This document shows positions 1 through 64,000 of a DNA stretch of 64,000 nucleotides, in pieces. The DNA is from Chryseolinea soli (GTDB taxonomy: Bacteria > Bacteroidota > Bacteroidia > Cytophagales > Cyclobacteriaceae), in contig NZ_CP032382.1 in NCBI RefSeq assembly GCF_003589925.1, forward strand, positions 7,750,001 through 7,814,000. The letters run 5' to 3'. How positions within the stretch are numbered: position 1 is the first letter of the stretch; the number at the start of each line of letters is the position of its first letter. The position numbers and the translations under genes are program-made. A model generated the notes under the pieces. That model searched no databases. It had not been told where the DNA came from and saw nothing but the letters and a program-made list of their open reading frames with translations.

Positions 1-519
1 TCGGCACAGTGCACCGACGAGCGCGTGAACAAGACCACACCATCGCTTTTTAAGCAGGCCGACAATCCTTATGATATGGTGAAGATGAGTGTCGATGAAA
101 TTCGCGAGATCATCAAGCCGTGTGGCTTGTCGCCCATGAAGTCGAAGGGCATTTACGGGTTGTCGAAGATCTTGATCGACAAGTACGATGGGAAGGTACC
201 CAATACGTTTGAGGCGTTGGAAGAATTGCCCGCCGTGGGACATAAGACGGCGTCGGTGGTGATGACGCAATGGTTTGGGGTGCCCGCGTTTCCGGTGGAT
301 ACGCACATTCACCGCCTGGCGTATCGCTGGGGGTTATCGAATGGGAAAAGTGTGGAGCAGACGGAGAAGGATTTAAAGCGATTGATCCCGGAGTCGAAGT
401 GGAACAAAGCGCATTTGCAGATCATCTACTTTGGCAGGGAATATTGTCCGGCAAGGGGACATGTTTGGGAGACCTGTCCTATTTGTTCGAAGTATATGCG
501 GAAGGATTTGAGGGATTAA
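1..519 (+). CDS. nth: Endonuclease III, 5' end outside window
   Basis: Base-excision repair DNA glycosylase/AP lyase that removes oxidised pyrimidines. The frame is open from base 1 and reads S-A-Q-C-T-D-E-R-V-N-K, the family's conserved N-terminal segment, so the GTG at 25 is internal and roughly 30 residues are missing upstream. The helix-hairpin-helix reads LPAVGHKTASVV with the catalytic lysine, and the catalytic aspartate lies in VDTHIHRL. The usual C-terminal four-cysteine [4Fe-4S] loop (C-x6-C-x2-C-x5-C) is not intact: only three cysteines remain, spaced C-x9-C-x2-C, so a classic cluster is doubtful. The gene converges on the siroheme gene at 588. Confidence 0.93.
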   Translation, partial: SAQCTDERVNKTTPSLFKQADNPYDMVKMSVDEIREIIKPCGLSPMKSKGIYGLSKILIDKYDGKVPNTFEALEELPAVGHKTASVVMTQWFGVPAFPVDTHIHRLAYRWGLSNGKSVEQTEKDLKRLIPESKWNKAHLQIIYFGREYCPARGHVWETCPICSKYMRKDLRD

Positions 520-526
520 TTTTTTC

Positions 527-579
527 GCAAGTCTGAAGACTTGCTATATGACTGGTTCAAGTGTGAACACTTGAACCAG
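527..579. repeat. Two adjacent perfect hairpins sharing a TGAA loop
   Basis: Hairpin 1 is GCAAGTC-TGAA-GACTTGC (527-544). Hairpin 2 has a 12-bp stem with arms at 552-563 and 568-579 and the same TGAA loop (564-567). They lie between the converging ends of nth and the siroheme gene. Neither is followed by a clean T tract, although T-rich sequence follows the second on the plus strand, so a terminator role for nth is possible. They could equally be REP-like elements. Confidence 0.6.
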
Positions 580-587
580 CTTTGGCT

Positions 588-1181
588 TTATTTCACCACA
601 GCGGCTTCTTCCAGCCACGACGCTGTGATCTCATTCAGAACCTTCACCTTTTGTCCAAAGTCGCCTTTGATCTGGTCGCGGATCTTTTGCATGTTGTCCA
701 GCAGCTCGTTGGTGTTGTCGGGAATGGCCTCGTCGAGGTATTCGCGGATGCGCTTGGATATGGTCGGGGATTTGCCGTTGGTGGAGACGCCGATCTTCAG
801 GTTTCCTTTTGTGACGACAGAGCCCAAATAGAAATCACAGAGGTCGGGCGTGTCGGCCACGTTGGTGAGGATGCGACGGGTGCGCGCCAGTTTCTTGATC
901 GCTTCGTGCAAGCTGCGGTTGTCGGTGGCCAGGAGCACGATGTCTTTGTCCCACAGGTCCCACAATTTGAAATTTCTCTCGTATAGCTTCACCGTGGGAT
1001 GGGCTTTGGCCACGTCCTTAATGGCATCCTGAATCGTGCGGCCTACCAAGGTGACCTTGGCTGAAGGGCTGCTCTTGAGGATGGCCGTTAATTTTTCAAG
1101 GCCTACGTTGCCGCCGCCGACGATGAGGGTGTCGAGCGACTCCAGCTTGAGGAAAACGGGAAACAGGTTGTTGCGCTCCAT
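588..1181 (-). CDS. Precorrin-2 dehydrogenase / sirohydrochlorin ferrochelatase-like
   Basis: Cytosolic siroheme-synthesis protein of the Met8p/CysG N-terminal type, expected to oxidise precorrin-2 with NAD+ and possibly insert iron. At 197 residues it has the usual length of the stand-alone form. The Rossmann motif VGGGNVGLEKL is at about residues 21-31, and the family stretch T-N-V-A-D-T-P-D-L-C-D-F at about 107-118. It is the third gene of the cysI-cobA operon, 11 bp after cobA, and supplies siroheme for the reductase encoded upstream. Whether the ferrochelatase activity is present cannot be read from the sequence alone. Confidence 0.9.
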   Translation of the reverse strand: MERNNLFPVFLKLESLDTLIVGGGNVGLEKLTAILKSSPSAKVTLVGRTIQDAIKDVAKAHPTVKLYERNFKLWDLWDKDIVLLATDNRSLHEAIKKLARTRRILTNVADTPDLCDFYLGSVVTKGNLKIGVSTNGKSPTISKRIREYLDEAIPDNTNELLDNMQKIRDQIKGDFGQKVKVLNEITASWLEEAAVVK

Positions 1182-1192
1182 GGTGGTAACTT

Positions 1193-1978
1193 TTATTGAT
1201 AGTGTGTTGCTACTTCTTGTGTCACAGCGGCCAGGGCACGGGCGTGTTGCACCACTTCACCCACGACCATGATGGCCGGTGAGCCGATGCCTGCCAGCGA
1301 TGCCTTTGCAGCAATGTCGGACACGGTTCCCGTCACCAGCCTTTGGTTGGGGAGCGTACCGTTTTGGATGATGGCCGCCGGTGTTCCCGACTTTCCATGC
1401 GCCTGGAACAATTCCATGATCTCTTTCACTTTGTTGAGCCCCATGAGGATGACTACCGTTGCCGTAGATTGCGCAGCCAACGCCAGGTCGCCCGAAAGCT
1501 CGCCGGCTTTTGTCGTGCCGGTGATCACCCAAAAACTTTCACTCACGCCGCGTTCCGTTACCGGGATGTTCACACTGGCCGGCACGGCCAACGCGCTGCT
1601 AATGCCCGGCACCACGGTTGTTTGCACGCCATGCGCTTCCGCGAAAGCGATCTCTTCCGCACCCCGCCCAAACACGAACGGGTCGCCGCCTTTCAAGCGC
1701 ACCACGTGGCCATACACATAGGCGTAGTCGACGATCAATTCATTGATCTCGTCTTGTGTATGCGAATGCGCTCCCGCTCTTTTGCCCACCGAAAATGAGG
1801 GCACGTGCACGGGGATCATGTTCAAGATCTCTTCGGATACCAGCGCGTCATACAGCACCACGTCGGCCGTCTTCAGAACCATGAGGCCCTTCAGCGTCAT
1901 CAGTTCCGGGTCGCCGGGGCCGGCGCCTACCAGCGTGAGGCGGGGTACTTTTTCGAATGTGAATATCGTTGGTATCAT
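1193..1978 (-). CDS. cobA: Uroporphyrinogen-III C-methyltransferase
   Basis: SAM-dependent enzyme that methylates uroporphyrinogen III at C2 and C7 to give precorrin-2, the first committed step to siroheme. The 261-residue protein has the family motifs in order: VGAGPGDPELMTLKG near the N-terminus, YDALV, VRLKGGDPFVFGRGAEE at about residue 98, and the PGISSALA loop. Its start codon overlaps the stop of the reductase gene (4 bases shared), which points to translational coupling in the operon. It is a single-domain SUMT, not the CysG fusion. Confidence 0.95.
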   Translation of the reverse strand: MIPTIFTFEKVPRLTLVGAGPGDPELMTLKGLMVLKTADVVLYDALVSEEILNMIPVHVPSFSVGKRAGAHSHTQDEINELIVDYAYVYGHVVRLKGGDPFVFGRGAEEIAFAEAHGVQTTVVPGISSALAVPASVNIPVTERGVSESFWVITGTTKAGELSGDLALAAQSTATVVILMGLNKVKEIMELFQAHGKSGTPAAIIQNGTLPNQRLVTGTVSDIAAKASLAGIGSPAIMVVGEVVQHARALAAVTQEVATHYQ

Positions 1979-4107
1979 TTTGCTACAGCTACTTTTTCTA
2001 CGACGTTCTCGCCAGTTTCTGCGGCGCGGTAAGCGGCCACATCTTCCATGAATTTTGTCGACTCGGCAATGAATTTTGCGGCAAAGGCTTCAGAGGGTTC
2101 GTTCTTGTTGATGCGGAGCACGTATTCCTTGAAGTTGCCTTCGAAGGGAAACACTCCGGTATCCACAAACTCTTTCTGGAAGTCGCTGATGGTTTGATAT
2201 TGCGTGCTCGGTTTGATATCGCGACCCAGCAACAACGCCTTCGCACTGTTGATAAACGCGCTATAGCTATGATAGATCGAATCGGCATACAGTCCTTGGT
2301 CGTAAGCTTCTTTCGCCCATCCGAGTTTGTCTTCCGAATCGTATAACAATGTTGCCACGAGGTCGATGATCACGCCTGCGCATTCGCCCACGGCGGTGTG
2401 CAGAATGAAATTGTGATCCTGACCCCAGTCGATATATTCTTCCGGCAATACCGCCGTGATGTCGCCAAGCGGCTTCAGCAATTGATAAAAATGGTTGCGG
2501 CCAAGACGCTTGAAGTAGTCGTGGTAGTATTCGCCTTCGAGGCTGTTGGTCTCGTAGTCGGTAAACAGGATACGCAATGCGTCGGGGCCGCGTTTGCTGG
2601 GGATCTTAATGATCTTGTCGGAGATGATGCCTTCGCCGTTCTTCACTTTGCCTCCACCCAACAGGACCACCAGCGCGGGCATTACCTTGCCTTGCTTGTC
2701 TTTGATGGTGCTGCCGTGCAGACCGATGCTGGCCAGGCCGTGCTGACCGCATGAATTGGGGCAGCCGCTGATCTTGATCTTGATATCGTTGTTGTAGATG
2801 AGGTCCGGGAACTCATTGCGGATCACCTTTTCCAGTGCCAGCGAAATGTTGGTACTGTCGGAGATACCGAGGTTACAGGTATCCGTTCCAGGGCACGCCG
2901 TGATATCGGCCACACTGTCGAAGCCGGGTTCGGCCAAGCCCAATTGGTCGAGGGCCACGTAGAGGTGCGTCAGGTTCTCGGGGCGCACGAAGCGGAGGAG
3001 ATAGCCTTGGTTGATCGTTACACGCATGTCGTCCGCAGCGTACTGGTCCACCACATTGGCAAACTGACGGGCCAACTTCGACGACAAGTTACCCAGGGGA
3101 ACTCTCACGTTCACGCCAAAGAATCCGGGTTGTTTTTGCTCGAACACGTTGGTGTCTTTCCAGCGGTCGTAGCGCTTCTGATCGGCGATCGCTGCCGGAC
3201 CGGTGGCTACTTCGCTCGGGATCACTGCGTCGGGCAGTATCGCGGTGTTGATGTGATACGATTTGTTTTTGATAGCGGTTCTTTCTTCGGCCACCAGCGC
3301 CATCACTTTTTCCAACCCGATGTCGGTCAGTAAAAATTTGAAGCGCGCCTTCATGCGGCGGTTGCGTTCGCCATAGCGATCGAACACGCGGAGCACCGCT
3401 TCGGCGAAGGGAATGATCTGATCTTCTTCCAGAAAGTCATAGGCCAGTTCGGCCAGGGTCGGGTTGGCGCCAAGACCACCACCGATCATTACCTTAAAGC
3501 CACGCTTGCCATCGACGATGCGGGGGATGAAGCCCAGGTCGTGGATGAAGCTGAAAGCAGTATCTTCTTCGCTGGAAGAAAATGAAATTTTGAATTTACG
3601 ACCCATTTCCTGGCAGATGGGATTGCGTAGAAAATAGCGGAACATCTCGTGCGCATAAGGCGACACATCGAAGGGCTCCTTCGGGTCGATGCCGGCCGTG
3701 GCGGAAGCGGTTATGTTACGAACTGTATTTCCGCAGGCTTCGCGTGTGGTGATCTCGTCTTTTTCCAGCTTGGCCCATAGCTCAGGGGTTTTGTCCAGGC
3801 TCACGTAGTGGATCTGGATATCCTGGCGCGTGGTGGCGTGCAGGGTGCTGCTGGCGTATTCGTCGGAGATGTCGGCGATGCGGCGGATCTGCTTGGTGCT
3901 CAATCTTCCGAAGGGAAGCTTGATGCGGATCATTTGCACGCCGGGTTGGCGCTGACCATAGATACCGCGTGCAAGCCGGAGGCTCCGGAATTTTTCGTCA
4001 TCAATCTTGCCGTCGCGAAAAAGCTGGATCTTTTTTGACAGGTCGATGATGTCGCGTGCAACGACGGGGTTATTCAAGTCTTCTAATTCTGTGCGGAAGC
4101 TTTCCAT
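1975..4107 (-). CDS. Siroheme sulfite/nitrite reductase with C-terminal HEPN-like domain
   Basis: Assimilatory six-electron reductase, reducing sulfite to sulfide or nitrite to ammonia in the cytosol. Two ferredoxin-like/siroheme half repeats fill about residues 1-530. The [4Fe-4S]-siroheme cysteines are visible as CPGTDTC (about 404 and 410) and GCPNSC (about 448 and 452). The last 150 residues (helical, about 560-700) resemble the HEPN-like tail found on the Bacteroidota form, which makes the protein 710 residues against about 570 for CysI. Sulfite is favoured over nitrite because the leader upstream carries a cysteine-rich peptide and no nitrate genes are nearby; this is inference. First gene of the operon with cobA and the siroheme dehydrogenase. 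Confidence 0.88.
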   Translation of the reverse strand: MESFRTELEDLNNPVVARDIIDLSKKIQLFRDGKIDDEKFRSLRLARGIYGQRQPGVQMIRIKLPFGRLSTKQIRRIADISDEYASSTLHATTRQDIQIHYVSLDKTPELWAKLEKDEITTREACGNTVRNITASATAGIDPKEPFDVSPYAHEMFRYFLRNPICQEMGRKFKISFSSSEEDTAFSFIHDLGFIPRIVDGKRGFKVMIGGGLGANPTLAELAYDFLEEDQIIPFAEAVLRVFDRYGERNRRMKARFKFLLTDIGLEKVMALVAEERTAIKNKSYHINTAILPDAVIPSEVATGPAAIADQKRYDRWKDTNVFEQKQPGFFGVNVRVPLGNLSSKLARQFANVVDQYAADDMRVTINQGYLLRFVRPENLTHLYVALDQLGLAEPGFDSVADITACPGTDTCNLGISDSTNISLALEKVIRNEFPDLIYNNDIKIKISGCPNSCGQHGLASIGLHGSTIKDKQGKVMPALVVLLGGGKVKNGEGIISDKIIKIPSKRGPDALRILFTDYETNSLEGEYYHDYFKRLGRNHFYQLLKPLGDITAVLPEEYIDWGQDHNFILHTAVGECAGVIIDLVATLLYDSEDKLGWAKEAYDQGLYADSIYHSYSAFINSAKALLLGRDIKPSTQYQTISDFQKEFVDTGVFPFEGNFKEYVLRINKNEPSEAFAAKFIAESTKFMEDVAAYRAAETGENVVEKVAVAK

Positions 4108-4140
4108 GTTCTAGCGGTTGTTCGTTTGGTGGCGATGTCG

Positions 4141-4177
4141 ATAAATAAAAGAGCCTTTCCTGTGGCAGGAAAGGCTC
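4141..4177 (-). terminator. Intrinsic terminator inside the reductase leader (attenuator)
   Basis: A perfect 12-bp stem (arms 4151-4162 and 4166-4177) with a 3-base loop, followed on the minus strand by TTTTATTTAT. It lies 33 bases upstream of the reductase start codon, that is, between the promoter and the first structural gene, so it must be conditionally bypassed for the operon to be expressed. Its 5' arm contains UUCCUGC, complementary to a segment of the leader open frame at 4234-4240. Confidence 0.88.
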
Positions 4178-4240
4178 GGTATGTTTTGTGTTTGTTAGAC
4201 GATTCGATTTGTGTTTGTCTTACGTACCGGATATTCCTGC
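4166..4240 (-). promoter_or_regulatory. Candidate antiterminator pairing, leader peptide frame with terminator 5' arm
   Basis: In the minus-strand RNA, GCAGGAA (from 4234-4240, inside the leader frame) is perfectly complementary over 7 bases to UUCCUGC in the terminator's 5' arm. It lies about 20 bases downstream of the three cysteine codons (4259-4267) and within ribosome-footprint distance of the stop codon (4220-4222). A ribosome stalled on the cysteine codons would leave it free to pair and block the terminator; a ribosome that reaches the stop codon would cover it. The pairing is seen in the sequence; the mechanism is inferred. Confidence 0.55.
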
Positions 4241-4315
4241 ATGGGCATTAAGATGTTTACAGCAACACTTCGCTGTGTTCATCTTCTTGGTTGTACAGGA
4301 AATCACATTTTTCAT
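4220..4315 (-). CDS. Cysteine-rich leader peptide upstream of sulfite reductase
   Basis: A very short frame on the reductase's strand. From the ATG at 4313-4315 it encodes 31 residues; from the in-frame ATG at 4280-4282 it encodes 20, reading M-N-T-A-K-C-C-C-K-H-L-N-A-H and ending I-S-G-T before TAA. Three consecutive Cys codons (TGT TGC TGT) occupy 4259-4267, and the long form has a fourth Cys. It sits after a promoter-like sequence and 42 bases before a terminator stem, as leader peptides of amino-acid attenuators do. A metal- or thiol-binding small protein is the alternative. The start choice is open; the short form has purine-rich AAGAAG directly before it. Confidence 0.65.
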   Translation of the reverse strand: MKNVISCTTKKMNTAKCCCKHLNAHAGISGT

Positions 4316-4350
4316 ATCTATATATCTTATCTATTCTATAATATCTATCA

Positions 4351-4381
4351 CGAAAGTAGACTATGCTTTACAAAATTCAAA
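4351..4381 (-). promoter_or_regulatory. Bacteroidota-type promoter for the reductase operon
   Basis: On the minus strand TTTG (4378-4381) is followed after 19 bases by TACTTTCG (4351-4358), one mismatch from the Bacteroidota -7 consensus TAnnTTTG. Transcription would begin near 4345, just ahead of the leader peptide and about 240 bases before the reductase start. The remainder of the interval, 4382-4556, shows no feature I can support. Confidence 0.55.
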
Positions 4382-4556
4382 TCAATATGTTATAAAAATT
4401 GTCTTTTCACCGGCTTAACAACTGTTCGTATCGCAGCGCAATCGAATGTTCCCAGCAAAAATCACTTGTTACGGGTGATCCAAATTTGCCCCGGCGCTGG
4501 CAACTTCGCTTCCTGAACCAGGTTCGGCCTCGCCTTATGAACGGTCTAACGTCGAT

Positions 4557-5243
4557 ATGCTAGCTTTCGTTTCCGGAACAGGAGTTTTACTGGGCACACT
4601 CACCTCATTTTTTTTACTGATGGTGAAGCAGCCGCGGCACGAGCATGCCGTACGCTTCCTGGGGTTGTATACGTTGTCGTTAACGGTAGGGCTTGCGGAA
4701 CCGCTGATCCCTTTAAGCAACCTGCTGCTGCGTTACGCTGCCGGCGGTGTCAGTTTGCTGTATGGACCTTTCCTCTGCCTCTACTGCCAACACCGGATGG
4801 ACGCTGACCGCAGGGTCCGGTCGTCCTGGAAACACTTCCTCCCCTTTCTTGTCTACGGTTTGTTGTTGACCGCAGAAAAGTCTTTCGCCGGGGCGCCAAT
4901 CGAGGTCCGCGAAGGTGTGGAACTGGTTTTGTATATCCTGCTGTTCACGCAGATCATCGGTTATTGCTTTATGGCCGATCTTTATGTGCGGCATTTCCAG
5001 GAACACATCGCGGGTGCCAATGTGTTTACGCGGAGCAGTCGTTTGTTCTTTTTGAAAATGATCGTGCGCGTTTCGGGGGTGTTCTTTCTGGCCACGTTTA
5101 TGGTGAGCCTTTGCCAGGCATTGTTTGGGTTTGCCTATCGCGAGGAGCTGTCGATCTCTATCCAGGTAGGCGTTTGCCTGATCTTATTTTTGATCGCGCT
5201 GCTGAACACTGAAACGATGCATGCGGAAAAGATGGTGGAGTAG
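4557..5243 (+). CDS. Seven-helix-like membrane protein lacking an output domain
   Basis: A 228-residue hydrophobic protein with about seven predicted membrane segments (about residues 1-22, 33-52, 57-76, 92-108, 121-142, 161-184 and 196-214). The layout resembles the membrane sensor half of Bacteroidota AraC-type regulators, in which the helices are followed by a cytoplasmic AraC helix-turn-helix. Here the frame stops 14 residues after the last helix and no DNA-binding domain follows, because the next gene converges 2 bp away. It may be a truncated regulator or a self-contained sensor. No closer family is recognised. Confidence 0.65.
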   Translation: MLAFVSGTGVLLGTLTSFFLLMVKQPRHEHAVRFLGLYTLSLTVGLAEPLIPLSNLLLRYAAGGVSLLYGPFLCLYCQHRMDADRRVRSSWKHFLPFLVYGLLLTAEKSFAGAPIEVREGVELVLYILLFTQIIGYCFMADLYVRHFQEHIAGANVFTRSSRLFFLKMIVRVSGVFFLATFMVSLCQALFGFAYREELSISIQVGVCLILFLIALLNTETMHAEKMVE

Positions 5244-5245
5244 CG

Positions 5246-5650
5246 TTATCGATCCTTCAACCGGAAAACAAATTTCAACCCCGACCACACCTCGTCGACG
5301 GCGCAAACTTTTACATCGACCAAGCCATTCTTCAGGCCAAAATCGCGGATCACATTTTCATCGAGGTCTGTCGCCACCTTCGAGGCTTTCTTGGGCCACG
5401 ACACCCACAACATGCCGTCTTTCTTCAGGTACGCCTGGCCACGGAGAAATTCCTTCTCGAACACGGCTTGCTCTTTGACAAAGATGTGAATGAAATCCAG
5501 CGTACCCGACGCCTTCTCTTTCACCTTGACGCCATCCGGCAATGCGCCCAGCAGATCGAAGTAGTCGGCCGGGGGCTTAAAAGCATAAACACTGGTATTT
5601 TCCTTAATGCCCAGTTTTTTTAAAAGGGGTGTGCCGGAATAGCCTGCCAT
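5246..5650 (-). CDS. DUF3052-family protein
   Basis: A 134-residue soluble protein beginning M-A-G-Y-S-G-T-P-L-L-K-K-L-G-I, the characteristic start of the DUF3052 family. The L-W-V-S-W-P-K motif at about residues 80-86 and the following K-V-A-T-D-L-D-E-N-V-I-R are also family features. The function is unknown; the fold is thought to resemble methyltransferase-like Rossmann domains without a clear SAM motif. It is transcribed alone and converges on the membrane protein at 4557-5243. Confidence 0.82.
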   Translation of the reverse strand: MAGYSGTPLLKKLGIKENTSVYAFKPPADYFDLLGALPDGVKVKEKASGTLDFIHIFVKEQAVFEKEFLRGQAYLKKDGMLWVSWPKKASKVATDLDENVIRDFGLKNGLVDVKVCAVDEVWSGLKFVFRLKDR

Positions 5651-5676
5651 GGTTTGCGAGATTGGTCTACCCTAAA

Positions 5677-5707
5677 ATGCAAAATGCCCCGGTGATTACC
5701 GAGGCAT
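5677..5707 (-). terminator. Terminator after the lipoprotein gene at 5733
   Basis: Stem arms 5684-5693 and 5698-5707 (ATGCCcCGGT / ACCGaGGCAT, one C-A mismatch) with loop GATT. On the minus strand it is followed by TTTTGCATTTT. Confidence 0.65.
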
Positions 5708-5732
5708 CTGTGCAGAAAATTGAAGTGTGGGC

Positions 5733-6302
5733 TTAGTTGTTGTTGCCCATTTTCTCCATTTCCTTTTCAAAGGTATCCTTGAACTTCTCGTAGTCGTAGT
5801 CGATCTTCAGGCGATCGTCCTTGGAAAGACGTTCGTTGTAGGTGGCCACCAGTTCTTCGGCCGACAGTTCGATCGCGATGTAGGTTTTGTACGTGGCGTT
5901 CTCGGTCTTCATCAGCTTTTCGCAAATGGTTTTGAGGCCGGTGAGTTTCTGATCCACGATCTCGCGGTTCAGTTGTTCGAAACGTTCCTCCACCTGTTCC
6001 TTGTTGTTCATTTCACGGGAGTTGGTGTAGTTGTCGGTAACGGCTTTTACCGTGGTTTGAATGCTGGCCGCAAGTTCTGCGCGTGCGTTGGCCAAGGCCT
6101 TCTTCTTGGACGTTACCTGGTCCTGGCTTTCACCGATGGAGTTGGCGCGGAAGAATTTGCTTGTGGTAAAGAAATCAGGGCCCGAACACGGTACGTTTAC
6201 TTCTGTTTCGCCTTTCGGGGTCTTCTCTTTGCTTTTACAAGCATCCAGGAGAACGCTTCCGAGAGCAACCAGCATCAAGGTAGAATAGGTGATTCGTTTC
6301 AT
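5733..6302 (-). CDS. Lipoprotein of unknown function, LPP20-like
   Basis: A 189-residue protein starting M-K-R-I-T-Y-S-T-L, with a hydrophobic leader ending in L-L-D-A-C, a plausible lipobox cleaved before the cysteine. The mature part has an alpha/beta region (about 35-150, including alternating A-x-x-x-A-R-A-E-L-A helices) like LPP20/FlgT-type lipoproteins, then a charged helical tail ending in N-N-N. An ATG three codons upstream (6309-6311) is also possible. The adjacent gene upstream on the same strand (6392-7756) is a larger LPP20-type lipoprotein, so the two probably act together at the cell envelope. The exact role is unknown. Confidence 0.68.
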   Translation of the reverse strand: MKRITYSTLMLVALGSVLLDACKSKEKTPKGETEVNVPCSGPDFFTTSKFFRANSIGESQDQVTSKKKALANARAELAASIQTTVKAVTDNYTNSREMNNKEQVEERFEQLNREIVDQKLTGLKTICEKLMKTENATYKTYIAIELSAEELVATYNERLSKDDRLKIDYDYEKFKDTFEKEMEKMGNNN

Positions 6303-6391
6303 ACTCGACATTATTTAGTTATAGTAAGTTATATGTAAACAATTTAAATACCAAAGTCTAAGCCCATCCCAGGCCAGCGACCGCAACAAAA

Positions 6392-7756
6392 TCACTGCAA
6401 TACGGTGTTCAGCAATTCATTCATGCGTTCCTTTTCCAGGGTTTCCATGGTCTTGTTATAGGCATCCACGCTCGACTTGTCATAGTCGAGGCCGTAGCCT
6501 TTAATGCGGTCGAAGGTAGTGGCATATATTTCCTTGCTTTCCTTCACCGTTGAAACTTTGATTACGCTTGTAAGGTAGGTGATGTAAATGCTCCCGGATA
6601 TTGATCCCTTTTCCGCGTCGGCGGTAACATCAAACCAGAGGTCGGCGGACTTTTTATCGTCTGTGAACTCGAAGCCATTGTTGGCCAGCAGATTTTTGAG
6701 CTTGTTGCTGATCTGAAAATTGGCCTTTTGCTGGCCGAAGGTTTTCTCTTGTGCCGTCAGAAAAACGATGGGGCGCTGGACCTTGAGGTCTACCTGCGCA
6801 CGAGGAACGTTCAGGGTTTTGGCGATGATGGCATAGAGCGGTGAGCTTCCTGCACCACTCAAAGCATCGATGTCCACTTTTATGGCCACGGTCTGTTCCA
6901 GGTCTTTCGAGCCGATCTTGGTGAGCAGGATCTTTGCCTGCCCGGTGCCGTCGGCCTTGTAGGTTGGGTAAACATCACCGGCGCCTTTTTCAAATGCAGC
7001 GGCCAACGGCATTCCCTCCGAGGGTTTGTTGTTGTCTTTATAGGTGGCCTTGGCGGTGACGGTTTGCGTGGTCTGGTTTACACGCCGGTTTAGGGTGATC
7101 TCTGCCGGGGTGACGCGGATGTTCACTTTATCCAAAATGCTTTGCAGCGAACTGTAGATCTCGTTGACCAACAAAATCTCTTTGCCGTCTAACGTGACAC
7201 GGATGGCTTCTCCCAGGTACTTCTCCAGGCTGCGAAAGGCCTGGAAGTATAAACCAATGGCTTGGAGACGTTCGCCGGCTTTTTCGGCTTGTCTGGCCTT
7301 TTGCAGATAGTCGGTGGCCAGCAATGTGGCGTTTTGCTTTTGCTCTTCCTTGATCTGGCGGTAGCGGGCGATGGAGAGGCGGTAGTATACCCAATAGTTG
7401 GCGTTGTCTTCCCAGGCGTCGACCAGTTCAAATTCTTCAATCTCGTCAGCGGCGGTGGTTTGGATGACCTGTTGGTACTGCTCGGTGAGCTTTTTATCCA
7501 ACTCCAGTTGGCTGAGCACGGAGGTGCTGGACACATTCACCTTAATTTCGGAGACCAGGTCGTCGAGGGCGCTTTTCTTGGCGGCTTGGATGTAGTTGTT
7601 GGTACCGTCTTTTACGCTATGGCCAATGCCGGTGTAGTAGCCGTCCTGGTAAGGGGTTGTTTTGAGCCACGAGGGTTTCAATGATTCCGGATCGGGCGGC
7701 TGCACCTTGGGACTGCAGGCTGCCAGGACGATGAGAACCGCAAAGAATCTTTTCAC
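6392..7756 (-). CDS. LPP20 family lipoprotein
   Basis: A 454-residue predicted lipoprotein with signal M-K-R-F-F-A-V-L-I-V-L-A-A-C, cysteine at about 14. The N-terminal third (about 28-165) has the LPP20 pattern: P-S-W-L near the start, then G-Y-Y-T-G-I-G, a helix with A-x-x-A-L-x-D-L, and a domain ending in Y-R-L-S-I-A-R-Y. The middle (about 210-310) looks like an Ig-like or peptidoglycan-associated beta domain; the C-terminal part (about 325-440) resembles a second LPP20/curli-assembly-like alpha/beta unit. It probably forms an operon with the lipoprotein gene at 5733-6302 (89 bp apart). Likely envelope-associated; no catalytic residues are evident. Confidence 0.8.
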   Translation of the reverse strand: MKRFFAVLIVLAACSPKVQPPDPESLKPSWLKTTPYQDGYYTGIGHSVKDGTNNYIQAAKKSALDDLVSEIKVNVSSTSVLSQLELDKKLTEQYQQVIQTTAADEIEEFELVDAWEDNANYWVYYRLSIARYRQIKEEQKQNATLLATDYLQKARQAEKAGERLQAIGLYFQAFRSLEKYLGEAIRVTLDGKEILLVNEIYSSLQSILDKVNIRVTPAEITLNRRVNQTTQTVTAKATYKDNNKPSEGMPLAAAFEKGAGDVYPTYKADGTGQAKILLTKIGSKDLEQTVAIKVDIDALSGAGSSPLYAIIAKTLNVPRAQVDLKVQRPIVFLTAQEKTFGQQKANFQISNKLKNLLANNGFEFTDDKKSADLWFDVTADAEKGSISGSIYITYLTSVIKVSTVKESKEIYATTFDRIKGYGLDYDKSSVDAYNKTMETLEKERMNELLNTVLQ

Positions 7757-7899
7757 AAAATAACTTTTTACCGATTACGTTAGTCAAATACCACTTCCAT
7801 GCCAATCTTGACCAAACAGACAAATCTAACGGGGAATAAGGTTCAAATAGTGAAGTATGTACCAAAATATTTACCTTTAATAACCAAATGACGGGGCAT

Positions 7900-8415
7900 A
7901 TGAAAAAGTTGATTCTGGGGGTATTGACCATGGGCATGCTGCTTTCAGCCTGCCGCGAAAGCGAACAAGCCGTAAATTCGGATTTAACGGGTAACCAAAC
8001 CGTGTATTCCTTACAAGCCGGATCCACCTACAACATCAGTGGAACGGTGACCTTTAAAGAAAAGAAAGATGGAACTGCATTGATCGACCTGGCCCTGACG
8101 GGCACGGACGGCACAGCAGAATTTCCCGTTCACCTTCACATGGGCAACATCGCGGCCCCCGACGCGGCAGTTGCAGCCTTGTTGAACCCCGTCCAGGGAA
8201 AGAGCGGCGCCAGCGAAACCAACCTGCTCCAATTGGCAGATGAATCGAAAGTCACCTATGCACAACTGTTGCAACTGAACGCCTGCGTGAAAGTGCACCT
8301 GGGCGCTACAGGACCCGACCGGGACATCATCCTGGCCGCGGGAAACATCGGCCAGGCCGCCAGCACAGATGTGAGCTCGGGACGTTTGGGAATAAGCGTC
8401 TGCAAAAGCGAGTAA
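7900..8415 (+). CDS. Small secreted lipoprotein, unknown function
   Basis: A 171-residue protein starting M-K-K-L-I-L-G-V-L with a lipoprotein signal ending L-L-S-A-C. An earlier in-frame ATG at 7888 would add four residues but begins a less typical signal. The mature chain is beta-rich with V-H-L-H-M-G-N at about residue 80 and C-V-K-V-H-L-G at about 127, loosely recalling CHRD or Cu/Zn-SOD-like beta sandwiches, though no full metal site is seen. It is a single-gene transcript with its own terminator directly downstream. Confidence 0.7.
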   Translation: MKKLILGVLTMGMLLSACRESEQAVNSDLTGNQTVYSLQAGSTYNISGTVTFKEKKDGTALIDLALTGTDGTAEFPVHLHMGNIAAPDAAVAALLNPVQGKSGASETNLLQLADESKVTYAQLLQLNACVKVHLGATGPDRDIILAAGNIGQAASTDVSSGRLGISVCKSE

Positions 8416-8437
8416 AATACAATCTCAAAAAGCATGG

Positions 8438-8467
8438 AAGGCTGCCCCAAAGGCAGCCTTTTTTATT
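8438..8467 (+). terminator. Rho-independent terminator
   Basis: Perfect 9-bp stem AAGGCTGCC / GGCAGCCTT (8438-8446 and 8452-8460), five-base loop, then TTTTATTT. Ends the lipoprotein gene at 7900-8415. Confidence 0.9.
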
Positions 8468-8562
8468 TAATGATCCAGACTAAAGCACGGGTTATGTTTA
8501 GAACTGTTCTTAGTTTATTCTTTTGTTTGCAACACCCGCTTCCAATCGACCAAGATCCCATA

Positions 8563-8600
8563 AAAAAAGGCGGCTACCTTTAAAGATAGCCGCCTTTTTT
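8563..8600 (-). terminator. Bidirectional-looking terminator ending the sdh operon
   Basis: A-rich flank, stem GGCGGCTA / TAGCCGCC with a 9-10-base loop and T tracts on either side depending on strand. It lies 17 bp after the sdhB stop and probably ends the sdhCAB transcript. Confidence 0.85.
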
Positions 8601-8616
8601 CGAATGCTATTTTCTC

Positions 8617-9384
8617 TTAATCTCCTCCACCAACTTTCACTTCATACGACGTAGTGATGGCAGTAAAGTACTCGCGGTTCATGCGCGCGATATTGGTAAG
8701 ACTGATGCCTTTCGGACATTCCGCTTCGCAGGCACCCGTGTTGGTGCAGGCGCCGAATCCTTCTTCATCCATCTGCGCCACCATTTTCTCCACGCGTTCT
8801 TTGCGCTCGGGTTTTCCTTGTGGCAAGAGGGCGAGCTGCGATACTTTCGCGCTCACGAACAACATGGCGGAAGCGTTCTTACACGCTGCGACACAAGCGC
8901 CACAGCCGATACATGCGGCGGAGTCGAACGCTTCGTCGGCTACTTTTTTAGCAATGGGTATTTCGTTGGCATCGGGCACGCCGCCGGTGTTCACCGACAC
9001 ATAGCCACCGGCCTGTTGAATGCGATCGAAGGCCGTGCGGTCCACGACGAGGTCGCGGATGACGGGGAATGCTTTTGCTCTCCAAGGCTCGATCACGATG
9101 GTCTCGCCATCTTTGAACGTGCGCATGTGCAACTGGCAAGTCGTGGTTTGCTGCGGGCCGTGCGGGCGACCGTTGATATAGAGGCTGCACATTCCGCAAA
9201 TCCCTTCACGGCAGTCGTGATCGAAGGCTACAGACTCTTCACCTTTGTGAATGAGGTCGTTGTTCAGTACGTCCAGCATTTCCAGGAAGGACATATCGGC
9301 GGACACGTGGTCCAATTGATATGACTTGAAGGAACCTTTAGTATCCTTGTTTTTCTGGCGCCAAATCTTCAGGTTAATCTTCAT
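8617..9384 (-). CDS. sdhB: Succinate dehydrogenase/fumarate reductase iron-sulfur subunit
   Basis: Electron-transfer subunit of complex II, carrying electrons from the flavoprotein to the quinone at the membrane. The 255-residue protein shows the [2Fe-2S] ligands as C-R-E-G-I-C-G-M-C (about 58-66), the first ferredoxin-type set [11 protein letters not shown] (about 158-168) and the second [12 protein letters not shown]. It is the last gene of sdhC-sdhA-sdhB, one base after sdhA, followed by a terminator. The sequence resembles the Bacteroidota/epsilon-type SQR/QFR group with a single cytochrome subunit. Confidence 0.96.
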
Positions 9385-9385
9385 A

Positions 9386-11305
9386 TTATTTGTAGCTTCT
9401 TTGAGTCAATTTAACATTTTCAAATACCAGGGGCTCCTTGTGAAGTTCTTCCGGTTGGTTCTCGCCTTTAAACTCCCAGGCCGACACATAGGTGAACTGA
9501 TCGTCTTTGCGCAGCGCTTCGCCGTCGGGTGTCTGTGATTCTTCGCGGAAGTGTCCTCCGCAGGATTCGGTGCGGTTCAAGGCATCGTCCACCATGAGTT
9601 CGCCCAACTCGATGAAGTCGGCTACGCGCATGGCTTTTTCCAATTCCTGATTCAGCTCGTTTCCGCCACCCAGCACGTTCACATCCTTCCAGAATTCCGT
9701 TTTCAGGGTTTGTATCTTTTGCTTGGCTCCTCTCAAGCCCGCATCGTTACGCGACATGCCGCAGAACTCCCACATCAACAAGCCGAGCTCGCGATGGAAT
9801 TCGTCTACGGTCTTCTTGCCTTTGATGGACAAGAATTTCTGAACCGTGTTGTTCACTTTGTCGATGGCTTCCTTGAACTCCGGACGGTCCGTGCTCACTT
9901 TTTCGGTGGGCAAACCTGCGAGGTAGTCGCCGATGGTGTAAGGGATCACGAAGTATCCGTCGGCCAAACCTTGCATAAGCGCGCTGGCGCCGAGGCGGTT
10001 TGCACCGTGGTCGGAGAAGTTGGCTTCGCCGAGGGCATACAAGCCGGGAACCGTGGTCATTAAGTTATAGTCCACCCAAAGTCCACCCATGGTGTAGTGA
10101 ACGGCGGGGTAGATCATCATCGGCCCTTCATAGGGATTGTCGCCGGTGATCTGTTGGTACATGTCGAACAGGTTGCCGTATTTCGCTTCGATGGTTTTCT
10201 TTCCATCGCGCTTGATCGCATCGGCAAAATCCAGGAACACGGCCAGGCCGGATCCTACGCCGCGACCTTCGTCGCACATTTGCTTGGCGTTGCGGGAGGC
10301 CACGTCACGGGGAACGAGGTTACCAAATGAAGGATATTTTCTTTCGAGGAAGTAGTCGCGATCCGCTTCGGGAATGGCCGCAGCATCTTTCGCTTTCAAT
10401 CCGGGGCGCGCCACTTTCGGCACCCACACGCGGCCATCGTTACGCAACGATTCCGACATGAGCGTGAGCTTGGATTGGTGATCTCCTGAAACGGGGATAC
10501 ATGTAGGGTGAATTTGTGTATAGCAAGGGTTGCCAAACAAAGCGCCTTTCTTGTGCGCTCTCCAGGCCGCCGTTACGTTCGAGCCTTTTGCGTTGGTGGA
10601 AAGGAAGAACACGTTGCCATAGCCGCCGGTGCAAAGCAACACGGCATGAGCAGAATGTGATTCGATTTTACCCGACACCAGGTCGCGGGTGATGATGCCG
10701 CGGGCCTTGCCGTCGACGATCACCACGTCGAGCATCTCGGAGCGGGTGTACATCGTTACTTTGCCGTTGGCGATCTGACGGTTCAGCGCCGAGTAGGCAC
10801 CGAGCAAAAGTTGTTGTCCGGTTTGTCCGCGGGCGTAGAACGTTCTGGATACCTGTGCGCCACCAAAAGAGCGGTTGGCCAACAGTCCGCCATATTCGCG
10901 GGCGAAGGGTACGCCTTGTGCCACGCACTGGTCGATGATGTTCACACTCACTTCGGCGAGGCGATAGACGTTGCCTTCGCGTGCTCTGTAGTCGCCGCCT
11001 TTAATGGTGTCGTAGAACAAACGGTAGACGCTGTCGCCGTCGTTCTGATAATTTTTTGCTGCGTTGATACCGCCTTGTGCTGCGATGCTGTGCGCGCGGC
11101 GGGGGCTGTCCTGGAAGCAAAATGCTTTTACGTTGTAGCCCAACTCTCCCAGCGATGCGGCTGCCGAGGCGCCTGCCAATCCGGTGCCGACTACGATAAT
11201 ATCATACTTGCGCTTATTCGCCGGGTTGACCAGCTTGAGGTTGAACTTGTGTTTTGTCCATTTCTCCGCTAAAGGGCCTTCGGGAATTTTAGAATCTAAT
11301 TTCAT
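9386..11305 (-). CDS. sdhA: Succinate dehydrogenase/fumarate reductase flavoprotein subunit
   Basis: Catalytic subunit interconverting succinate and fumarate. The 639-residue protein has the FAD-binding [11 protein letters not shown] motif at about 37-47 and the [11 protein letters not shown] stretch with the histidine that binds FAD covalently. Its C-terminal part is typical for this family. It lies 49 bp after sdhC and one base before sdhB. As in other Bacteroidota, direction (respiratory succinate oxidation or fumarate reduction) cannot be told from sequence. Confidence 0.96.
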
Positions 11306-11354
11306 CTGTCTGTTTATTTTGGGTCGGGACCACGGCTAAAGGTCCGGCTAATTG

Positions 11355-12047
11355 CTATTTGTTATAAATGTCTTGGTTCAGATACATCCAAATGGGGATC
11401 AACGCAAACAGTACGGGCACGACGATGGCGAAGGCTCTTCCCACAAAACGGATAATGGGGTTGTATTTCGGGTGATTCAAGCCCAGCGTTTGGAACGCGC
11501 TGGCGAAGCCGTGCCACAAGTGAAAGCCCAGGATCAGCATAGAGACCACATAGAGGGCCGCGTACCAGAATTGAGCATAGGCTGCGGCGACAACTAAATA
11601 CAAATTCTTTACGGTTTTGCCTTCGTAGTCGACCGTTTGAATTCCTCCCCAGTGCATTTCATACCAGAAGCCTTTCAGGTGAATCACCAGGAAGATAAAG
11701 ATGATGCTACCTAAAATTCCCATATTCCGGGAAGTCCAGGCGGAAGAGTTTTTACTTACTGCATAGCCTTCGCTGCCGCGTGCCTTTCGGTTGTGCGAGG
11801 TGAGCAGGATGGCCCAAGCGATGTGGACCAGGATGATGGTATAGTTGACATAAGAGACGATCTTGATCAGCGGATTGCTGGTCATGAATTGAGCATAGAC
11901 ATTAAACGCATGGCCGTCGTCATGCTTTAAGAGTTGAAGATTTCCGATGAGGTGAACGACGAGAAAGAGAATTAGAAAGAGACCGGTGAGGGCCATCAGA
12001 AGTTTTCTGCCCAGCGTGCTGGTCAGAAGGTTGGTAAACCAATTCAT
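11355..12047 (-). CDS. sdhC: Succinate dehydrogenase cytochrome b subunit
   Basis: Membrane anchor of complex II, b558 family, binding two haems b and quinone. I chose the start M-N-W-F-T-N-L-L-T-S-T-L-G-R-K-L, where family members begin (230 residues); the frame extends 16 codons further upstream. Five membrane helices are apparent. Candidate haem-ligating histidines include those in V-V-H-L-I-G-N, I-I-L-V-H-I-A-W, V-I-H-L-K-G-F and F-H-L-W-H-G. First of the three sdh genes. Confidence 0.93.
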   Translation of the reverse strand: MNWFTNLLTSTLGRKLLMALTGLFLILFLVVHLIGNLQLLKHDDGHAFNVYAQFMTSNPLIKIVSYVNYTIILVHIAWAILLTSHNRKARGSEGYAVSKNSSAWTSRNMGILGSIIFIFLVIHLKGFWYEMHWGGIQTVDYEGKTVKNLYLVVAAAYAQFWYAALYVVSMLILGFHLWHGFASAFQTLGLNHPKYNPIIRFVGRAFAIVVPVLFALIPIWMYLNQDIYNK

Positions 12048-12169
12048 AGGATGTAGTTGTCGAAAAATTTTGATGTGGTCAAAATTACTTCGCAAACCCT
12101 ATTCCACCAAGACCAACCTCACTTTATAAAAATTCTAAATAAACCTTTCTACGTAAGGGAAGACGCCGA

Positions 12170-12277
12170 TCAGAGAAGCTCAAACAGGAGGATAATGATG
12201 GAAATGGCAACGACGGCGATCAGTAAGAACCATTCTTTCCGCACAAAATTCACAATCCAAGAGAACAAGCGTTTCAT
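12170..12277 (-). CDS. 35-residue single-pass membrane miniprotein upstream of sdhCAB
   Basis: A complete frame from ATG (12275-12277) to TGA (12170-12172). It begins M-K-R-L-F-S-W-I-V-N-F-V-R-K-E-W and is followed by one uninterrupted hydrophobic stretch of about 17 residues (F-L-L-I-A-V-V through I-I-I-L-L-F) ending E-L-L. The basic amphipathic start and single helix fit a small inner-membrane protein. It is on the same strand as sdhC, 122 bp upstream, so it may be part of the operon leader. No family recognised. A plus-strand frame across the same bases (12057-12359) has no such protein-like pattern. Confidence 0.62.
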   Translation of the reverse strand: MKRLFSWIVNFVRKEWFLLIAVVAISIIILLFELL

Positions 12278-12512
12278 AGCTTTAAAAAACAATTTTCTAC
12301 CCTATGCCAAATATCAGGCCCTACTTCAATATCCATTGAATATCAACTCTTTAGCATAGTTTGGTTGAGAGGGCTATTCAGATTTAAGAATCAAAATTGT
12401 ATCGATTTCCCATTTCTGGAAGCTCATGTTTGCCGCCCACAGAACTAAAATCCCGCTGTTACAATTGAAATGATGGTGTACATTTACGTCACCACTACAT
12501 TTTTTCGACTTC

Positions 12513-15500
12513 ATGTATTTAATATTCGACACGGAGACCACCGGTCTGCCACGCAATAAAACCGCGCCCATTACGGACCTCGACAACTGGCCCCGGCTGG
12601 TGCAGTTGGCATGGCAATTACACGACCATCGCGGCAAGCTCATCGCCCAACACAACTACCTGGTGAAGCCCGACGGCTTCGACATTCCCTACAACGCCGA
12701 GCAAATTCACGGCATTTCCACCAAACGTGCGTTGGAAGAAGGCCACGACCTGCGCGTGGTGCTCGACACCTTTGTGAAGGACCTCGAGGGCACCAGTCAA
12801 TTGGTGGGTCATAATATAGAGTTCGACATCAACATCATTGGCGCAGAATTTATCCGCCAGCAGTTGAACACCGACCGCTTCCTGAACCTGGCCAAGCTGG
12901 ACACCGGCATTTCGTCGACCGAGTTCTGCCAGCTATCGGGTGGCCTGGGGGGCAAATTGAAGATGCCCACCCTGCTTGAGCTGCACAAGAAACTCTTCAA
13001 CCGCGACTTTGGCGATGCGCACGATGCGTCCTACGACGTGGCCGCCACCGCGCGAAGCTTCTTCGGGCTGGTCAAACAGAAAGTGGTCAAGCCGTTTGAT
13101 GAAACGCCGTTCGAGGAAATCACCTACGAAGAACCGAACCTGGACGCCGCCAATTTTGCCAAGCGCGAAAAGAAAAAAGCGGCCGACTATTCGCTCACCG
13201 ACAAAGTCACAGTCCTCACGGACAAACCTTTTGTTCACCTCCACGCCCACTCCCAGTTCTCGGTGCTGCAAGCCACACCCGACATCAAGTCGATGGTGAG
13301 CAAAGCCAAGGCATTGAACATGCCGGCCATTGCGCTGACCGACCTGGGCAACATGTATGGCGCCTTCAAGTTCGTGCGCGAAGCATTGAACAATGACCTG
13401 AAGCCCATCGTAGGCTGCGAGTTCTATGTGGCCGACGAGCGGTTGAAACTGAAATTCACAAAAGACAATCCCGACAAGCGCTACAACCAGGTGTTGCTGG
13501 CCAAAAATAAAAACGGCTATCACAACCTGGCAAAACTCAGTTCCCTCGGTTTCACGGAGGGGCTATACGGCATTTACCCCCGCATCGACAAGGCGTTGAT
13601 CGAAGCGTATAAACAAGATCTGATCGCCACGACCGGGTCACTTTCCAGTGAAGTGCCTTATCTGATTCTTAACGTCGGCGAAAAGCAGGCGGAGGAAGCT
13701 TTCAAATGGTGGCACGGACTTTTTGGTGACGACTTCTACATCGAATTGAACCGTCACGGCATCCCGCAGGAAGATCACGTGAACGAAACCTTATTGCGCT
13801 TTGCGGCGAAATACGGCGTGAAATATTTTGCGGCCAACGAAGCGTTCTACCTGCAAAAAGAAGAAGCGAACGCTCACGACGTTTTGTTGTGTATCAAGGA
13901 AGGCGAATTCAAGTCCACTCCCATCGGCTATGGTCGCGGCCACCGGTATGGATTGGCCAACACCGAATATTATTTCAAATCGCAGGACGACATGAAGTCC
14001 ATCTTCCGCGACATGCCCGAAGCCGTGGAGACCATCAGCGAGATCCTCGACAAGATCGAAGGCTATACGCTGGAGCGGAATGTGTTGCTGCCCAAGTTTG
14101 ACATTCCACCCGATTTCAACACGGAAGATGAATACCTGCGGCACCTCACCTACATCGGTGCGGCCAAGCGCTATGCAGAGATCACGCCCGCCATTCGCGA
14201 GCGGTTGGATTTTGAGTTGGACACGATCCAGAAAACAGGATACCCCGGCTACTTCCTCATCGTACAAGACTTTACATCCAAGGCACGGGAGATCGGTGTG
14301 TCCGTTGGTCCGGGACGGGGTTCGGCTGCCGGTTCGGCGGTGGCGTATTGCATCGGGATCACCAACGTCGATCCCATCAAGTACGATCTGCTGTTCGAGC
14401 GTTTCCTAAACCCCGACCGCGTATCGCTGCCCGATATTGATATTGACTTCGACGATGAAGGACGCGATCGCGTGTTGAAATATGTGATCGACAAATATGG
14501 CAAAAACCAAGTGGCCCAGATCGTGACCTATGGCACGATGGCCGCGAAGTCGTCCATACGCGACTGCGCCCGGGTGATGGAACTGCCCTTGGCGGATGCC
14601 ACCTTCCTGGCAAAGATGATCCCCGAGAAACCGGGTACTTCCCTCGATGACGCCTTCCAGGAAGTGAAAGAGCTTTCCGACATCAAGAAGGGAACCGACT
14701 TGAAAGCACAGGTGCTGCAACAAGCCGTGATCCTCGAAGGCTCGGTGCGCAACACGGGAACCCATGCCTGCGGGGTCATCATCACCCCCGACGACCTCAC
14801 CAAGTTTGTGCCCGTGTCTACGGCGCGCGACTCCGACATGCTCGTGACCCAGTTCGACAACAGCGTGGTGGAAAGCGCCGGCATGTTGAAGATGGACTTC
14901 CTGGGGCTTACCACGTTGTCGATCATCAACTCGGCCCTGCGCAACATCAAGAAAAGTCACGGCATCGACATCGTTATCGACGATGTGCCGCTGGATGATT
15001 TGAAGACCTACCAGCTTTTTCAACGCGGCGAAACCACCGGCACGTTCCAGTTTGAAAGTGTGGGCATGCAGAAATATCTGCGCCAACTGAAGCCCGATAA
15101 GTTTGAAGACCTCATCGCCATGAACGCCTTGTACCGACCAGGCCCCATGGAATACATCCCTGCCTTCATCAAGCGGAAGCACGGACAAGAGGCGATCAAA
15201 TACGACTTGCAGGCCATGGAGGAATTTCTGCATGAAACCTATGGCATCACGGTCTACCAGGAGCAGGTGATGTTGCTTTCCCAAAAGCTTGCCGGCTTTA
15301 GCAAGGGCGACGCCGACGTGTTGCGGAAAGCCATGGGTAAAAAGCAAAAGGCCGTGCTGGACAAGATGAAAGACAAATTCATCAAGGGTGCCGAGAAGAA
15401 CGGCCACGCCCAGGACACCTGCGAAAAAGTGTGGACCGACTGGGAGGCCTTCGCGCAATATGCCTTTAACAAATCGCACTCCACGTGTTATTCACTGGTA

Positions 15501-16703
15501 GCCTATCACACCGCATACCTGAAAGCCAACTACCCCGCCGAATACATGGCAGCGGTATTGACCCACTCACAAAGCAACCTGGAAAGCGTTACGTTCTTTA
15601 TCGAGGAATGCCGCAGCTTAGGCATCAAAGTGTTGGGCCCGCACGTGAACGAGTCGGGTGTTTATTTTGAAGTGAACAAAGATGGTGAGATCCGGTTTGG
15701 GCTGGGCGCCATCAAGGGAGCCGGTGATGCTGCGGTGGAAGCGATCATCCACGAGCGCGAAGCCAACGGTCCCTTTGAAGATATTTTCGAGTTTGCCAAG
15801 CGGATGAATCAACGCGCAGTGAACAAGAAGACCTATGAGTGCCTGGCCTTGTCGGGTGCGTTCGATTGTTTTGCCAGCATTCACCGCCGGCAATATGTGT
15901 TTGCCAAAGACGGCGAAGTGAGCTTGCTGGAGAAGGCCATCAAGTATGCCGCCAAGACCCAACAAGAAGAACAAAGCAACCAGGCCAGTCTCTTCGGCGG
16001 AAGCTCGGGCACGGTCATGCCAAAGCCCCGCATCGACTATGTGGAGCCTTTCAGCGAGATCGAAAAGTTGAACCTGGAGAAAGAGGTGGTGGGCATCTAC
16101 ATTTCGGGCCACCCCCTGGACAACTTCAAGTTCGAGATGGACGCCTTCTGCAAGACGCGGTGCAGCGAGCTGACCGAGCTGGAAGCCATGCAGGGACGCG
16201 AGGTCAAGTTAGGAGGCATCGTTTCCGGGGTGGAACACCGGACCACGAAGACCGGCAAGCCCTTCGGCAAGTTCACGCTAGAAGACTACACCGGCAACTT
16301 CACGTTCACGCTCTTTGGCGAGGACTATCTCAAGTTCAAGACCTTCATGACGGTGGGCTGGTTCCTCTTTGTGGAGGGCGCCGTGGTGCGCAACTCGTGG
16401 GGACAGCAAAACCTGGAGTTCAAGATCCGGAACATGGACCTGCTCAACGAGCTCGGCATCAAGCGCAGCAAGGGCGTGAAGCTCCGGATCAACGCCAACG
16501 ATATCACCCCGGGCATGATCGGCATCATCGAAGGCGTTTGCGGAGAGTATTCGGGCAACACCCCGCTGTACCTGAAGATCCACGACCTCCAGGAAAACAT
16601 CAACCTAGACCTGCTTTGCCGCAAATTCCGCGTCAACCCGATCAATGACATGGTACGGGAAATGAAAAAAGCGGGTGAAATCGAGGTAGAAGTGATGTTT
16701 TAG
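12513..16703 (+). CDS. dnaE: DNA polymerase III alpha subunit with fused N-terminal DnaQ-like exonuclease
   Basis: Replicative polymerase of 1396 residues. Residues 1-190 are a DEDDh 3'-5' exonuclease: D-T-E-T-T-G (D6, E8), V-G-H-N-I-E-F-D and H-D-A-S-Y-D-V-A. Next come a PHP domain (about 243-520, start H-L-H-A-H-S), the C-family palm with the aspartate cluster P-D-I-D-I-D-F-D-D (about 640-648), the fingers/thumb, F-N-K-S-H-S at about 985, a helix-hairpin-helix region and an OB fold (about 1210-1310). The PHP metal site looks lost: TDHG reads T-D-L-G and N-D-V-H reads N-E-A-F. Unlike PolC, the exonuclease precedes the PHP domain rather than interrupting it. Monocistronic, followed by trxA. 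Confidence 0.95.
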   Translation: MYLIFDTETTGLPRNKTAPITDLDNWPRLVQLAWQLHDHRGKLIAQHNYLVKPDGFDIPYNAEQIHGISTKRALEEGHDLRVVLDTFVKDLEGTSQLVGHNIEFDINIIGAEFIRQQLNTDRFLNLAKLDTGISSTEFCQLSGGLGGKLKMPTLLELHKKLFNRDFGDAHDASYDVAATARSFFGLVKQKVVKPFDETPFEEITYEEPNLDAANFAKREKKKAADYSLTDKVTVLTDKPFVHLHAHSQFSVLQATPDIKSMVSKAKALNMPAIALTDLGNMYGAFKFVREALNNDLKPIVGCEFYVADERLKLKFTKDNPDKRYNQVLLAKNKNGYHNLAKLSSLGFTEGLYGIYPRIDKALIEAYKQDLIATTGSLSSEVPYLILNVGEKQAEEAFKWWHGLFGDDFYIELNRHGIPQEDHVNETLLRFAAKYGVKYFAANEAFYLQKEEANAHDVLLCIKEGEFKSTPIGYGRGHRYGLANTEYYFKSQDDMKSIFRDMPEAVETISEILDKIEGYTLERNVLLPKFDIPPDFNTEDEYLRHLTYIGAAKRYAEITPAIRERLDFELDTIQKTGYPGYFLIVQDFTSKAREIGVSVGPGRGSAAGSAVAYCIGITNVDPIKYDLLFERFLNPDRVSLPDIDIDFDDEGRDRVLKYVIDKYGKNQVAQIVTYGTMAAKSSIRDCARVMELPLADATFLAKMIPEKPGTSLDDAFQEVKELSDIKKGTDLKAQVLQQAVILEGSVRNTGTHACGVIITPDDLTKFVPVSTARDSDMLVTQFDNSVVESAGMLKMDFLGLTTLSIINSALRNIKKSHGIDIVIDDVPLDDLKTYQLFQRGETTGTFQFESVGMQKYLRQLKPDKFEDLIAMNALYRPGPMEYIPAFIKRKHGQEAIKYDLQAMEEFLHETYGITVYQEQVMLLSQKLAGFSKGDADVLRKAMGKKQKAVLDKMKDKFIKGAEKNGHAQDTCEKVWTDWEAFAQYAFNKSHSTCYSLVAYHTAYLKANYPAEYMAAVLTHSQSNLESVTFFIEECRSLGIKVLGPHVNESGVYFEVNKDGEIRFGLGAIKGAGDAAVEAIIHEREANGPFEDIFEFAKRMNQRAVNKKTYECLALSGAFDCFASIHRRQYVFAKDGEVSLLEKAIKYAAKTQQEEQSNQASLFGGSSGTVMPKPRIDYVEPFSEIEKLNLEKEVVGIYISGHPLDNFKFEMDAFCKTRCSELTELEAMQGREVKLGGIVSGVEHRTTKTGKPFGKFTLEDYTGNFTFTLFGEDYLKFKTFMTVGWFLFVEGAVVRNSWGQQNLEFKIRNMDLLNELGIKRSKGVKLRINANDITPGMIGIIEGVCGEYSGNTPLYLKIHDLQENINLDLLCRKFRVNPINDMVREMKKAGEIEVEVMF

Positions 16704-16757
16704 GTACAAAGGTGCTGCCGGCTGCCAGGGCTTCATAGAACTCTGAACTAAAAGCTA

Positions 16758-16765
16758 TACCTTTG
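16758..16765 (+). promoter_or_regulatory. Promoter -7 box for trxA
   Basis: TACCTTTG is an exact match to the Bacteroidota -7 consensus TAnnTTTG, 47 bases before the trxA start. No good TTTG is found at the expected distance upstream, so this rests on one box. Confidence 0.45.
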
Positions 16766-16812
16766 CGTTGGTCCTTTTGAAAGCATAAAAAGAACTTATA
16801 ACATATACTCAC

Positions 16813-17136
16813 ATGGGAAAAGCAATTGAACTTAACGATGCTAACTTTGATCAGATCATCAACTCTGATAAGCCTGTACTGGTAGACTTTTGGGCAGAAT
16901 GGTGCGGTCCTTGTAAAATGATCGGCCCGGTTGTAGAAGAGCTTGCCAACGACTACGAAGGTAAAGCGGTAATCGGCAAATTGAATGTCGACGACAACCA
17001 CGAAGTAACCGCCCGTTTCGGTGTGCGCAGCATCCCCACCTTGTTGATTTTTAAAGGCGGCCAAATCGTTGACAAACAAGTTGGCGCTGTACCCAAATCG
17101 GTATTGAATCAAAAGATCGCAGCACAGGTTGCCTGA
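16813..17136 (+). CDS. trxA: Thioredoxin
   Basis: Cytosolic dithiol-disulfide oxidoreductase of 107 residues. The active site W-C-G-P-C has its cysteines at residues 31 and 34; the family landmarks V-D-F-W-A-E before it, D25, and the cis-proline loop R-S-I-P-T-L at about 73-78 are all present. No signal peptide. It is transcribed alone, with a matching -7 box upstream and a strong terminator downstream. Confidence 0.97.
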   Translation: MGKAIELNDANFDQIINSDKPVLVDFWAEWCGPCKMIGPVVEELANDYEGKAVIGKLNVDDNHEVTARFGVRSIPTLLIFKGGQIVDKQVGAVPKSVLNQKIAAQVA

Positions 17137-17166
17137 TCATAACAGGGTATTCTAGTCCCTCGAAAT

Positions 17167-17204
17167 AAAAAAGAGGCTGGTGATGAACCAGCCTCTTTTT
17201 ATTT
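17167..17204. terminator. Bidirectional terminator between trxA and the sialate esterase
   Basis: Stem AAGAGGCTGGT / ACCAGCCTCTT (17171-17181, 17187-17196 region) with A tract before and TTTTTATTT after, so it works for trxA on the plus strand and for the converging esterase gene on the minus strand. Confidence 0.9.
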
Positions 17205-17229
17205 GGTTGCCTTTCGGCCGACCTGTATT

Positions 17230-18633
17230 TTATTTCACTTCAATGACCCAGTCGTCGGTGCGGAAGCTGGACACGGGCAGACCTTCTTTGCTAAAGAGAT
17301 TAGGGATGGAGCCGTTCTTCCATCCAAACCGGACGGCCGCCGGCTTCTTCACTTCTTTGGCCGATACCACCACCGTGTTTCCATCGATGACGGCTTTTGC
17401 CGGGTAGAAGACTTTATCCTCCCCGGCGATGGTGAACTCGGTTGGCGAGCCACTCTTTGCCATCAGGCCGGTGGGAATGTTGTTGAACGATAGGCGGATC
17501 TTGGCCTTCTCCACTTTCATCTCTTTATACAGTGGGTTCAGATAGGTGATCCCTTTTTTGCCATAGGTGTCGGATAGCGCCAGGTTGGCGAGGCGCTCGC
17601 CTACGGGTTTCTTGTATTTGGGATGGATGTCGTTTACATCTTCCACCAGGTCGGAGACCACCACCATACCGGTCTTGGCGATGTCGAGCATTTTGACTTC
17701 TTGCTCGCGGACGAGCGTTCCCTTCTCCACTTCGCCATAGCCGGCATAGGGCGCGATCTGCACGTAGTAGAACGGGAAGTCATGCAGGAAATGTTTGCGC
17801 CAATCGGTGATCATCGTTTCCATCAGCAGCTTGTAGGTTGCCGGTGCGGCCGTATTGGCTTCGCCCTGGTACCACAACGCTCCCGCAATGCGGAAGGGCA
17901 GCATGGGATTGATCATGGAATTATAGACGACGGCAGGCGACGAGGGGCACCAGGGCCTGTCGTCTACTTGTTTCTTGGAGGCTTCCAGTAGCTTCGGGTT
18001 GCCTTCGATGCTTTCGCGGGGTGTCCAGGTTTCGGCGGGCGTGCCGCCCCAGCTGGCGTTGATGAGACCGATGGGAACGTTCAGGCTGGTGTTCAATTTC
18101 TTTCCAAAGTAATACGCCACGGCGCTAAAGGACTTCACGTTTTCGGGGTTGGCCACTTTCCATTCGCCCTCGCCCCTCACCTGCGGTGTCATAGCGGCCG
18201 AGTTGGGGACGTCGAACAGGCGGATGTTGAGGTCGTTCACTTTGTCGATGTCGTTCTTTCCGTCGAGGGAAGCATTCATGCTCCACTCCATGTTGGATTG
18301 TCCCGCGCAAAGCCACACTTCACCGGTCATCACGTCTTTGAGCGTGATGGTTTCACCGCCTGCTTTCACGGTGATCGTATGGGGGCCGCCGGCGACGGGT
18401 GTGAATAGCGTTGTGCCCCAGAAGGCAGTGTTGTCGGTTTTCACTTTTACGGTGGTCGTATCCCAGCTCACCTGGATGGTGATGTCTTGCGTGGAATAGG
18501 ACCAGCCCCAGATGGGCGTCGGTGATTGTTGTTGCAGCACCATGTGATCGTCGAAGATGGCGGCCAGGCGGAGTTGGGCTTGGGTGGTCGCTGCGGCCAG
18601 CAGCAAGGTGAAGAGCAGGGAGATCTTTCGCAT
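17230..18633 (-). CDS. Sialate O-acetylesterase-like secreted SGNH esterase
   Basis: A 467-residue exported esterase that removes O-acetyl groups from sialic acids or other glycans. The start M-R-K-I-S-L-L-F gives a clean signal peptide ending T-Q-A-Q; the frame extends eight codons upstream. The SGNH blocks are present: C-A-G-Q-S-N-M-E-W with the nucleophile serine (about 108-116), W-Y-Q-G-E-A-N (about 255), and V-N-D-I-H-P with the catalytic Asp/His pair (about 335). The N-terminal 90 residues form the usual beta-sandwich of bacterial SiaE-type enzymes. No sialic-acid catabolic genes are near, so a plant-glycan acetyl esterase role is equally possible. Confidence 0.88.
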   Translation of the reverse strand: MRKISLLFTLLLAAATTQAQLRLAAIFDDHMVLQQQSPTPIWGWSYSTQDITIQVSWDTTTVKVKTDNTAFWGTTLFTPVAGGPHTITVKAGGETITLKDVMTGEVWLCAGQSNMEWSMNASLDGKNDIDKVNDLNIRLFDVPNSAAMTPQVRGEGEWKVANPENVKSFSAVAYYFGKKLNTSLNVPIGLINASWGGTPAETWTPRESIEGNPKLLEASKKQVDDRPWCPSSPAVVYNSMINPMLPFRIAGALWYQGEANTAAPATYKLLMETMITDWRKHFLHDFPFYYVQIAPYAGYGEVEKGTLVREQEVKMLDIAKTGMVVVSDLVEDVNDIHPKYKKPVGERLANLALSDTYGKKGITYLNPLYKEMKVEKAKIRLSFNNIPTGLMAKSGSPTEFTIAGEDKVFYPAKAVIDGNTVVVSAKEVKKPAAVRFGWKNGSIPNLFSKEGLPVSSFRTDDWVIEVK

Positions 18634-18714
18634 GTTGTGAGATTGTCTGTGAATCAAAAATACAAAGGTATTGGAAGAAACATAACGGCCGCGACAGCCT
18701 CTTCCGGATGTTTT

Positions 18715-19218
18715 CTACAGAATTTTTTTGAGGCGTTCTACGATCTCCAACACGGCGGGACAAACCTGGGTGTTCTTATAGGCCAGCCCGGTGACCTGTA
18801 CCATTTTTTTCCGGTCGGTGTGTGGGTATTCACGGCAAGCTTTGGGGCGGGCTTCGTAGACACTGCAATAGTTGTCGTCGCCGAGGAAGGGACAGGGCGA
18901 GGACTTGAGCACGTAGTCGCGGTCTTCGTCGATGCGCAGGTATTGTTCAACAAAGTCGCCGGGTTTCATGCGCAGGGCTTTGGCAACGCGCTCGATGTCG
19001 GTCTGATAAAAAATAGGCGATGTGGTCTTGCAGCAGTTGGCGCACGTGAGGCAATCCATTTCTTCGAACACCGCTTCGTGGGTGGTGTGAAAGGCATCAT
19101 CCACTTTGCGGGGGTCCATCTTTTTTACGCGCTCCAGGAATTTTTTATTTTCCACCGCCCGGTTTTTTGCCTGCTGATAGAATTTCTCCCGGTCGAAAGC
19201 CTTATCTTCACTTGCCAT
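18715..19218 (-). CDS. YkgJ-family cysteine cluster protein
   Basis: A 167-residue cytosolic protein of the YkgJ (zinc/iron-chelating) family. Its cysteines are arranged C-L-T-C-A-N-C-C (about 57-64), then C-P-F-L, C-S-V-Y-E-A-R-P-K-A-C-R-E-Y-P (about 108-122) and a last C near 152, the usual eight-Cys-like pattern for a metal or Fe-S site. The start M-A-S-E-D-K-A-F was preferred; 14 upstream codons are open but low in coding character. The family's function is not settled. Single gene, 81 bp upstream of the convergent esterase's 5' end. Confidence 0.87.
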   Translation of the reverse strand: MASEDKAFDREKFYQQAKNRAVENKKFLERVKKMDPRKVDDAFHTTHEAVFEEMDCLTCANCCKTTSPIFYQTDIERVAKALRMKPGDFVEQYLRIDEDRDYVLKSSPCPFLGDDNYCSVYEARPKACREYPHTDRKKMVQVTGLAYKNTQVCPAVLEIVERLKKIL

Positions 19219-19268
19219 TGTGCAAAGATCGTAAATTTCAGACTGTCTAAACCTACTCAAAAAAAATT

Positions 19269-20471
19269 ATGACGACTGCCGCTCCTGCCACCGTGCTCGT
19301 TGAAAAACCCCGTATTTCTTCCATCGACATGATGCGTGGCATCGTCATGGTCGTGATGGCCCTGGACCACACGCGCGACTTTTTCCACATCGACGCTTTT
19401 CTCTTCGACCCTTTGGATCTGACCAAGACTTCACCGGCGCTGTTCTTCACGCGGTGGATCACGCATTTCTGTGCACCCACGTTTGTGTTTCTTTCGGGCA
19501 TGTCGGCGCGCATCAGTTTGCAAGGCAAAGGCACAAAAGGATTGAGCAAATTCCTGTTATCGCGGGGGTTGTGGCTCATCTTTCTGGAGGTGACGGTGGT
19601 GCGCTTCGGGTTGCTTTTCAATCTCTATTATGACTTCACGTTGATGCAGGTGATCTGGGCCATCGGCGCCTCGATGGTGGTGCTTTCGGGACTTGTGTTC
19701 TTGAAGGAGCGTGTCGTCTTCATCCTCGGATTGGTGATCGTGTTTGGGCATAATTTGCTGGACATGGTTTCCGTTCCGCAGCAGAATCCCTTGTTTCCGC
19801 TTTGGGCATTGTTCGCACAGGTTGGCTTTTTCCAGATCACGCCTCAAAGCGCCGTGGCGGTCCCCTACCCGATGTTGCCTTGGCTCGGTATTATGTTGAC
19901 GGGGTATGGCATGGGCATGTGGTATACAAAGGGATATGATGCCGGGAAGCGCAGGACTTGGTTGGTCAGATCGGGCCTTATCGCGCTGGCGCTTTTCGTG
20001 GTGCTGCGCTTCATCAATATTTATGGTGACCCTGCACCGTGGAGTGTGCAGAAGAATGCGTTGTATACGGTAATGAGCTTTCTGAACACGACGAAATATC
20101 CCGTGTCGTTGTTGTTTACGTTGATGATCCTGGGCAATACGTTGCTGTTATTGGCGGCGTTGGAGCGGCTGAAGGGTGAGCAGGGATCTTCTTTTTTGGT
20201 GTATGGGCGGGTGCCGTTGTTTTATTTCATTGTGCATTTTTATTTGATCCATGTTTGCGCATTGTTGTATAGGATCGGGAATGGGACTCCTTTCGCATCG
20301 ATCGATTTTCATTTTGCGAAAGGGTTTGGGGGCGTGACGGCGGGGTCGGGAGTGACGTTGTTTTGGGTGTATGTGGTGTGGGCGGGGATTGTGTTAGTGC
20401 TGTTCCCGGTATGTACTTGGTATAACCGGTACAAAAGCACCCATAAAGATTGGTGGTTGAGCTATTTGTAA
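19269..20471 (+). CDS. DUF1624 heparan-alpha-glucosaminide acetyltransferase-like membrane protein
   Basis: A 400-residue integral membrane protein with about ten helices. The start R-I-S-S-I-D-M-M-R-G-I-V-M-V-V-M-A-L-D-H-T-R-D-F-F is the family's signature, including the conserved D-H-x-R-D. H-F-C-A-P-T-F-V-F-L-S-G at about 68-79 is also typical. Members resemble the HGSNAT transmembrane acetyltransferases; substrates in bacteria are unknown. Codon use changes within the gene: the first two-thirds prefers C-ending codons, the last 350 bases G/T-ending ones. It converges on the WYL regulator at 20563. Confidence 0.85.
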   Translation: MTTAAPATVLVEKPRISSIDMMRGIVMVVMALDHTRDFFHIDAFLFDPLDLTKTSPALFFTRWITHFCAPTFVFLSGMSARISLQGKGTKGLSKFLLSRGLWLIFLEVTVVRFGLLFNLYYDFTLMQVIWAIGASMVVLSGLVFLKERVVFILGLVIVFGHNLLDMVSVPQQNPLFPLWALFAQVGFFQITPQSAVAVPYPMLPWLGIMLTGYGMGMWYTKGYDAGKRRTWLVRSGLIALALFVVLRFINIYGDPAPWSVQKNALYTVMSFLNTTKYPVSLLFTLMILGNTLLLLAALERLKGEQGSSFLVYGRVPLFYFIVHFYLIHVCALLYRIGNGTPFASIDFHFAKGFGGVTAGSGVTLFWVYVVWAGIVLVLFPVCTWYNRYKSTHKDWWLSYL

Positions 20472-20562
20472 GAAATCATTTTGAACTGACTCACATTCGC
20501 TCCTTTGCTGAAGCCCCCGTCTTCGCAAAAGGCTACGACGGGCAAGTCGGCGGGCAGGCGTT

Positions 20563-21525
20563 TTAGACCGTTTCGCGGGCGTAGTGGTTCGTGAGTTCTT
20601 CTACGAGGTCGAGCATGATTTCTTTTGCGGTTTCGGGGTAGTCAATATCAACGGCGGCGCCGTAGCTGAGGAGCCATTTGCAGAAGGGCTTAACGTAGCC
20701 GATGAGGAAGGTCATGCGCACTTTGGTGTCGAGGTTTTCTTCGGAGACAAAACCATAAAAATATTTTGTGTGCTGCACGTAGCGTGCCGTGGGCTGATCA
20801 AAGGAGACGATGATCTTCTGCAGCTCCTGATTGCCTTGCATCATGGAGGCGAGATATTCCTGCAGGCTTAACAAATTCCGGCCGTCGAATTTTATGCCGG
20901 GCGTCGATAGGTTCTTGATGCGGTCGGCGCGAAAGTCGCGGTAGCCATTGCGCAGGCGGCACCAGGCGATGAGGTGCCAGGCGGCACTGTAAAATACCAG
21001 GCCGATCGGTTCTACGTCGCGTTGGGTTGATTGCTCGTTGTAGCTGCTGAAATATTCTATGCGGACCACGTCTTTCGCGACGACGGCCCGTTGAATGCCG
21101 GAGAGAAAATCGTTGGGGAATTGATGCTCGTCCATCGGCATGCGGCGCACTTCGATATGCGAATGCAGGTCCTCGAGGAGGTCTTTGTCCGATTCGTTCA
21201 TCACGGCTTTGATCTTTAGCAGGGAAGATTCAAACGCTTGCCGGATCGATTTGTCGGTCATTTTTTCTACCAGTTTCCCCGCCAGCAACATGGCACTGGC
21301 TTCGTCTTGGGTGAACATGACCGGTGGCAAATGATAACCATCCACAATAAAGTATCCCTTGCCGGCTTCCGACCCGATGGGCACGCCGGCTTCCATCAAG
21401 GCCTTCACATCGCGGTAGACGGTGCGCAGGCTGATCTCGAAACGGTCGGCGATTTCCTCGGCCTTGACCACGCGTTTGGATTGGAGCTGTACGAGGATGG
21501 CGGTGAGTCGGTCGATGCGGTTCAT
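20563..21525 (-). CDS. YafY/WYL-type transcriptional regulator
   Basis: A 320-residue regulator. Residues 1-60 form a winged HTH of the HTH_11 type: R-L-T-A-I-L-V-Q-L-Q and the recognition helix region S-L-R-T-V-Y-R-D-V-K-A-L. Residues about 140-225 are a WYL domain, with E-P-I-G-L-V-F-Y-S-A-A-W-H-L-I-A-W-C and R-D-F-R-A-D-R-I-K, followed by the C-terminal WCX extension. WYL domains bind nucleic acid or small ligands and switch the HTH. It lies alone between converging and same-strand neighbours; its target is not evident. Confidence 0.9.
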   Translation of the reverse strand: MNRIDRLTAILVQLQSKRVVKAEEIADRFEISLRTVYRDVKALMEAGVPIGSEAGKGYFIVDGYHLPPVMFTQDEASAMLLAGKLVEKMTDKSIRQAFESSLLKIKAVMNESDKDLLEDLHSHIEVRRMPMDEHQFPNDFLSGIQRAVVAKDVVRIEYFSSYNEQSTQRDVEPIGLVFYSAAWHLIAWCRLRNGYRDFRADRIKNLSTPGIKFDGRNLLSLQEYLASMMQGNQELQKIIVSFDQPTARYVQHTKYFYGFVSEENLDTKVRMTFLIGYVKPFCKWLLSYGAAVDIDYPETAKEIMLDLVEELTNHYARETV

Positions 21526-21561
21526 ACCCTAAAGTTACGGCATCCGCAGGAATTTGTTCTC

Positions 21562-21601
21562 AAAAAAAATGTCCCGCAAACCAGGGGTTCCGGGACATTT
21601 T
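21562..21601 (-). terminator. Terminator of the first SusC/SusD operon
   Basis: Stem AAAATGTCCCG / CGGGACATTTT with a 14-base loop, followed on the minus strand by TTTTTTTTGAG. It is 32 bp after the SusD stop. Confidence 0.85.
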
Positions 21602-21632
21602 CGGGGGTAAAGTTGATTAAAGCTTAAGGCCC

Positions 21633-23309
21633 TTATTCGGGACCCACTACAGGTGCACTTCCCAATGCGGGGTTGTTATACTCTACTTCGTTTTTGGGCA
21701 CATCAAAATAGGGCAGGTAATTATAGTTGATGAACGCCTTGGTATTCACCACCGTGCTGCCCGTGAAGTTTGACAGGATGACACCGTTGGCTCTGCCACC
21801 GCCCACACTCTTGTCGTCGGTGATACCCATGCGGCGGGCGTCGTAGAAGGACAAGCCGCGGAAGACCAGGCTGATCCGGCGTTCGCTGCGCAGTTCCTCC
21901 AGCGCCTCTGCCTGGGTAACCGTGCCGATGGCAGCGAGGCCTGCGCCTTGATCATTGCGTACGTCATCGATCAATGCCGTTCCTCCACCAACATTACCCG
22001 ACCGGATCAACACCTCCGCTTTGATCAACTCGTTCTCTTCGTAGGTGCCTGCCAGGTAAATGTCGTCGACGCCGGTTTCCTGCGTGTGGACGTAGGTGAT
22101 CACGCCGGGCATATTGTTCCCGCCGTCGATCAGGTAGTAACGCGTTCCGTAGCCCAGGCCCCGGCCGCGCATGTTCACCTGGGGTGACTCCAGCAAATCA
22201 AAATTGTTTGCCATGCGCTGGTCGTCGGCGCGAAAATCCTGGATGAGGCGTTCGCTCACATAAAAGGTCTGACCATCTTCGGTGGCGGCCAAGCCGGCCA
22301 CGGAACCAAAATTGGGATCGACAACGGAGCGGCTAAAGTCTTCCGTGGTTTTCACAATAAACACGGGGTCGTCTTCCTGGATGCCGTTGTCCACGAAGCC
22401 TTCTATCGCCGTCCATTGCGCAGCCGTCATGTCGGCCACACGGGTGTTCACCAGGATGTTTCTGGCGCGCAGGGTATTGATGTTACGGATCCATGCCTCG
22501 GGCGAAGGGATGCCGCCTTTGCCTTGCTGGCAATAGCCCGGGATGGCCCCCGATAAAATATCGGCAGAAACACCGGGGTCAGTGATAGCGTTCAATTCGG
22601 TCTCGGCCTTGTCGAAGTTGGCCATGGCTTCGGCGATGATCTCTGTGTTTGTTTTGAACTCACCGTTGGTAAGGTTAGGCTCGTCGTTGATCACACCGGC
22701 CACGTACATGGAGCCGATGCGCGAATAGGCATAGCCCTTCCACCAATAGCCCCAGGCTTTCAACGTGTGCTTTTTATTTACTGCATCGCCGCTATATTCT
22801 GCACCGTCCACTTTTTTCAGCAGGATGTTCATGGCGTTGTTGAGAAAATACATTTGGGTCCATTCCATCAGCATGGTGTTGGCCGGGCCATAGGCGCGGT
22901 CGTTGCGCAGTCTCAACTCGTAGGGTTGAGAAACGCCGATGGGCATGGGAACCACCGTGCCGTCATCGATGGTGATGTCGGTGGGATTGTTGGCGAAGCG
23001 GAAGCTCTGGTTTCCCCAGGGGATGTAGATGATGTCGCCCATCGCATCGTGCAGACCGAAGATCTGCGCGGTGAGGAAGCCCAGGTTACGTCCCGTACGC
23101 GGACCCAGTTGGTCGTCGACGGAAGCGTAATAGCTGCCGATGCCGTTGATGTAGGTTCCTCCTTTGGCATAGGCCACCAGCCCGGCTTCCGTAGAGAGTG
23201 CATTCTCCAACGGCTCGTTCTTGTTCACCACGTCCGTGAGCTCATTCTTGCAGGCTTGTGTCACCAGCAAAAGAAGGCAAAGGGATATATAAAGTTTTCT
23301 GTGTTTCAT
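21633..23309 (-). CDS. SusD/RagB-family outer-membrane lipoprotein
   Basis: Surface glycan-binding partner of a SusC-type transporter. The 558-residue protein has a lipoprotein signal ending L-L-V-T-Q-A-C at about 20 and the helical TPR-like SusD fold; the C-terminal part has the usual L-R-S-E-R-R-I-S-L-V-F-R-G-L-S-F-Y-D-A-R-R segment (about 463-483). It starts 15 bp after the SusC gene ends and is followed by a terminator. The bound substrate cannot be told; no glycoside hydrolase gene lies in the pair's immediate operon. Confidence 0.93.
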   Translation of the reverse strand: MKHRKLYISLCLLLLVTQACKNELTDVVNKNEPLENALSTEAGLVAYAKGGTYINGIGSYYASVDDQLGPRTGRNLGFLTAQIFGLHDAMGDIIYIPWGNQSFRFANNPTDITIDDGTVVPMPIGVSQPYELRLRNDRAYGPANTMLMEWTQMYFLNNAMNILLKKVDGAEYSGDAVNKKHTLKAWGYWWKGYAYSRIGSMYVAGVINDEPNLTNGEFKTNTEIIAEAMANFDKAETELNAITDPGVSADILSGAIPGYCQQGKGGIPSPEAWIRNINTLRARNILVNTRVADMTAAQWTAIEGFVDNGIQEDDPVFIVKTTEDFSRSVVDPNFGSVAGLAATEDGQTFYVSERLIQDFRADDQRMANNFDLLESPQVNMRGRGLGYGTRYYLIDGGNNMPGVITYVHTQETGVDDIYLAGTYEENELIKAEVLIRSGNVGGGTALIDDVRNDQGAGLAAIGTVTQAEALEELRSERRISLVFRGLSFYDARRMGITDDKSVGGGRANGVILSNFTGSTVVNTKAFINYNYLPYFDVPKNEVEYNNPALGSAPVVGPE

Positions 23310-23324
23310 ACGATCGTGATTTAC

Positions 23325-26300
23325 TTAGTTAAAAGAAACGTTCAGCCCCACCTGGTACGATTTGAAATTCGGGAACGACCAGAAATCAAGACCGCGTTGT
23401 GTGGCCACCTGGGGCGATGCCGAAGTGGTTCCGCCACCGGATGTGTTCTGGCTGCTTTCCGGATCCATGCCCGTGTAGTTGGTGATCGTCGCCAGGTTTC
23501 TTCCCGTGAAGACCAACTGAAGACGCGTGAACCCTTTCATGTCAAAAAACTTCGCGAAGTCAAATCCGACCGACAGGTTGCGCAAGCGGGCAAACGATGA
23601 ATTTTCCAGGAAGTAATCTTTTGTGCCGTTGCTTTCGGAGGCATCATAGAAGCTTTTGTAGTAGGCCGTCCATGCGCCGGTCTCTCCATTGATGGTGAGC
23701 GATTTGTCGTAGTCGCCGTGCAGGCCTTCGGAATACATCCACTCCTTGGTTTGGTTATAGGTCTTTGCGCCGTATACCCAGTCGATCTGGAAGGAGAAGG
23801 TGAGGAAATTCTTGTACGAGAAATTGTTGATGAAGGCCATGTTGAACTTGGGGGTAGTGTTGCCCAAAAAATACTTGTCGGGGGTGAACTGCACGCGTTT
23901 GCCAGCCTTGTCCACCACACGGCCGTTCACCACTTCATAGTTGGCGGCGTTGGCGGGGTTGATATACGGATCGCCGTTCTTATCTTTTTGGTCGATGCTG
24001 GTCAGCGCTTTGTAACCATAGATCGTTCCGATCTTCTCGCCACCTTTCAACGTATAGGTAGCGGCGTTGGACCACACCAGCGGGATGTCTTTGCCGTCGG
24101 CCGTGCGGTCGAGCGATGAGGACTGCGTTCCGAAGTTGGTCACGAAATCCCATTTCAGGTTATCGCCGGAATACACGTCCATGTCCACGCTGAATTGCAC
24201 GCCTTGGGATTTCAGGTCGATGTAGTTATCCCAAATGGTCTCGGAACCTTGCGACACCGGTTGTGTCCGTTGCCAGACGACGCCCGTGCTTTTGCGGCTC
24301 CAGATAGACACGTTGGTGGCGATGTAGTTGAACCATGCTCCGTTCTTTGTCGGCGTAATGCCAAAATCGAAACCGTATTCAAATTCCTTGGTGCGCTCCA
24401 CTTTCAAGCCTGCATTCGCAAAAGTCGGATTGCTATAGATGAGAAACCCGTTGTCGACCGTGCCGGTTTTATATGACGGGATGCGCAGGTAGTGATTGGG
24501 TACGGGGCCCGCAAGGTCCTTCGAAGCATCCAACGTATAGCCTACCGGCTGAATGCCCGCTTCACCAAAGGCCGCCCGGATCTTGAACTCCGGCAAGACC
24601 GAGGAGATGCCGTCCCAGAAGTTGAGCTTTGACAGCCGCAGGTAGGCATCGCCGCGCGGGAACGTGAAGGGGGATTTGGCATCGCCGTAGGTAGAACTGT
24701 AGTCGGAGCGGAAACCGCCGGAAACTCCGGCCATCTCTTTGTATTCAAACCGCTGGTTCAACAAAAATCCATACGTAATGAAAAGGTCCTCGTATTCCGT
24801 GGTGCTGTTGGACGACGATTGCGCACCGTTGATGTCATCGATGCTCGAATAGGAAGGCAGCCCGGTGTAGATCAGGTACTGGCGATGGAAGCTGCTCTTG
24901 CGCCAGTCAAAAGCCAGTTGCGTGGTGGAAGCGATCGGGATCTTCCAACCCAGGTCTTTGTCAAAATCGAACTTGATGGTTCCCGTCACCAGCGAGTTGA
25001 TGTTGTAGTTGTTGGTGACCGATTTGTTCAATCCGCCGCCAATCGATTCGCCAATAAAACTGTTGTTGGCAAGGGACGATGCATTTCCGGTCTGGTTCTG
25101 CGTTTCGCGTGCAAAATTGTTTACCGAATAGTTCAAGCCCAATTTATAATCCAGTTCGAAGATCTTGGTGGGCGTGTAATGCAGGTTTAGGGTGGGGATC
25201 ACATCGATGACCGTGCTCTTGAAATTCTGATACTGGAAGAAATATTTCGGATTCGAATTGTTCGCTCCTGCGCCGCCAAACTGATAGGTATAATTTCCAT
25301 CCGTATCCTTGTAGTCCAGATCGGCAAACGGGTAGGTATACATGGCCGACGACAACGGGGCATTGCTCACGTAATACGGGTTAACCGTGTTGTCGGTATA
25401 GATCAGTTGCGTCGTGGACCGGAATTTCAGGTTCTTCAAAATGTCGACACCCACGTTTGTCGTGAAATTGGTGCGGTCCAACACACCCTGCACGACAGAC
25501 TCCTGACGGAGCTTGGAAAACGAGAAAGCATAGTCGCTGTTCTCTTTTCCGCCGGACAGCGCCACGTTATAGTTGGAGGTGTGAACATTGCGGAACAACT
25601 GGGCGATGTGGTCGTGGTATTTCGTGTTGTTCTGATAGGGTTTGTTGTTTTGTGCAGCCGGTCCGTTCTCCCAGTTGGCTTGTCCCCAAAGGCCCAGGTC
25701 GTCTTGCGTGAGCAAACCACCGTTGTTGTCGAGAATGTTACCGTTGGCGTCGGTGGTGAAGGAGTGATTGAAGGGTTGATGCAGGTTGCCGATGTTCAGC
25801 ACCTGGTCAACACTGGTGCGGGCCGAGGCGTCGATGTGCATCGGGCCTTGTTTTCCTTTTTTGGTGAAGATCTGGATCACGCCGTTGGCGCCCTGCGCGC
25901 CATAGATCGTGGCGGCCGAAGCGCCTTGCACCACTTCGATGCGTTCCACGTTGTTGAGGTCAAGGGCGTTGAGCGAGGTGGAGCGCATTTCAACACCGTC
26001 CACCATGATGAGGGGCTGTGTTCCGCCCGACAGCGTGTTGATGCCGCGCAACTGGATACTGACCGGGGCCCCGGGGTTACCCGATGACGACATGATCTGC
26101 GCCCCGGCAATCTTTCCTACCAAAGCTTGGTCAATAGACGCGGTTGGAATCGTCGGCAGGCGATCACCCGAAACCGACTCCACCGAGATGGCTAAACGTC
26201 GCTTGTCGGTGGCCACGCCGACGCCGGTAACTACCACTTCCGATAGTTGTGTGACGTCCGCAGAAAGTTGGATGTCGATGACCGAGCGGTCGCCGATGGC

Positions 26301-26552
26301 GACTTCCTGGGTTTGCAGCCCGATGAAAGAGAACACGATGGTTCCTCCTGCATCTGCACCCGGGATGGAAAGCCGATAGACCCCATCCGCATTCGTGACG
26401 GTGCCAAAGGAAGTTCCCTTCAACACCACGTTGACGCCGGGCAAGTCAGAGCCGTCTTCCATAGACGATACCTTGCCCGTCACCACGCGTTCCTGGGCAC
26501 GCGCCAATAGGGTCGTGCCTAGCAAACATGCTAACAGTAAAATTTTACTCAT
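23325..26552 (-). CDS. SusC/RagA-family TonB-dependent transporter
   Basis: Outer-membrane importer of large substrates powered by TonB. I start at M-S-K-I-L-L-L-A-C-L-L-G (1075 residues) because this gives a signal peptide ending A-R-A-Q; 11 further codons are open upstream. After it come a carboxypeptidase-D-like N-terminal extension (V-T-G-K-V-S-S ... I-V-F-S-F-I-G), the TonB box region V-V-V-T-G-V-G-V-A, the plug with I-Q-L-R-G-I-N-T-L-S-G and the barrel, ending in V-S-F-N. First gene of a two-gene operon with SusD. Confidence 0.95.
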   Translation of the reverse strand: MSKILLLACLLGTTLLARAQERVVTGKVSSMEDGSDLPGVNVVLKGTSFGTVTNADGVYRLSIPGADAGGTIVFSFIGLQTQEVAIGDRSVIDIQLSADVTQLSEVVVTGVGVATDKRRLAISVESVSGDRLPTIPTASIDQALVGKIAGAQIMSSSGNPGAPVSIQLRGINTLSGGTQPLIMVDGVEMRSTSLNALDLNNVERIEVVQGASAATIYGAQGANGVIQIFTKKGKQGPMHIDASARTSVDQVLNIGNLHQPFNHSFTTDANGNILDNNGGLLTQDDLGLWGQANWENGPAAQNNKPYQNNTKYHDHIAQLFRNVHTSNYNVALSGGKENSDYAFSFSKLRQESVVQGVLDRTNFTTNVGVDILKNLKFRSTTQLIYTDNTVNPYYVSNAPLSSAMYTYPFADLDYKDTDGNYTYQFGGAGANNSNPKYFFQYQNFKSTVIDVIPTLNLHYTPTKIFELDYKLGLNYSVNNFARETQNQTGNASSLANNSFIGESIGGGLNKSVTNNYNINSLVTGTIKFDFDKDLGWKIPIASTTQLAFDWRKSSFHRQYLIYTGLPSYSSIDDINGAQSSSNSTTEYEDLFITYGFLLNQRFEYKEMAGVSGGFRSDYSSTYGDAKSPFTFPRGDAYLRLSKLNFWDGISSVLPEFKIRAAFGEAGIQPVGYTLDASKDLAGPVPNHYLRIPSYKTGTVDNGFLIYSNPTFANAGLKVERTKEFEYGFDFGITPTKNGAWFNYIATNVSIWSRKSTGVVWQRTQPVSQGSETIWDNYIDLKSQGVQFSVDMDVYSGDNLKWDFVTNFGTQSSSLDRTADGKDIPLVWSNAATYTLKGGEKIGTIYGYKALTSIDQKDKNGDPYINPANAANYEVVNGRVVDKAGKRVQFTPDKYFLGNTTPKFNMAFINNFSYKNFLTFSFQIDWVYGAKTYNQTKEWMYSEGLHGDYDKSLTINGETGAWTAYYKSFYDASESNGTKDYFLENSSFARLRNLSVGFDFAKFFDMKGFTRLQLVFTGRNLATITNYTGMDPESSQNTSGGGTTSASPQVATQRGLDFWSFPNFKSYQVGLNVSFN

Positions 26553-26787
26553 AGGTTTTTTTGTTAATGAATTGTTAATAATCAAAGCTTGGGAAATCCG
26601 CTTTGAAATGAATCACACCGTAAAGGGGAAGATTAAGAAGAGGTAATCACACGAGACGCGGTAGGGAAGCAAAGTGAGATGATCGATTTGAAGAATTGTG
26701 ATACCCCTGTGTTCCGGTTTCACCAGTGTGCCCTGCTTTCGATCGAAAAGAAAATTTAAAACGTTAGCAGTTGTTCAACAACCCTTA

Positions 26788-26829
26788 AAAAATAAAAGCG
26801 TCTTGCCGTGTCGAACAGCAAGACGCTTC
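26788..26829 (-). terminator. Terminator after the sugar symporter gene
   Basis: Perfect 11-bp stem AAGCGTCTTGC / GCAAGACGCTT (26796-26806, 26818-26828), followed on the minus strand by TTATTTTTT. The rest of 26553-26882 carries the SusC leader and shows no other feature I can support. Confidence 0.85.
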
Positions 26830-26882
26830 CTATACCGTAAGTGGATCAAAGAATTTTCATTCCTTCCACCATCAAAAAAAAT

Positions 26883-28553
26883 CTACCAGAAGATCGTATA
26901 CAGCGCTGCGAGAATTCCGCAGACGATCACCGCGCCCACGGCAAAAGCTCCCTTGGGCTTGAACATTTCGGCGTCGATTTCCAATCCTTTGGGTTCTGCC
27001 TTCGTGTCGGTCAAACTCACGACCACCATCACCGCCACAACGACCAGGAACACGAGGCCCATGCGGTCGATGAACGGGATCTCGTACAAGCCCGAATCAA
27101 CATTGACGGCGGCGAGGCCAAAATTGCTGAGGGCCGAAAGGTCTGCATAGCCCGGCAACACTTTCAGAAACATCGAAAGCGGGAACACAATGACGGCGGC
27201 TACCAACGCTGCTTTTGCCGTGGTCTTTTTCCAGAAGAAACCTAAAATGAAAATGGCAAAGATACCGGGCGACACAAAGCCGGTGTATTCCTGGATGAAC
27301 TGGAAGCCACCTTTTTTGTCGATGCCCATGAAGGGCGAAATGACAATGGCCAACCCCATGGCTACCATGATGGCGATCTTACCGACATGCACCAAATGCT
27401 TTTCGGTCGCGGCGGGGTTGAAAAATTTCTTATAGATGTCCAGCGTAAAGATGGTGGAGATACTGTTTGCCTTGCCGGCCAGCGACGCCACAATGGCGGC
27501 CGTAAGCGCGGCAAACGAAAGTCCCTTCAATCCGATGGGGAGCAGGTTTAGGAGGATGGGGTAAGCGCGGTCGGGGTTGAGTGCGCCGTTGCTTTGCATT
27601 TCCGTTTGGAACATGCCTTCCTTGTACAACACATAAGCGGCAATACCCGGCAGCACGACGATGACCGGCATCAACAACTTCAGGAACGCGGCAAACAAAA
27701 TACCGTTGCGGGCGGTGGGCAGATCGGCACCGAGTGCGCGCTGGGTGATGTATTGGTTACAGCCCCAATAGTTGAGGTTCACAATCCACATACCGCCGAG
27801 CAATATCGATAAGCCCGGCAAGTCGAGATAGTTTGGATTACCCTGCTTGAAGAGCATGTGGAAGTGATCGTTGCCGTGATCCACCATGAGGCTGAATCCG
27901 TTGAGCACACCCGAAGAGCCAAAATGTTCCGACACCATGTTGAGGGCCATATACGTTGTGGCCAACCCGCCAAGGATGAGGAAGAACACCTGGATCACGT
28001 CCGTATACCCGATCACCTTCATCCCGCCGAGCGTGATGACGATGGCGAAGAGGGCCAGGCCGCCCATACACACCCAGAAGTTGATGCCCGAGATGGTGTT
28101 GATGGCCAGGGCGCCCAAAAAGAGGATCGACGTGAGGTTCACGATCACATACAGCAAGAGCCAGAACACGGCCATGATGGTACTCACCGTGCTGCTATAC
28201 CGTTGCGTGAGGAACTGCGGCATGGTGTAGATCTTGTTCTTGAGGTAGATGGGCATAAAGAAAATGGCCACGACCAACAGGGTTGCGGCCGCCATCCATT
28301 CATAGGTGGCGATGGCAAGACCCATTTTGAAGCCGGATCCCGACTGCCCGATAAACTGCTCGGCCGAGATGTTGGAGGCGATCAGCGAGGCACCGATAGC
28401 CCACCAGGTGAGCGACCCTTCGGCCAGGAAGAAATCTTTGGAATCTTGCAGGGCCTTCTTCTTGCGGTTGTAAACCCAGTACCCGTAGGATGAAACGATG
28501 ACGAAATAGATGAGAAAGACGATGTAGTCTATAGTGTGTAATTGCTGCTGCAT
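26883..28553 (-). CDS. Sodium/sugar symporter, SSS family
   Basis: A 556-residue inner-membrane transporter of the solute:sodium symporter family (SGLT-like), with about 14 helices. Family landmarks are T-W-W-A-I-G-A-S-L-I-A-S-N-I-S-A-E-Q-F-I-G (about 48-68), K-N-K-I-Y-T-M-P-Q-F-L, W-G-C-N-Q-Y-I-T-Q-R-A-L-G and S-S/G-K-x-x-S-I-S-T-I-F-T-L-D-I-Y-K-K. It is a close paralogue of the symporter inside the arabinose operon (58247-59935). The transported sugar is unknown; its own transcript ends at the hairpin at 26796-26828, and the SusC/SusD pair lies just downstream on the same strand. Confidence 0.93.
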   Translation of the reverse strand: MQQQLHTIDYIVFLIYFVIVSSYGYWVYNRKKKALQDSKDFFLAEGSLTWWAIGASLIASNISAEQFIGQSGSGFKMGLAIATYEWMAAATLLVVAIFFMPIYLKNKIYTMPQFLTQRYSSTVSTIMAVFWLLLYVIVNLTSILFLGALAINTISGINFWVCMGGLALFAIVITLGGMKVIGYTDVIQVFFLILGGLATTYMALNMVSEHFGSSGVLNGFSLMVDHGNDHFHMLFKQGNPNYLDLPGLSILLGGMWIVNLNYWGCNQYITQRALGADLPTARNGILFAAFLKLLMPVIVVLPGIAAYVLYKEGMFQTEMQSNGALNPDRAYPILLNLLPIGLKGLSFAALTAAIVASLAGKANSISTIFTLDIYKKFFNPAATEKHLVHVGKIAIMVAMGLAIVISPFMGIDKKGGFQFIQEYTGFVSPGIFAIFILGFFWKKTTAKAALVAAVIVFPLSMFLKVLPGYADLSALSNFGLAAVNVDSGLYEIPFIDRMGLVFLVVVAVMVVVSLTDTKAEPKGLEIDAEMFKPKGAFAVGAVIVCGILAALYTIFW

Positions 28554-28805
28554 CTTGGTTTAGGGTATGTTTAGGCGAATGATTGTTAGGTTTCCGCCTC
28601 CACAGCCGCTTCCAGGAAGAGGCAAATGAAGGTCAGTCTGTTGGTTTTGTGAGGGTCTGGAAAATAAAAGTCAGGTTCTTTTTTGAAACTACAAAGGATG
28701 CAATCGATTTTTTAGGCTTTTATCAGAAACCCGGCGGTGGATATTTGAATTTCATTAAAATAACCTTCAACTTTTGGTTTCTGAAAATAAAGAACCCGAA
28801 ACACT

Positions 28806-29582
28806 ATGGCAAAAGGCTTATTGATCGATATGGATGGCGTGATTTACGGAGGGGATATCCTCATTCCGGGAGCCGACACCTTTATTACCCGTTTATTGAA
28901 TGAAAACATCCCCTTCACCTTCATGACCAACAACAGCCAGCGCACCCCCCTGGAGGCGGTGCGGAAGTTGCGGAAACTGGGCATCGAGGTGACTGAAAAC
29001 CATATCTACACCAGCGCGATGGCTACTGCCAAATTCCTGGCGAGCCAGGTACCCAAGGGCACGGCCTACGTACTCGGCGAGGGCGGCCTCATCAGCAGCC
29101 TCCACGACCATGGCATTACCCTGGTGGACACCGAGCCCGATTTCGTAGTGCTCGGCGAAGGCCGCAACTTCACCCTCGAAATGGTGCAGCGCGCCGTGGA
29201 CATGATCCTGGCCGGCGCCAAGTTCATCACCACCAACCGCGACCCCTCACCAAAAAAGAAAGGCTGGAACAACCTGGGCATCGCCGCCACCACCGCTATG
29301 ATCGAAGAAGCCACCGGCATCAAGGCCTTCGTGGTGGGTAAACCCGGCCCCGTGATGATGCGGTCTTCGCGAAAACATATTGGATTGGAGACGGCGGATA
29401 CTACGGTGATCGGTGACACGATGGATACGGATATTCAGGGTGGAGTGCAGATGGGGTATCGGACCATTCTTGTGCTGTCGGGGATCAGTAAGAATGAGGA
29501 ATTGAAGAAGTATGCGTTTAAGCCGGATCTGGTGGTGAATTCGGTGAATGATATTGAGTTGCCGTTGGAGTGGTGGACATAA
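28806..29582 (+). CDS. HAD-IIA family phosphatase, NagD-like
   Basis: A 258-residue cytosolic phosphohydrolase of the HAD IIA subfamily. Motif I is D-M-D-G-V (nucleophile Asp at 9), motif II T-N-N (about 41-43), motif III lysine in V-G-K-P-G-P (about 178), motif IV G-D-T-M-D-T-D (about 204-210). NagD-type members dephosphorylate nucleotides or sugar phosphates; the substrate here is unknown. The last 230 bases switch from strongly C-ending to G/T-ending codons. No operon partner upstream; the unknown gene at 29641 follows 58 bp later. Confidence 0.93.
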   Translation: MAKGLLIDMDGVIYGGDILIPGADTFITRLLNENIPFTFMTNNSQRTPLEAVRKLRKLGIEVTENHIYTSAMATAKFLASQVPKGTAYVLGEGGLISSLHDHGITLVDTEPDFVVLGEGRNFTLEMVQRAVDMILAGAKFITTNRDPSPKKKGWNNLGIAATTAMIEEATGIKAFVVGKPGPVMMRSSRKHIGLETADTTVIGDTMDTDIQGGVQMGYRTILVLSGISKNEELKKYAFKPDLVVNSVNDIELPLEWWT

Positions 29583-29640
29583 ATCATGGATCTGCCTTGA
29601 CCGTATAACACCCGGGACGAGCCTGATAAACAAAACAGCA

Positions 29641-30144
29641 ATGGGATTTTTCAATAGAAAAAAGAAACAGGAGGAAGAAGAGCAACCAAAAAAATCTACT
29701 CCAGAGCAAAAGGAAACCCTGGATGAATTCGCTCAGCAAATGTCGGACGCGGCAGAAGCGTGTGCTGATCATTTTAAAGGAAGATATGGAGTGTTGGATT
29801 TTAGTGAGCGGAGCCTTCAAATTGTGGACACTATCCTGGAAGACGCTTCCGATTTCTACCCGGAAATGGAAGAAGCCCAACAGCAATGGATCGTATCGAG
29901 TGTCGGTTCTTACATCTTTGAGGTAGCCCGAAGAAATTTTGGCGGGAAATATTTTTGGTTTGATCAAAGAGCGCAGCCCATCCTGGTGACCGGTCAGCCC
30001 AGGTTTGAAATTTCCATTGTGGTCTTTGATAAGGTAGCCGGACGGTTGACCAACGGGAAAGAAGACAACATTCCCTACTTCTTCGAAGGATATGCGGAGC
30101 GGGTCCGCAAAGCAAAAGACGGAGATCGTGCGACGATCGTATAG
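29641..30144 (+). CDS. Unknown protein, charged N-terminus
   Basis: A 167-residue soluble protein starting M-G-F-F-N-R-K-K-K-Q-E-E-E-E-Q. The frame extends upstream of this ATG, but the preceding residues do not look coding and the chosen ATG is the only one with a natural start. The first 30 residues are highly charged and probably disordered; the remainder is alpha/beta with S-S-V-G-S-Y-I-F-E-V-A-R-R-N-F-G-G-K-Y-F-W-F at about 95-116. I do not recognise a family. It is followed after 45 bp by the membrane protein at 30190, with which it may form an operon. Confidence 0.7.
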   Translation: MGFFNRKKKQEEEEQPKKSTPEQKETLDEFAQQMSDAAEACADHFKGRYGVLDFSERSLQIVDTILEDASDFYPEMEEAQQQWIVSSVGSYIFEVARRNFGGKYFWFDQRAQPILVTGQPRFEISIVVFDKVAGRLTNGKEDNIPYFFEGYAERVRKAKDGDRATIV

Positions 30145-30189
30145 CCGCCATACCCTAAACCTTAGTCTCCCAAGATTGATCGTCAGGCA

Positions 30190-30654
30190 ATGATAAAGAA
30201 GATCACGTTTCCGCTACTGGGTTTGCTGGGTGGCTTCGGCGTGGGAATTTGGACTGAGTTTTGGATAAAGGGATTCATTCACGATCTCTTTACATTTTTT
30301 ACCGATAATCACATCCGTTTTCATGGCAAGATATTCCGTTCGTTTTTTGAATGGCATTATCTGGCAATCTTTGCGCTCATCGGATTATTTTGTTATCACG
30401 CTTTTCGAGTATGTACATTGCCCGAGAAAATCAAATACGCTGGTCTGGCGGTTTCTATCTTTTTTCTGGCGCTGGCCCTCATCTGCTATGCCGATAGCTA
30501 TGTAAAAATTATTGAATGCACGGCCTGCGATGATGGGGTACGGACACTTGAATATTCTGACATTCGATACGAACGGATTATCTTTACCAGTCTCGCATTA
30601 TCTCTCCTGCCGATCGGGATCAAACGTATCCGTAGTCAGAGGGCGAATGATTAG
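30190..30654 (+). CDS. Small membrane protein, unknown function
   Basis: A 154-residue protein with about four hydrophobic segments (about 5-22, 54-74, 80-102 and 130-148), including Y-L-A-I-F-A-L-I-G-L-F-C-Y-H-A-F and A-G-L-A-V-S-I-F-F-L-A-L-A-L-I-C-Y-A. A C-T-A-C pair lies in the loop at about 116-119. No family recognised. It starts 45 bp after the unknown gene at 29641 on the same strand and ends near the convergent 1241-residue secreted protein. Confidence 0.65.
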   Translation: MIKKITFPLLGLLGGFGVGIWTEFWIKGFIHDLFTFFTDNHIRFHGKIFRSFFEWHYLAIFALIGLFCYHAFRVCTLPEKIKYAGLAVSIFFLALALICYADSYVKIIECTACDDGVRTLEYSDIRYERIIFTSLALSLLPIGIKRIRSQRAND

Positions 30655-30711
30655 AGCATGGTGGCTATACTTCACCATGGCTATTTCTCGCCATTTTGTA
30701 GTTGCCCGGCT

Positions 30712-33700
30712 CTACTCTTTACTACCCTGAAAGGAGAACCCCATGGCGTCCATTTTTAATTTATTGACTGCATTTTTTTCATCTCTGATGAAATTAATGG
30801 TAGCCTTACCATCGGCATCATAAGTATCGGCCATAACGGTTGGCTTCAGTTCCCCGATTTGCCCGCTGGCATCCATCATCACTTTGCCATCTTTAATGGT
30901 GATCACAATAAATTCAAATGGCAAGCCGGTCATCTTATATTTTCCTGCGTAGTCGTTCAGTTCGACCGTTGACGATTCCGTGCTCGCACGCTTCGTCTCG
31001 GAAGGGCTGTTCTCCGACTTGAAGGTCGTGTTCATCACCACCATGAGTGCGCCACCACCTTTCAACTCCGGATTGGTAAACACGAGGTACAGCGTATGGA
31101 ACCCGGTGGTTTGTTCGAGATTTATTACGCTTGCGCTTGAACCAAAACCACCATCACCGATAAAGTCAGACTTACCAAATAGTTTCCCTTTCGGTGAATC
31201 GATATGCACTTCAATAAAACCACCCGCGGCGTTCAATTGTGCTTTTGGCGCTACCGCCGTAATCTCCATTTGCGTAACACCGGTCAAATCAATATTACTC
31301 AAGCCAACATAACTTCCCGACTTTGTGGGAATGACAAATTTATTACCGCCATAAGACATCTTGTTGACATCATTGCTCAAATCATAATTGGATGGATTGA
31401 TTTTTGGACTGCGAAGGGTAAAGGTTTCTTCTGAGGATAGACTAGGTAGTCCGCTGGCACCACGATCCCTGTAAGCAGCACGAAAAATATATACGCCTTG
31501 TCCCTTATCGCCTGCTGGCAACTTCGCCGTATATACACCCTCGACCGGAAGCGATTTCGTTTTTGGTTTTGCTTCTGCCAGGCTCAGTATATATTTCACC
31601 ATCTCCGCGGCATCTTCGGCAGAAAGCTGTGGATGTGCGGCCATAGGAACTTCACCCCAGACACCACTTCCGCCGGAAATCACTTTCTTTACAAGATTCT
31701 GTTGCGCCGCGGTTGCTCCTTTGTATTTCAATGAAACCTCACGATACGTTGGTCCAATAGATTTTTTGTCCACGCTATGGCAGGCCTTACAATCCGCTCC
31801 CTCAATCAACTTCATCCCCTTAACGACGTTCGCCGACGCATCCGCAGTCCGGTGCCCTTGCGCGATCTCGACTTTGTCGAATCCTTCCGCCAGGTAGTCA
31901 ATGTTCACCACAACCTGGTCCGCCTTGATCTTACCATTGGCAATGCTTCCGTCCTCCTTGTCCTCAACCATGATTTTATAATGGTAGGTCCGATCAGGGA
32001 AATAGAATGATTTGTTTTCCTTCCCGATATCAAACTTCAAAACCGGAGGCTCGTTTCCTGCCGCTAATTCCAATGATTGCGTAGATACTCCGCCCTTGCC
32101 ATCGATTACGGTTAATGTTGCTTTGTAAATGTCAGGTTTAGCCAGCGACAGTTTTGCAATGGGACCCGACAGTGTTTTATTATAGCCTGTCTTTGACGTG
32201 ACCTTCCATGAGAAATTTAAGGAGTCGCCGTCCGCATCCTTTGTCCCTTCGGAACTGAGCGTTGTGGTAAATGGGATGGAGCCACCTAATTGATCAGCGG
32301 TTAACTTGATCTCAGGCTTTCTGTTTCCTCCATTGTATTCGATCTTCACCAGTCGCGCATCGTCATTGGCAGTGAACCAACCTGAACCATATTCGAGCAT
32401 ATAGAGATCTCCGTCAGCGGAAAATTCCATGTCCATGGGATTGCTGAACCGATAGCTGGGCATGAACCTTTCCATGGAAACATAGTTTCCCTCCTTGTCA
32501 AGCGTTACGGACATGATCCATCCTCGCATCCAGTCGTAGGTAAATAATTTCCCGTCGTAGTATTTCGGAAAGGATCGCTTGGCCAATTTGAAATGTTCGG
32601 AATAGAAAACCGGGCCGGCCATAGCATTCCGCCCACCTGTACCGACGAGTGGAAACTCCTGGGATTCTGCATACGGATACCAGATGAGCGCCTTTTGCGC
32701 GGGGGGAAGCTCACTGATCCCTGTGTTATTCGGAGATGTATTGATGGGTTTTGAAGGATCCCATTTTTCAAGGGACTTGTTCGCAGTGAAGTCGTATTTG
32801 TAATACGCTTTGTTATCTCCAACAAAATAGGGCCATCCGAAATTCCCAGCAGCTCTTGCCTGCCCTACTTCGTCCTGCCCTGCCGGACCTCGTGTAGCAT
32901 CCGGATCATTGGCATCGGGGCCTACTTCACCCCAATAGACAAACCCGGTTTTCTGATCGATCGAAATCCGGAAAGGATTCCGATGTCCCATAGTATAGAT
33001 CTCGGGTCTGGTTTTAGCCGTTCCTTTTGGAAAGAGATTCCCCTCAGGAATGGAATACGTCCCATCTGCCTTGGGTTTGATGCGAAGTATTTTCCCTCTC
33101 AGGTCATTACTATTGGAAGAAGATTTTTGCGCATCCCAGGGAGAGCGGTCGGGTCTTTCGTCACTTGGGCTATATCCGTTTGATCCATGTGGATTGGTAT
33201 TATCCCCGGTTGATACGTAGAGATTACTTTCTTTATCAAATGCAATGGATCCCCCGGTATGACAACACTGCTCACGTTGCGTGGCGACGGCGAGTAACAC
33301 TTTCTTTGAGTTTAAGTCCAGCACATCTCCAACAAGAGTATAGCGTGTCAAGATATTTTGTGATTTGACCGGATCAGAATAATAAAGATAGATCCAATGG
33401 TTCGTGGCAAAGTTGGGATCTTTACTTAAACCGAGCAGTCCGTCTTCCGACTCCGATACTTTGCCGTCACGGTCTTTATACTTTGTGCTGACGGGAATCG
33501 TAGCAATGGTCTTTAATTGTTTGGTTTGCGTATTATACAACCGCACCGCGCCATGACGCTCAATAAATAGTATCCTTCCGTTATTCAGCACACTCAACTC
33601 CATGGGTTCATTGAGCTTCTCTTTCAATATGACTTTCGAGAACCGGTTTTCCTCCGGTTTTGATTTTTCGTAATCTAACGTCAGCCCTTTTTCACCGATG

Positions 33701-34437
33701 GCGTACTGTAATCCCGCCCACAGGTGATCAAGAAACAAGGGTTCCGAAAACGTTTCATCCGTATGCCCCATGGCTGTATAGAATGACCGGCCTCCATCAA
33801 AATCATGATACCAGCTCATGGGATGATGATCACCATTCTTTCCACCTTTATAGGATTTTTCATCGATCCCGATCAATACTTTAATAGATGGATCGATTTG
33901 TTTGAAGCTGTAGAACTCATCCGTCCGTTCAAATTCATCCGGCATGCCCTTCGTTGCCCAATGATCTTTTTCCACCACATAAAATTTTCCCTTTTGCACG
34001 TTTTCGGGATTGGGGTGATCGAGAAAAAAAGCACCGGCTAAGCGACCGTACCAGTTCCACTCATATTCACAGTCCGTGGCCGCATGAATCCCCACATAAC
34101 CACCGCCTGCCTGAATGTATCTTTCAAATTCAGTTTGCTGTTCAGGGTTCAACACGTCACCGGTGGTATTGAGCCAGACCACGGCGTTATATCGCTTTAG
34201 ATTATTGGCAACAAACTGATGCGCGTCTTCCGTAAAGTCCACGTCAAACCCTTTTTCATCCGCCATTTTTTTTATCGCCACCTTCCCCGCCTCAATGGAT
34301 GTGTGCCTGAATCCATCGGTTTTACTGAATACCAGGACTCTTGGCTTATCTTCCATTCTATCGCGAAATGAAAGCAGCAGTGCCATCATCGCCACCAGGG
34401 CCATGGGCAACAAGGATCGAAATCGGGTTATTTTCAT
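30712..34437 (-). CDS. Secreted multidomain ThuA / PQQ-sugar-dehydrogenase-like / cytochrome c protein
   Basis: A 1241-residue exported protein. In order: a signal segment (1-25); a ThuA domain (about 32-245) with F-S-K-T-D-G-F-R-H-T-S and V-G-I-H-A-A-T-D; a glucose/sorbosone dehydrogenase-like beta-propeller (about 260-690) with E-R-H-G-A-V-R-L-Y and L-G-L-S-K-D-P; a PKD-like domain (about 700-800); a cytochrome c domain with C-K-A-C-H (about 900) and a distal methionine in P-M-A-A-H-P; a CBM6-like module (about 1010-1150) and a C-terminal beta module. It probably oxidises sugars in the periplasm and passes electrons to the haem. The substrate is unknown. Divergent from 34537. Confidence 0.86.
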   Translation of the reverse strand: MKITRFRSLLPMALVAMMALLLSFRDRMEDKPRVLVFSKTDGFRHTSIEAGKVAIKKMADEKGFDVDFTEDAHQFVANNLKRYNAVVWLNTTGDVLNPEQQTEFERYIQAGGGYVGIHAATDCEYEWNWYGRLAGAFFLDHPNPENVQKGKFYVVEKDHWATKGMPDEFERTDEFYSFKQIDPSIKVLIGIDEKSYKGGKNGDHHPMSWYHDFDGGRSFYTAMGHTDETFSEPLFLDHLWAGLQYAIGEKGLTLDYEKSKPEENRFSKVILKEKLNEPMELSVLNNGRILFIERHGAVRLYNTQTKQLKTIATIPVSTKYKDRDGKVSESEDGLLGLSKDPNFATNHWIYLYYSDPVKSQNILTRYTLVGDVLDLNSKKVLLAVATQREQCCHTGGSIAFDKESNLYVSTGDNTNPHGSNGYSPSDERPDRSPWDAQKSSSNSNDLRGKILRIKPKADGTYSIPEGNLFPKGTAKTRPEIYTMGHRNPFRISIDQKTGFVYWGEVGPDANDPDATRGPAGQDEVGQARAAGNFGWPYFVGDNKAYYKYDFTANKSLEKWDPSKPINTSPNNTGISELPPAQKALIWYPYAESQEFPLVGTGGRNAMAGPVFYSEHFKLAKRSFPKYYDGKLFTYDWMRGWIMSVTLDKEGNYVSMERFMPSYRFSNPMDMEFSADGDLYMLEYGSGWFTANDDARLVKIEYNGGNRKPEIKLTADQLGGSIPFTTTLSSEGTKDADGDSLNFSWKVTSKTGYNKTLSGPIAKLSLAKPDIYKATLTVIDGKGGVSTQSLELAAGNEPPVLKFDIGKENKSFYFPDRTYHYKIMVEDKEDGSIANGKIKADQVVVNIDYLAEGFDKVEIAQGHRTADASANVVKGMKLIEGADCKACHSVDKKSIGPTYREVSLKYKGATAAQQNLVKKVISGGSGVWGEVPMAAHPQLSAEDAAEMVKYILSLAEAKPKTKSLPVEGVYTAKLPAGDKGQGVYIFRAAYRDRGASGLPSLSSEETFTLRSPKINPSNYDLSNDVNKMSYGGNKFVIPTKSGSYVGLSNIDLTGVTQMEITAVAPKAQLNAAGGFIEVHIDSPKGKLFGKSDFIGDGGFGSSASVINLEQTTGFHTLYLVFTNPELKGGGALMVVMNTTFKSENSPSETKRASTESSTVELNDYAGKYKMTGLPFEFIVITIKDGKVMMDASGQIGELKPTVMADTYDADGKATINFIRDEKNAVNKLKMDAMGFSFQGSKE

Positions 34438-34495
34438 GATGTTTAAAATTTCTTATCCGAAGACTTTGAAATACAAGTATAGCCTAATTATATTT

Positions 34496-34515
34496 ATTGC
34501 GCAAATTGACGCAAT
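34496..34515. promoter_or_regulatory. Candidate operator, ATTGCG-n8-CGCAAT
   Basis: A perfect inverted repeat ATTGCG / CGCAAT with an 8-base spacer between the divergent ThuA-family gene and the small secreted gene at 34537. It shares the ATTTGCGCA core (reverse strand) with sites upstream of the NUDIX regulator at 34907-35659, suggesting a common regulator. Confidence 0.5.
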
Positions 34516-34536
34516 ACAAAACGTAAAAATTACACT

Positions 34537-34899
34537 ATGAAAAACCCAGCGCTATTACTTTTCCTGTTGTTCGCCATCAACAGCCACATTGTTTATTCCC
34601 AGGACAAGCCTGATTATTTTCTAGGAAAATGGGATGTCCTTGTTCAGGGATTACCTCAAGGGGATGCAAAATTCACCATTACGTTTGAAGAGGCGGATGG
34701 GAAATGGTCTGGCAAAATGACGGATAAAGAAGCAAAAGAGACCCCCTTCACCTCAGTTGAGCTCGGTGAGAATTCAATCCGGGCAAACTTTACCGCTCAG
34801 GGATTTGATGTATTTATTAAGCTTGCGAAGGCAGAGAATGATACCCTAACGGGAACCATGATGGACATGTTCAATGCCTCCGGTACGCGGATTAAATAA
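34537..34899 (+). CDS. Small secreted beta protein
   Basis: A 120-residue protein with a signal peptide (M-K-N-P-A-L-L-L-F-L-L-F-A-I-N-S, cleavage near Y-S-Q at about 21) and a compact beta-rich body containing G-K-W-D-V, F-T-I-T-F and K-W-S-G-K-M. The pattern is lipocalin- or adenylate-barrel-like and resembles the C-terminal module of the divergent 1241-residue protein (D-Y-A-G-K-Y-K-M ... F-I-V-I-T-I-K-D-G). It may therefore be a co-regulated companion of that protein. No family assigned. Confidence 0.65.
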   Translation: MKNPALLLFLLFAINSHIVYSQDKPDYFLGKWDVLVQGLPQGDAKFTITFEEADGKWSGKMTDKEAKETPFTSVELGENSIRANFTAQGFDVFIKLAKAENDTLTGTMMDMFNASGTRIK

Positions 34900-34906
34900 A
34901 GGGGGG

Positions 34907-35659
34907 CTAAATAGCCCATACAATCCCCTCTTTCAACGCTCTGTCATAGTTCTTCTTATCGAATGAATACAGTTTGGGGGATCGGTGCTGACCGATCTTC
35001 CTCACTTCCTTCGTATCCTTAATCAATCCCAGGCTGACGAGCTTCCGGGGAAAATTCCTTCGGTCCAGTTTCCGCTTCAGGAGCGTCTCATACAGAAACA
35101 GGATCTCTGGCAACGTGAATTTCTTCTCCAGCAGTGTATAGCCTATCGGCTTGTGATATAGGTTAATGCGAAGATGATGCAGGGCCGTTTTAATGGTATC
35201 ATTATGATCAAACAATAAAGGAGGAAGCCCCTCTACGTCATGCCATTCATAGCGATCAATTAAAATATCCGGCTCGAGCGTGACCTTTGAAAACTCTACC
35301 AGCGCATAATATCCTACCGAAATGGTTCGTCCGGACAGCCAGCTTTTTGCGATCGAAGGATGTATGGCGTTATTGTTCACACGATAAGGCGTATCGCCGA
35401 AAACATGAAACTGCTCAAGGTAAACATCATCCAACCCTGTTTTCTCTTTTAGGATCCGGAGGGCAGCCTGACTAATGGGTTCATTCTTCTTTATAAATCC
35501 ACCCGGAAGTCCCAATCCGTTTAACCCTTTCCAGCTCCCCAGCAATATCTTTAACTGTCGCTCGTGGTACCCGAAAATGACACAATCAATCGTGATGTTT
35601 GACAGGTATTCTTTATCTCCCTGTTTTAAAAAGCGCAGCAGTTCTTTTTCTGTTTTCAT
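34907..35659 (-). CDS. NUDIX-type transcriptional regulator, NrtR/AraR-like
   Basis: A 250-residue protein with an N-terminal Nudix fold (about 20-160) and a C-terminal winged helix (about 165-235: F-T-L-P-E-I-L-F-L-Y-E-T-L-L-K-R-K-L-D-R-R-N-F-P-R-K). The Nudix box is incomplete: L-P-G-G-F-I-K-K-N-E-P-I-S-Q-A-A-L-R-I-L-K-E-K-T-G-L keeps the G and E positions only in part, as in ligand-sensing rather than hydrolysing members. A paralogue with the same two-domain design lies in the arabinose operon (57521-58210). It probably senses a sugar and controls the ThuA-family gene and itself through the TTGCGCAA-type sites nearby; this is inference. Confidence 0.85.
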   Translation of the reverse strand: MKTEKELLRFLKQGDKEYLSNITIDCVIFGYHERQLKILLGSWKGLNGLGLPGGFIKKNEPISQAALRILKEKTGLDDVYLEQFHVFGDTPYRVNNNAIHPSIAKSWLSGRTISVGYYALVEFSKVTLEPDILIDRYEWHDVEGLPPLLFDHNDTIKTALHHLRINLYHKPIGYTLLEKKFTLPEILFLYETLLKRKLDRRNFPRKLVSLGLIKDTKEVRKIGQHRSPKLYSFDKKNYDRALKEGIVWAI

Positions 35660-35719
35660 TTTTACCAGTCAGCTTTTAAGCCATCGCAAAATCATTGGGT
35701 CACTCAAATTAATAAACTC

Positions 35720-35769
35720 AACGCGTTATCCAATGCGCAAATATGCCCAATTTATTGCGTTATAAACGC
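35720..35769. promoter_or_regulatory. Cluster of candidate operators upstream of the NUDIX regulator
   Basis: Within 50 bases lie AACGCGTT (35720-35727, palindromic), AATGCGCAAAT (35732-35742), ATTGCG (35754-35759) and GCGTT-ata-AACGC (35757-35769). The TGCGCAAAT and ATTGCG elements also make up the inverted repeat at 34496-34515. Positions 60-110 bases upstream of the regulator's start suit autoregulation. Confidence 0.45.
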
Positions 35770-35961
35770 CAGAATAGTGTAATGCGGAAATTAACGAGTG
35801 GGACTTGGTGATGGGAACGCCGCTTCTTTGTTTATGCGTTTCTAAAAAGCTTCCCACACCTTCAGCACTTTTAGCCGAGCTAACCGAGGTTACGCGCCAT
35901 GAACGCTCGCATTCCATATGACAATGTGCGGGTGGCGCAATTCTTTAGATGGTTGCCTATA

Positions 35962-36130
35962 CCCCAGGCTAAAGCCTGGGGTTATTCAGCTTCGTTATCG
36001 GAAGTGCTCTTTACTCATGTGAACTTGCCCTTTAGATCCTTGCTGCGGAGCTTCATTGGCAATGGATTGTTGCCGCAAATCGGAGACCGGTATTGCTCTA
36101 AACGAAATAACCCCAGGCTTTAGCCTGGGG
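35962..36130. repeat. REPIN-like pair of inverted hairpins
   Basis: Two 20-bp hairpins, each with a perfect 9-bp stem CCCCAGGCT / AGCCTGGGG: 35962-35981 with loop AA and 36111-36130 with loop TT. They are reverse complements of each other, and the inner flanks (TTATT...TTCGTTA after the first; TAAACGAAATAA before the second) are inverted too, so a 169-bp element is bounded by inverted copies. No protein is evident inside. The remaining bases of 35770-36281 hold nothing I can support. Confidence 0.65.
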
Positions 36131-36281
36131 TTATTGAATTCCGCGAACATCAGCGTGTCACAGGAACGCCAAATCGATCTTCGCATTTCTTGACACGCCA
36201 GCTCGTAATTTCATCGGGAGCTGAGTTTTCTTAACGCTAGCGGATAATGTTCAGTAGTGGGAACACTCCCCCCGGTATGTC

Positions 36282-37838
36282 CTATTTCGCAAGCGTAATC
36301 ACCACCAGCGACTTCGAAGGGATCTTCAACCCCACCGACTCGCCACTCTTCTTCACTCCCGCAAAAGCAACCGGCTTCAACGCCGAAGGCTTTTCGAACG
36401 TGTTGTGATCCGTGAACTTTTCCGAAGTTAGGATTTGTGCAGTAGCCTTCAGGCTTTGTGTTCCCGGAACATCCACCTGAAGATCGATCGCGTTTGTCGG
36501 GTCGATGTTTACGATGGTGAGGTGGATGTTGCCGTCCTTGTCACGGGAGGCGGAGGCGTTCAGGGCCGGTAGTTTTTCGGTACCGAAGACGTAGTCTTTA
36601 GTGTTGACCGCCAGCGGGATCAAGGCAGCATCCTGGTGTACCTGGTAAAGATCGAAGACGTGATACGTCGGAGTGAGCAGCATCTTTTCCTTGTCGGTGA
36701 GGATCAGGGCTTGCAGCACGTTCACGGTCTGGGCCAGGTTGGCCATGCGGACGCGGTCGCTGTGGTTGTTGAAGATGTTCAGGGTGGAGGCGGCGATGAG
36801 GGCGTCGCGTAAGCTGTTTTGCTGGAAGAGGAAGCCGGGGTTTGTGCCGGGTTCAACGTCCGTCCAGATGCCCCATTCGTCTACCGCCAGGGCTACACGT
36901 TTTTCGGGGTCGTAGCGGTCCATCACGGTGGAGTGCTTCGTCACCAGTTCGTCCATGCGCAGGCAGGCTTTCATGGCGGAGAAGTATTCGTTTTCACCAA
37001 AGGTTGTGGCTGAGCCCTTCTTGTCCCAACCGCCAGCGAGGGTGTAGTAGTGTAGCGAGACACCCCACATCATGTTGAGGGGAACGTTCTTCATGAGGGT
37101 TTCCGTCCAATGGTAGTCGAAGGAGTTGGCACCGCCGGCGATCTTCATCAGTTTGGCGTCGCCGTAGTTGCGGGCATAGGTGGCGTAGCGGCGATATTGG
37201 TCGGCATAGAATTCGGCAGTCATGTTGCCGCCGCAGCCCCAGTTCTCGTTGCCCACACCCCAGAACTGCACCTTCCATGGTTTTTCGTGGCCGTTTTGTT
37301 TACGCAGTTCCGCCATGGGACTCACGCCGTCGAAGTTGAGGTATTCCACCCACTTGGACATTTCTTCCACGGTGCCGCTGCCGAGGTTGCCGCAGATGTA
37401 GGGCTCGGTGCCCAGCATCTCGCAAAGGTCGAGGAATTCGTGGGTACCGAAGCTGTTGTCTTCAGTCACGCCACCCCAGTGGGTGTTGACCATCTTCGGC
37501 CGGTTGGCGCGCAGACCGATGCCATCGTTCCAGTGGTATTCATCGGCGAAACATCCGCCGGGCCAGCGCAGGTTTGGGATGTGGATCTTTTTCAGCGCAT
37601 CCACGATGTCGGTACGGATACGGCGTGTGTTGGGGATAGTTGAATTTTCGTCCACAAAATATCCTCCATAAATACAATGTCCCAGGTGTTCTGAAAAATG
37701 ACCGTAGATGTGGCGGCTGATGGTGTATTTGCTAAACTCCGGACTCGCGACGATCCGGTTTTCTTTCGCGCCTTGGGCGGCTGCGGTGAGGCCACAGCAA
37801 ACCAATGCCATGAACGCGAGGGTGCGTAGAGTGCTCAT
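36282..37838 (-). CDS. Alpha-N-arabinofuranosidase, GH51
   Basis: A 518-residue secreted glycoside hydrolase that releases L-arabinofuranose from arabinan or arabinoxylan. A signal peptide ends near A-A-A-Q at about 22. The catalytic acid/base glutamate is in [11 protein letters not shown] (about 195-205) and the nucleophile in L-A-V-D-E-W-G-I-W (about 310-318). The first 330 residues form the (beta/alpha)8 barrel beginning [12 protein letters not shown], and the last 150 the beta-sandwich. It follows the TIM-barrel isomerase-like gene by 71 bp, probably as one operon. Its product feeds the ara genes at 57.5-64 kb. Confidence 0.94.
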
Positions 37839-37909
37839 AGAGGAAAAGTTGTTTTTTAAATAGTGATTACAATGATAATATGACGAAGTATACCCCTGGC
37901 GTTGCGTAC

Positions 37910-38809
<900 letters not shown>

Positions 38810-39280
38810 AATGCTCTCTGGTCTGGTTCGATCTCTTTCTTATAAGTCGTATGGGTCGGCCTATCCCCTAACCACGCTTGAAAATAGGCCTTTCCGATTA
38901 GGTGTCAATTTTACACTATATTATAAAAAAATCCCTGGAAAACGATTGCAACCGTCAAAAAAAGCTTTGTGAACCGCTTTCCGGCACCGCATTACCCTTC
39001 TGATCGCCAGCGATTTGCCATCCTGCAACGCGTAAATGATATTTTGCGAAAATGTCGCAGACGACCGTATACCACCGGCCCTCGCGACACGCCGGTCGTG
39101 GATAACCCCTCCTGCTTGAACAAGGACGAATCTCGCGCGTCACATTTCTCCTGTGTTATTTTTCTCCCGTCAAATTTTCAGGCGAACTGAATTTGCTATC
39201 TTCGCCGACATTGAAACAGGCCGGTTATTATTCGCCGGTAAATATTCATCGCTCAACAAAACAAATAACCCCATACCGCT
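38810..39280. other. Divergent intergenic region between isomerase-like gene and OsmC
   Basis: No gene seen in 470 bases. Two sequences may be regulatory: GTGT-caatttt-ACAC at 38902-38916, near the isomerase/GH51 promoter and sharing TTTACACT with the araB upstream repeat; and TATCTTCG at 39197-39204, one mismatch from the TAnnTTTG box, 77 bases before the OsmC start. Confidence 0.4.
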
Positions 39281-39700
39281 ATGATCAAAAGAAGAGCAAA
39301 CGCCGTCTGGAACGGCTCCGGCAAAGACGGCAAAGGAACGGTCAGCACGCAGAGCACCGTATTGAATAAGACACAGTACTCCTTCAACTCGCGCTTCGCC
39401 GAGGGCGTTGGTACCAACCCCGAAGAACTTCTCGCCGCTGCACACGCCGGATGTTTCACCATGAAACTCAGCTTTGTGCTCAACGAAGCCGGCTTCACCG
39501 CCGACGAACTGTCTACCGACTGCGTGATCACCCTCGATCCCAACACGGGCACCATCCCCACAGCGCAACTGACGTTGAAAGCGAAAGTACCCGGCATCAG
39601 CAAAGAGAAGTTCGACGCCGCCGTGCAAGACGCCAAAGCAAACTGCCCCGTGTCCAAACTTTTCAAAGCCGACATTACCATCGAGGCAACCTTGTTATAG
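39281..39700 (+). CDS. OsmC-family peroxiredoxin
   Basis: A 139-residue protein that reduces organic hydroperoxides, resembling OsmC rather than Ohr. The start matches the family (R-R-A-N-A-V-W-N-G-S-G-K-D-G-K-G). The catalytic cysteines are in A-H-A-G-C-F-T-M (about 57) and N-C-P-V-S-K (about 122). N-P-E-E-L-L-A-A at about 46-53 is a family feature. Single-gene transcript closed by a long hairpin terminator. Confidence 0.93.
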   Translation: MIKRRANAVWNGSGKDGKGTVSTQSTVLNKTQYSFNSRFAEGVGTNPEELLAAAHAGCFTMKLSFVLNEAGFTADELSTDCVITLDPNTGTIPTAQLTLKAKVPGISKEKFDAAVQDAKANCPVSKLFKADITIEATLL

Positions 39701-39719
39701 ACCGATTTTGCTTACGCCG

Positions 39720-39777
39720 AAAGGCCTCTGAAACCGTTCCGCGAAAACGCGACGTTTCAGAGGCCTTTGTCTTTTTT
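39720..39777 (+). terminator. Terminator after OsmC
   Basis: Long stem AAAGGCCTCTGAAAC / GTTTCAGAGGCCTTT with an 18-base inner loop containing CGCG pairs, then TGTCTTTTTT. 39778-39944 holds no other feature. Confidence 0.88.
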
Positions 39778-39944
39778 GATGGCGCTCCATTCATCACCGG
39801 ACCGTTACAGCTTCAGCCCGCTTTCGCTCCATCAATCTGTCCCGACGTTCCGCTCGTGGAGTAATGGTCCGCCGAACGGTATGCCGGTCTCCCACAATAC
39901 CGGAAAGTCGTGTATATTCACTTCCCCTAACCCGGAACTGACGC

Positions 39945-41285
39945 ATGAAACCTATCATCGGAATTCTAGCCATCCTGTTGCTGGTGCGCTGTGGCACGCC
40001 AAAGCCATCGGACGACCGTGAAGCCATCGCCGCCGCCATGGAAAAATCACTGCGCACCGAAACGTTGGACAAATGGTATCCCCTGGCCGTCGACACTTCC
40101 TACGGCGGCTTTCTCAGCACCTTCACCTTCGACTTCAAACCCACCGGCGACCAGGACAAAATGATCGTGACCCAGGCGCGCCATGTGTGGACCAATTCAA
40201 AAGCCTCCGAGCGCTACCCGGATGTGAAACAATACAAAGAAAATGCGCGACACGGCTTTTTATTTTTGCACGATGTGATGTGGGATAAAACGTACGGCGG
40301 CTTTCATACACTGGTGGACCGCGCCGGTGCTGTGAAGTCAGGTCCTAACGAGGAGAAAACGGCGTATGGAAATGCTTTTGGTCTCTACGCCTTATCGGCC
40401 TATTATCATGCCTCGCGCGATACAGCGGCACTGGCATTAGCAAAGAAGTCGTTCGCCTGGCTGGAAGCCCATAGCCACGACCCCGCACGCAAGGGATATT
40501 ATCAACACATGAAACGCGACGGCACCGTCATTCAACGCGATGCCTCCGTGCCCTCTACCGCCGAAACAGGTTATAAAGATCAAAACAGCTCCATTCACTT
40601 GTTGGAAGCGCTGACGGAACTATACTCCGTATGGCCCGACGCCCTGGTGCACGAACGCCTGCAGGAAATGCTCTACCTCATCCGCGACACCATCGTACAA
40701 CCCAAGGGCTATCTCCAACTCTTCTTTCTCCCCGACTGGACCCCGGTGACCTTCCGCGACTCATCCGAAGCCAGCGTGCTCAAACACCACAACCTGGACC
40801 ACGTTTCGGCGGGCCACGACATTGAGACCGCCTACCTCATGCTGGAAGCCTCCCACATTGCGGGCAACCAAAACGACACCACCACCTTGCGCATTGCCAA
40901 AAAGATGGTGGACCACGCCCTGCAAAACTGCTGGGATCCCAATGGCGGCTTCTACGACGAGGCCTACTACTTCAAAGACAAACCCGGCATCACCGTCACC
41001 CGCGACACCAAAAACTGGTGGGCCCAGGCCGAAGGCATGAACACCCTCCTGCTCATGGCCGATCTCTTTCCCGACGATGAACATCAGTATTACGAGAAAT
41101 TCAAAACGCAGTGGAAATACAATGATACCTATCTCATCGACCACGAATACGGCGATTGGTATGAGGCTGGACTAGATAAGGAGCCCGATAGAAAGAAAGG
41201 ATTGAAAGGGCATATTTGGAAAGCGACGTATCATCATTACCGGTCGATGGCGAATTGTATGGATCGGTTGCGGGGGAAGAGGTAG
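39945..41285 (+). CDS. AGE-family epimerase/isomerase lipoprotein
   Basis: A 446-residue protein of the N-acylglucosamine 2-epimerase family, with an (alpha/alpha)6 barrel seen as repeated helices and motifs such as Y-G-G-F-H-T-L-V-D, N-A-F-G-L-Y-A-L, S-S-I-H-L-L-E-A-L-T-E-L and D-I-E-T-A-Y-L-M-L-E-A, which carry the usual barrel-lining R, H and E residues. The N-terminus I-L-L-L-V-R-C-G is a lipoprotein signal with cysteine at 16, so it is probably anchored in the envelope, where a mannobiose-type or cellobiose 2-epimerase role is possible; inference. Its stop codon lies at the first unit of a 7-bp tandem repeat. The last 130 bases use G/T-ending codons unlike the rest. Confidence 0.87.
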   Translation: MKPIIGILAILLLVRCGTPKPSDDREAIAAAMEKSLRTETLDKWYPLAVDTSYGGFLSTFTFDFKPTGDQDKMIVTQARHVWTNSKASERYPDVKQYKENARHGFLFLHDVMWDKTYGGFHTLVDRAGAVKSGPNEEKTAYGNAFGLYALSAYYHASRDTAALALAKKSFAWLEAHSHDPARKGYYQHMKRDGTVIQRDASVPSTAETGYKDQNSSIHLLEALTELYSVWPDALVHERLQEMLYLIRDTIVQPKGYLQLFFLPDWTPVTFRDSSEASVLKHHNLDHVSAGHDIETAYLMLEASHIAGNQNDTTTLRIAKKMVDHALQNCWDPNGGFYDEAYYFKDKPGITVTRDTKNWWAQAEGMNTLLLMADLFPDDEHQYYEKFKTQWKYNDTYLIDHEYGDWYEAGLDKEPDRKKGLKGHIWKATYHHYRSMANCMDRLRGKR

Positions 41286-41381
41286 GAGTCAGGAGTCAGG
41301 AGCCAGGAGTCAGTAGCCAGTAGCCAGGAGTCAGTAGCCAGTAGCCAGTAGCCAGTAGTCAGTAGCTAGTAGCCAGTAGTC
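41284..41381. repeat. Fourteen tandem heptads AG(G/T)AG(C/T)C
   Basis: Fourteen 7-bp units beginning inside the stop codon of the epimerase gene: first AGGAGTC-like units, then AGTAGCC-like units, with single-base variation only at positions 3, 6 and 7. Not coding and not spaced like CRISPR repeats. The length suits slippage-driven variation. Confidence 0.85.
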
Positions 41382-41398
41382 GGTACTTGACATTCGCG

Positions 41399-41657
41399 CT
41401 CACCGCCCGTCGCCCTTGTTGGTGTTCTTCACCAACAAGAATTCCTTCCACTCATCGCTCCCGAAGCAAACAATGCTTTTCCAATCATTCCGAAAATGAA
41501 GGAAGCAACAAGGGCGACGAGCTAAATATTAACCTCACCGCCCTTGTTGGTGTTCACCAACAAGAATTCTTCCACTCATCCCTCCCGAAGCAAACAATGC
41601 TTTTCCAATCATCCAAAAATGAAGGAAGCAACAAGGGGCAACGAGCTAAATATTAAC
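41399..41657. repeat. Two tandem copies of a 124-135-bp MITE-like element
   Basis: Copy 1 is 41399-41533 and copy 2 41534-41657, joined head to tail without spacer; both start CTCACCGCCC and end GAGCTAAATATTAAC. Each contains a CTTGTTGGTG / CACCAACAAG hairpin (41415-41439 and 41543-41564). In copy 1, GTCGCCCTTGTT (41409-41420) and AACAAGGGCGAC (41507-41518) form a 12-bp terminal inverted repeat, now decayed in copy 2. No open frame of note. Confidence 0.75.
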
Positions 41658-41661
41658 CTCG

Positions 41662-41702
41662 CCCCTACTGACTACTAGCGCTACTGATTACCAGCTAGCT
41701 GG
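41662..41702. repeat. Degenerate heptads in inverted orientation
   Basis: Read on the minus strand, this tract contains AGGAGCC, AGTAGTC and AGTAG units, degenerate versions of the heptads at 41284-41381 in the opposite direction. They bracket the duplicated element with inverted flanks. Confidence 0.5.
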
Positions 41703-41711
41703 CTCCTTATC

Positions 41712-42569
41712 TCAATACTGATGAAACGAATCCGATACAAACGAAAGGACTGTCGGTAATGCTGCTCTCCAGTACGTCCACGTATGTCCGCCATCATGGA
41801 TGCGGAACTCGTGGGGGATTTCTTTTTTGCGCATGGCGATGTGCACTAACGAGTTGCCTTCAAATAAAAAGTCATCATCGCCAATATCGATATACCAACG
41901 GACGGCTTTCTTCTGATCGTCGGGCATGGCTTTGATCAACTCCAATACACTTTGTCGCTTGTAGTACGCTTCGATCTCGGCGGCCGTACCGTTTAGATTA
42001 TTCCGCTGCTCCAGATAAGCTTTCGTATCCTCCAGCGTCAACGGACCGGTTGCTGCGCTCAGTGGGCAGGCCGCCGCAAAAAGCTCCGGGTGGTGTAAGG
42101 CGTAGGTGAACGATCCCCCTCCTCCCATCGACAAACCCGCTACCGCGCGATAGTGTTTGTCTTTTTTGATCCGATAGGTCTTCTCGACATACGGCATCAA
42201 TTCCTGGAAAAAGAAATCCTCATAACGCCACTCATTTTTCACGTCGTTGGCATAGCCACGCTGGCCGGTGTTGGCGTCGGGCATGACAATGATCATGGGC
42301 GTGGCCTTGCCTTCTGCGATGGCTTTGTCGGTGATGTTCTGTACTTCACCGAATTGAACCCATCCCGTTTGGTCGTCGCCGCCGCCGTGCAGGAGATACA
42401 GCACGGGGTAGCTGCGTTGGGATGATTCATAATCGGGGGGAAGGTAGATGGCAAACTTGCGATCGCCCTTCAGGATCTTGCTGGGGAACGAAAGGTTATC
42501 AAACACTTTGCCGGACTGTGCCAGGAGCAGGGTCGGTAGCAGTGCCAACAGGTAAAGGAGTTTTTTCAT
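41712..42569 (-). CDS. Secreted esterase, alpha/beta-hydrolase (CE1/esterase D-like)
   Basis: A 285-residue exported esterase. I begin at M-K-K-L-L-Y-L-L-A-L-L-P, with signal cleavage near L-L-A-Q; eleven further codons are open upstream. Y-L-L-H-G-G-G-D-D precedes the oxyanion hole, G-L-S-M-G-G-G-G holds the nucleophile serine (about 148), and D-G-G-H-T-W-T-Y-W carries the catalytic histidine (about 260), as in XynZ/feruloyl-esterase-like and S-formylglutathione hydrolase-like enzymes. It probably removes acyl groups from plant polysaccharide. Separate from the oxidoreductase gene upstream by 74 bp, same strand, perhaps one operon. Confidence 0.88.
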   Translation of the reverse strand: MKKLLYLLALLPTLLLAQSGKVFDNLSFPSKILKGDRKFAIYLPPDYESSQRSYPVLYLLHGGGDDQTGWVQFGEVQNITDKAIAEGKATPMIIVMPDANTGQRGYANDVKNEWRYEDFFFQELMPYVEKTYRIKKDKHYRAVAGLSMGGGGSFTYALHHPELFAAACPLSAATGPLTLEDTKAYLEQRNNLNGTAAEIEAYYKRQSVLELIKAMPDDQKKAVRWYIDIGDDDFLFEGNSLVHIAMRKKEIPHEFRIHDGGHTWTYWRAALPTVLSFVSDSFHQY

Positions 42570-42643
42570 AGGGATCTGGTTTATGGAACGGAATATGCGC
42601 AACCGCTTTGGGTCCTACAACGCCAAAGGTTATGAGCGGCATA

Positions 42644-43966
42644 TCACAACGTCATTTCCCAGCCCTTTTGATATTCCCGCTTCCAGAGTTGCAACGCCTT
42701 CGGATTGTCCTTGATGTGTCCGTTGGATGGGTCGCAATACAACGTCCCGCCCGTACGATAGGCGATGTTGCCCAATTGTGGCAGCAATGTCGATTTATGA
42801 CCTTCGGAAATCGGTGCGTTCAGCTTCGTCTTGCCCCGCACGCTTTCAACAAAGTTTAGCAAGTGCATGCCATCCAGTCGCTCGCCCATACCCATGGTGT
42901 TGACCATGTCTGCCTGTTGCAGATCCGTCTTCACTTCTTTGACAAGTTTGTTTTCGGGGTCAAAGATCTTGTAGTCATCTCCACCGGGAATGACCATCGT
43001 TCCTTTTTCGCCATAGAAGATCACGCCGCGGCCTACGCCTTCTACGGGGAAGTTGTTGCAGCTGCGTCCCTCCCAGGTCATCGCCGTGTTGTTGGCAAAT
43101 TCGAACGTGATGGTTTGTGTATCCGGTGTCTCCCAATCGTCTTTATACGCAAAGCGGCCACCGCCCGACACCACCTTCGTGGGATAGTCCACGCCCAGGC
43201 CCCAGCGCATCACGTCGATCTCGTGTGTGCCGTTGTTCAATGCCTCGCCGGTGCCCCAGTTCCAGAACCAATGCCAGTTGTAGTGCACGAGATTATCCTT
43301 GTAGGGTTTGCGTGGTGCGGGGCCTTGCCAGAGTTCAAAATCCAACGTAGTGGGTACGGGTACGACCTTTCCTACGCCGATCGGCTTTCTTCCGTTGGCA
43401 TACCATCCTTTGGCAAAATATACGCGGCCGATCGCGCCATCGTGCAGGGCCTGCATGGCTTCCATCACCTTGGGAAACGAACGGCGCTGGCTGCCCATTT
43501 GCACGAGCTTGTTATATTTTGCCGCCCCAGCCACCAGCATCTCACCTTCGGCTGGGTTGTGTGCGCAGGGTTTTTCTACATATACGTTCTTCCCGGCCTT
43601 CAGGGCCAGCATCGCCGCAGGGGCATGCCAATGGTCAGGCGCTGCAATGACGACGGCGTCCACATCCTTTATTTCTAAAAGCTTGCGGAGGTCTTTTATG
43701 CCCTGGGGCTTTTTGCCGGAGATCTTTTCGATCTCGGCTTGGGTTTTGGCGATCACGTTGTCGTCTACGTCGCAGATGTAGGCTACGTCCACGTTGGGTA
43801 GTTTGGCCAGCATGGAGGATAGGGCCAGGCCGCGGCTGTTGGTGCCGATCATGCCGATCACCACTTTTTCGGCGGGCGATCCTTGAAAACTAAAGACACT
43901 GGGGGCGATAAAAATGCCGGCCCCCGCGAGGGTGGTTTGTTTGAGGAATTGTCGGCGGTTGGTCAT
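42644..43966 (-). CDS. Gfo/Idh/MocA-family oxidoreductase, Tat-exported
   Basis: A 440-residue NAD(P)-dependent sugar or cyclitol oxidoreductase. The N-terminus M-T-N-R-R-Q-F-L-K-Q-T-T-L-A-G-A-G-I-F is a twin-arginine signal. The Rossmann region reads V-V-I-G-M-I-G-T-N-S-R-G (about 36-47), and the conserved E-K-P of the family is in V-Y-V-E-K-P-C-A-H-N (about 133). The substrate-side helix carries G-T-H-E-I-D-V-M-R-W-G-L. Bacteroidota members with Tat signals act in the periplasm on glycosides or methylated sugars. Close to the esterase downstream and SGNH gene upstream, all on the same strand. Confidence 0.92.
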   Translation of the reverse strand: MTNRRQFLKQTTLAGAGIFIAPSVFSFQGSPAEKVVIGMIGTNSRGLALSSMLAKLPNVDVAYICDVDDNVIAKTQAEIEKISGKKPQGIKDLRKLLEIKDVDAVVIAAPDHWHAPAAMLALKAGKNVYVEKPCAHNPAEGEMLVAGAAKYNKLVQMGSQRRSFPKVMEAMQALHDGAIGRVYFAKGWYANGRKPIGVGKVVPVPTTLDFELWQGPAPRKPYKDNLVHYNWHWFWNWGTGEALNNGTHEIDVMRWGLGVDYPTKVVSGGGRFAYKDDWETPDTQTITFEFANNTAMTWEGRSCNNFPVEGVGRGVIFYGEKGTMVIPGGDDYKIFDPENKLVKEVKTDLQQADMVNTMGMGERLDGMHLLNFVESVRGKTKLNAPISEGHKSTLLPQLGNIAYRTGGTLYCDPSNGHIKDNPKALQLWKREYQKGWEMTL

Positions 43967-44006
43967 GGTGAGATGCGTTTAAAATTTAATGTTGACTCGC
44001 ACAAAT

Positions 44007-44031
44007 CTTGTTGGTGAAGAACACCAACAAA
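44007..44031. repeat. Stray copy of the CTTGTTGGTG hairpin
   Basis: CTTGTTGGTG-AAGAA-CACCAACAAA between two minus-strand genes. Apart from its last base, it is the reverse complement of the hairpin core in copy 1 of the duplicated element at 41415-41439, including the loop. So this hairpin exists separately from the large element. Confidence 0.65.
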
Positions 44032-44044
44032 GACGGGTGGAATT

Positions 44045-44701
44045 TTATCCTTTCAGTAAATAGGGGCCGAGTATCTTTTGCCAGATCGCATAGCCCTTGC
44101 TGTTCATGTGCAGCATGTCCTCCCGGAACAATTCTTTCATGGGAAGACCATCCTTGCCCAGCATCGCATCGTATACATTGACAAAGGATGCGTGTTTGTC
44201 CTTCTTTAGGTATTGACGTATCAATTTGTTCGCCTCCACTACAACGGGTTGAAATTTTTGCCGGCTCGGGCTGGGTTTTATGGAGACGAAGACGACAGAC
44301 ACATCGCCCAGCGTGGTGCGAATGTCGGTAAACAATTGTTGGAAACGCTTCAGCACCATCGGGGCCGTCACGGTGTCGGAAGCCGCGATATCATTTTCGC
44401 CGCAATAGATCACGATCTGTTTGGGTTGATAGGGAAAGATGATGTCTTTTTCATAGCGGATCACATCCGGCAGCGACGAACCGCCAAACCCCCGGTTCAG
44501 GATGGTGCGGCCCGGAAAATAGGTTTGTACATCTTGCCAAATGGTGAACGACGAACTTCCCACAAACAGGATCGGACGCGCCGGCGGAGCGCTCAGGCTG
44601 TCTTGTTTCTTAAAGTTGACGATATCGTCGTGGAAAGGCTGCGCATAAATAAAGCTCGTCAGGAGTAGTACATGGGCCAGCAGGGCTACGATTTTTTTCA
44701 T
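44045..44701 (-). CDS. Secreted SGNH/GDSL hydrolase
   Basis: A 218-residue exported esterase/lipase of the SGNH type. The signal peptide M-K-K-I-V-A-L-L-A-H-V-L-L-L-T-S-F ends near Y-A-Q. Block I is V-G-S-S-S-F-T-I-W with the nucleophile serine (about 48), block II N-R-G-F-G-G-S-S, block III G-E-N-D-I-A-A (Asn), and the catalytic D and H lie in the D-M-L-H-M-N tail (about 195-200). Substrate unknown; carbohydrate acetyl esterases of this size are common in such loci. It lies 78 bp upstream of the Gfo/Idh/MocA gene on the same strand. Confidence 0.9.
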   Translation of the reverse strand: MKKIVALLAHVLLLTSFIYAQPFHDDIVNFKKQDSLSAPPARPILFVGSSSFTIWQDVQTYFPGRTILNRGFGGSSLPDVIRYEKDIIFPYQPKQIVIYCGENDIAASDTVTAPMVLKRFQQLFTDIRTTLGDVSVVFVSIKPSPSRQKFQPVVVEANKLIRQYLKKDKHASFVNVYDAMLGKDGLPMKELFREDMLHMNSKGYAIWQKILGPYLLKG

Positions 44702-44848
44702 GGGCGAAGAATAGGGGTTTATCCGTAATGAAGGTAGTGCATTCGCTACAGGTTTGCGAAAAAATTATGCAGACGGTTCCTCGTCCTTCTTCAAAAACCG
44801 GATTAAGCCTTACTTTTACCTTTACACAGATTCATTTAAATACCCCTC

Positions 44849-45775
44849 ATGAAACTATACGTTCTGCTTTGCTTCCTGTTCCTCTCCACGGCTTGCGTTG
44901 CGCAAAAAGAAGTCGCCTTCACGCTGGACGATGTTCCGAACGCGGGCCTTTACAAACAAGACGGTTTCCGTTCGCGGCTGCTTGAAAAGATCGATGCGCT
45001 CGCGCTGCCGGTAGCCATCTTCAGCAATGAAGCCAACCTGTACAATACCGCGTTTGCGGCCGAGAATTTCAAAGGCCTGGAGAAATGGATCCTGGATAAA
45101 AATATCACGGCGGGCAATCACTCGTTCAACCACATCGGATACACCGCGTCAGGGGCTGCGGCGTTCGAAGAAAGTGTGTTGAAGGGCGAGGTCATCACCG
45201 CCAATGTTTTGAAGCGCCAAGGGAAGACCTTGAAGTATTTCCGTTTCCCGTTCAACGACATGGGACCCGACAGCGCCGCGCACCACCACATGCGCGCTTT
45301 CCTGGAAAACAAAGGCTACACGCTGACACCCTTCACCATCGAAAATTCTGACTGGGCCTACAGCGCCCTATACGAAGATGCTTTACAACACAACGACAAG
45401 GCGAAAGCCCAACAGATCGGCTCAACCTATGTCAGCACCACGCTGGCGCTGTTCGACTATTTTGAAACGCTTTGTCAGCAAAGGTTCGGGCGCCCCATCA
45501 AACACATCTACCTCTGCCACGACAACGCCCTCAACACCGACTACCTGCAGGCCTTGGTGGATGGCCTGCGCAAAAAAGGCTACACCTTCATCACCCTGGA
45601 CAAAGCCCTCCAGGACGACGTGTATAAACAACCCGAATACTATTTTGGAAGCGCCGGTTTCAGCTGGATCTATCGCTGGGAGGCCGACCCCGAAAAACGC
45701 AAAGCCCTGCTCCGGGCTGAACCGGAAAATGAGGAAATGGTCAAAGCCTACGAGGCGTTGCAAAAGAAAAAATGA
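44849..45775 (+). CDS. Secreted polysaccharide deacetylase (CE4-like)
   Basis: A 308-residue exported protein of the NodB/CE4 fold. Signal peptide M-K-L-Y-V-L-L-C-F-L-F-L-S-T-A-C-V-A-Q, cleavage near residue 19. Metal- and active-site motifs: A-F-T-L-D-D-V-P-N (about 23-31), G-N-H-S-F-N-H (about 89-95) and F-R-F-P-F-N-D-M-G (about 131-139). These are the usual D-D, H-x3-H and R-x-P elements. The glycan it deacetylates (peptidoglycan, chitin or xylan) is not clear. It is a single gene, divergent from the SGNH hydrolase. Confidence 0.88.
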   Translation: MKLYVLLCFLFLSTACVAQKEVAFTLDDVPNAGLYKQDGFRSRLLEKIDALALPVAIFSNEANLYNTAFAAENFKGLEKWILDKNITAGNHSFNHIGYTASGAAAFEESVLKGEVITANVLKRQGKTLKYFRFPFNDMGPDSAAHHHMRAFLENKGYTLTPFTIENSDWAYSALYEDALQHNDKAKAQQIGSTYVSTTLALFDYFETLCQQRFGRPIKHIYLCHDNALNTDYLQALVDGLRKKGYTFITLDKALQDDVYKQPEYYFGSAGFSWIYRWEADPEKRKALLRAEPENEEMVKAYEALQKKK

Positions 45776-45799
45776 GCGCACTACGCGTCGCCCGAAGGA

Positions 45800-46261
45800 T
45801 CAACCCGCATTCGCCACCATACGCGTCAGCTGCTCGATGCGGCCTGCGCCGGCAATGGAATAGTTGGTGAACACCGGGTTGTTGGTATACCACAAGACCG
45901 CTTCGTCCTGAATGTTGGCACGGCTGACCACCTTGGTGGGGCCGAGGATAATTTCCGACTTGCCCTTCACGGCAATGCAAACCGCTTCCTTACATTCGAG
46001 CTTGCTGAAATCCAGCACACAGTTGCCCTTCACATAATCGATCACGAGCCTGCGACAGGAACCGTGAAACGTGATGCACCCATCGCCCACCACCTGGAAG
46101 GTGACGGAGCTGCGGACGCAATAGATCATACCGCTCAGGTCAAACGATCCCTTCGCGATGAATTCAACATCGCCGAAATTGCCGATCAGCAACGAGTCGT
46201 TTTTGTGAACACCTTCGAATTGTATTCTTCTTGCAGGTAGTGGTTGTTGTTTTATGCGCAT
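45800..46261 (-). CDS. Unknown small beta-rich protein
   Basis: A 153-residue protein with no signal peptide from the chosen start M-R-I-K-Q-Q-P-L; ten more codons are open upstream. The chain is a run of short strands such as I-Q-F-E-G, D-S-L-L-I-G-N, G-D-V-E-F-I-A-K-G, S-V-T-F-Q-V-V-G and S-E-I-I-L-G-P, with the spacing of a beta-helix or stacked-strand fold. Six cysteines are present, some in F-H-G-S-C-R-R and L-E-C-K-E-A-V-C. Family not recognised. It lies 130 bp downstream of the SusE/F-like gene, after a hairpin. Confidence 0.55.
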   Translation of the reverse strand: MRIKQQPLPARRIQFEGVHKNDSLLIGNFGDVEFIAKGSFDLSGMIYCVRSSVTFQVVGDGCITFHGSCRRLVIDYVKGNCVLDFSKLECKEAVCIAVKGKSEIILGPTKVVSRANIQDEAVLWYTNNPVFTNYSIAGAGRIEQLTRMVANAG

Positions 46262-46309
46262 ACATGCGGAGTTAAAAAAAGTTATTCTCAAGTTTATCCG
46301 GCAACATTT

Positions 46310-46345
46310 GAAGCCGGGACGCTCCCCTTTAGAGCATCCCGCTTC
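46310..46345. other. Long stem-loop after the PUL operon
   Basis: GAAGcCGGGACGCTC / GAGCATCCCG-CTTC pairs over about 13 bases with a G-T wobble and one bulge, between the SusE/F-like gene and the unknown gene at 45800. There is no T tract on either strand, so if it terminates the PUL transcript it is not a classic intrinsic terminator; RNA processing or protection is another option. Confidence 0.5.
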
Positions 46346-46390
46346 AAAGCGAATAAGCGGTTAACCTTATTCTGTTTCACACTTTCACGA

Positions 46391-47608
46391 TCACTTCGTA
46401 ACAATCGTAACCGTGTTGGTGTTGGTCTTTCCGTCTACCGAAAGCGTAATGTCATACTTGCCTTCGGTGGCGACATAAAAGTTGTGGTAGTCCTTGCCGG
46501 CGGCCGTGGCATCTTTCACTTTGCCATCGGTGATGGCAGAACCATTCGTCGTGGCCATACTAAAGTCGACCAGGTAAGAGCCCTCCCATTTTCCATTTTC
46601 CAGGAACACGAATTCGCGATCGCCGATGAGGCTTACGTCCGTCCATTTCCAGGTGTAGATGGTGCCGGACTTGGTTGGAGTCTTCAGGTCAAAGCCGTTG
46701 TCCCAGTTCGCTTCGACATCGCCAACTTTGTAGGCGTTTCCAAACAGACCCATTTTTGTAGCGCTGAAATCGGTGAGCTTGCTTTCCGACCAGGTGTCGG
46801 TGGCGGCCGTGTATTTCAGTTTCACCAGGATATTGCCACCGGCGTGGTTGGGTATATTGGAAAGGAAAAAGCCCAGGTCGTTCTTGCCCGAGGCCCAGGC
46901 AGCCGCATAGTCTTCCACCCCCAGGCTCGACATGACGGTGGTCACGCCGTCTTCATTGTAGGCGTGCCAGCCATCGTTGAAGCGATAGCGATAGCCGGCC
47001 GCGGCCTTCAGCTTGACCGTGCTTTCGAATACAGAAGAGTCTTTGGATACGGACTTCTGAGCCAGGTTGGTCGCCGTAGTCCAGTCGCCCGGTGTGGCGT
47101 CGCCAATCATGTTGGCTTTCACACGCATGATCACAAAATTCTTATTGTTGATGTCAACATAGGCATAATACAATCCTTCATCACCCACCGCGATCTCGGC
47201 AGCATCGGCCACCAATGTTCCGTGGATCACCATGTCGTTGATGGGCACATTTTCGATGTCTGTTCCCAGCTCTTTCTTGCCGCCGTTTTCAGCGCCATAG
47301 ATCGTGCCCACGCCGCCTACCACCTGTGCAACTTTGATCTTCGCACCGGCGCCGATATACATGAATTTTCCGAATACGCCGTCCTCTGACTCCACGCCGG
47401 GAGCTTTGCCGGGATCAAGTTGCGCTACGTTCATGCGGGCCGCGGGCTCAACCGCCGAGGCAGCAACGGTATTGGTACCATAAATATAGACGCCATCCAA
47501 CTTAGGGATCAGCTCTTCCGGCTCGGCGTCGTCTTTGCTACACGACACGATGATGAGCGGGAGGGCCAGCGTCAACATCAGTAAAAGTTTTAAGGATAAT
47601 TTTTTCAT
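46391..47608 (-). CDS. SusE/SusF-like outer-membrane starch-binding lipoprotein
   Basis: A 405-residue lipoprotein, signal M-K-K-L-S-L-K-L-L-L-M-L ... I-I-V-S-C with cysteine at about 23. It has SusE/F-type tandem modules: an N-terminal domain and two or three CBM-like units including M-G-L-F-G-N-A-Y-K-V-G-D (about 287-298), W-D-N-G-F-D-L-K and W-K-W-T-D-V. SusE/F proteins bind glycans on the cell surface but do not cleave them. It is the last gene of the SusC-D unit here, 58 bp after the GH71/99-like gene. Confidence 0.82.
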   Translation of the reverse strand: MKKLSLKLLLMLTLALPLIIVSCSKDDAEPEELIPKLDGVYIYGTNTVAASAVEPAARMNVAQLDPGKAPGVESEDGVFGKFMYIGAGAKIKVAQVVGGVGTIYGAENGGKKELGTDIENVPINDMVIHGTLVADAAEIAVGDEGLYYAYVDINNKNFVIMRVKANMIGDATPGDWTTATNLAQKSVSKDSSVFESTVKLKAAAGYRYRFNDGWHAYNEDGVTTVMSSLGVEDYAAAWASGKNDLGFFLSNIPNHAGGNILVKLKYTAATDTWSESKLTDFSATKMGLFGNAYKVGDVEANWDNGFDLKTPTKSGTIYTWKWTDVSLIGDREFVFLENGKWEGSYLVDFSMATTNGSAITDGKVKDATAAGKDYHNFYVATEGKYDITLSVDGKTNTNTVTIVTK

Positions 47609-47666
47609 AGGTGTTCAGTTTTAGTTTTGATCGTTAAGGTTCAAATCGTAGGTGCGGATAATGTTT

Positions 47667-48911
47667 TTATTCCAGCGAATCCAACAGCGCCCGCGCCTGA
47701 TCTACTTCCAGGTTCACGAGGTGTTGAAAAGTCTGCTTCAGCGTGGCCAGCGCGGGTTTGTTGCCCTTGTATTTTATTTTTTTCAGATAGTAGGAATACA
47801 CCAGCTCCAACTCGGCTTTTGTATACGACACGCCTGTGAAAGCCTGAAGGATCTCCAAGCATTTGAATTGATCCTCCACCGTGGGCTCGAGGATGGTGCC
47901 TTCGCCAAAGTCATTCCAGGTCACCAGCTGCAAATATTTCAGGTCATATTCCGTCGCTTTGTTCAAAGTGTTCTGAAGTGTTTGCCCGTTGTTGAAATCG
48001 ACGTAACCATAGCTGGTGCCTGTGCCACCCTCCGAATAGAAATCGTGGAAGCGCGGATATGCCGAACCGAGTTTCAATTTTCCTCCCGATGCTTTTCCGT
48101 AGAAAGCCGTGAGCTGACTCAGCGATGTATTGAAGTCCACCCACGAAAATTCTCCGCCACCCGTCGAACCGGTCAGGGATGCATGATCCCACAAGGGCAG
48201 AAACACAGGCGCTTGTGTGCCTTTAAAGATTTCCGTCCACTGACTGGCTGTTTTAAAATAGCGGGGCCCGAACGTGAGCAACAAGGGCTTTCCGTCGATG
48301 GCGATGTGGTTTTTCCTTGGATAGTAGTTTTCGTTCAGATATTTCATGTCGGCTTGCGCCGCCTGCACCGCGGTGAGATCTGTTTTGGCTTCCACGTTCT
48401 GCGCGGTATAATCTTCATACACCACCCCAAACTGGAGGCCCACACTGTCGAGCTCCGCCACCACGGCATTCGTAGCGATGGCATTCACCTTGTAGTCATA
48501 GACACTGTGCGTGCCATACCAGTCGATCAGCAACCCGTCGACGCCCGCATATTTCATCAGCAGCAAATGATAGTCGATCACATCTTTGTCTCGCGAGTCA
48601 TACGGGCCGATGAGCGGGTAGTAGTGCGACGCGATCTGTCGTTGGCCACCGGCTTCGATGATATCGGGGTTCTTGTTGGCCATCGTCCAGTGTGAGCCCC
48701 AATAGCCGGCAAAGGGCTTGCTTTGAAACCAGGGCATGTAGTGCATATACACTTTCATGTCGTTAGTTTTTTGTACCGATGGTGGTCCCGTCACTTCTTT
48801 TTCCGGTTCCGGATCGGACGAGCTGCAGGAGAACAGCATGGCCATCACCAGACTCATCGTTAGCATCACGTGGCGCAGGGGATATCTATATTTCAGTGTA
48901 CTTCCAGTCAT
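47667..48911 (-). CDS. GH71/GH99-like lipoprotein
   Basis: A 414-residue lipoprotein, signal ending M-L-F-S-C-S-S-S. The body looks like the GH71/99-like (endo-mannosidase-like) barrel: V-Y-M-H-Y-M-P-W-F at about 48-56, W-G-S-H-W-T-M, D-G-L-L-I-D-W-Y-G and V-V-Y-E-D-Y-T. It could be an active enzyme or a glycan-binding protein. The ATG at 48909-48911 fits a signal; a TTG five codons earlier overlaps the SusD stop. It takes the slot where SusE usually follows SusD. The last 110 residues are helical and not part of the barrel. Confidence 0.8.
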   Translation of the reverse strand: MTGSTLKYRYPLRHVMLTMSLVMAMLFSCSSSDPEPEKEVTGPPSVQKTNDMKVYMHYMPWFQSKPFAGYWGSHWTMANKNPDIIEAGGQRQIASHYYPLIGPYDSRDKDVIDYHLLLMKYAGVDGLLIDWYGTHSVYDYKVNAIATNAVVAELDSVGLQFGVVYEDYTAQNVEAKTDLTAVQAAQADMKYLNENYYPRKNHIAIDGKPLLLTFGPRYFKTASQWTEIFKGTQAPVFLPLWDHASLTGSTGGGEFSWVDFNTSLSQLTAFYGKASGGKLKLGSAYPRFHDFYSEGGTGTSYGYVDFNNGQTLQNTLNKATEYDLKYLQLVTWNDFGEGTILEPTVEDQFKCLEILQAFTGVSYTKAELELVYSYYLKKIKYKGNKPALATLKQTFQHLVNLEVDQARALLDSLE

Positions 48912-48922
48912 GATCGATATCG

Positions 48923-50479
48923 TCAATAGCCCGTGCTGGGCACCATTTTTGTATTGTTGTCCACCTCCTGCAGCGGTATGGGGTAGTAGTAGTCTTTGGC
49001 GTTGTACACGATCACGCCTTGGGTCTTATTCAGCGTGTTGTACTTGTTTACTTCCTGCTCCACGATCTTCCAGCGCACGATGTCGTACCAGCGATGGCCT
49101 TCGCCAAAAAGCTCGCGAAAGCGCTCCTCGCGTATGGAATCCTGGAGTTGCGTCCCTCCTAACCCAACGTAGTCCACACTCGGCTCCGAGGCATCGGGCG
49201 AGAAACCATAGGCACGGCGGCGCACTTTGTTCATGTATTCAGAAGCCTGGGCATCGTCTCCAAGTTTGTTCATCACCTCGGCGTACATGAGGTACACATC
49301 GGCGAGACGCATCAGGAGATAGTTGGTGCCGCTGTTCCGGTTGGTGGTGAGCACACAATAATCCTTGGGCACATATTTCCGGAAGCTGTGACCCGTGTAA
49401 TTGAATTGGCTTATTCCCGCCGGGGTCATGGCGCCGGTCTCGTCAGCAGCAAGATCGTCGGGGGCATAGGTGCAGATCTTCAGGCGTGGGTCGTTGTGAA
49501 ATCTGAAGATGTTCACACCATGCGGCGTGCAGTTGCTCCAGCCTCTGCCGGGAGGGGCCAGCACCAGCGCAATGCCGGAACCCAGGCCGTTCTCCCAAAT
49601 ATTTTGCTGCATATCGACGGTATAGTTCAGCTCGAACAGCGACTCCCGGCCAAATTCATTTTTGCCTTGAAACAAATCGTCGTAGCGTTCAAAGGGCACC
49701 AGCGCATATTTGTTGCTGGCAAACACCTGGTCGAAGTATTGTTTTGACTTTTCATAGTTCTCCATGTAGAGATACACCTGACCGAGGTAGCCCTCCACGG
49801 CAAACTTGGTGACGCGTGCAATGTTGTTGGCATCCCAACCCTCGGGCACCAGCGACTCTGCGGTTTCAAAATCCTTGATGATCTGCGTATATACTTTTCC
49901 CACGCTGGCCCGCGGGATCATCAATTCGTCCCGGGTCTTTGCCACCTTCAGGATCAACGGCACAGCAAGACGCGTACTGTCTACCGCATAAGACTCCTCA
50001 CCCCAAAGGCGCACCATGTGGAAGTAGGCCAGCCCCCGGAGAAAATGTGCCTGGCCGACGATCCGCTTCAACTGTGCGAGTTGGTCTGGGGTGGCCTTGC
50101 CGCTGGTTTCATAGGCCGGGGCATTCCCGATGATATCGTTCGCGCGGGCCACAATGCGGAAGAATCCCCGCCACGCGATGTACACATTGCCGTCGATCGA
50201 GGTTACTTCGTTCCGGTTTTGTGCATTCCAATAATCGGACTCGTGTGGCAACGCCAGCAAGGTTTGCACATAGAAGGTTTGACCGAAAAGATCCAGGTTC
50301 TTCACCGCATCGTAGGTGGCATTGAGCGACAGGTCGAAGTTCTCGATCTTCGTATAAAAGTTGTCGGCGGTGAGTTCGTTCTGATTGGTTAGCTCCAGAA
50401 AATTATCCGAGCAGCCCGTTGCCATGGCGGCAAGACCGGCTAAAAAGAAAAAGTATACAATGACTTTCCTGCGTTTCAT
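48923..50479 (-). CDS. SusD/RagB-family lipoprotein of the GH97 locus
   Basis: A 518-residue surface glycan-binding lipoprotein, signal L-A-A-M-A-T-G-C at about 23. The SusD fold is supported by F-L-E-L-T-N-Q-N-E-L-T-A-D-N-F-Y near the N-terminus and, near the C-terminus, R-E-E-R-F-R-E-L-F-G-E-G-H-R-W-Y-D-I-V-R-W (about 464-484). Translation begins 6 bp after SusC ends. Works with the SusC at 50486-53599 as a pair. Confidence 0.95.
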   Translation of the reverse strand: MKRRKVIVYFFFLAGLAAMATGCSDNFLELTNQNELTADNFYTKIENFDLSLNATYDAVKNLDLFGQTFYVQTLLALPHESDYWNAQNRNEVTSIDGNVYIAWRGFFRIVARANDIIGNAPAYETSGKATPDQLAQLKRIVGQAHFLRGLAYFHMVRLWGEESYAVDSTRLAVPLILKVAKTRDELMIPRASVGKVYTQIIKDFETAESLVPEGWDANNIARVTKFAVEGYLGQVYLYMENYEKSKQYFDQVFASNKYALVPFERYDDLFQGKNEFGRESLFELNYTVDMQQNIWENGLGSGIALVLAPPGRGWSNCTPHGVNIFRFHNDPRLKICTYAPDDLAADETGAMTPAGISQFNYTGHSFRKYVPKDYCVLTTNRNSGTNYLLMRLADVYLMYAEVMNKLGDDAQASEYMNKVRRRAYGFSPDASEPSVDYVGLGGTQLQDSIREERFRELFGEGHRWYDIVRWKIVEQEVNKYNTLNKTQGVIVYNAKDYYYPIPLQEVDNNTKMVPSTGY

Positions 50480-50485
50480 ATCGTC

Positions 50486-53400
50486 TTAAAATTGGAGTTC
50501 AAAACCACCGGTAAACGTGCGCACCTGCGGGTAGTATCCGAAGTCAACACCACGGCTCAGGTTGGAGCCGGCAATTTCCGGATCGAGGCCCGAGTACTTG
50601 GTGAAGGTGAGCACGTTGTTGCCATTCACATAAAAGCGGAGCTTCTTCATGTGCCACTTCTCCAGCAGCCGCTGCGGCACATTGAAACCGATCTGGATGT
50701 TTCTCAACTTCAGGTATGATCCATTCTCCACGAAATAGCTGGAAGGTTTGCCCCAGTTCTGGTTCGGGTCGCTGGCAATGTTGCGCGGGTTGTTGGTGTG
50801 ATGATCCGGGGTCCATGCTTCGAAGATGTCGGTGGTGGTGTTGTCGTCGCCAAAGAAGTTGCGCGTGTAGGCTTTGCTGGCGTTGAAGATGTCTACGCCC
50901 TGCACACCCTGAAACTGAAGGGCTACATCAACGATGCGGTTGTAGGTCACGCCGATGTTCAGCGCATAGGTCATCTTCGGCCAGGGATTTCCAATGAACG
51001 TGCGATCGTGCTCTGCGGTGACTTCACCATCCGGTCCCCCGTCCGGACCGCTCAGGTCTCGATACATAAAATCGCCGGCGCCAGTGCCCGCTTCCTGGTA
51101 GGTACCATCGGCTGCCCAGGAGTTCACGGCGTAGACATCGTTGGCAGAATTCAAGATCTGTTGCACCTGGTAGCCATAGAAACTCGACACAGGTTTGCCG
51201 GCTTGCGTGCGTGTCATCCCCCCGATCTGACCGCCGCCGCTACCGCTGATGAGCGCGCCGTTGCGATCGTCCGACAATTTTGTCAGCACGTTCTTCATGA
51301 ACGAGGTATTGCCGGTCACATTGATATCAAACTTTTTAATGCTGGTGTTATATCCTAGATCAATGTCGAAGCCGGTATTGCGCATGGTCCCCACGTTGAC
51401 CTCAGGGCTCACCGGATCGAAATTATGCACCGCGATACCTGACGAAGACGGTATTGGCACCTGGTACAACATGTCTTTGGTATCCTTGATGTAATAATCT
51501 ACACTGATCGAAAACTTATTCTCAAAGGCTTTCAGATCCAGCGCCACGTCGTGCATGACCACCCGTTCCCAGGTCACATCGGCGTTGGTAAAGCGGCTGA
51601 TAAAGAAGCCGGGGACTTTGTTGCTTCCGTTCAGATCGAATGCATAAGTAGAGAACTGCGACGTGTAGGTGGGCAGGTAAATAAAATCCCGGCTGTTGTT
51701 GGACCCGATCGATCCGCTGTTGGCACGCAGCTTTAGGTTGGTGATGTAGGGCACATTCTGAAAGAAACGCTCCTGCGAAATTCGCCAACCCGCCGACACC
51801 GATGGGAAGGTTCCCCAAATGTTCTTCATCGCAAAATTCGGCGCCGAGGCATCGTGGCGTATATTTGCCTCGAGCAAATACTTCTCATCATAACTATAGT
51901 TGAACCTCCCAAACTGCGAGACGAGCCGCGACTGATTCACGTTGGCTTTGTCTGTCGTGGCGATAGCGCCTGTCGCCAGGTTGATGCTGGAGGCCATGTC
52001 CACCGGGAAGCGGTTGCCGATCACGTTGAAGTGCCGTGAATCGTACTTCATGGCCTCATAGCCGCCCATGATCTTGAAGCTGTGTTTTTTTATCGACCGC
52101 GCATAGGTGGCCACTAGGTTACCGGTGATGGTCTGGTCGTTTCCTGAACTATAGATTAGCGCCGCGATCGGGTTGGAGAACGATCCGTAGTTAAAGGCTT
52201 CATCAAATTTCTGCCCTAAATAATTGTAATAGTTATAACCTACCGTGCCCCGGACCGTCAATCCGTTTAACGGATTTGCTTCCAGGTACACGTTTCCGTC
52301 TACACGGCTATACGTGCGCGTCTCGTGTTGTTGATACTGGGTTGCCACCGGATTAGGGCCTTGAAAATAAACGGGACCTTTTCCCCATCCCCCAAATTCA
52401 TTGGTCGCATCATAGATCGGCATGATGGGAATAGAGCGATAGGGAACGCCTCCTGTAACGTTCTCGTTGTTGTTACCGATGGGATTCTCGATCACGCGCG
52501 AAAGCAGCACGCTTTCTCCCATCTTCAACCACTTGGTCAGCTTCATGTCGGAATTCAACCGCATACTATAGCGCTTGTAGTTGTTGTCGATGAGAATGCC
52601 ATCTTCGGTGTCATGTCCGAACGACAGGAAGAAATTACTTTTGTCATCCCCCTTCGACACCGAAAGGTCATAGGTCTTCACCACCCCGCTGCCGCCATAA
52701 AACGCCTTGACCCAATCGGTGTCGTCCTGGTAGTTGTCCCAGGCCGGTTCCGGATTCTGGCCCGCATTGAGGCGGCTCTCCTTTTTGTATCTCACAAAAT
52801 CCGCGCTGTTGAGTAAGGTCGGAAGGTGAATGGGGCTGCGCTTGCCCAGGGAAGTTTTGAAGTTCACCTGGAGACTGCCCTTACCGCGCTTGGTCGTTAC
52901 CAGGATGACGCCGTGTGCTGCGCGAATCCCATAGATCGCTGAGGCAGCGGCATCTTTTAATATCTCAATGGATTCCACATCGTCCACATCAAACTGGTTG
53001 CCCGGGCTCATGCGAATGCCATCGACGATCCACAACGGCTCTGTATTCCCAATAGAACCCACACCGCGAATGTGAATGGTGGGGGCCGCTCCTGGAGCTC
53101 CCCCGTCGCGTGTCACGTTCACGCCGGCGGCCATGCCTTGCAACGCCTGGTCCAGGCGCAGAACGGATTTGTTTTCCATGTTATCGACGTTCACCGACGA
53201 GATCGCGCCGGTAACATTCGAACGCTTCTGCTCGCCATACCCCACAACGATCACCTCATCCAAAGCCCGCACATCCTCCGCCATCGCGATGTTGACGACC
53301 GTCTGTGTGCCCAGCGGAACTTCTTGCGTTACGTATCCAATGGAACTAAACACCAGCACGGCTTCCGTATTCACGGTGAGGGTGAAGCGGCCGTCGGCGT

Positions 53401-53599
53401 CGCTTAGCGTGCCGGTAGTGGTTCCTTTTTCATAGACACTCACTCCGGGAATGGGCTCTTTGTTTGGTGCCGTCACCCGGCCGGATAGGGTCCGCTTTCC
53501 TTCCGCATCCTGCGATTGCGCCGGAAGGATGATGAGTGACAACACCAGCGTCATAAAAAGCACGGCTGCGTCGCGTATACTTTGTAAAGGTCTTTTCAT
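50486..53599 (-). CDS. SusC/RagA-family TonB-dependent transporter of the GH97 locus
   Basis: A 1037-residue outer-membrane transporter. I start at M-K-R-P-L-Q-S-I-R-D, which gives the signal peptide and puts the gene 40 bp after GH97; 25 open codons precede it. A carboxypeptidase-D-like domain (L-S-G-R-V-T-A-P-N ... L-V-F-S-S-I-G-Y) is followed by V-I-V-V-G-Y-G-E-Q-K-R-S-N-V-T-G-A-I-S, the TonB-box/plug junction, I-H-I-R-G-V-G-S-I-G in the plug, and the barrel ending F-E-L-Q-F. It imports oligosaccharides bound by the SusD partner. Confidence 0.95.
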   Translation of the reverse strand: MKRPLQSIRDAAVLFMTLVLSLIILPAQSQDAEGKRTLSGRVTAPNKEPIPGVSVYEKGTTTGTLSDADGRFTLTVNTEAVLVFSSIGYVTQEVPLGTQTVVNIAMAEDVRALDEVIVVGYGEQKRSNVTGAISSVNVDNMENKSVLRLDQALQGMAAGVNVTRDGGAPGAAPTIHIRGVGSIGNTEPLWIVDGIRMSPGNQFDVDDVESIEILKDAAASAIYGIRAAHGVILVTTKRGKGSLQVNFKTSLGKRSPIHLPTLLNSADFVRYKKESRLNAGQNPEPAWDNYQDDTDWVKAFYGGSGVVKTYDLSVSKGDDKSNFFLSFGHDTEDGILIDNNYKRYSMRLNSDMKLTKWLKMGESVLLSRVIENPIGNNNENVTGGVPYRSIPIMPIYDATNEFGGWGKGPVYFQGPNPVATQYQQHETRTYSRVDGNVYLEANPLNGLTVRGTVGYNYYNYLGQKFDEAFNYGSFSNPIAALIYSSGNDQTITGNLVATYARSIKKHSFKIMGGYEAMKYDSRHFNVIGNRFPVDMASSINLATGAIATTDKANVNQSRLVSQFGRFNYSYDEKYLLEANIRHDASAPNFAMKNIWGTFPSVSAGWRISQERFFQNVPYITNLKLRANSGSIGSNNSRDFIYLPTYTSQFSTYAFDLNGSNKVPGFFISRFTNADVTWERVVMHDVALDLKAFENKFSISVDYYIKDTKDMLYQVPIPSSSGIAVHNFDPVSPEVNVGTMRNTGFDIDLGYNTSIKKFDINVTGNTSFMKNVLTKLSDDRNGALISGSGGGQIGGMTRTQAGKPVSSFYGYQVQQILNSANDVYAVNSWAADGTYQEAGTGAGDFMYRDLSGPDGGPDGEVTAEHDRTFIGNPWPKMTYALNIGVTYNRIVDVALQFQGVQGVDIFNASKAYTRNFFGDDNTTTDIFEAWTPDHHTNNPRNIASDPNQNWGKPSSYFVENGSYLKLRNIQIGFNVPQRLLEKWHMKKLRFYVNGNNVLTFTKYSGLDPEIAGSNLSRGVDFGYYPQVRTFTGGFELQF

Positions 53600-53639
53600 A
53601 GGCTCGTCGTTTTTTATGGTCGTGCAAGTCATGTTATCA

Positions 53640-55640
53640 TCAATTCTTCTCCTGGAAGCGAATGGCCGTACCACCGCCCGGGGCCAGGATTAGGGTGAGC
53701 GTTGACGCGGCATCCACCTCCTTTTGGAAAATGTCGATGGGAAGCGGGTTTGAGGTCATGTCCGCATCTTTGCCATCCTGGTAGATCGTGGCGACGTATT
53801 TCTGCTCGGGTTTGAGGAAATCCAGTTTCACTTCCAGCGTTCGTTTGTCTTCGTTGGTAATGCTGCCCAGGTACCAATCGCTGCTGTTGCGGTCCTTGCG
53901 CACTGTGGTCACGTATTTGCCGATCTCGGCGTTCAACACGCGGGTCTCCTCCCAGTCCGTGGACACATCTTCGATAAATTTCAAAGCGGGTTTGCCTTCA
54001 TAGTTGGCCGGCAGGTCGGCGGCCATTTGCATGGGGCTGTAGATCACGACATACAAGGCAAGTTGTTTGGCGAGCGTGGTGTGCACACGGTGGGAGCCGT
54101 CATTCTTGAAGGTGATGTCGAAGATACCGGGCGTGTAATCCAACGGCCCGCCTAGACAACGCGTAAAAGGGAGTATCGTCGTGTGCGAGGGCGGATTGCC
54201 TGTACTCCACGCCTCGTATTCCGTGCCCCGCGCGCCTTCGCGGGTCATCATGTTCGGATAGGTCCGGCGAAGGCCGGTGTCTTTGATGGGTTCGTGAACA
54301 TCCAGCATGATGTGATACTGGGCGGCCAGCGTCATCACCTTGTGATAGTGACGCACCATGAATTGGCTTTGATGACGTTCACCCGATGGCGTGCGGTTCA
54401 CATAGCCCGTCTTCACCCGGTGGATGTCATACGTCTGGCAAAGTTTGAACGCATCTTCCAACTGGCGCTCATAGTTGGCCACGTTGCCCCCGGTTTCGTG
54501 GTGCGCAATGAGGCCGATGTTTTTCTCTTTGGCATAACGGCTCACCTCCTCCAGGTCATAGTCCGCATAGGGCTTGGTAAAGTTGAAATTGCCCGACTTG
54601 GTCCAGTCGCCTTCCCAGCCCTCGTTCCAACCTTCCGCCAGGGAAGCCGAGAGATGATGCGCGGCGGCAAAGTCAATGAGCGCCTTCATGTTTGCCGTAG
54701 TGGCTCCGTGGTGAGGTCCTCCCTCCCAGGTCTGCGTTTTCAGGTGCATGCCCCACCAGATCCCGTTGTACTTGCCGGGTTTTATCCACGAAACATCGCC
54801 GATGACGTTGGGTTCGTTCAGGTTTAGGATGAGGTAGGACGTGGCGAGGTCGCCGGGTTTGTCGGCCAATTGCACGGTGCGCCACGGCGTTTGCAGGGGC
54901 GCCGTCGCCTCCACGCGGTTGCCATTGGCCCACGGCACGAGGTCGCATTTCAGGGTGAGGTTGCCTTTGTTCAGCAACGTCATCGAAGCGTAATCCACCA
55001 GGGCGGCTTCGTGAATGCTCACATACAGGTCTTTGCCCGCCATGGTCAGCGGCGTGTGCACGGCCTCCTTCAGCTCGCTCACCTTGTTGTTTTTGAACAG
55101 GTACTCGCTGTCCATGTCGTCGCCAATGGCCGGGATCCACCAGGCCGACAAGTCGTCGTGGAGGGCGAACTCGGTGAGTTCATCCAGGATGACAAAGCTT
55201 TTCAGGTTGGGTTGCTCGGGGATCACGTAGCGAAAACCAAGACCGTCGTTGAAGACCCGGAAGACGATGTCGAGTTTGCGTTTGAGTCCTGTGGTTTCTT
55301 CCAGCGAAAGGGTCAGGCTGTTGTATTGGTTTCGGATGGTCTTCACCTCACCCCAAGCCTGCGTCCAGGTCTCGTCGAACGAACCGGTTTTGGCGGAAAC
55401 GATCTTGAAATCCTTGTTCAAGGCGGGCAGGTCTTTGAGCACAAACCCCAGGGCAGAGGGTTTTATGATCGCAACTTTATGGCGGAAGACGCTATAGAAC
55501 GGGACGCCATGCTTCAATTCGAATTGAACCGTTAACTGGCCGTTGGGGGAAGCGACCTCCACCGGGCGGTCTTTGCTGTGGCCGGTCAGGGCCAGCAAGG
55601 CGAACAAAAAGATCAGTAATACGACGTAGAATGCCTTCAT
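53640..55640 (-). CDS. GH97 alpha-glucosidase (SusB-like)
   Basis: A 666-residue secreted glycoside hydrolase. Signal segment M-K-A-F-Y-V-V-L-L-I-F-L-F-A-L-L (about 1-22). The N-terminal beta-sandwich (about 25-280) is followed by the (beta/alpha)8 barrel with L-A-E-G-W-N-E-G-W-E-G-D-W (about 345), A-H-H-E-T-G-G (about 386) and D-V-H-E-P-I-K-D-T-G-L-R-R-T-Y-P (about 452). The HHET and HEP glutamates match the bases used by inverting GH97 enzymes such as SusB, so alpha-glucosidase is favoured over alpha-galactosidase. First gene of the PUL operon, regulated presumably by the SusR-like protein upstream. Confidence 0.92.
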   Translation of the reverse strand: MKAFYVVLLIFLFALLALTGHSKDRPVEVASPNGQLTVQFELKHGVPFYSVFRHKVAIIKPSALGFVLKDLPALNKDFKIVSAKTGSFDETWTQAWGEVKTIRNQYNSLTLSLEETTGLKRKLDIVFRVFNDGLGFRYVIPEQPNLKSFVILDELTEFALHDDLSAWWIPAIGDDMDSEYLFKNNKVSELKEAVHTPLTMAGKDLYVSIHEAALVDYASMTLLNKGNLTLKCDLVPWANGNRVEATAPLQTPWRTVQLADKPGDLATSYLILNLNEPNVIGDVSWIKPGKYNGIWWGMHLKTQTWEGGPHHGATTANMKALIDFAAAHHLSASLAEGWNEGWEGDWTKSGNFNFTKPYADYDLEEVSRYAKEKNIGLIAHHETGGNVANYERQLEDAFKLCQTYDIHRVKTGYVNRTPSGERHQSQFMVRHYHKVMTLAAQYHIMLDVHEPIKDTGLRRTYPNMMTREGARGTEYEAWSTGNPPSHTTILPFTRCLGGPLDYTPGIFDITFKNDGSHRVHTTLAKQLALYVVIYSPMQMAADLPANYEGKPALKFIEDVSTDWEETRVLNAEIGKYVTTVRKDRNSSDWYLGSITNEDKRTLEVKLDFLKPEQKYVATIYQDGKDADMTSNPLPIDIFQKEVDAASTLTLILAPGGGTAIRFQEKN

Positions 55641-55742
55641 GGGTTGAGCGTTAGGGTTTGTGCAACGAGCGAAAAAATGACTCCCGCTATCGTTTGCGTC
55701 AGCTCAACAAAGCACGCGTCCGGAAAAGGATGGATGAATTAT

Positions 55743-55769
55743 TCCACTAAAAATGTAAATAAAAGTGGA
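55743..55769. promoter_or_regulatory. Candidate operator, TCCACT-n15-AGTGGA
   Basis: An inverted repeat with 15-base spacer, 103-129 bases upstream of the GH97 start. Its spacing and position would suit an activator such as the SusR-like protein encoded next to it, but the 6-bp half-sites alone are weak evidence. Confidence 0.35.
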
Positions 55770-55860
55770 TGCTATAAATCGCTACAAAATTGAATATCAA
55801 TCGTTTGCAAAAAACTTCGTGCGATCAAAATATAAACCTATGTGAGTGTTTTGGAGGGCG

Positions 55861-57417
55861 CTAAACCGTTTGGATCTCCATGATCTTCTGCTCAAACTTC
55901 TCGTTGGGCACGATCGACTTGCTCTTGACCCGGGCTTTGTAGTTGTAGATGGTATTTATGGAGTAGTCGAGGATCTTCGCAATTTTTTCGGTGTCGTGGA
56001 TGCCCATGCGGATCAGGGCAAAGATCCGCAACTCCGTGTTCATCAACTGCCCTTCTTTCAACACGATCCTGTCCTCCTCTTTAAAATAGGAGTTGAACAC
56101 CGTTATAAAATCCGGGAACAGCTTTAGAAAAACTTTGTCGAAACTGAAGTACAGCTCCTCCCGCTCCTTCTTCACGTTGATATTGTTGACAATGAACTTG
56201 ATGTCTTCCAGCTTTTTGGTGATCAACTTCATTTCCACGGCCTTTTTAAACGCCTCGATCTTGCCCAGGTATTCCGAGTTGATATTAAAATAATAGCCGA
56301 TGTACTCCTCCTTGATGGTATTAGCTTCCAGCAGCGCCTTTTCCGTCCGCTTCAATTTTTCCAGCTGCTTGTAAATCACCACCGCGAAAACAATCACCAG
56401 GATGGCCAGCACGGTCAAGGCCGTGGAGTAGATCAGCCAACGCCGGCGTTGCTCGTCTACGTTGTGAACCTTGGCCGCCGCGATCACGGGCAAGATAGAA
56501 CCCACCTGCACTTTGCGCTGGCGGGCGCCATAAAAAATGGCGTCGTCCATGGCTTGCTGAATGAACGTGTAGGCATTCATCAGGTCTCCCCGGTTGTAGA
56601 GTTGCTCGGCCAGGCTCGACATGGCTGCCGTTTCTTTTGTGGCCGATATGATGTCGGCAATGGCGGCCTGTGCCAACAGGTGGATAGCCTGGTCGGGTTC
56701 GTTGCGGGAAATGTAGAAGTAACTGAGCGTGGAGGCCGTTACGGCCAGTTGGTGTGGGGTGAGCTTGTACTCGTTCAACAACTGATTCAGGTTGGCCAGT
56801 GCCTCGCGGGTATTTTCGTTCTTCAGGTTTTTCAACCCGCTCAAATACACAAAATTGTAATCCGTGGGACGGCACAAGGCCTTGGCCGAATCAACATACT
56901 TGTTTCCCAGCGCGGTATAGCGCTGCGTGTAGTACCCGTCGCGGTCGAAGTCTCCCAAATCATAATACGTCCGGGCTAGGATGGCGTAATAGTCCACCCG
57001 GATGCTGTCGGGCAACCCTTGCACCCGCATCCGGCTCAGGGTGTCGATGGTTTCCTTGAACATGCCCGACGAAAGCAGGATAAATCCCAACTTGACCCGG
57101 GCATAGGAGATCCGCACGGGATCATTCATTTTGTAGGCGAGCCGTTGCAGCTTCTGGATGTTGATGAAGGCCGAGTCGTAAATGAAGGCCTTATATTCTT
57201 CGGAAATTTCCTGCAGCAGGTGAAACCGGGTCTCATCATCCCGGGTTGGGGTGCGGTTTAATTGTTGGTGGAGTTCTTCCAGGCGGGTCAGTTTGGTTTT
57301 GGTGTACTCCTCCTTCCGGTCGATCGTCTTGTTCAGCCGGGTCAACAGGCTGTCGGAAGGGGCCGCCATCGCTACCGTTGTCAACAGCATCCACCCCATG
57401 AGAAACCACACTTTCAT
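55861..57417 (-). CDS. SusR-like membrane-bound transcriptional regulator
   Basis: A 518-residue regulator. After an N-terminal signal-like helix (1-18), the periplasmic part (about 20-330) consists of TPR-like helical pairs. A single membrane helix (about 334-354, W-L-I-Y-S-T-A-L-T-V-L-A-I-L-V-I-V) leads to a cytoplasmic coiled coil (E-K-L-K-R-T-E-K-A-L-L) and a C-terminal LuxR-like HTH with I-A-K-I-L-D-Y-S-I-N-T-I-Y-N-Y-K-A-R-V-K (about 477-496). This is the layout of Bacteroides SusR, which activates starch-utilization genes on maltose. It lies upstream of GH97/SusCD on the same strand, 220 bp away, and probably controls that locus. Confidence 0.87.
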   Translation of the reverse strand: MKVWFLMGWMLLTTVAMAAPSDSLLTRLNKTIDRKEEYTKTKLTRLEELHQQLNRTPTRDDETRFHLLQEISEEYKAFIYDSAFINIQKLQRLAYKMNDPVRISYARVKLGFILLSSGMFKETIDTLSRMRVQGLPDSIRVDYYAILARTYYDLGDFDRDGYYTQRYTALGNKYVDSAKALCRPTDYNFVYLSGLKNLKNENTREALANLNQLLNEYKLTPHQLAVTASTLSYFYISRNEPDQAIHLLAQAAIADIISATKETAAMSSLAEQLYNRGDLMNAYTFIQQAMDDAIFYGARQRKVQVGSILPVIAAAKVHNVDEQRRRWLIYSTALTVLAILVIVFAVVIYKQLEKLKRTEKALLEANTIKEEYIGYYFNINSEYLGKIEAFKKAVEMKLITKKLEDIKFIVNNINVKKEREELYFSFDKVFLKLFPDFITVFNSYFKEEDRIVLKEGQLMNTELRIFALIRMGIHDTEKIAKILDYSINTIYNYKARVKSKSIVPNEKFEQKIMEIQTV

Positions 57418-57520
57418 AAACGGAAAACTTTACCAATCTAAAATATAACAAAAAATTGCACGACGGTATAACCCGGCAGGGAGGACTTTTAAAATTGCCC
57501 CGCGAGAAGCGAGGGTGAGG

Positions 57521-58210
57521 CTACACGAATTTTACGCCTTCACGGTGGAGCTTGCGGTACTTGCTCTTGTCGAACACATAGTAGAACGCTCCTTTTTTGG
57601 ATGACACTTTTTCTTTTTCGTCCAGCTTGTTCAGGATGCTGAGCGAAAGGATCTTCTTGGTGAAGTTGCGTTTGTCCAGTTTGCTTTCGTAGATGGCTTC
57701 GTAGAGATTTTGCAATTGGGGCAGGGTGAACTTCTCGGGCAACAATTCAAAACCGATGGGGTGATTGGCGACCTTGGACTGCAACCGGTCCTTTGCCGTG
57801 GCCACCATTTCTTTGTGATCGAACACCAGGGTCGGGATCTTATCTAACGGAAACCACCGTGCCTCGTGTTCGTTCTGCAACTGCTCATTGTAGTCGGCAA
57901 TGTTGATGAGGGCAAAGTAGGCGATGGAGATGACGCGCCCTGCCGTGTCGCGGTTCACCTCGCTGAAGCAATAGAGCTGCTCCATGTAGATGTTCTCGAT
58001 ACCGGTGAGCTGCCGCAACACCCGGGTGGCGGCTTCGTCCGTGCTCTCGTCCTGATTCACAAAGCCGCCCATCAGCGACCACTTGCCTTTTTCAGGCTGA
58101 AGGCTCCGCTTGATCAACAAAGCCTTTAGGGCCTCGCCGTCGAAGCCAAAGATGATGCAGTCTACGGCGACCAGTATTCTATCGTTGCTCTTGTACTTTC
58201 CAATATCCAT
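57521..58210 (-). CDS. araR: NUDIX-family arabinose regulator, AraR-type
   Basis: A 229-residue protein with an N-terminal Nudix fold (about 8-140) and a C-terminal winged helix (about 150-215: F-T-L-P-Q-L-Q-N-L-Y-E-A-I-Y-E-S-K-L-D-K-R-N-F). Its Nudix box L-M-G-G-F-V-N-Q-D-E-S-T-D-E-A-A-T-R-V-L-R-Q-L-T-G-I is not the hydrolytic consensus. Bacteroidota use such NUDIX proteins to repress arabinose genes, with L-arabinose as effector, and the gene is last in the araB-araD-araA-symporter cluster, 36 bp after the symporter. Assignment rests on that context. It is paralogous to the regulator at 34907-35659. Confidence 0.85.
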   Translation of the reverse strand: MDIGKYKSNDRILVAVDCIIFGFDGEALKALLIKRSLQPEKGKWSLMGGFVNQDESTDEAATRVLRQLTGIENIYMEQLYCFSEVNRDTAGRVISIAYFALINIADYNEQLQNEHEARWFPLDKIPTLVFDHKEMVATAKDRLQSKVANHPIGFELLPEKFTLPQLQNLYEAIYESKLDKRNFTKKILSLSILNKLDEKEKVSSKKGAFYYVFDKSKYRKLHREGVKFV

Positions 58211-58246
58211 TCGCCAAAATTTGAATAGGCACTAATATCCTGAATA

Positions 58247-59935
58247 TTACCAAAACTTGACGTACAATGCCATCAATATTAAAATGGTGACCAGGATCAG
58301 GACTTGGGTGGACGTTTTCACCTTGAACATCTCCCAGTCGATGGCAAAGGCTTTCGGGTTCACCTTCGGGCCGGCAAGGCTCATGAGGATCATCACGATC
58401 ATGGTAAAGAGAAATGACAGTCCCATGGCAATCAGGAAGGGGATCTCAAAGCCTCCGCGGCCGTTCGGATAGGCGGTATAAAACAGGGTCTCGTTGCCCA
58501 ACACCTGGGGCGCAAACTGGTTGAAGAACACCGACAACAGGAATCCCGTGATCACACCGGCCACCGCCGCGGCACCCGTTGTGCGTTTCCAAAACATGCC
58601 CAGGATGAACATGGCAAACACCCCCGGGCTAATGAACCCGGTATATTTCTGGATGAAGGTGAACCCCCCTTCCCCGCCAATGCCCAGCAGGTCTTTCCAG
58701 GTAAAGATCAGCGCCAGCAACATGGCGCCCAGCACCGTGAGCCGCCCAACCCAAACCATACCCTGCTCGTTGGCATCCGTGCGGATGTATTTCTTATAGA
58801 TGTCGAGCGTGAAAATGGTGGAAATGCTATTGAGCTTTCCGGCCAGCGACGCTACGATCGCCGCCGTGAGGGCCGCGATGGACAACCCTTTCAAGCCACT
58901 GGGAAGAAAACCGAGGATGGCCGAATAGGCTCCGTCTTTGCTCCCGCCTTCCAGTTGGGGAAGGTGGCCGTTCTTATACAACACAAACGCGGCGATGCCT
59001 GGCAACATCACAATGACCGGCATCATCAGTTTGAGAAGACCCGCGAAAAGAATCCCCGTGCGCGCCGTCTGGAGGTCGGCTCCCAATGCGCGTTGTGTGA
59101 TGTATTGATTGCATCCCCAGTAGTTCAAGTTCACGATCCACTGCCCCGCAAAATACATAGCAATACCCGGCAACACGAGATACTTGTTGATGTACTCCTG
59201 TGAGGCATCGGGGCCTGGCTTGGACAGGATCATATGAAAATGATCCGGAGCCTCTTTCATCAATACTTTAAAACCTTCTATCGCGCTGGATCCCACGCCA
59301 AATTTTTCACTCACCATTACCAGGGCGAGATAGATCGTGGCCAACCCGCCAATAATGAGCACCCCCACCTGGATCACATCGGTATAGCCGATCACCTTCA
59401 TGCCGCCGAGCGTGATCACCAACGCAAAAATCGCCAGCCCGATCATCAGCATGTGCAACGACTCGCCGCCCACCAAACCGTTGATGGCCACCGCGCCGAG
59501 GTACAAAATAGACGTGAGGTTGACAAAGACATACAAGAACAACCAGAACACCGCCATGATCAGCGCCACCGTTTCGTTGTAGCGCGTCTTCAAAAACTGC
59601 GGCATGGTGTAGATCTTATTTTTCAGGTAGATCGGGATGAACCACACGGCAATAATGATCAACGCGATCGCGGCAATCCATTCATACGCCGCCACGGCAA
59701 TGCCCACAAAATATCCCTCACCGCTCATGCCGATGAATTGTTCCGCCGAAATGTTGGAAGCGATCAACGACGCGCCGATGGCCCACCACGTGAGCGAGCC
59801 TTCGGCCAGGAAAAAGTCCTTGGTGTCGGTGACGGCTTTCTTCTTTCGCTGGTATACCCAATACCCATACCCGGCAACGATCAAAAAGTAGATGACAAAA
59901 ACAAGATAGTCTTCAAATACGAGTGCTTTGTTCAT
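58247..59935 (-). CDS. Sodium/sugar symporter of the arabinose operon
   Basis: A 562-residue SSS-family inner-membrane transporter, predicted to import L-arabinose with sodium. It has the same landmarks as the paralogue at 26883-28553: L-T-W-W-A-I-G-A-S-L-I-A-S-N-I-S-A-E-Q-F-I-G-M-S-G, K-N-K-I-Y-T-M-P-Q-F-L and W-G-C-N-Q-Y-I-T-Q-R-A-L-G. A short insert at about residues 240-262 (A-P-D-H-F-H-M-I-L-S-K-P-G-P-D-A) distinguishes it. Position between araA (52 bp) and araR (36 bp) supports the substrate; sequence alone would not. Confidence 0.93.
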   Translation of the reverse strand: MNKALVFEDYLVFVIYFLIVAGYGYWVYQRKKKAVTDTKDFFLAEGSLTWWAIGASLIASNISAEQFIGMSGEGYFVGIAVAAYEWIAAIALIIIAVWFIPIYLKNKIYTMPQFLKTRYNETVALIMAVFWLFLYVFVNLTSILYLGAVAINGLVGGESLHMLMIGLAIFALVITLGGMKVIGYTDVIQVGVLIIGGLATIYLALVMVSEKFGVGSSAIEGFKVLMKEAPDHFHMILSKPGPDASQEYINKYLVLPGIAMYFAGQWIVNLNYWGCNQYITQRALGADLQTARTGILFAGLLKLMMPVIVMLPGIAAFVLYKNGHLPQLEGGSKDGAYSAILGFLPSGLKGLSIAALTAAIVASLAGKLNSISTIFTLDIYKKYIRTDANEQGMVWVGRLTVLGAMLLALIFTWKDLLGIGGEGGFTFIQKYTGFISPGVFAMFILGMFWKRTTGAAAVAGVITGFLLSVFFNQFAPQVLGNETLFYTAYPNGRGGFEIPFLIAMGLSFLFTMIVMILMSLAGPKVNPKAFAIDWEMFKVKTSTQVLILVTILILMALYVKFW

Positions 59936-59987
59936 GCGGTCGGGAATTAGGGTGATGGTTTGGGATGATCAACTGGGGATTTTGATT

Positions 59988-61478
59988 TTAGCGGTAATAC
60001 ACTTCGTTCCAGCGAAGCATATTTTTGAAATCGTACAGGTTTGTATTTTTTCCGATCAGCACAAACTCGATGCCCGCCATCTCGGCAAAGTCCTGGAGAT
60101 GTTCCGATGTCAGGTTTTGGCTGTAGCAGGTATGGTGGGCGCCGCCGGCCAGGATCCAGGCCGCACAACCGGTTGGCATATCCGGGAAGGGTTTCCACAA
60201 CACGCGGGCCACGGGAAGTTTTGGCAAGTCATGGGGCGGCTTCACGGCCTCCACATCGTTGACGAGCAACCTGAACCGATTGCCCATGTCGATGATCGAC
60301 GCATTGAGTGCAGCACCCGGTGCACTGTTGAACACGAGGCGAACCGGGTCGGCCTTGCCACCGATGCCCAGTGGATGAATCTCGCACGAAGGCTTTCCGT
60401 CGGCGATCGACTCGCAGATCTCCAGCATGTGGGCGCCCAGCACCAGTTGCTGTGCGGGATCAAAATGATAGGTATAGTCTTCCATAAAGGAGTTGCCGCC
60501 TTTCAAGCCGGTGGCCATCACTTTCATGGCACGCACGAGGGCAGCCGTTTTCCAGTCGCCTTCCGCGCCAAAGCCATAGCCTTCGGCCATGAGGCGTTGC
60601 ATCGCGATGCCCGGCAATTGCACGAGGCCATGCAGGTCTTCAAAGGTGTCGGTGAATCCTTTGAAATCACCTTGTTTCAGGAACGCACGCAACCCGCATT
60701 CGATCCGGGCGGCATCGCGCAGGGAGGCATGTTTGCCGCCTGCTTTTTGCAACGTATCGGCCAGTGTATATTTCGAAGCATATTCGTCCAGCAGGGCATT
60801 GATCTCGCCTTCCGGAACGGCGTTGATCACGCTCACCAGGTCGCCAATGCCATAACCATTCACGGCATAACCGAATTTGATCTCCGCCTCTACTTTATCG
60901 CCATCCGTCACGGCCACTTGGCGCATGTTGTCACCAAAACGGCAAAACTTGGCACCCTGCAGATCATGCCATCCGCACGCGGCGCGCATCCACACGTTCA
61001 GCTTTTGCTGCACGCCTTTGTCTTCCCAGTGGCCCACTACCACCTTGCGTTCCAGGCGCATCCGCGACATGATGAAGCCAAACTCGCGGTCGCCGTGGGC
61101 GCTTTGGTTCAGGTTCATGAAGTCCATATCGATCGTGCCCCAGGGAATGTCGCGGTTGAATTGCGTGTGCAGGTGCAGCAAAGGCTTGTTCAGTATTTTC
61201 AAACCACCGATCCACATTTTGGCCGGCGAGAACGTATGCATCCAGGCTACGATGCCGATGCAGTTTGGGGCGGCATTGGCTTCCTGGCAAAGTCTGTAAA
61301 TTTCTTCCGATGATTTCAATACGGGTTTGAAAACAACTTTCACGGGAATGTCTTTTGCCGCATCCAACGCTTTGGCTATTTGCTGGGAATGCTCCGCTAC
61401 TTTTTTCAGCGTTTCTTCGCCATATAAATGCTGGCTGCCGGTAACAAACCAGGCTTCAAATGTCTTCAGGTCCTTCAT
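59988..61478 (-). CDS. araA: L-arabinose isomerase
   Basis: Converts L-arabinose to L-ribulose, using a divalent metal, in the cytosol. I start at [20 protein letters not shown], the family's usual N-terminus, giving 496 residues, close to the normal 500. A frame 62 codons longer is open upstream but its content overlaps the araD end region and is not protein-like. Conserved blocks include [21 protein letters not shown] and M-E-D-Y-T-Y-H-F. Preceded by araD (46 bp), followed by the symporter (52 bp). Confidence 0.97.
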
Positions 61479-61524
61479 GACGGGCGGTTTATTTTCTATT
61501 GTTTGAATTTTAAATTGAATGGTA

Positions 61525-62226
61525 TCAGGACTGACCGTAGTAGGAGTCGGGTCCGTGTTTGCGTTCGAAATGTTTTCTAATGAGCGAATCCTTGAGCCGG
61601 GGTGCCTTTGGATTGATCTGTTCTGTGTAAAGGGCCATTTGAGCGATGGATTCCAATACGGCACTGTTGTAGACGGCCTTTTCGGGCGTTTTTCCCCAGG
61701 TGAACGGCGCGTGGTTACCCACCAGCATCATTTCAATTTCTTCATAACTCAGCTTGCGCTCGTTCAGGCATTTCATGATCTGATAACCCGTTTCGAATTC
61801 ATAGTCTCCTTTGATCATGTCGTCGGCCATCGGTGGTGCACAGGGAATATCCACCGTGTTGTGATCGGCGTGGGTGGTGCCAAAGATGGGGATGTCGCGC
61901 TGCGCCTGGGCCCAGGCCGTGGCATACGTGGAGTGCGTGTGCACAATGCCCCCGATGTTTTCCCAATGTTTGTACAACACAGCGTGTGTTTTTGTATCCG
62001 ACGAAGGTCGAAGTTTTCCTTCCACGGTCTTCCCATTAAAATCGACGATCACCATACTCTCCGGTCGCAGATCTTCATAGGGCACACCGCTGGGCTTGAT
62101 AGCAAAAACACCCAACGCCCGGTCTACCGCACTCACATTTCCAAACGTAAAGATCACCAGTCCCAGCTTGGGCAGCTGCAGGTTGGCCCGGTAGGCCGAT
62201 TCTTTTATGTGGTCGTATTGACTCAT
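61525..62226 (-). CDS. araD: L-ribulose-5-phosphate 4-epimerase
   Basis: Zinc-dependent class II aldolase-fold enzyme that epimerises L-ribulose 5-phosphate to D-xylulose 5-phosphate. The 233-residue protein has the expected length and motifs: N-V-S-A-V-D-R (about 29), the zinc-binding V-H-T-H-S-T-Y-A-T (about 95-103), T-T-H-A-D-H-N (about 118-124), and the catalytic-region [10 protein letters not shown]. It is second in the operon, 27 bp after araB. Confidence 0.96.
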
Positions 62227-62253
62227 GCTTTAAAAAACTAAATTTTAACGGAT

Positions 62254-63948
62254 CTATTTTTTGTATTCTACCGCTAATGGAAGCTCTTTGTTTTCCAATA
62301 CGGCACCCAGATCCAGATACTGTTGATAGCGCTTGGCGTATAATGCTGCCGCTGTTGCATTCGGTTTATACTCCTGGTCAAACCCTTGCCCCATGGCGTG
62401 CATGGCATCTTCCACTTTGGGATACAGCCCGGCAGCCGTGGCAGCAAACATGGCGGCTCCGGCAGCGCAGGTTTGCTCCGACCGGTGGATGCGCAACGGC
62501 ATGTTCATCACGTCGGCCATGACTTGCATAATATAGGGTGATCGCCTGGCGACACCTCCTAAACCAATGAGACCTCTTACGGGTACATGCTCATCATTGA
62601 AGCGATCCACAATTGCCTTGGCTCCAAAACATGTCGCCTCCACCCAAGCCCGGAAAAGCCGGGGTGCGTCCGTGCCCAGGTTCAGGCCGGTCATGGCGCC
62701 TTTCAGCAATTGGTTGGCATCGGGTGTTCGCCGGCCGTTCAGCCAATCGACACCCAGCTCACCGGTTTCATCCAACGGCAAGGCTAGGGCCTGGCGTGAA
62801 AGCTCGGGGATGATCTTGCCGGAGAGCTCTTCGCTAAGCTTGTCGGCGAGCTCGGGAGAGATCAACGACGATGACTTCAACAAGGCTTCCAAGGGCCAGA
62901 GCAATAGATCTTTAAACCATGCATAGGTGTCACCGAATGCGGATTGTCCAGCTTCCAATCCCATCATGCCGGGAATAATGGAACCGCTCACCTGTCCGCA
63001 AATGCCGCGCACGAGTTTGTCTTCCATGTCCTGCAGAGGAACAACCATCATGTCGCAGGTCGATGTGCCCATCACTTTGCTGAGGTGGTAGGGTTCTATT
63101 TGTCCACCGACCGCACCCATGTGGCAATCGAAAGCGCCAACGCTCACCACGATGTCCGCATTCAAACCGAGACGTATGGCCCATTCTGCGCTGAGCCTTC
63201 CTGCAGGCTTGTCGGCTGTATAGGTTTCTTTAAAGAGACGATCGGTAAATCCTTTCAACAAGGGATCGAGGGAAGAGAAAAATACATCCGGGGGAAGTCC
63301 GTTGTATTCGGCTGACCATAGCGCTTTGTGCCCTGCGGAGCAAACGCCGCGCTTCAAGGCGTGGACGTTGTTGCCGCCCGTGAGCAGGAAGGGAATCCAG
63401 TCGCAATGCTCCACCCAGGAATAGAGGGCGCCTCTCACCGCGGTGTCGGCACGCAACACGTGAAGAAGTTTTGCCCAAAACCATTCGGAAGAATAGATGC
63501 CGCCCACGAACTGGAGATAGTTCACATCGAAGCCCAGAGCATGTTGGTTGATCTCGGCGGCTTCTTTAACGCTGGTGTGGTCTTTCCACAACACGAACAT
63601 GGCGTTGGGATTGTTTTCAAACCCCGGTGTCAGCGCCAGCGGTGTTCCAATTTTGTTTACCGCCACAGGTGTCGAACCGGTGGTGTCCACCGCGATGGCC
63701 TTGACGTTGGCCCGCACCGTGGGACCGGCCTGTTGCAGACACGCTTTGACGGTGGCCTCCAGTCCTTCTATATAATCTTGCGGGTGCTGACGGAATTGGT
63801 TTCGCGAGGGATCGCAGAAAAGTCCATCGCGCCAGCGAGGGTATGCATACACAGAGGAGGCCATCTCTTCGCCTGTCCGTGCGTCGGCGATCATGGCGCG
63901 AACCGAGTCCGTTCCATAATCCAGCCCAATAACATATGCCTGGTTCAT
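62254..63948 (-). CDS. araB: Ribulokinase
   Basis: ATP-dependent kinase forming L-ribulose 5-phosphate. FGGY family, 564 residues from the start M-N-Q-A-Y-V-I-G-L-D-Y-G-T-D-S-V-R; two further codons with an ATG lie upstream. The nucleotide-binding G-L-D-Y-G-T-D-S motif is at about 8-15, and the C-terminal part reads G-L-I-G-L-G-G-V-A-R-R-S-P-Y-I-M-Q-V-M-A-D (about 454-474), with the A-A-G-A-A-M-F-A segment. It is the first gene of the minus-strand arabinose operon, directly after an inverted-repeat-rich promoter region. Confidence 0.95.
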   Translation of the reverse strand: MNQAYVIGLDYGTDSVRAMIADARTGEEMASSVYAYPRWRDGLFCDPSRNQFRQHPQDYIEGLEATVKACLQQAGPTVRANVKAIAVDTTGSTPVAVNKIGTPLALTPGFENNPNAMFVLWKDHTSVKEAAEINQHALGFDVNYLQFVGGIYSSEWFWAKLLHVLRADTAVRGALYSWVEHCDWIPFLLTGGNNVHALKRGVCSAGHKALWSAEYNGLPPDVFFSSLDPLLKGFTDRLFKETYTADKPAGRLSAEWAIRLGLNADIVVSVGAFDCHMGAVGGQIEPYHLSKVMGTSTCDMMVVPLQDMEDKLVRGICGQVSGSIIPGMMGLEAGQSAFGDTYAWFKDLLLWPLEALLKSSSLISPELADKLSEELSGKIIPELSRQALALPLDETGELGVDWLNGRRTPDANQLLKGAMTGLNLGTDAPRLFRAWVEATCFGAKAIVDRFNDEHVPVRGLIGLGGVARRSPYIMQVMADVMNMPLRIHRSEQTCAAGAAMFAATAAGLYPKVEDAMHAMGQGFDQEYKPNATAAALYAKRYQQYLDLGAVLENKELPLAVEYKK

Positions 63949-63950
63949 TG

Positions 63951-63970
63951 TCATTCAATCGTTTGAATGA
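63951..63970. promoter_or_regulatory. Palindrome at the araB start
   Basis: TCATTCAA-n4-TTGAATGA, perfect 8-bp arms. It ends three bases from the preferred araB start codon, so it could be an operator or an mRNA hairpin at the ribosome-binding site. There is no purine-rich sequence between it and the ATG. Confidence 0.5.
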
Positions 63971-63971
63971 C

Positions 63972-63998
63972 GAAAGATACACTAATTTTATAAGTGTA
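63972..63998 (-). promoter_or_regulatory. araB promoter box with overlapping operator-like repeat
   Basis: TATCTTTC on the minus strand (63972-63979) is one mismatch from the TAnnTTTG -7 box. Just upstream and overlapping it by two bases is TACACT-n9-AGTGTA (63978-63998), which would lie between the -33 and -7 elements, a repressor position. The -33 box falls at or beyond the window's end. Confidence 0.5.
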
Positions 63999-64000
63999 AA

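Follow-up and report, generated by a model that had tools for sequence, protein, structure and literature searches.

What controls the nitrite/sulfite reductase-type gene (SiR) encoded in a 64,000-nucleotide stretch of the Chryseolinea soli genome, here called the window? The first-pass annotation proposed a cysteine-responsive attenuator: a promoter, a short open reading frame (ORF) with three consecutive Cys codons and an intrinsic terminator, all in front of the gene. Comparative tests on SiR upstream regions support this interpretation, and we consider it highly probable that SiR and the siroheme genes behind it are under ribosome-mediated transcription attenuation responsive to Cys-tRNA.

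Architecture of the SiR leader region

The features of the locus are as follows.

4381–4351, minus strand: promoter-like site of the Bacteroidota type, TTTG-N19-TACTTTCG, matching 9/10 letters of the consensus
4315–4220, minus strand: leader ORF, 31 codons plus stop, translation MKNVISCTTKKMNTAKCCCKHLNAHAGISGT*
4301–4294, minus strand: possible segment 1 (protector), pairing with 4234–4241 in the predicted fold of the window sequence
4267–4259, minus strand: Cys codon triplet TGT TGC TGT, proposed stall site; the CC is invariant in the 11-row alignment A1
4240–4225, minus strand: segment 2, antiterminator 5′ side, predicted to pair with 4165–4181; co-variation over 57 loci
4222–4220, minus strand: leader stop codon TAA, from the translation
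4181–4165, minus strand: segment 3, antiterminator 3′ side, overlapping the 5′ arm of the terminator
4177–4141, minus strand: intrinsic terminator, 12-bp perfect stem (4177–4166/4162–4151), loop 4165–4163, U-rich tail, −21.0 kcal/mol
4107–1975, minus strand: SiR, 710 aa (PF01077, PF03460; HEPN below cut-off)
1978–1193, minus strand: uroporphyrinogen-III C-methyltransferase, siroheme synthesis (TIGR01469 and NF004790 above cut-off)
1181–588, minus strand: precorrin-2 dehydrogenase-like protein of the siroheme synthase N-terminal type (TIGR01470 above cut-off)

The promoter-like site, frame, Cys triplet, stop codon and 12-bp terminator described in the first-pass annotation are confirmed to the base on the minus strand, as is the exact complementarity of GCAGGAA (4240–4234) to UUCCUGC (4171–4165). 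The predicted antiterminator extends past the 7 bp of the first-pass annotation and also pairs 4230–4225 with 4175–4181. The leader ORF holds a fourth Cys codon (4297–4295, minus strand), and the terminator stem starts 42 nt past the ORF stop. Alignment A4 has segment 1 in L002 and in none of its remaining 12 rows, so it is not a conserved part; a conserved 1:2 protector stem was accordingly rejected, although the fold of the window sequence predicts such a stem there.

At least 9 of the 10 letters of the same promoter consensus are matched by 35 of 74 leaders, compared with 5.4% of 740 letter-shuffled sequences. In 12 of the 74 (e.g., L003, L004, L007, L009, L142, and L188), a −7-like element lies 4–10 nt before the leader ATG, so those mRNAs may be almost leaderless.

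The regulated gene appears to fit the cysteine pathway, being an SiR-type protein, which would supply sulfide for cysteine synthesis, encoded with siroheme genes. At L247 and L252 a PAPS_reduct gene lies in the same gene run downstream of SiR, which would favor sulfite over nitrite as the substrate. The window's leader has no NCBIfam or Pfam match, and five other leaders have no NCBIfam match. Rfam returned no curated cis-regulatory model over window positions 3000–6000; the one match there, of microRNA type and below threshold, is to the terminator hairpin. A divergent 228-aa ORF (4557–5243, plus strand) has no Pfam or NCBIfam match.

These parts suggest a model in which the position of the leader ribosome decides the fate of the transcript. 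When Cys-tRNA is ample, the ribosome would reach the stop codon at 4222–4220 and, by usual ribosome footprint sizes, cover most of 4240–4234; with segment 2 covered, the 12-bp terminator would form and transcription would end near 4141. When Cys-tRNA is scarce, the ribosome would stall at 4267–4259 and leave segment 2 free to pair with the newly made terminator 5′ arm, and RNA polymerase would continue into SiR. Translation of the leader ORF, stalling at its Cys codons, a kinetic competition between the two structures and a response to cysteine are what the model would entail.

Distribution of the leader

Taken alone, the window sequence is weak evidence for such a switch, because TGY triplets are common (the 8.24-Mb genome has 1488 TGY-TGY-TGY and 1651 occurrences of the reversed pattern used as a control) and the pairing of segment 2 with the terminator gives p = 0.037 against shuffles. 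The attenuator call owes its significance to conservation across loci. SiR is present in all six genomes of the window's genus, each with a Cys-rich leader ORF in the matching position, and terminators of a similar kind are present in relatives. We assembled a family sample of 90 SiR upstream regions (the 30 best-scoring loci plus 60 hand-picked, mostly one per genus), drawn from 180 matching genomes among 245 searched, and a set of named loci comprising the top 80 out of at least 591; among these 80, the nearest SiR to that of the window is from a Fulvivirgaceae bacterium, which agrees with the Cytophagales relatives assumed in the first-pass annotation. The two sets overlap, since the SiR proteins of L118, L120, and L121 are identical or near-identical to those of L011, L025, and L026.

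Under a stricter rule, which calls for at least three Cys in nine residues plus a terminator, 56/90 family and 16/80 named regions pass, whereas the antisense strands give 0/90 and 0/80, shuffles 1/450 (family) and 0/400 (named), and random windows 0/409. A looser rule (two Cys in four residues plus a terminator) is passed by 60/90 and 28/80, with 2/90 and 2/80 on the antisense strand and 0/450 and 2/400 among shuffles. The remaining 30 family regions fail it, as do most of the named loci. By genus, 28 of the 51 sampled have the leader, counting L039 and L074, which were judged by eye. Named carriers include Reichenbachiella agariperforans, Pedobacter suwonensis, Pedobacter miscanthi, Mucilaginibacter aquatilis and some Chitinophaga, so the leader spans Cytophagales, Sphingobacteriales and Chitinophagales. 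One Pontibacter locus (L128) passes the looser rule but is doubtful, and no credible leader was seen at the loci viewed from Spirosoma, Larkinella, Emticicia, Fibrella and others. Loci whose leaders have few and scattered Cys codons (e.g., L133, L136, L153, and L169) fail the looser rule despite a terminator in place.

In a FastTree phylogeny of 110 SiR proteins, leader presence needs 20 changes, compared with 36.6 for shuffled labels (0/500 as low), with L196 set as leaderless despite passing the looser rule and L147, L159, L164, and L173 set as carriers whose leader lies farther upstream. This pattern suggests that the leader is inherited in clades, and that it was gained or lost many times or else goes undetected by the rule in places.

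At L147, L159, and L173 a Cys leader lies 750–1000 nt upstream of SiR, and the gene behind it, named by eye, is aldo/keto reductase-like (L147, L159) or peroxiredoxin-like (L173). For 20 family genomes without a leader, an extra 7 kb of sequence upstream of SiR gave just one weak rule match (L092). Cys-rich frames with low scores are found in this extra sequence at L102 and L105. L100 and L110 have ORFs ending in 5 and 7 Cys, at about −1400 and about −1800 from SiR, respectively, where the rule found no terminator.

Segment 2 and the terminator vary together

The pairing was tested at 74 loci that pass an ORF-plus-terminator rule and have a CC pair, a requirement that drops L013 and L014; the named loci were 15 hand-chosen ones, leaving out Chitinophaga and most Cys-poor Mucilaginibacter leaders. 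At 47/74 loci, pairing between the terminator 5′ arm and the stretch past the last Cys codon beats 95% of shuffles, and at 24/74 it beats 99%; the median z is −2.3, and the pairing starts at a median of 12 nt past that codon. Cys makes up 15.2% of leader residues, in ORFs that had been selected for Cys. Singly, three of the six genus leaders reach p < 0.05 (L004, L005, and L006 fail), and 7 of the 15 named loci fail, including Reichenbachiella and all four Pedobacter.

Stronger evidence comes from exchanging terminators between loci. After removal of near copies, which reduces relatedness among the leaders without removing it, 57 of the 74 remained. Their segments pair with their own terminators at a mean of −13.3 kcal/mol, compared with −9.3 (SD 0.34) for swapped terminators; none of 20,000 permutations reaches the matched mean, and the lowest is −10.8. 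A control stretch upstream of the Cys run gives −5.9 versus −5.6 (p = 0.12) over the same 57 loci. A locus's own terminator is the best partner in 9/57 and among the top three in 24/57, and in some it ranks near last. The sequence signature of an attenuator is in place, with a Cys-codon leader ORF and a terminator between ORF and gene, and the mutually exclusive antiterminator is borne out over the 57 loci jointly, while not being significant at every single one.

The first-pass annotation had predicted that the Cys codons, the terminator and compensatory changes in the pairing would be conserved among relatives. Cys codons, terminator and frame/terminator pairing are indeed kept. Compensatory changes are seen between lineages, where both partners differ together (GCAGGA/UCCUGC, GGGAAAGG/CCUUUCC, and CCAGGGG/CCCCUGG), but there are none within the nearest group because the core pairing is invariant there. 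The terminator arms differ by group (CCUUUCCUGC, CCUUUCC, CCCCUGG, and CCUCUGCGGAU), and segment 2 has changed along with them. On sequence and comparative evidence, we regard as established which parts the proposed attenuator has, how they are ordered, that they are conserved and that segment 2 and the terminator co-vary.

Predicted folds are consistent with a switch that depends on timing. With the RNA accessible from 4250 onward and the terminator 3′ arm still unmade, the antiterminator forms (−16.6); with accessibility beginning only at 4212, no structure forms ahead of the terminator. At equilibrium with segment 2 free, the terminator state (−26.9) wins over a fold with the antiterminator forced (−18.0), so antitermination would have to be kinetic. 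Several leaders from the RCACWFWCC branch, described below, have segment 2 at 20–50 nt before the stop codon; in these, masking of segment 2 by a ribosome that has reached the stop can be only part of the explanation.

Leader branches and a conserved peptide

The branch of leaders that includes the window, aligned in A1, shares CC, K and AG, and the AG is encoded by the GCAGGA of segment 2. Searching the window's own genome with profile A1 gave seven matches, the leader itself (9.7e-14) and six others (at least 0.12) in chance-like surroundings, and a second leader in this genome was rejected. A different branch, A2, carries the motif R-[CR]-A-C-W-[FYH]-W-C-C (leaders of L019–L030, L033, L036–L040, and L046). 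These 19 loci were picked by a pattern requiring R, A, C, W and CC, so the invariance of the motif is partly built in; the invariant Arg is nevertheless encoded by six codons and the Ala by four, the preceding N and K are also invariant, and the final two Cys codons are TGT in 19/19 and 18/19. All 19 small proteins that profile A2 found in a database of 5.8 billion share the core, in a search that favors shared words; one is called a hypothetical protein and the others are nameless. Across 395 genomes of the class, the same profile gave 15 weak matches, none of them at a Cys-dense ORF with a terminator; with no more than 18 candidates scored in each genome, the result is not a strong negative.

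Such a peptide raises the possibility that the leader is an arrest peptide, which would sense cysteine or another metabolite in the exit tunnel rather than charged tRNA-Cys and would act through the same terminator and antiterminator. Retention of N-x-K, A and the motif across synonymous codons, together with its recurrence in the database proteins, is what such a peptide would produce. The motif is, however, missing from the window's leader, whose branch has little in common apart from CC, K and the segment-2-encoding AG, and plain Cys runs, up to eight long (L050), occur in other leaders. Given how the A2 loci were selected, the independent evidence for an arrest peptide is limited to the synonymous variation and the preceding N, K and A, and we give this reading a slim chance.

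Alternatively, the ORF could encode a functional Cys-rich small protein, for example a metal-binding one, with the hairpin merely ending its own short transcript. A short transcript with its own terminator would resemble a leader, and copies from one branch do exist as predicted database proteins. A separate small gene would, however, leave the co-variation of segment 2 with the terminator arm unexplained, and the peptides diverge widely between branches except for Cys; we consider this very improbable. A chance ORF in front of an ordinary intergenic terminator, which the frequency of TGY triplets and the single-sequence p value might suggest, is refuted by the conservation found and by the antisense, shuffle, random-window and permutation controls, and unless the detection rule is faulty it is scarcely credible. 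We therefore retain attenuation by Cys-tRNA as the preferred reading.

Related designs at other loci

A classically built His-rich leader (MRNAINNSNHHHHHVKHTMRGTAVS in the window's genome) and a terminator lie upstream of hisG in all six genus genomes (L253–L258, of which L257 is the window's own), so leader-peptide attenuation looks like a working design in the genus. Of 12 ilvD loci, among them L260 at a contig start, 6 were tested, and none of the 6 has a poly-Ile/Leu/Val leader upstream of the gene. Thirty cysH/cysD upstream loci gave one weak rule match (L221). In a scan of ten more regions, the rule matched the SiR leaders of L247 and L252; weak matches at L247 (minus strand), L248 and L251 were taken as chance, and the two regions from the window's own genome gave no match.

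A more elaborate arrangement is found in one genus, g8, where an RF00162 SAM riboswitch aptamer is immediately followed by two successive poly-Cys ORFs and then SiR in 5/5 genomes examined (L063/L252, L082, L271, L272, and L273; a sixth genome with SiR, G181, was left out).

L063, 200–557; L252, 262–378; L082, minus strand: SAM riboswitch tandem

The first poly-Cys ORF starts ∼10–20 nt past the aptamer end in L063, L271, and L272. Among the subset of leader loci scanned, no SAM match occurs outside g8, and Rfam gave nothing but SAM riboswitches at the loci scanned besides the window. We suggest, tentatively, that Bacteroidota may have a large Cys leader family that goes beyond counting tRNA, with an arrest branch (RCACW[FYH]WCC) and, in g8, a joining of SAM and cysteine supply in a single transcript ahead of SiR; we consider this less likely than not.

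Comparison with known attenuators

If the model is correct, the leader gives cysteine a cis-acting, protein-free means of controlling sulfite reduction in Bacteroidota, this type of nitrite/sulfite reductase is marked as a cysteine-pathway enzyme, and dozens of natural variants with co-varying switch helices are at hand. The conserved-peptide branch and the SAM tandem would then be test beds for whether poly-Cys leaders read a peptide or a second metabolite, as opposed to counting tRNA only. The first-pass annotation knew of no such system for Bacteroidota SiR, and the literature matches listed, drawn from few subscription journals, likewise include no report of Cys leader attenuation in Bacteroidota or before SiR.

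Attenuators of the trp/his type comprise a codon run, a 2:3 antiterminator and a 3:4 terminator, with a 1:2 stem that is classical but not universal. The window has the same layout of codon run, 2:3 and 3:4, with a 1:2 protector stem that is predicted in its own fold but not conserved. Mycobacterial poly-Cys leaderless short ORFs are reportedly, going by the title of Canestrari et al. 2020, involved in cysteine-responsive attenuation. By that title alone they are similar poly-Cys ORFs in another phylum, and the near-leaderless position of some relatives here resembles its description.

Among systems described in more detail, uORFC-8-2 precedes cysS in Rhodobacterales and combines a leader ORF with tandem Cys codons, a U-run terminator and proposed read-through when Cys-tRNA is short (PMC8632094). 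It differs in belonging to Alphaproteobacteria and in having two Cys codons near positions 14–15 in front of cysS rather than SiR, and the likeness is one of design. In Actinobacteria, short ORFs with Cys runs precede the cys operons of Mycobacterium and Propionibacterium and cbs of Bifidobacterium, sulfur genes as in the window; the authors saw no conserved terminator hairpin, whereas the window has one (PMC1262725). Within the same phylum, leader-peptide attenuation is suspected before amino-acid operons of Flavobacterium psychrophilum, with no cysteine case named in the main text as available (PMC9723704). The principle of attenuation, by which the window's element would also work, is already known; within the literature searched, what is new is the phylum and SiR as a target, and what would surprise a specialist is the breadth of the family, its conserved-peptide branch and the tandem with a riboswitch.
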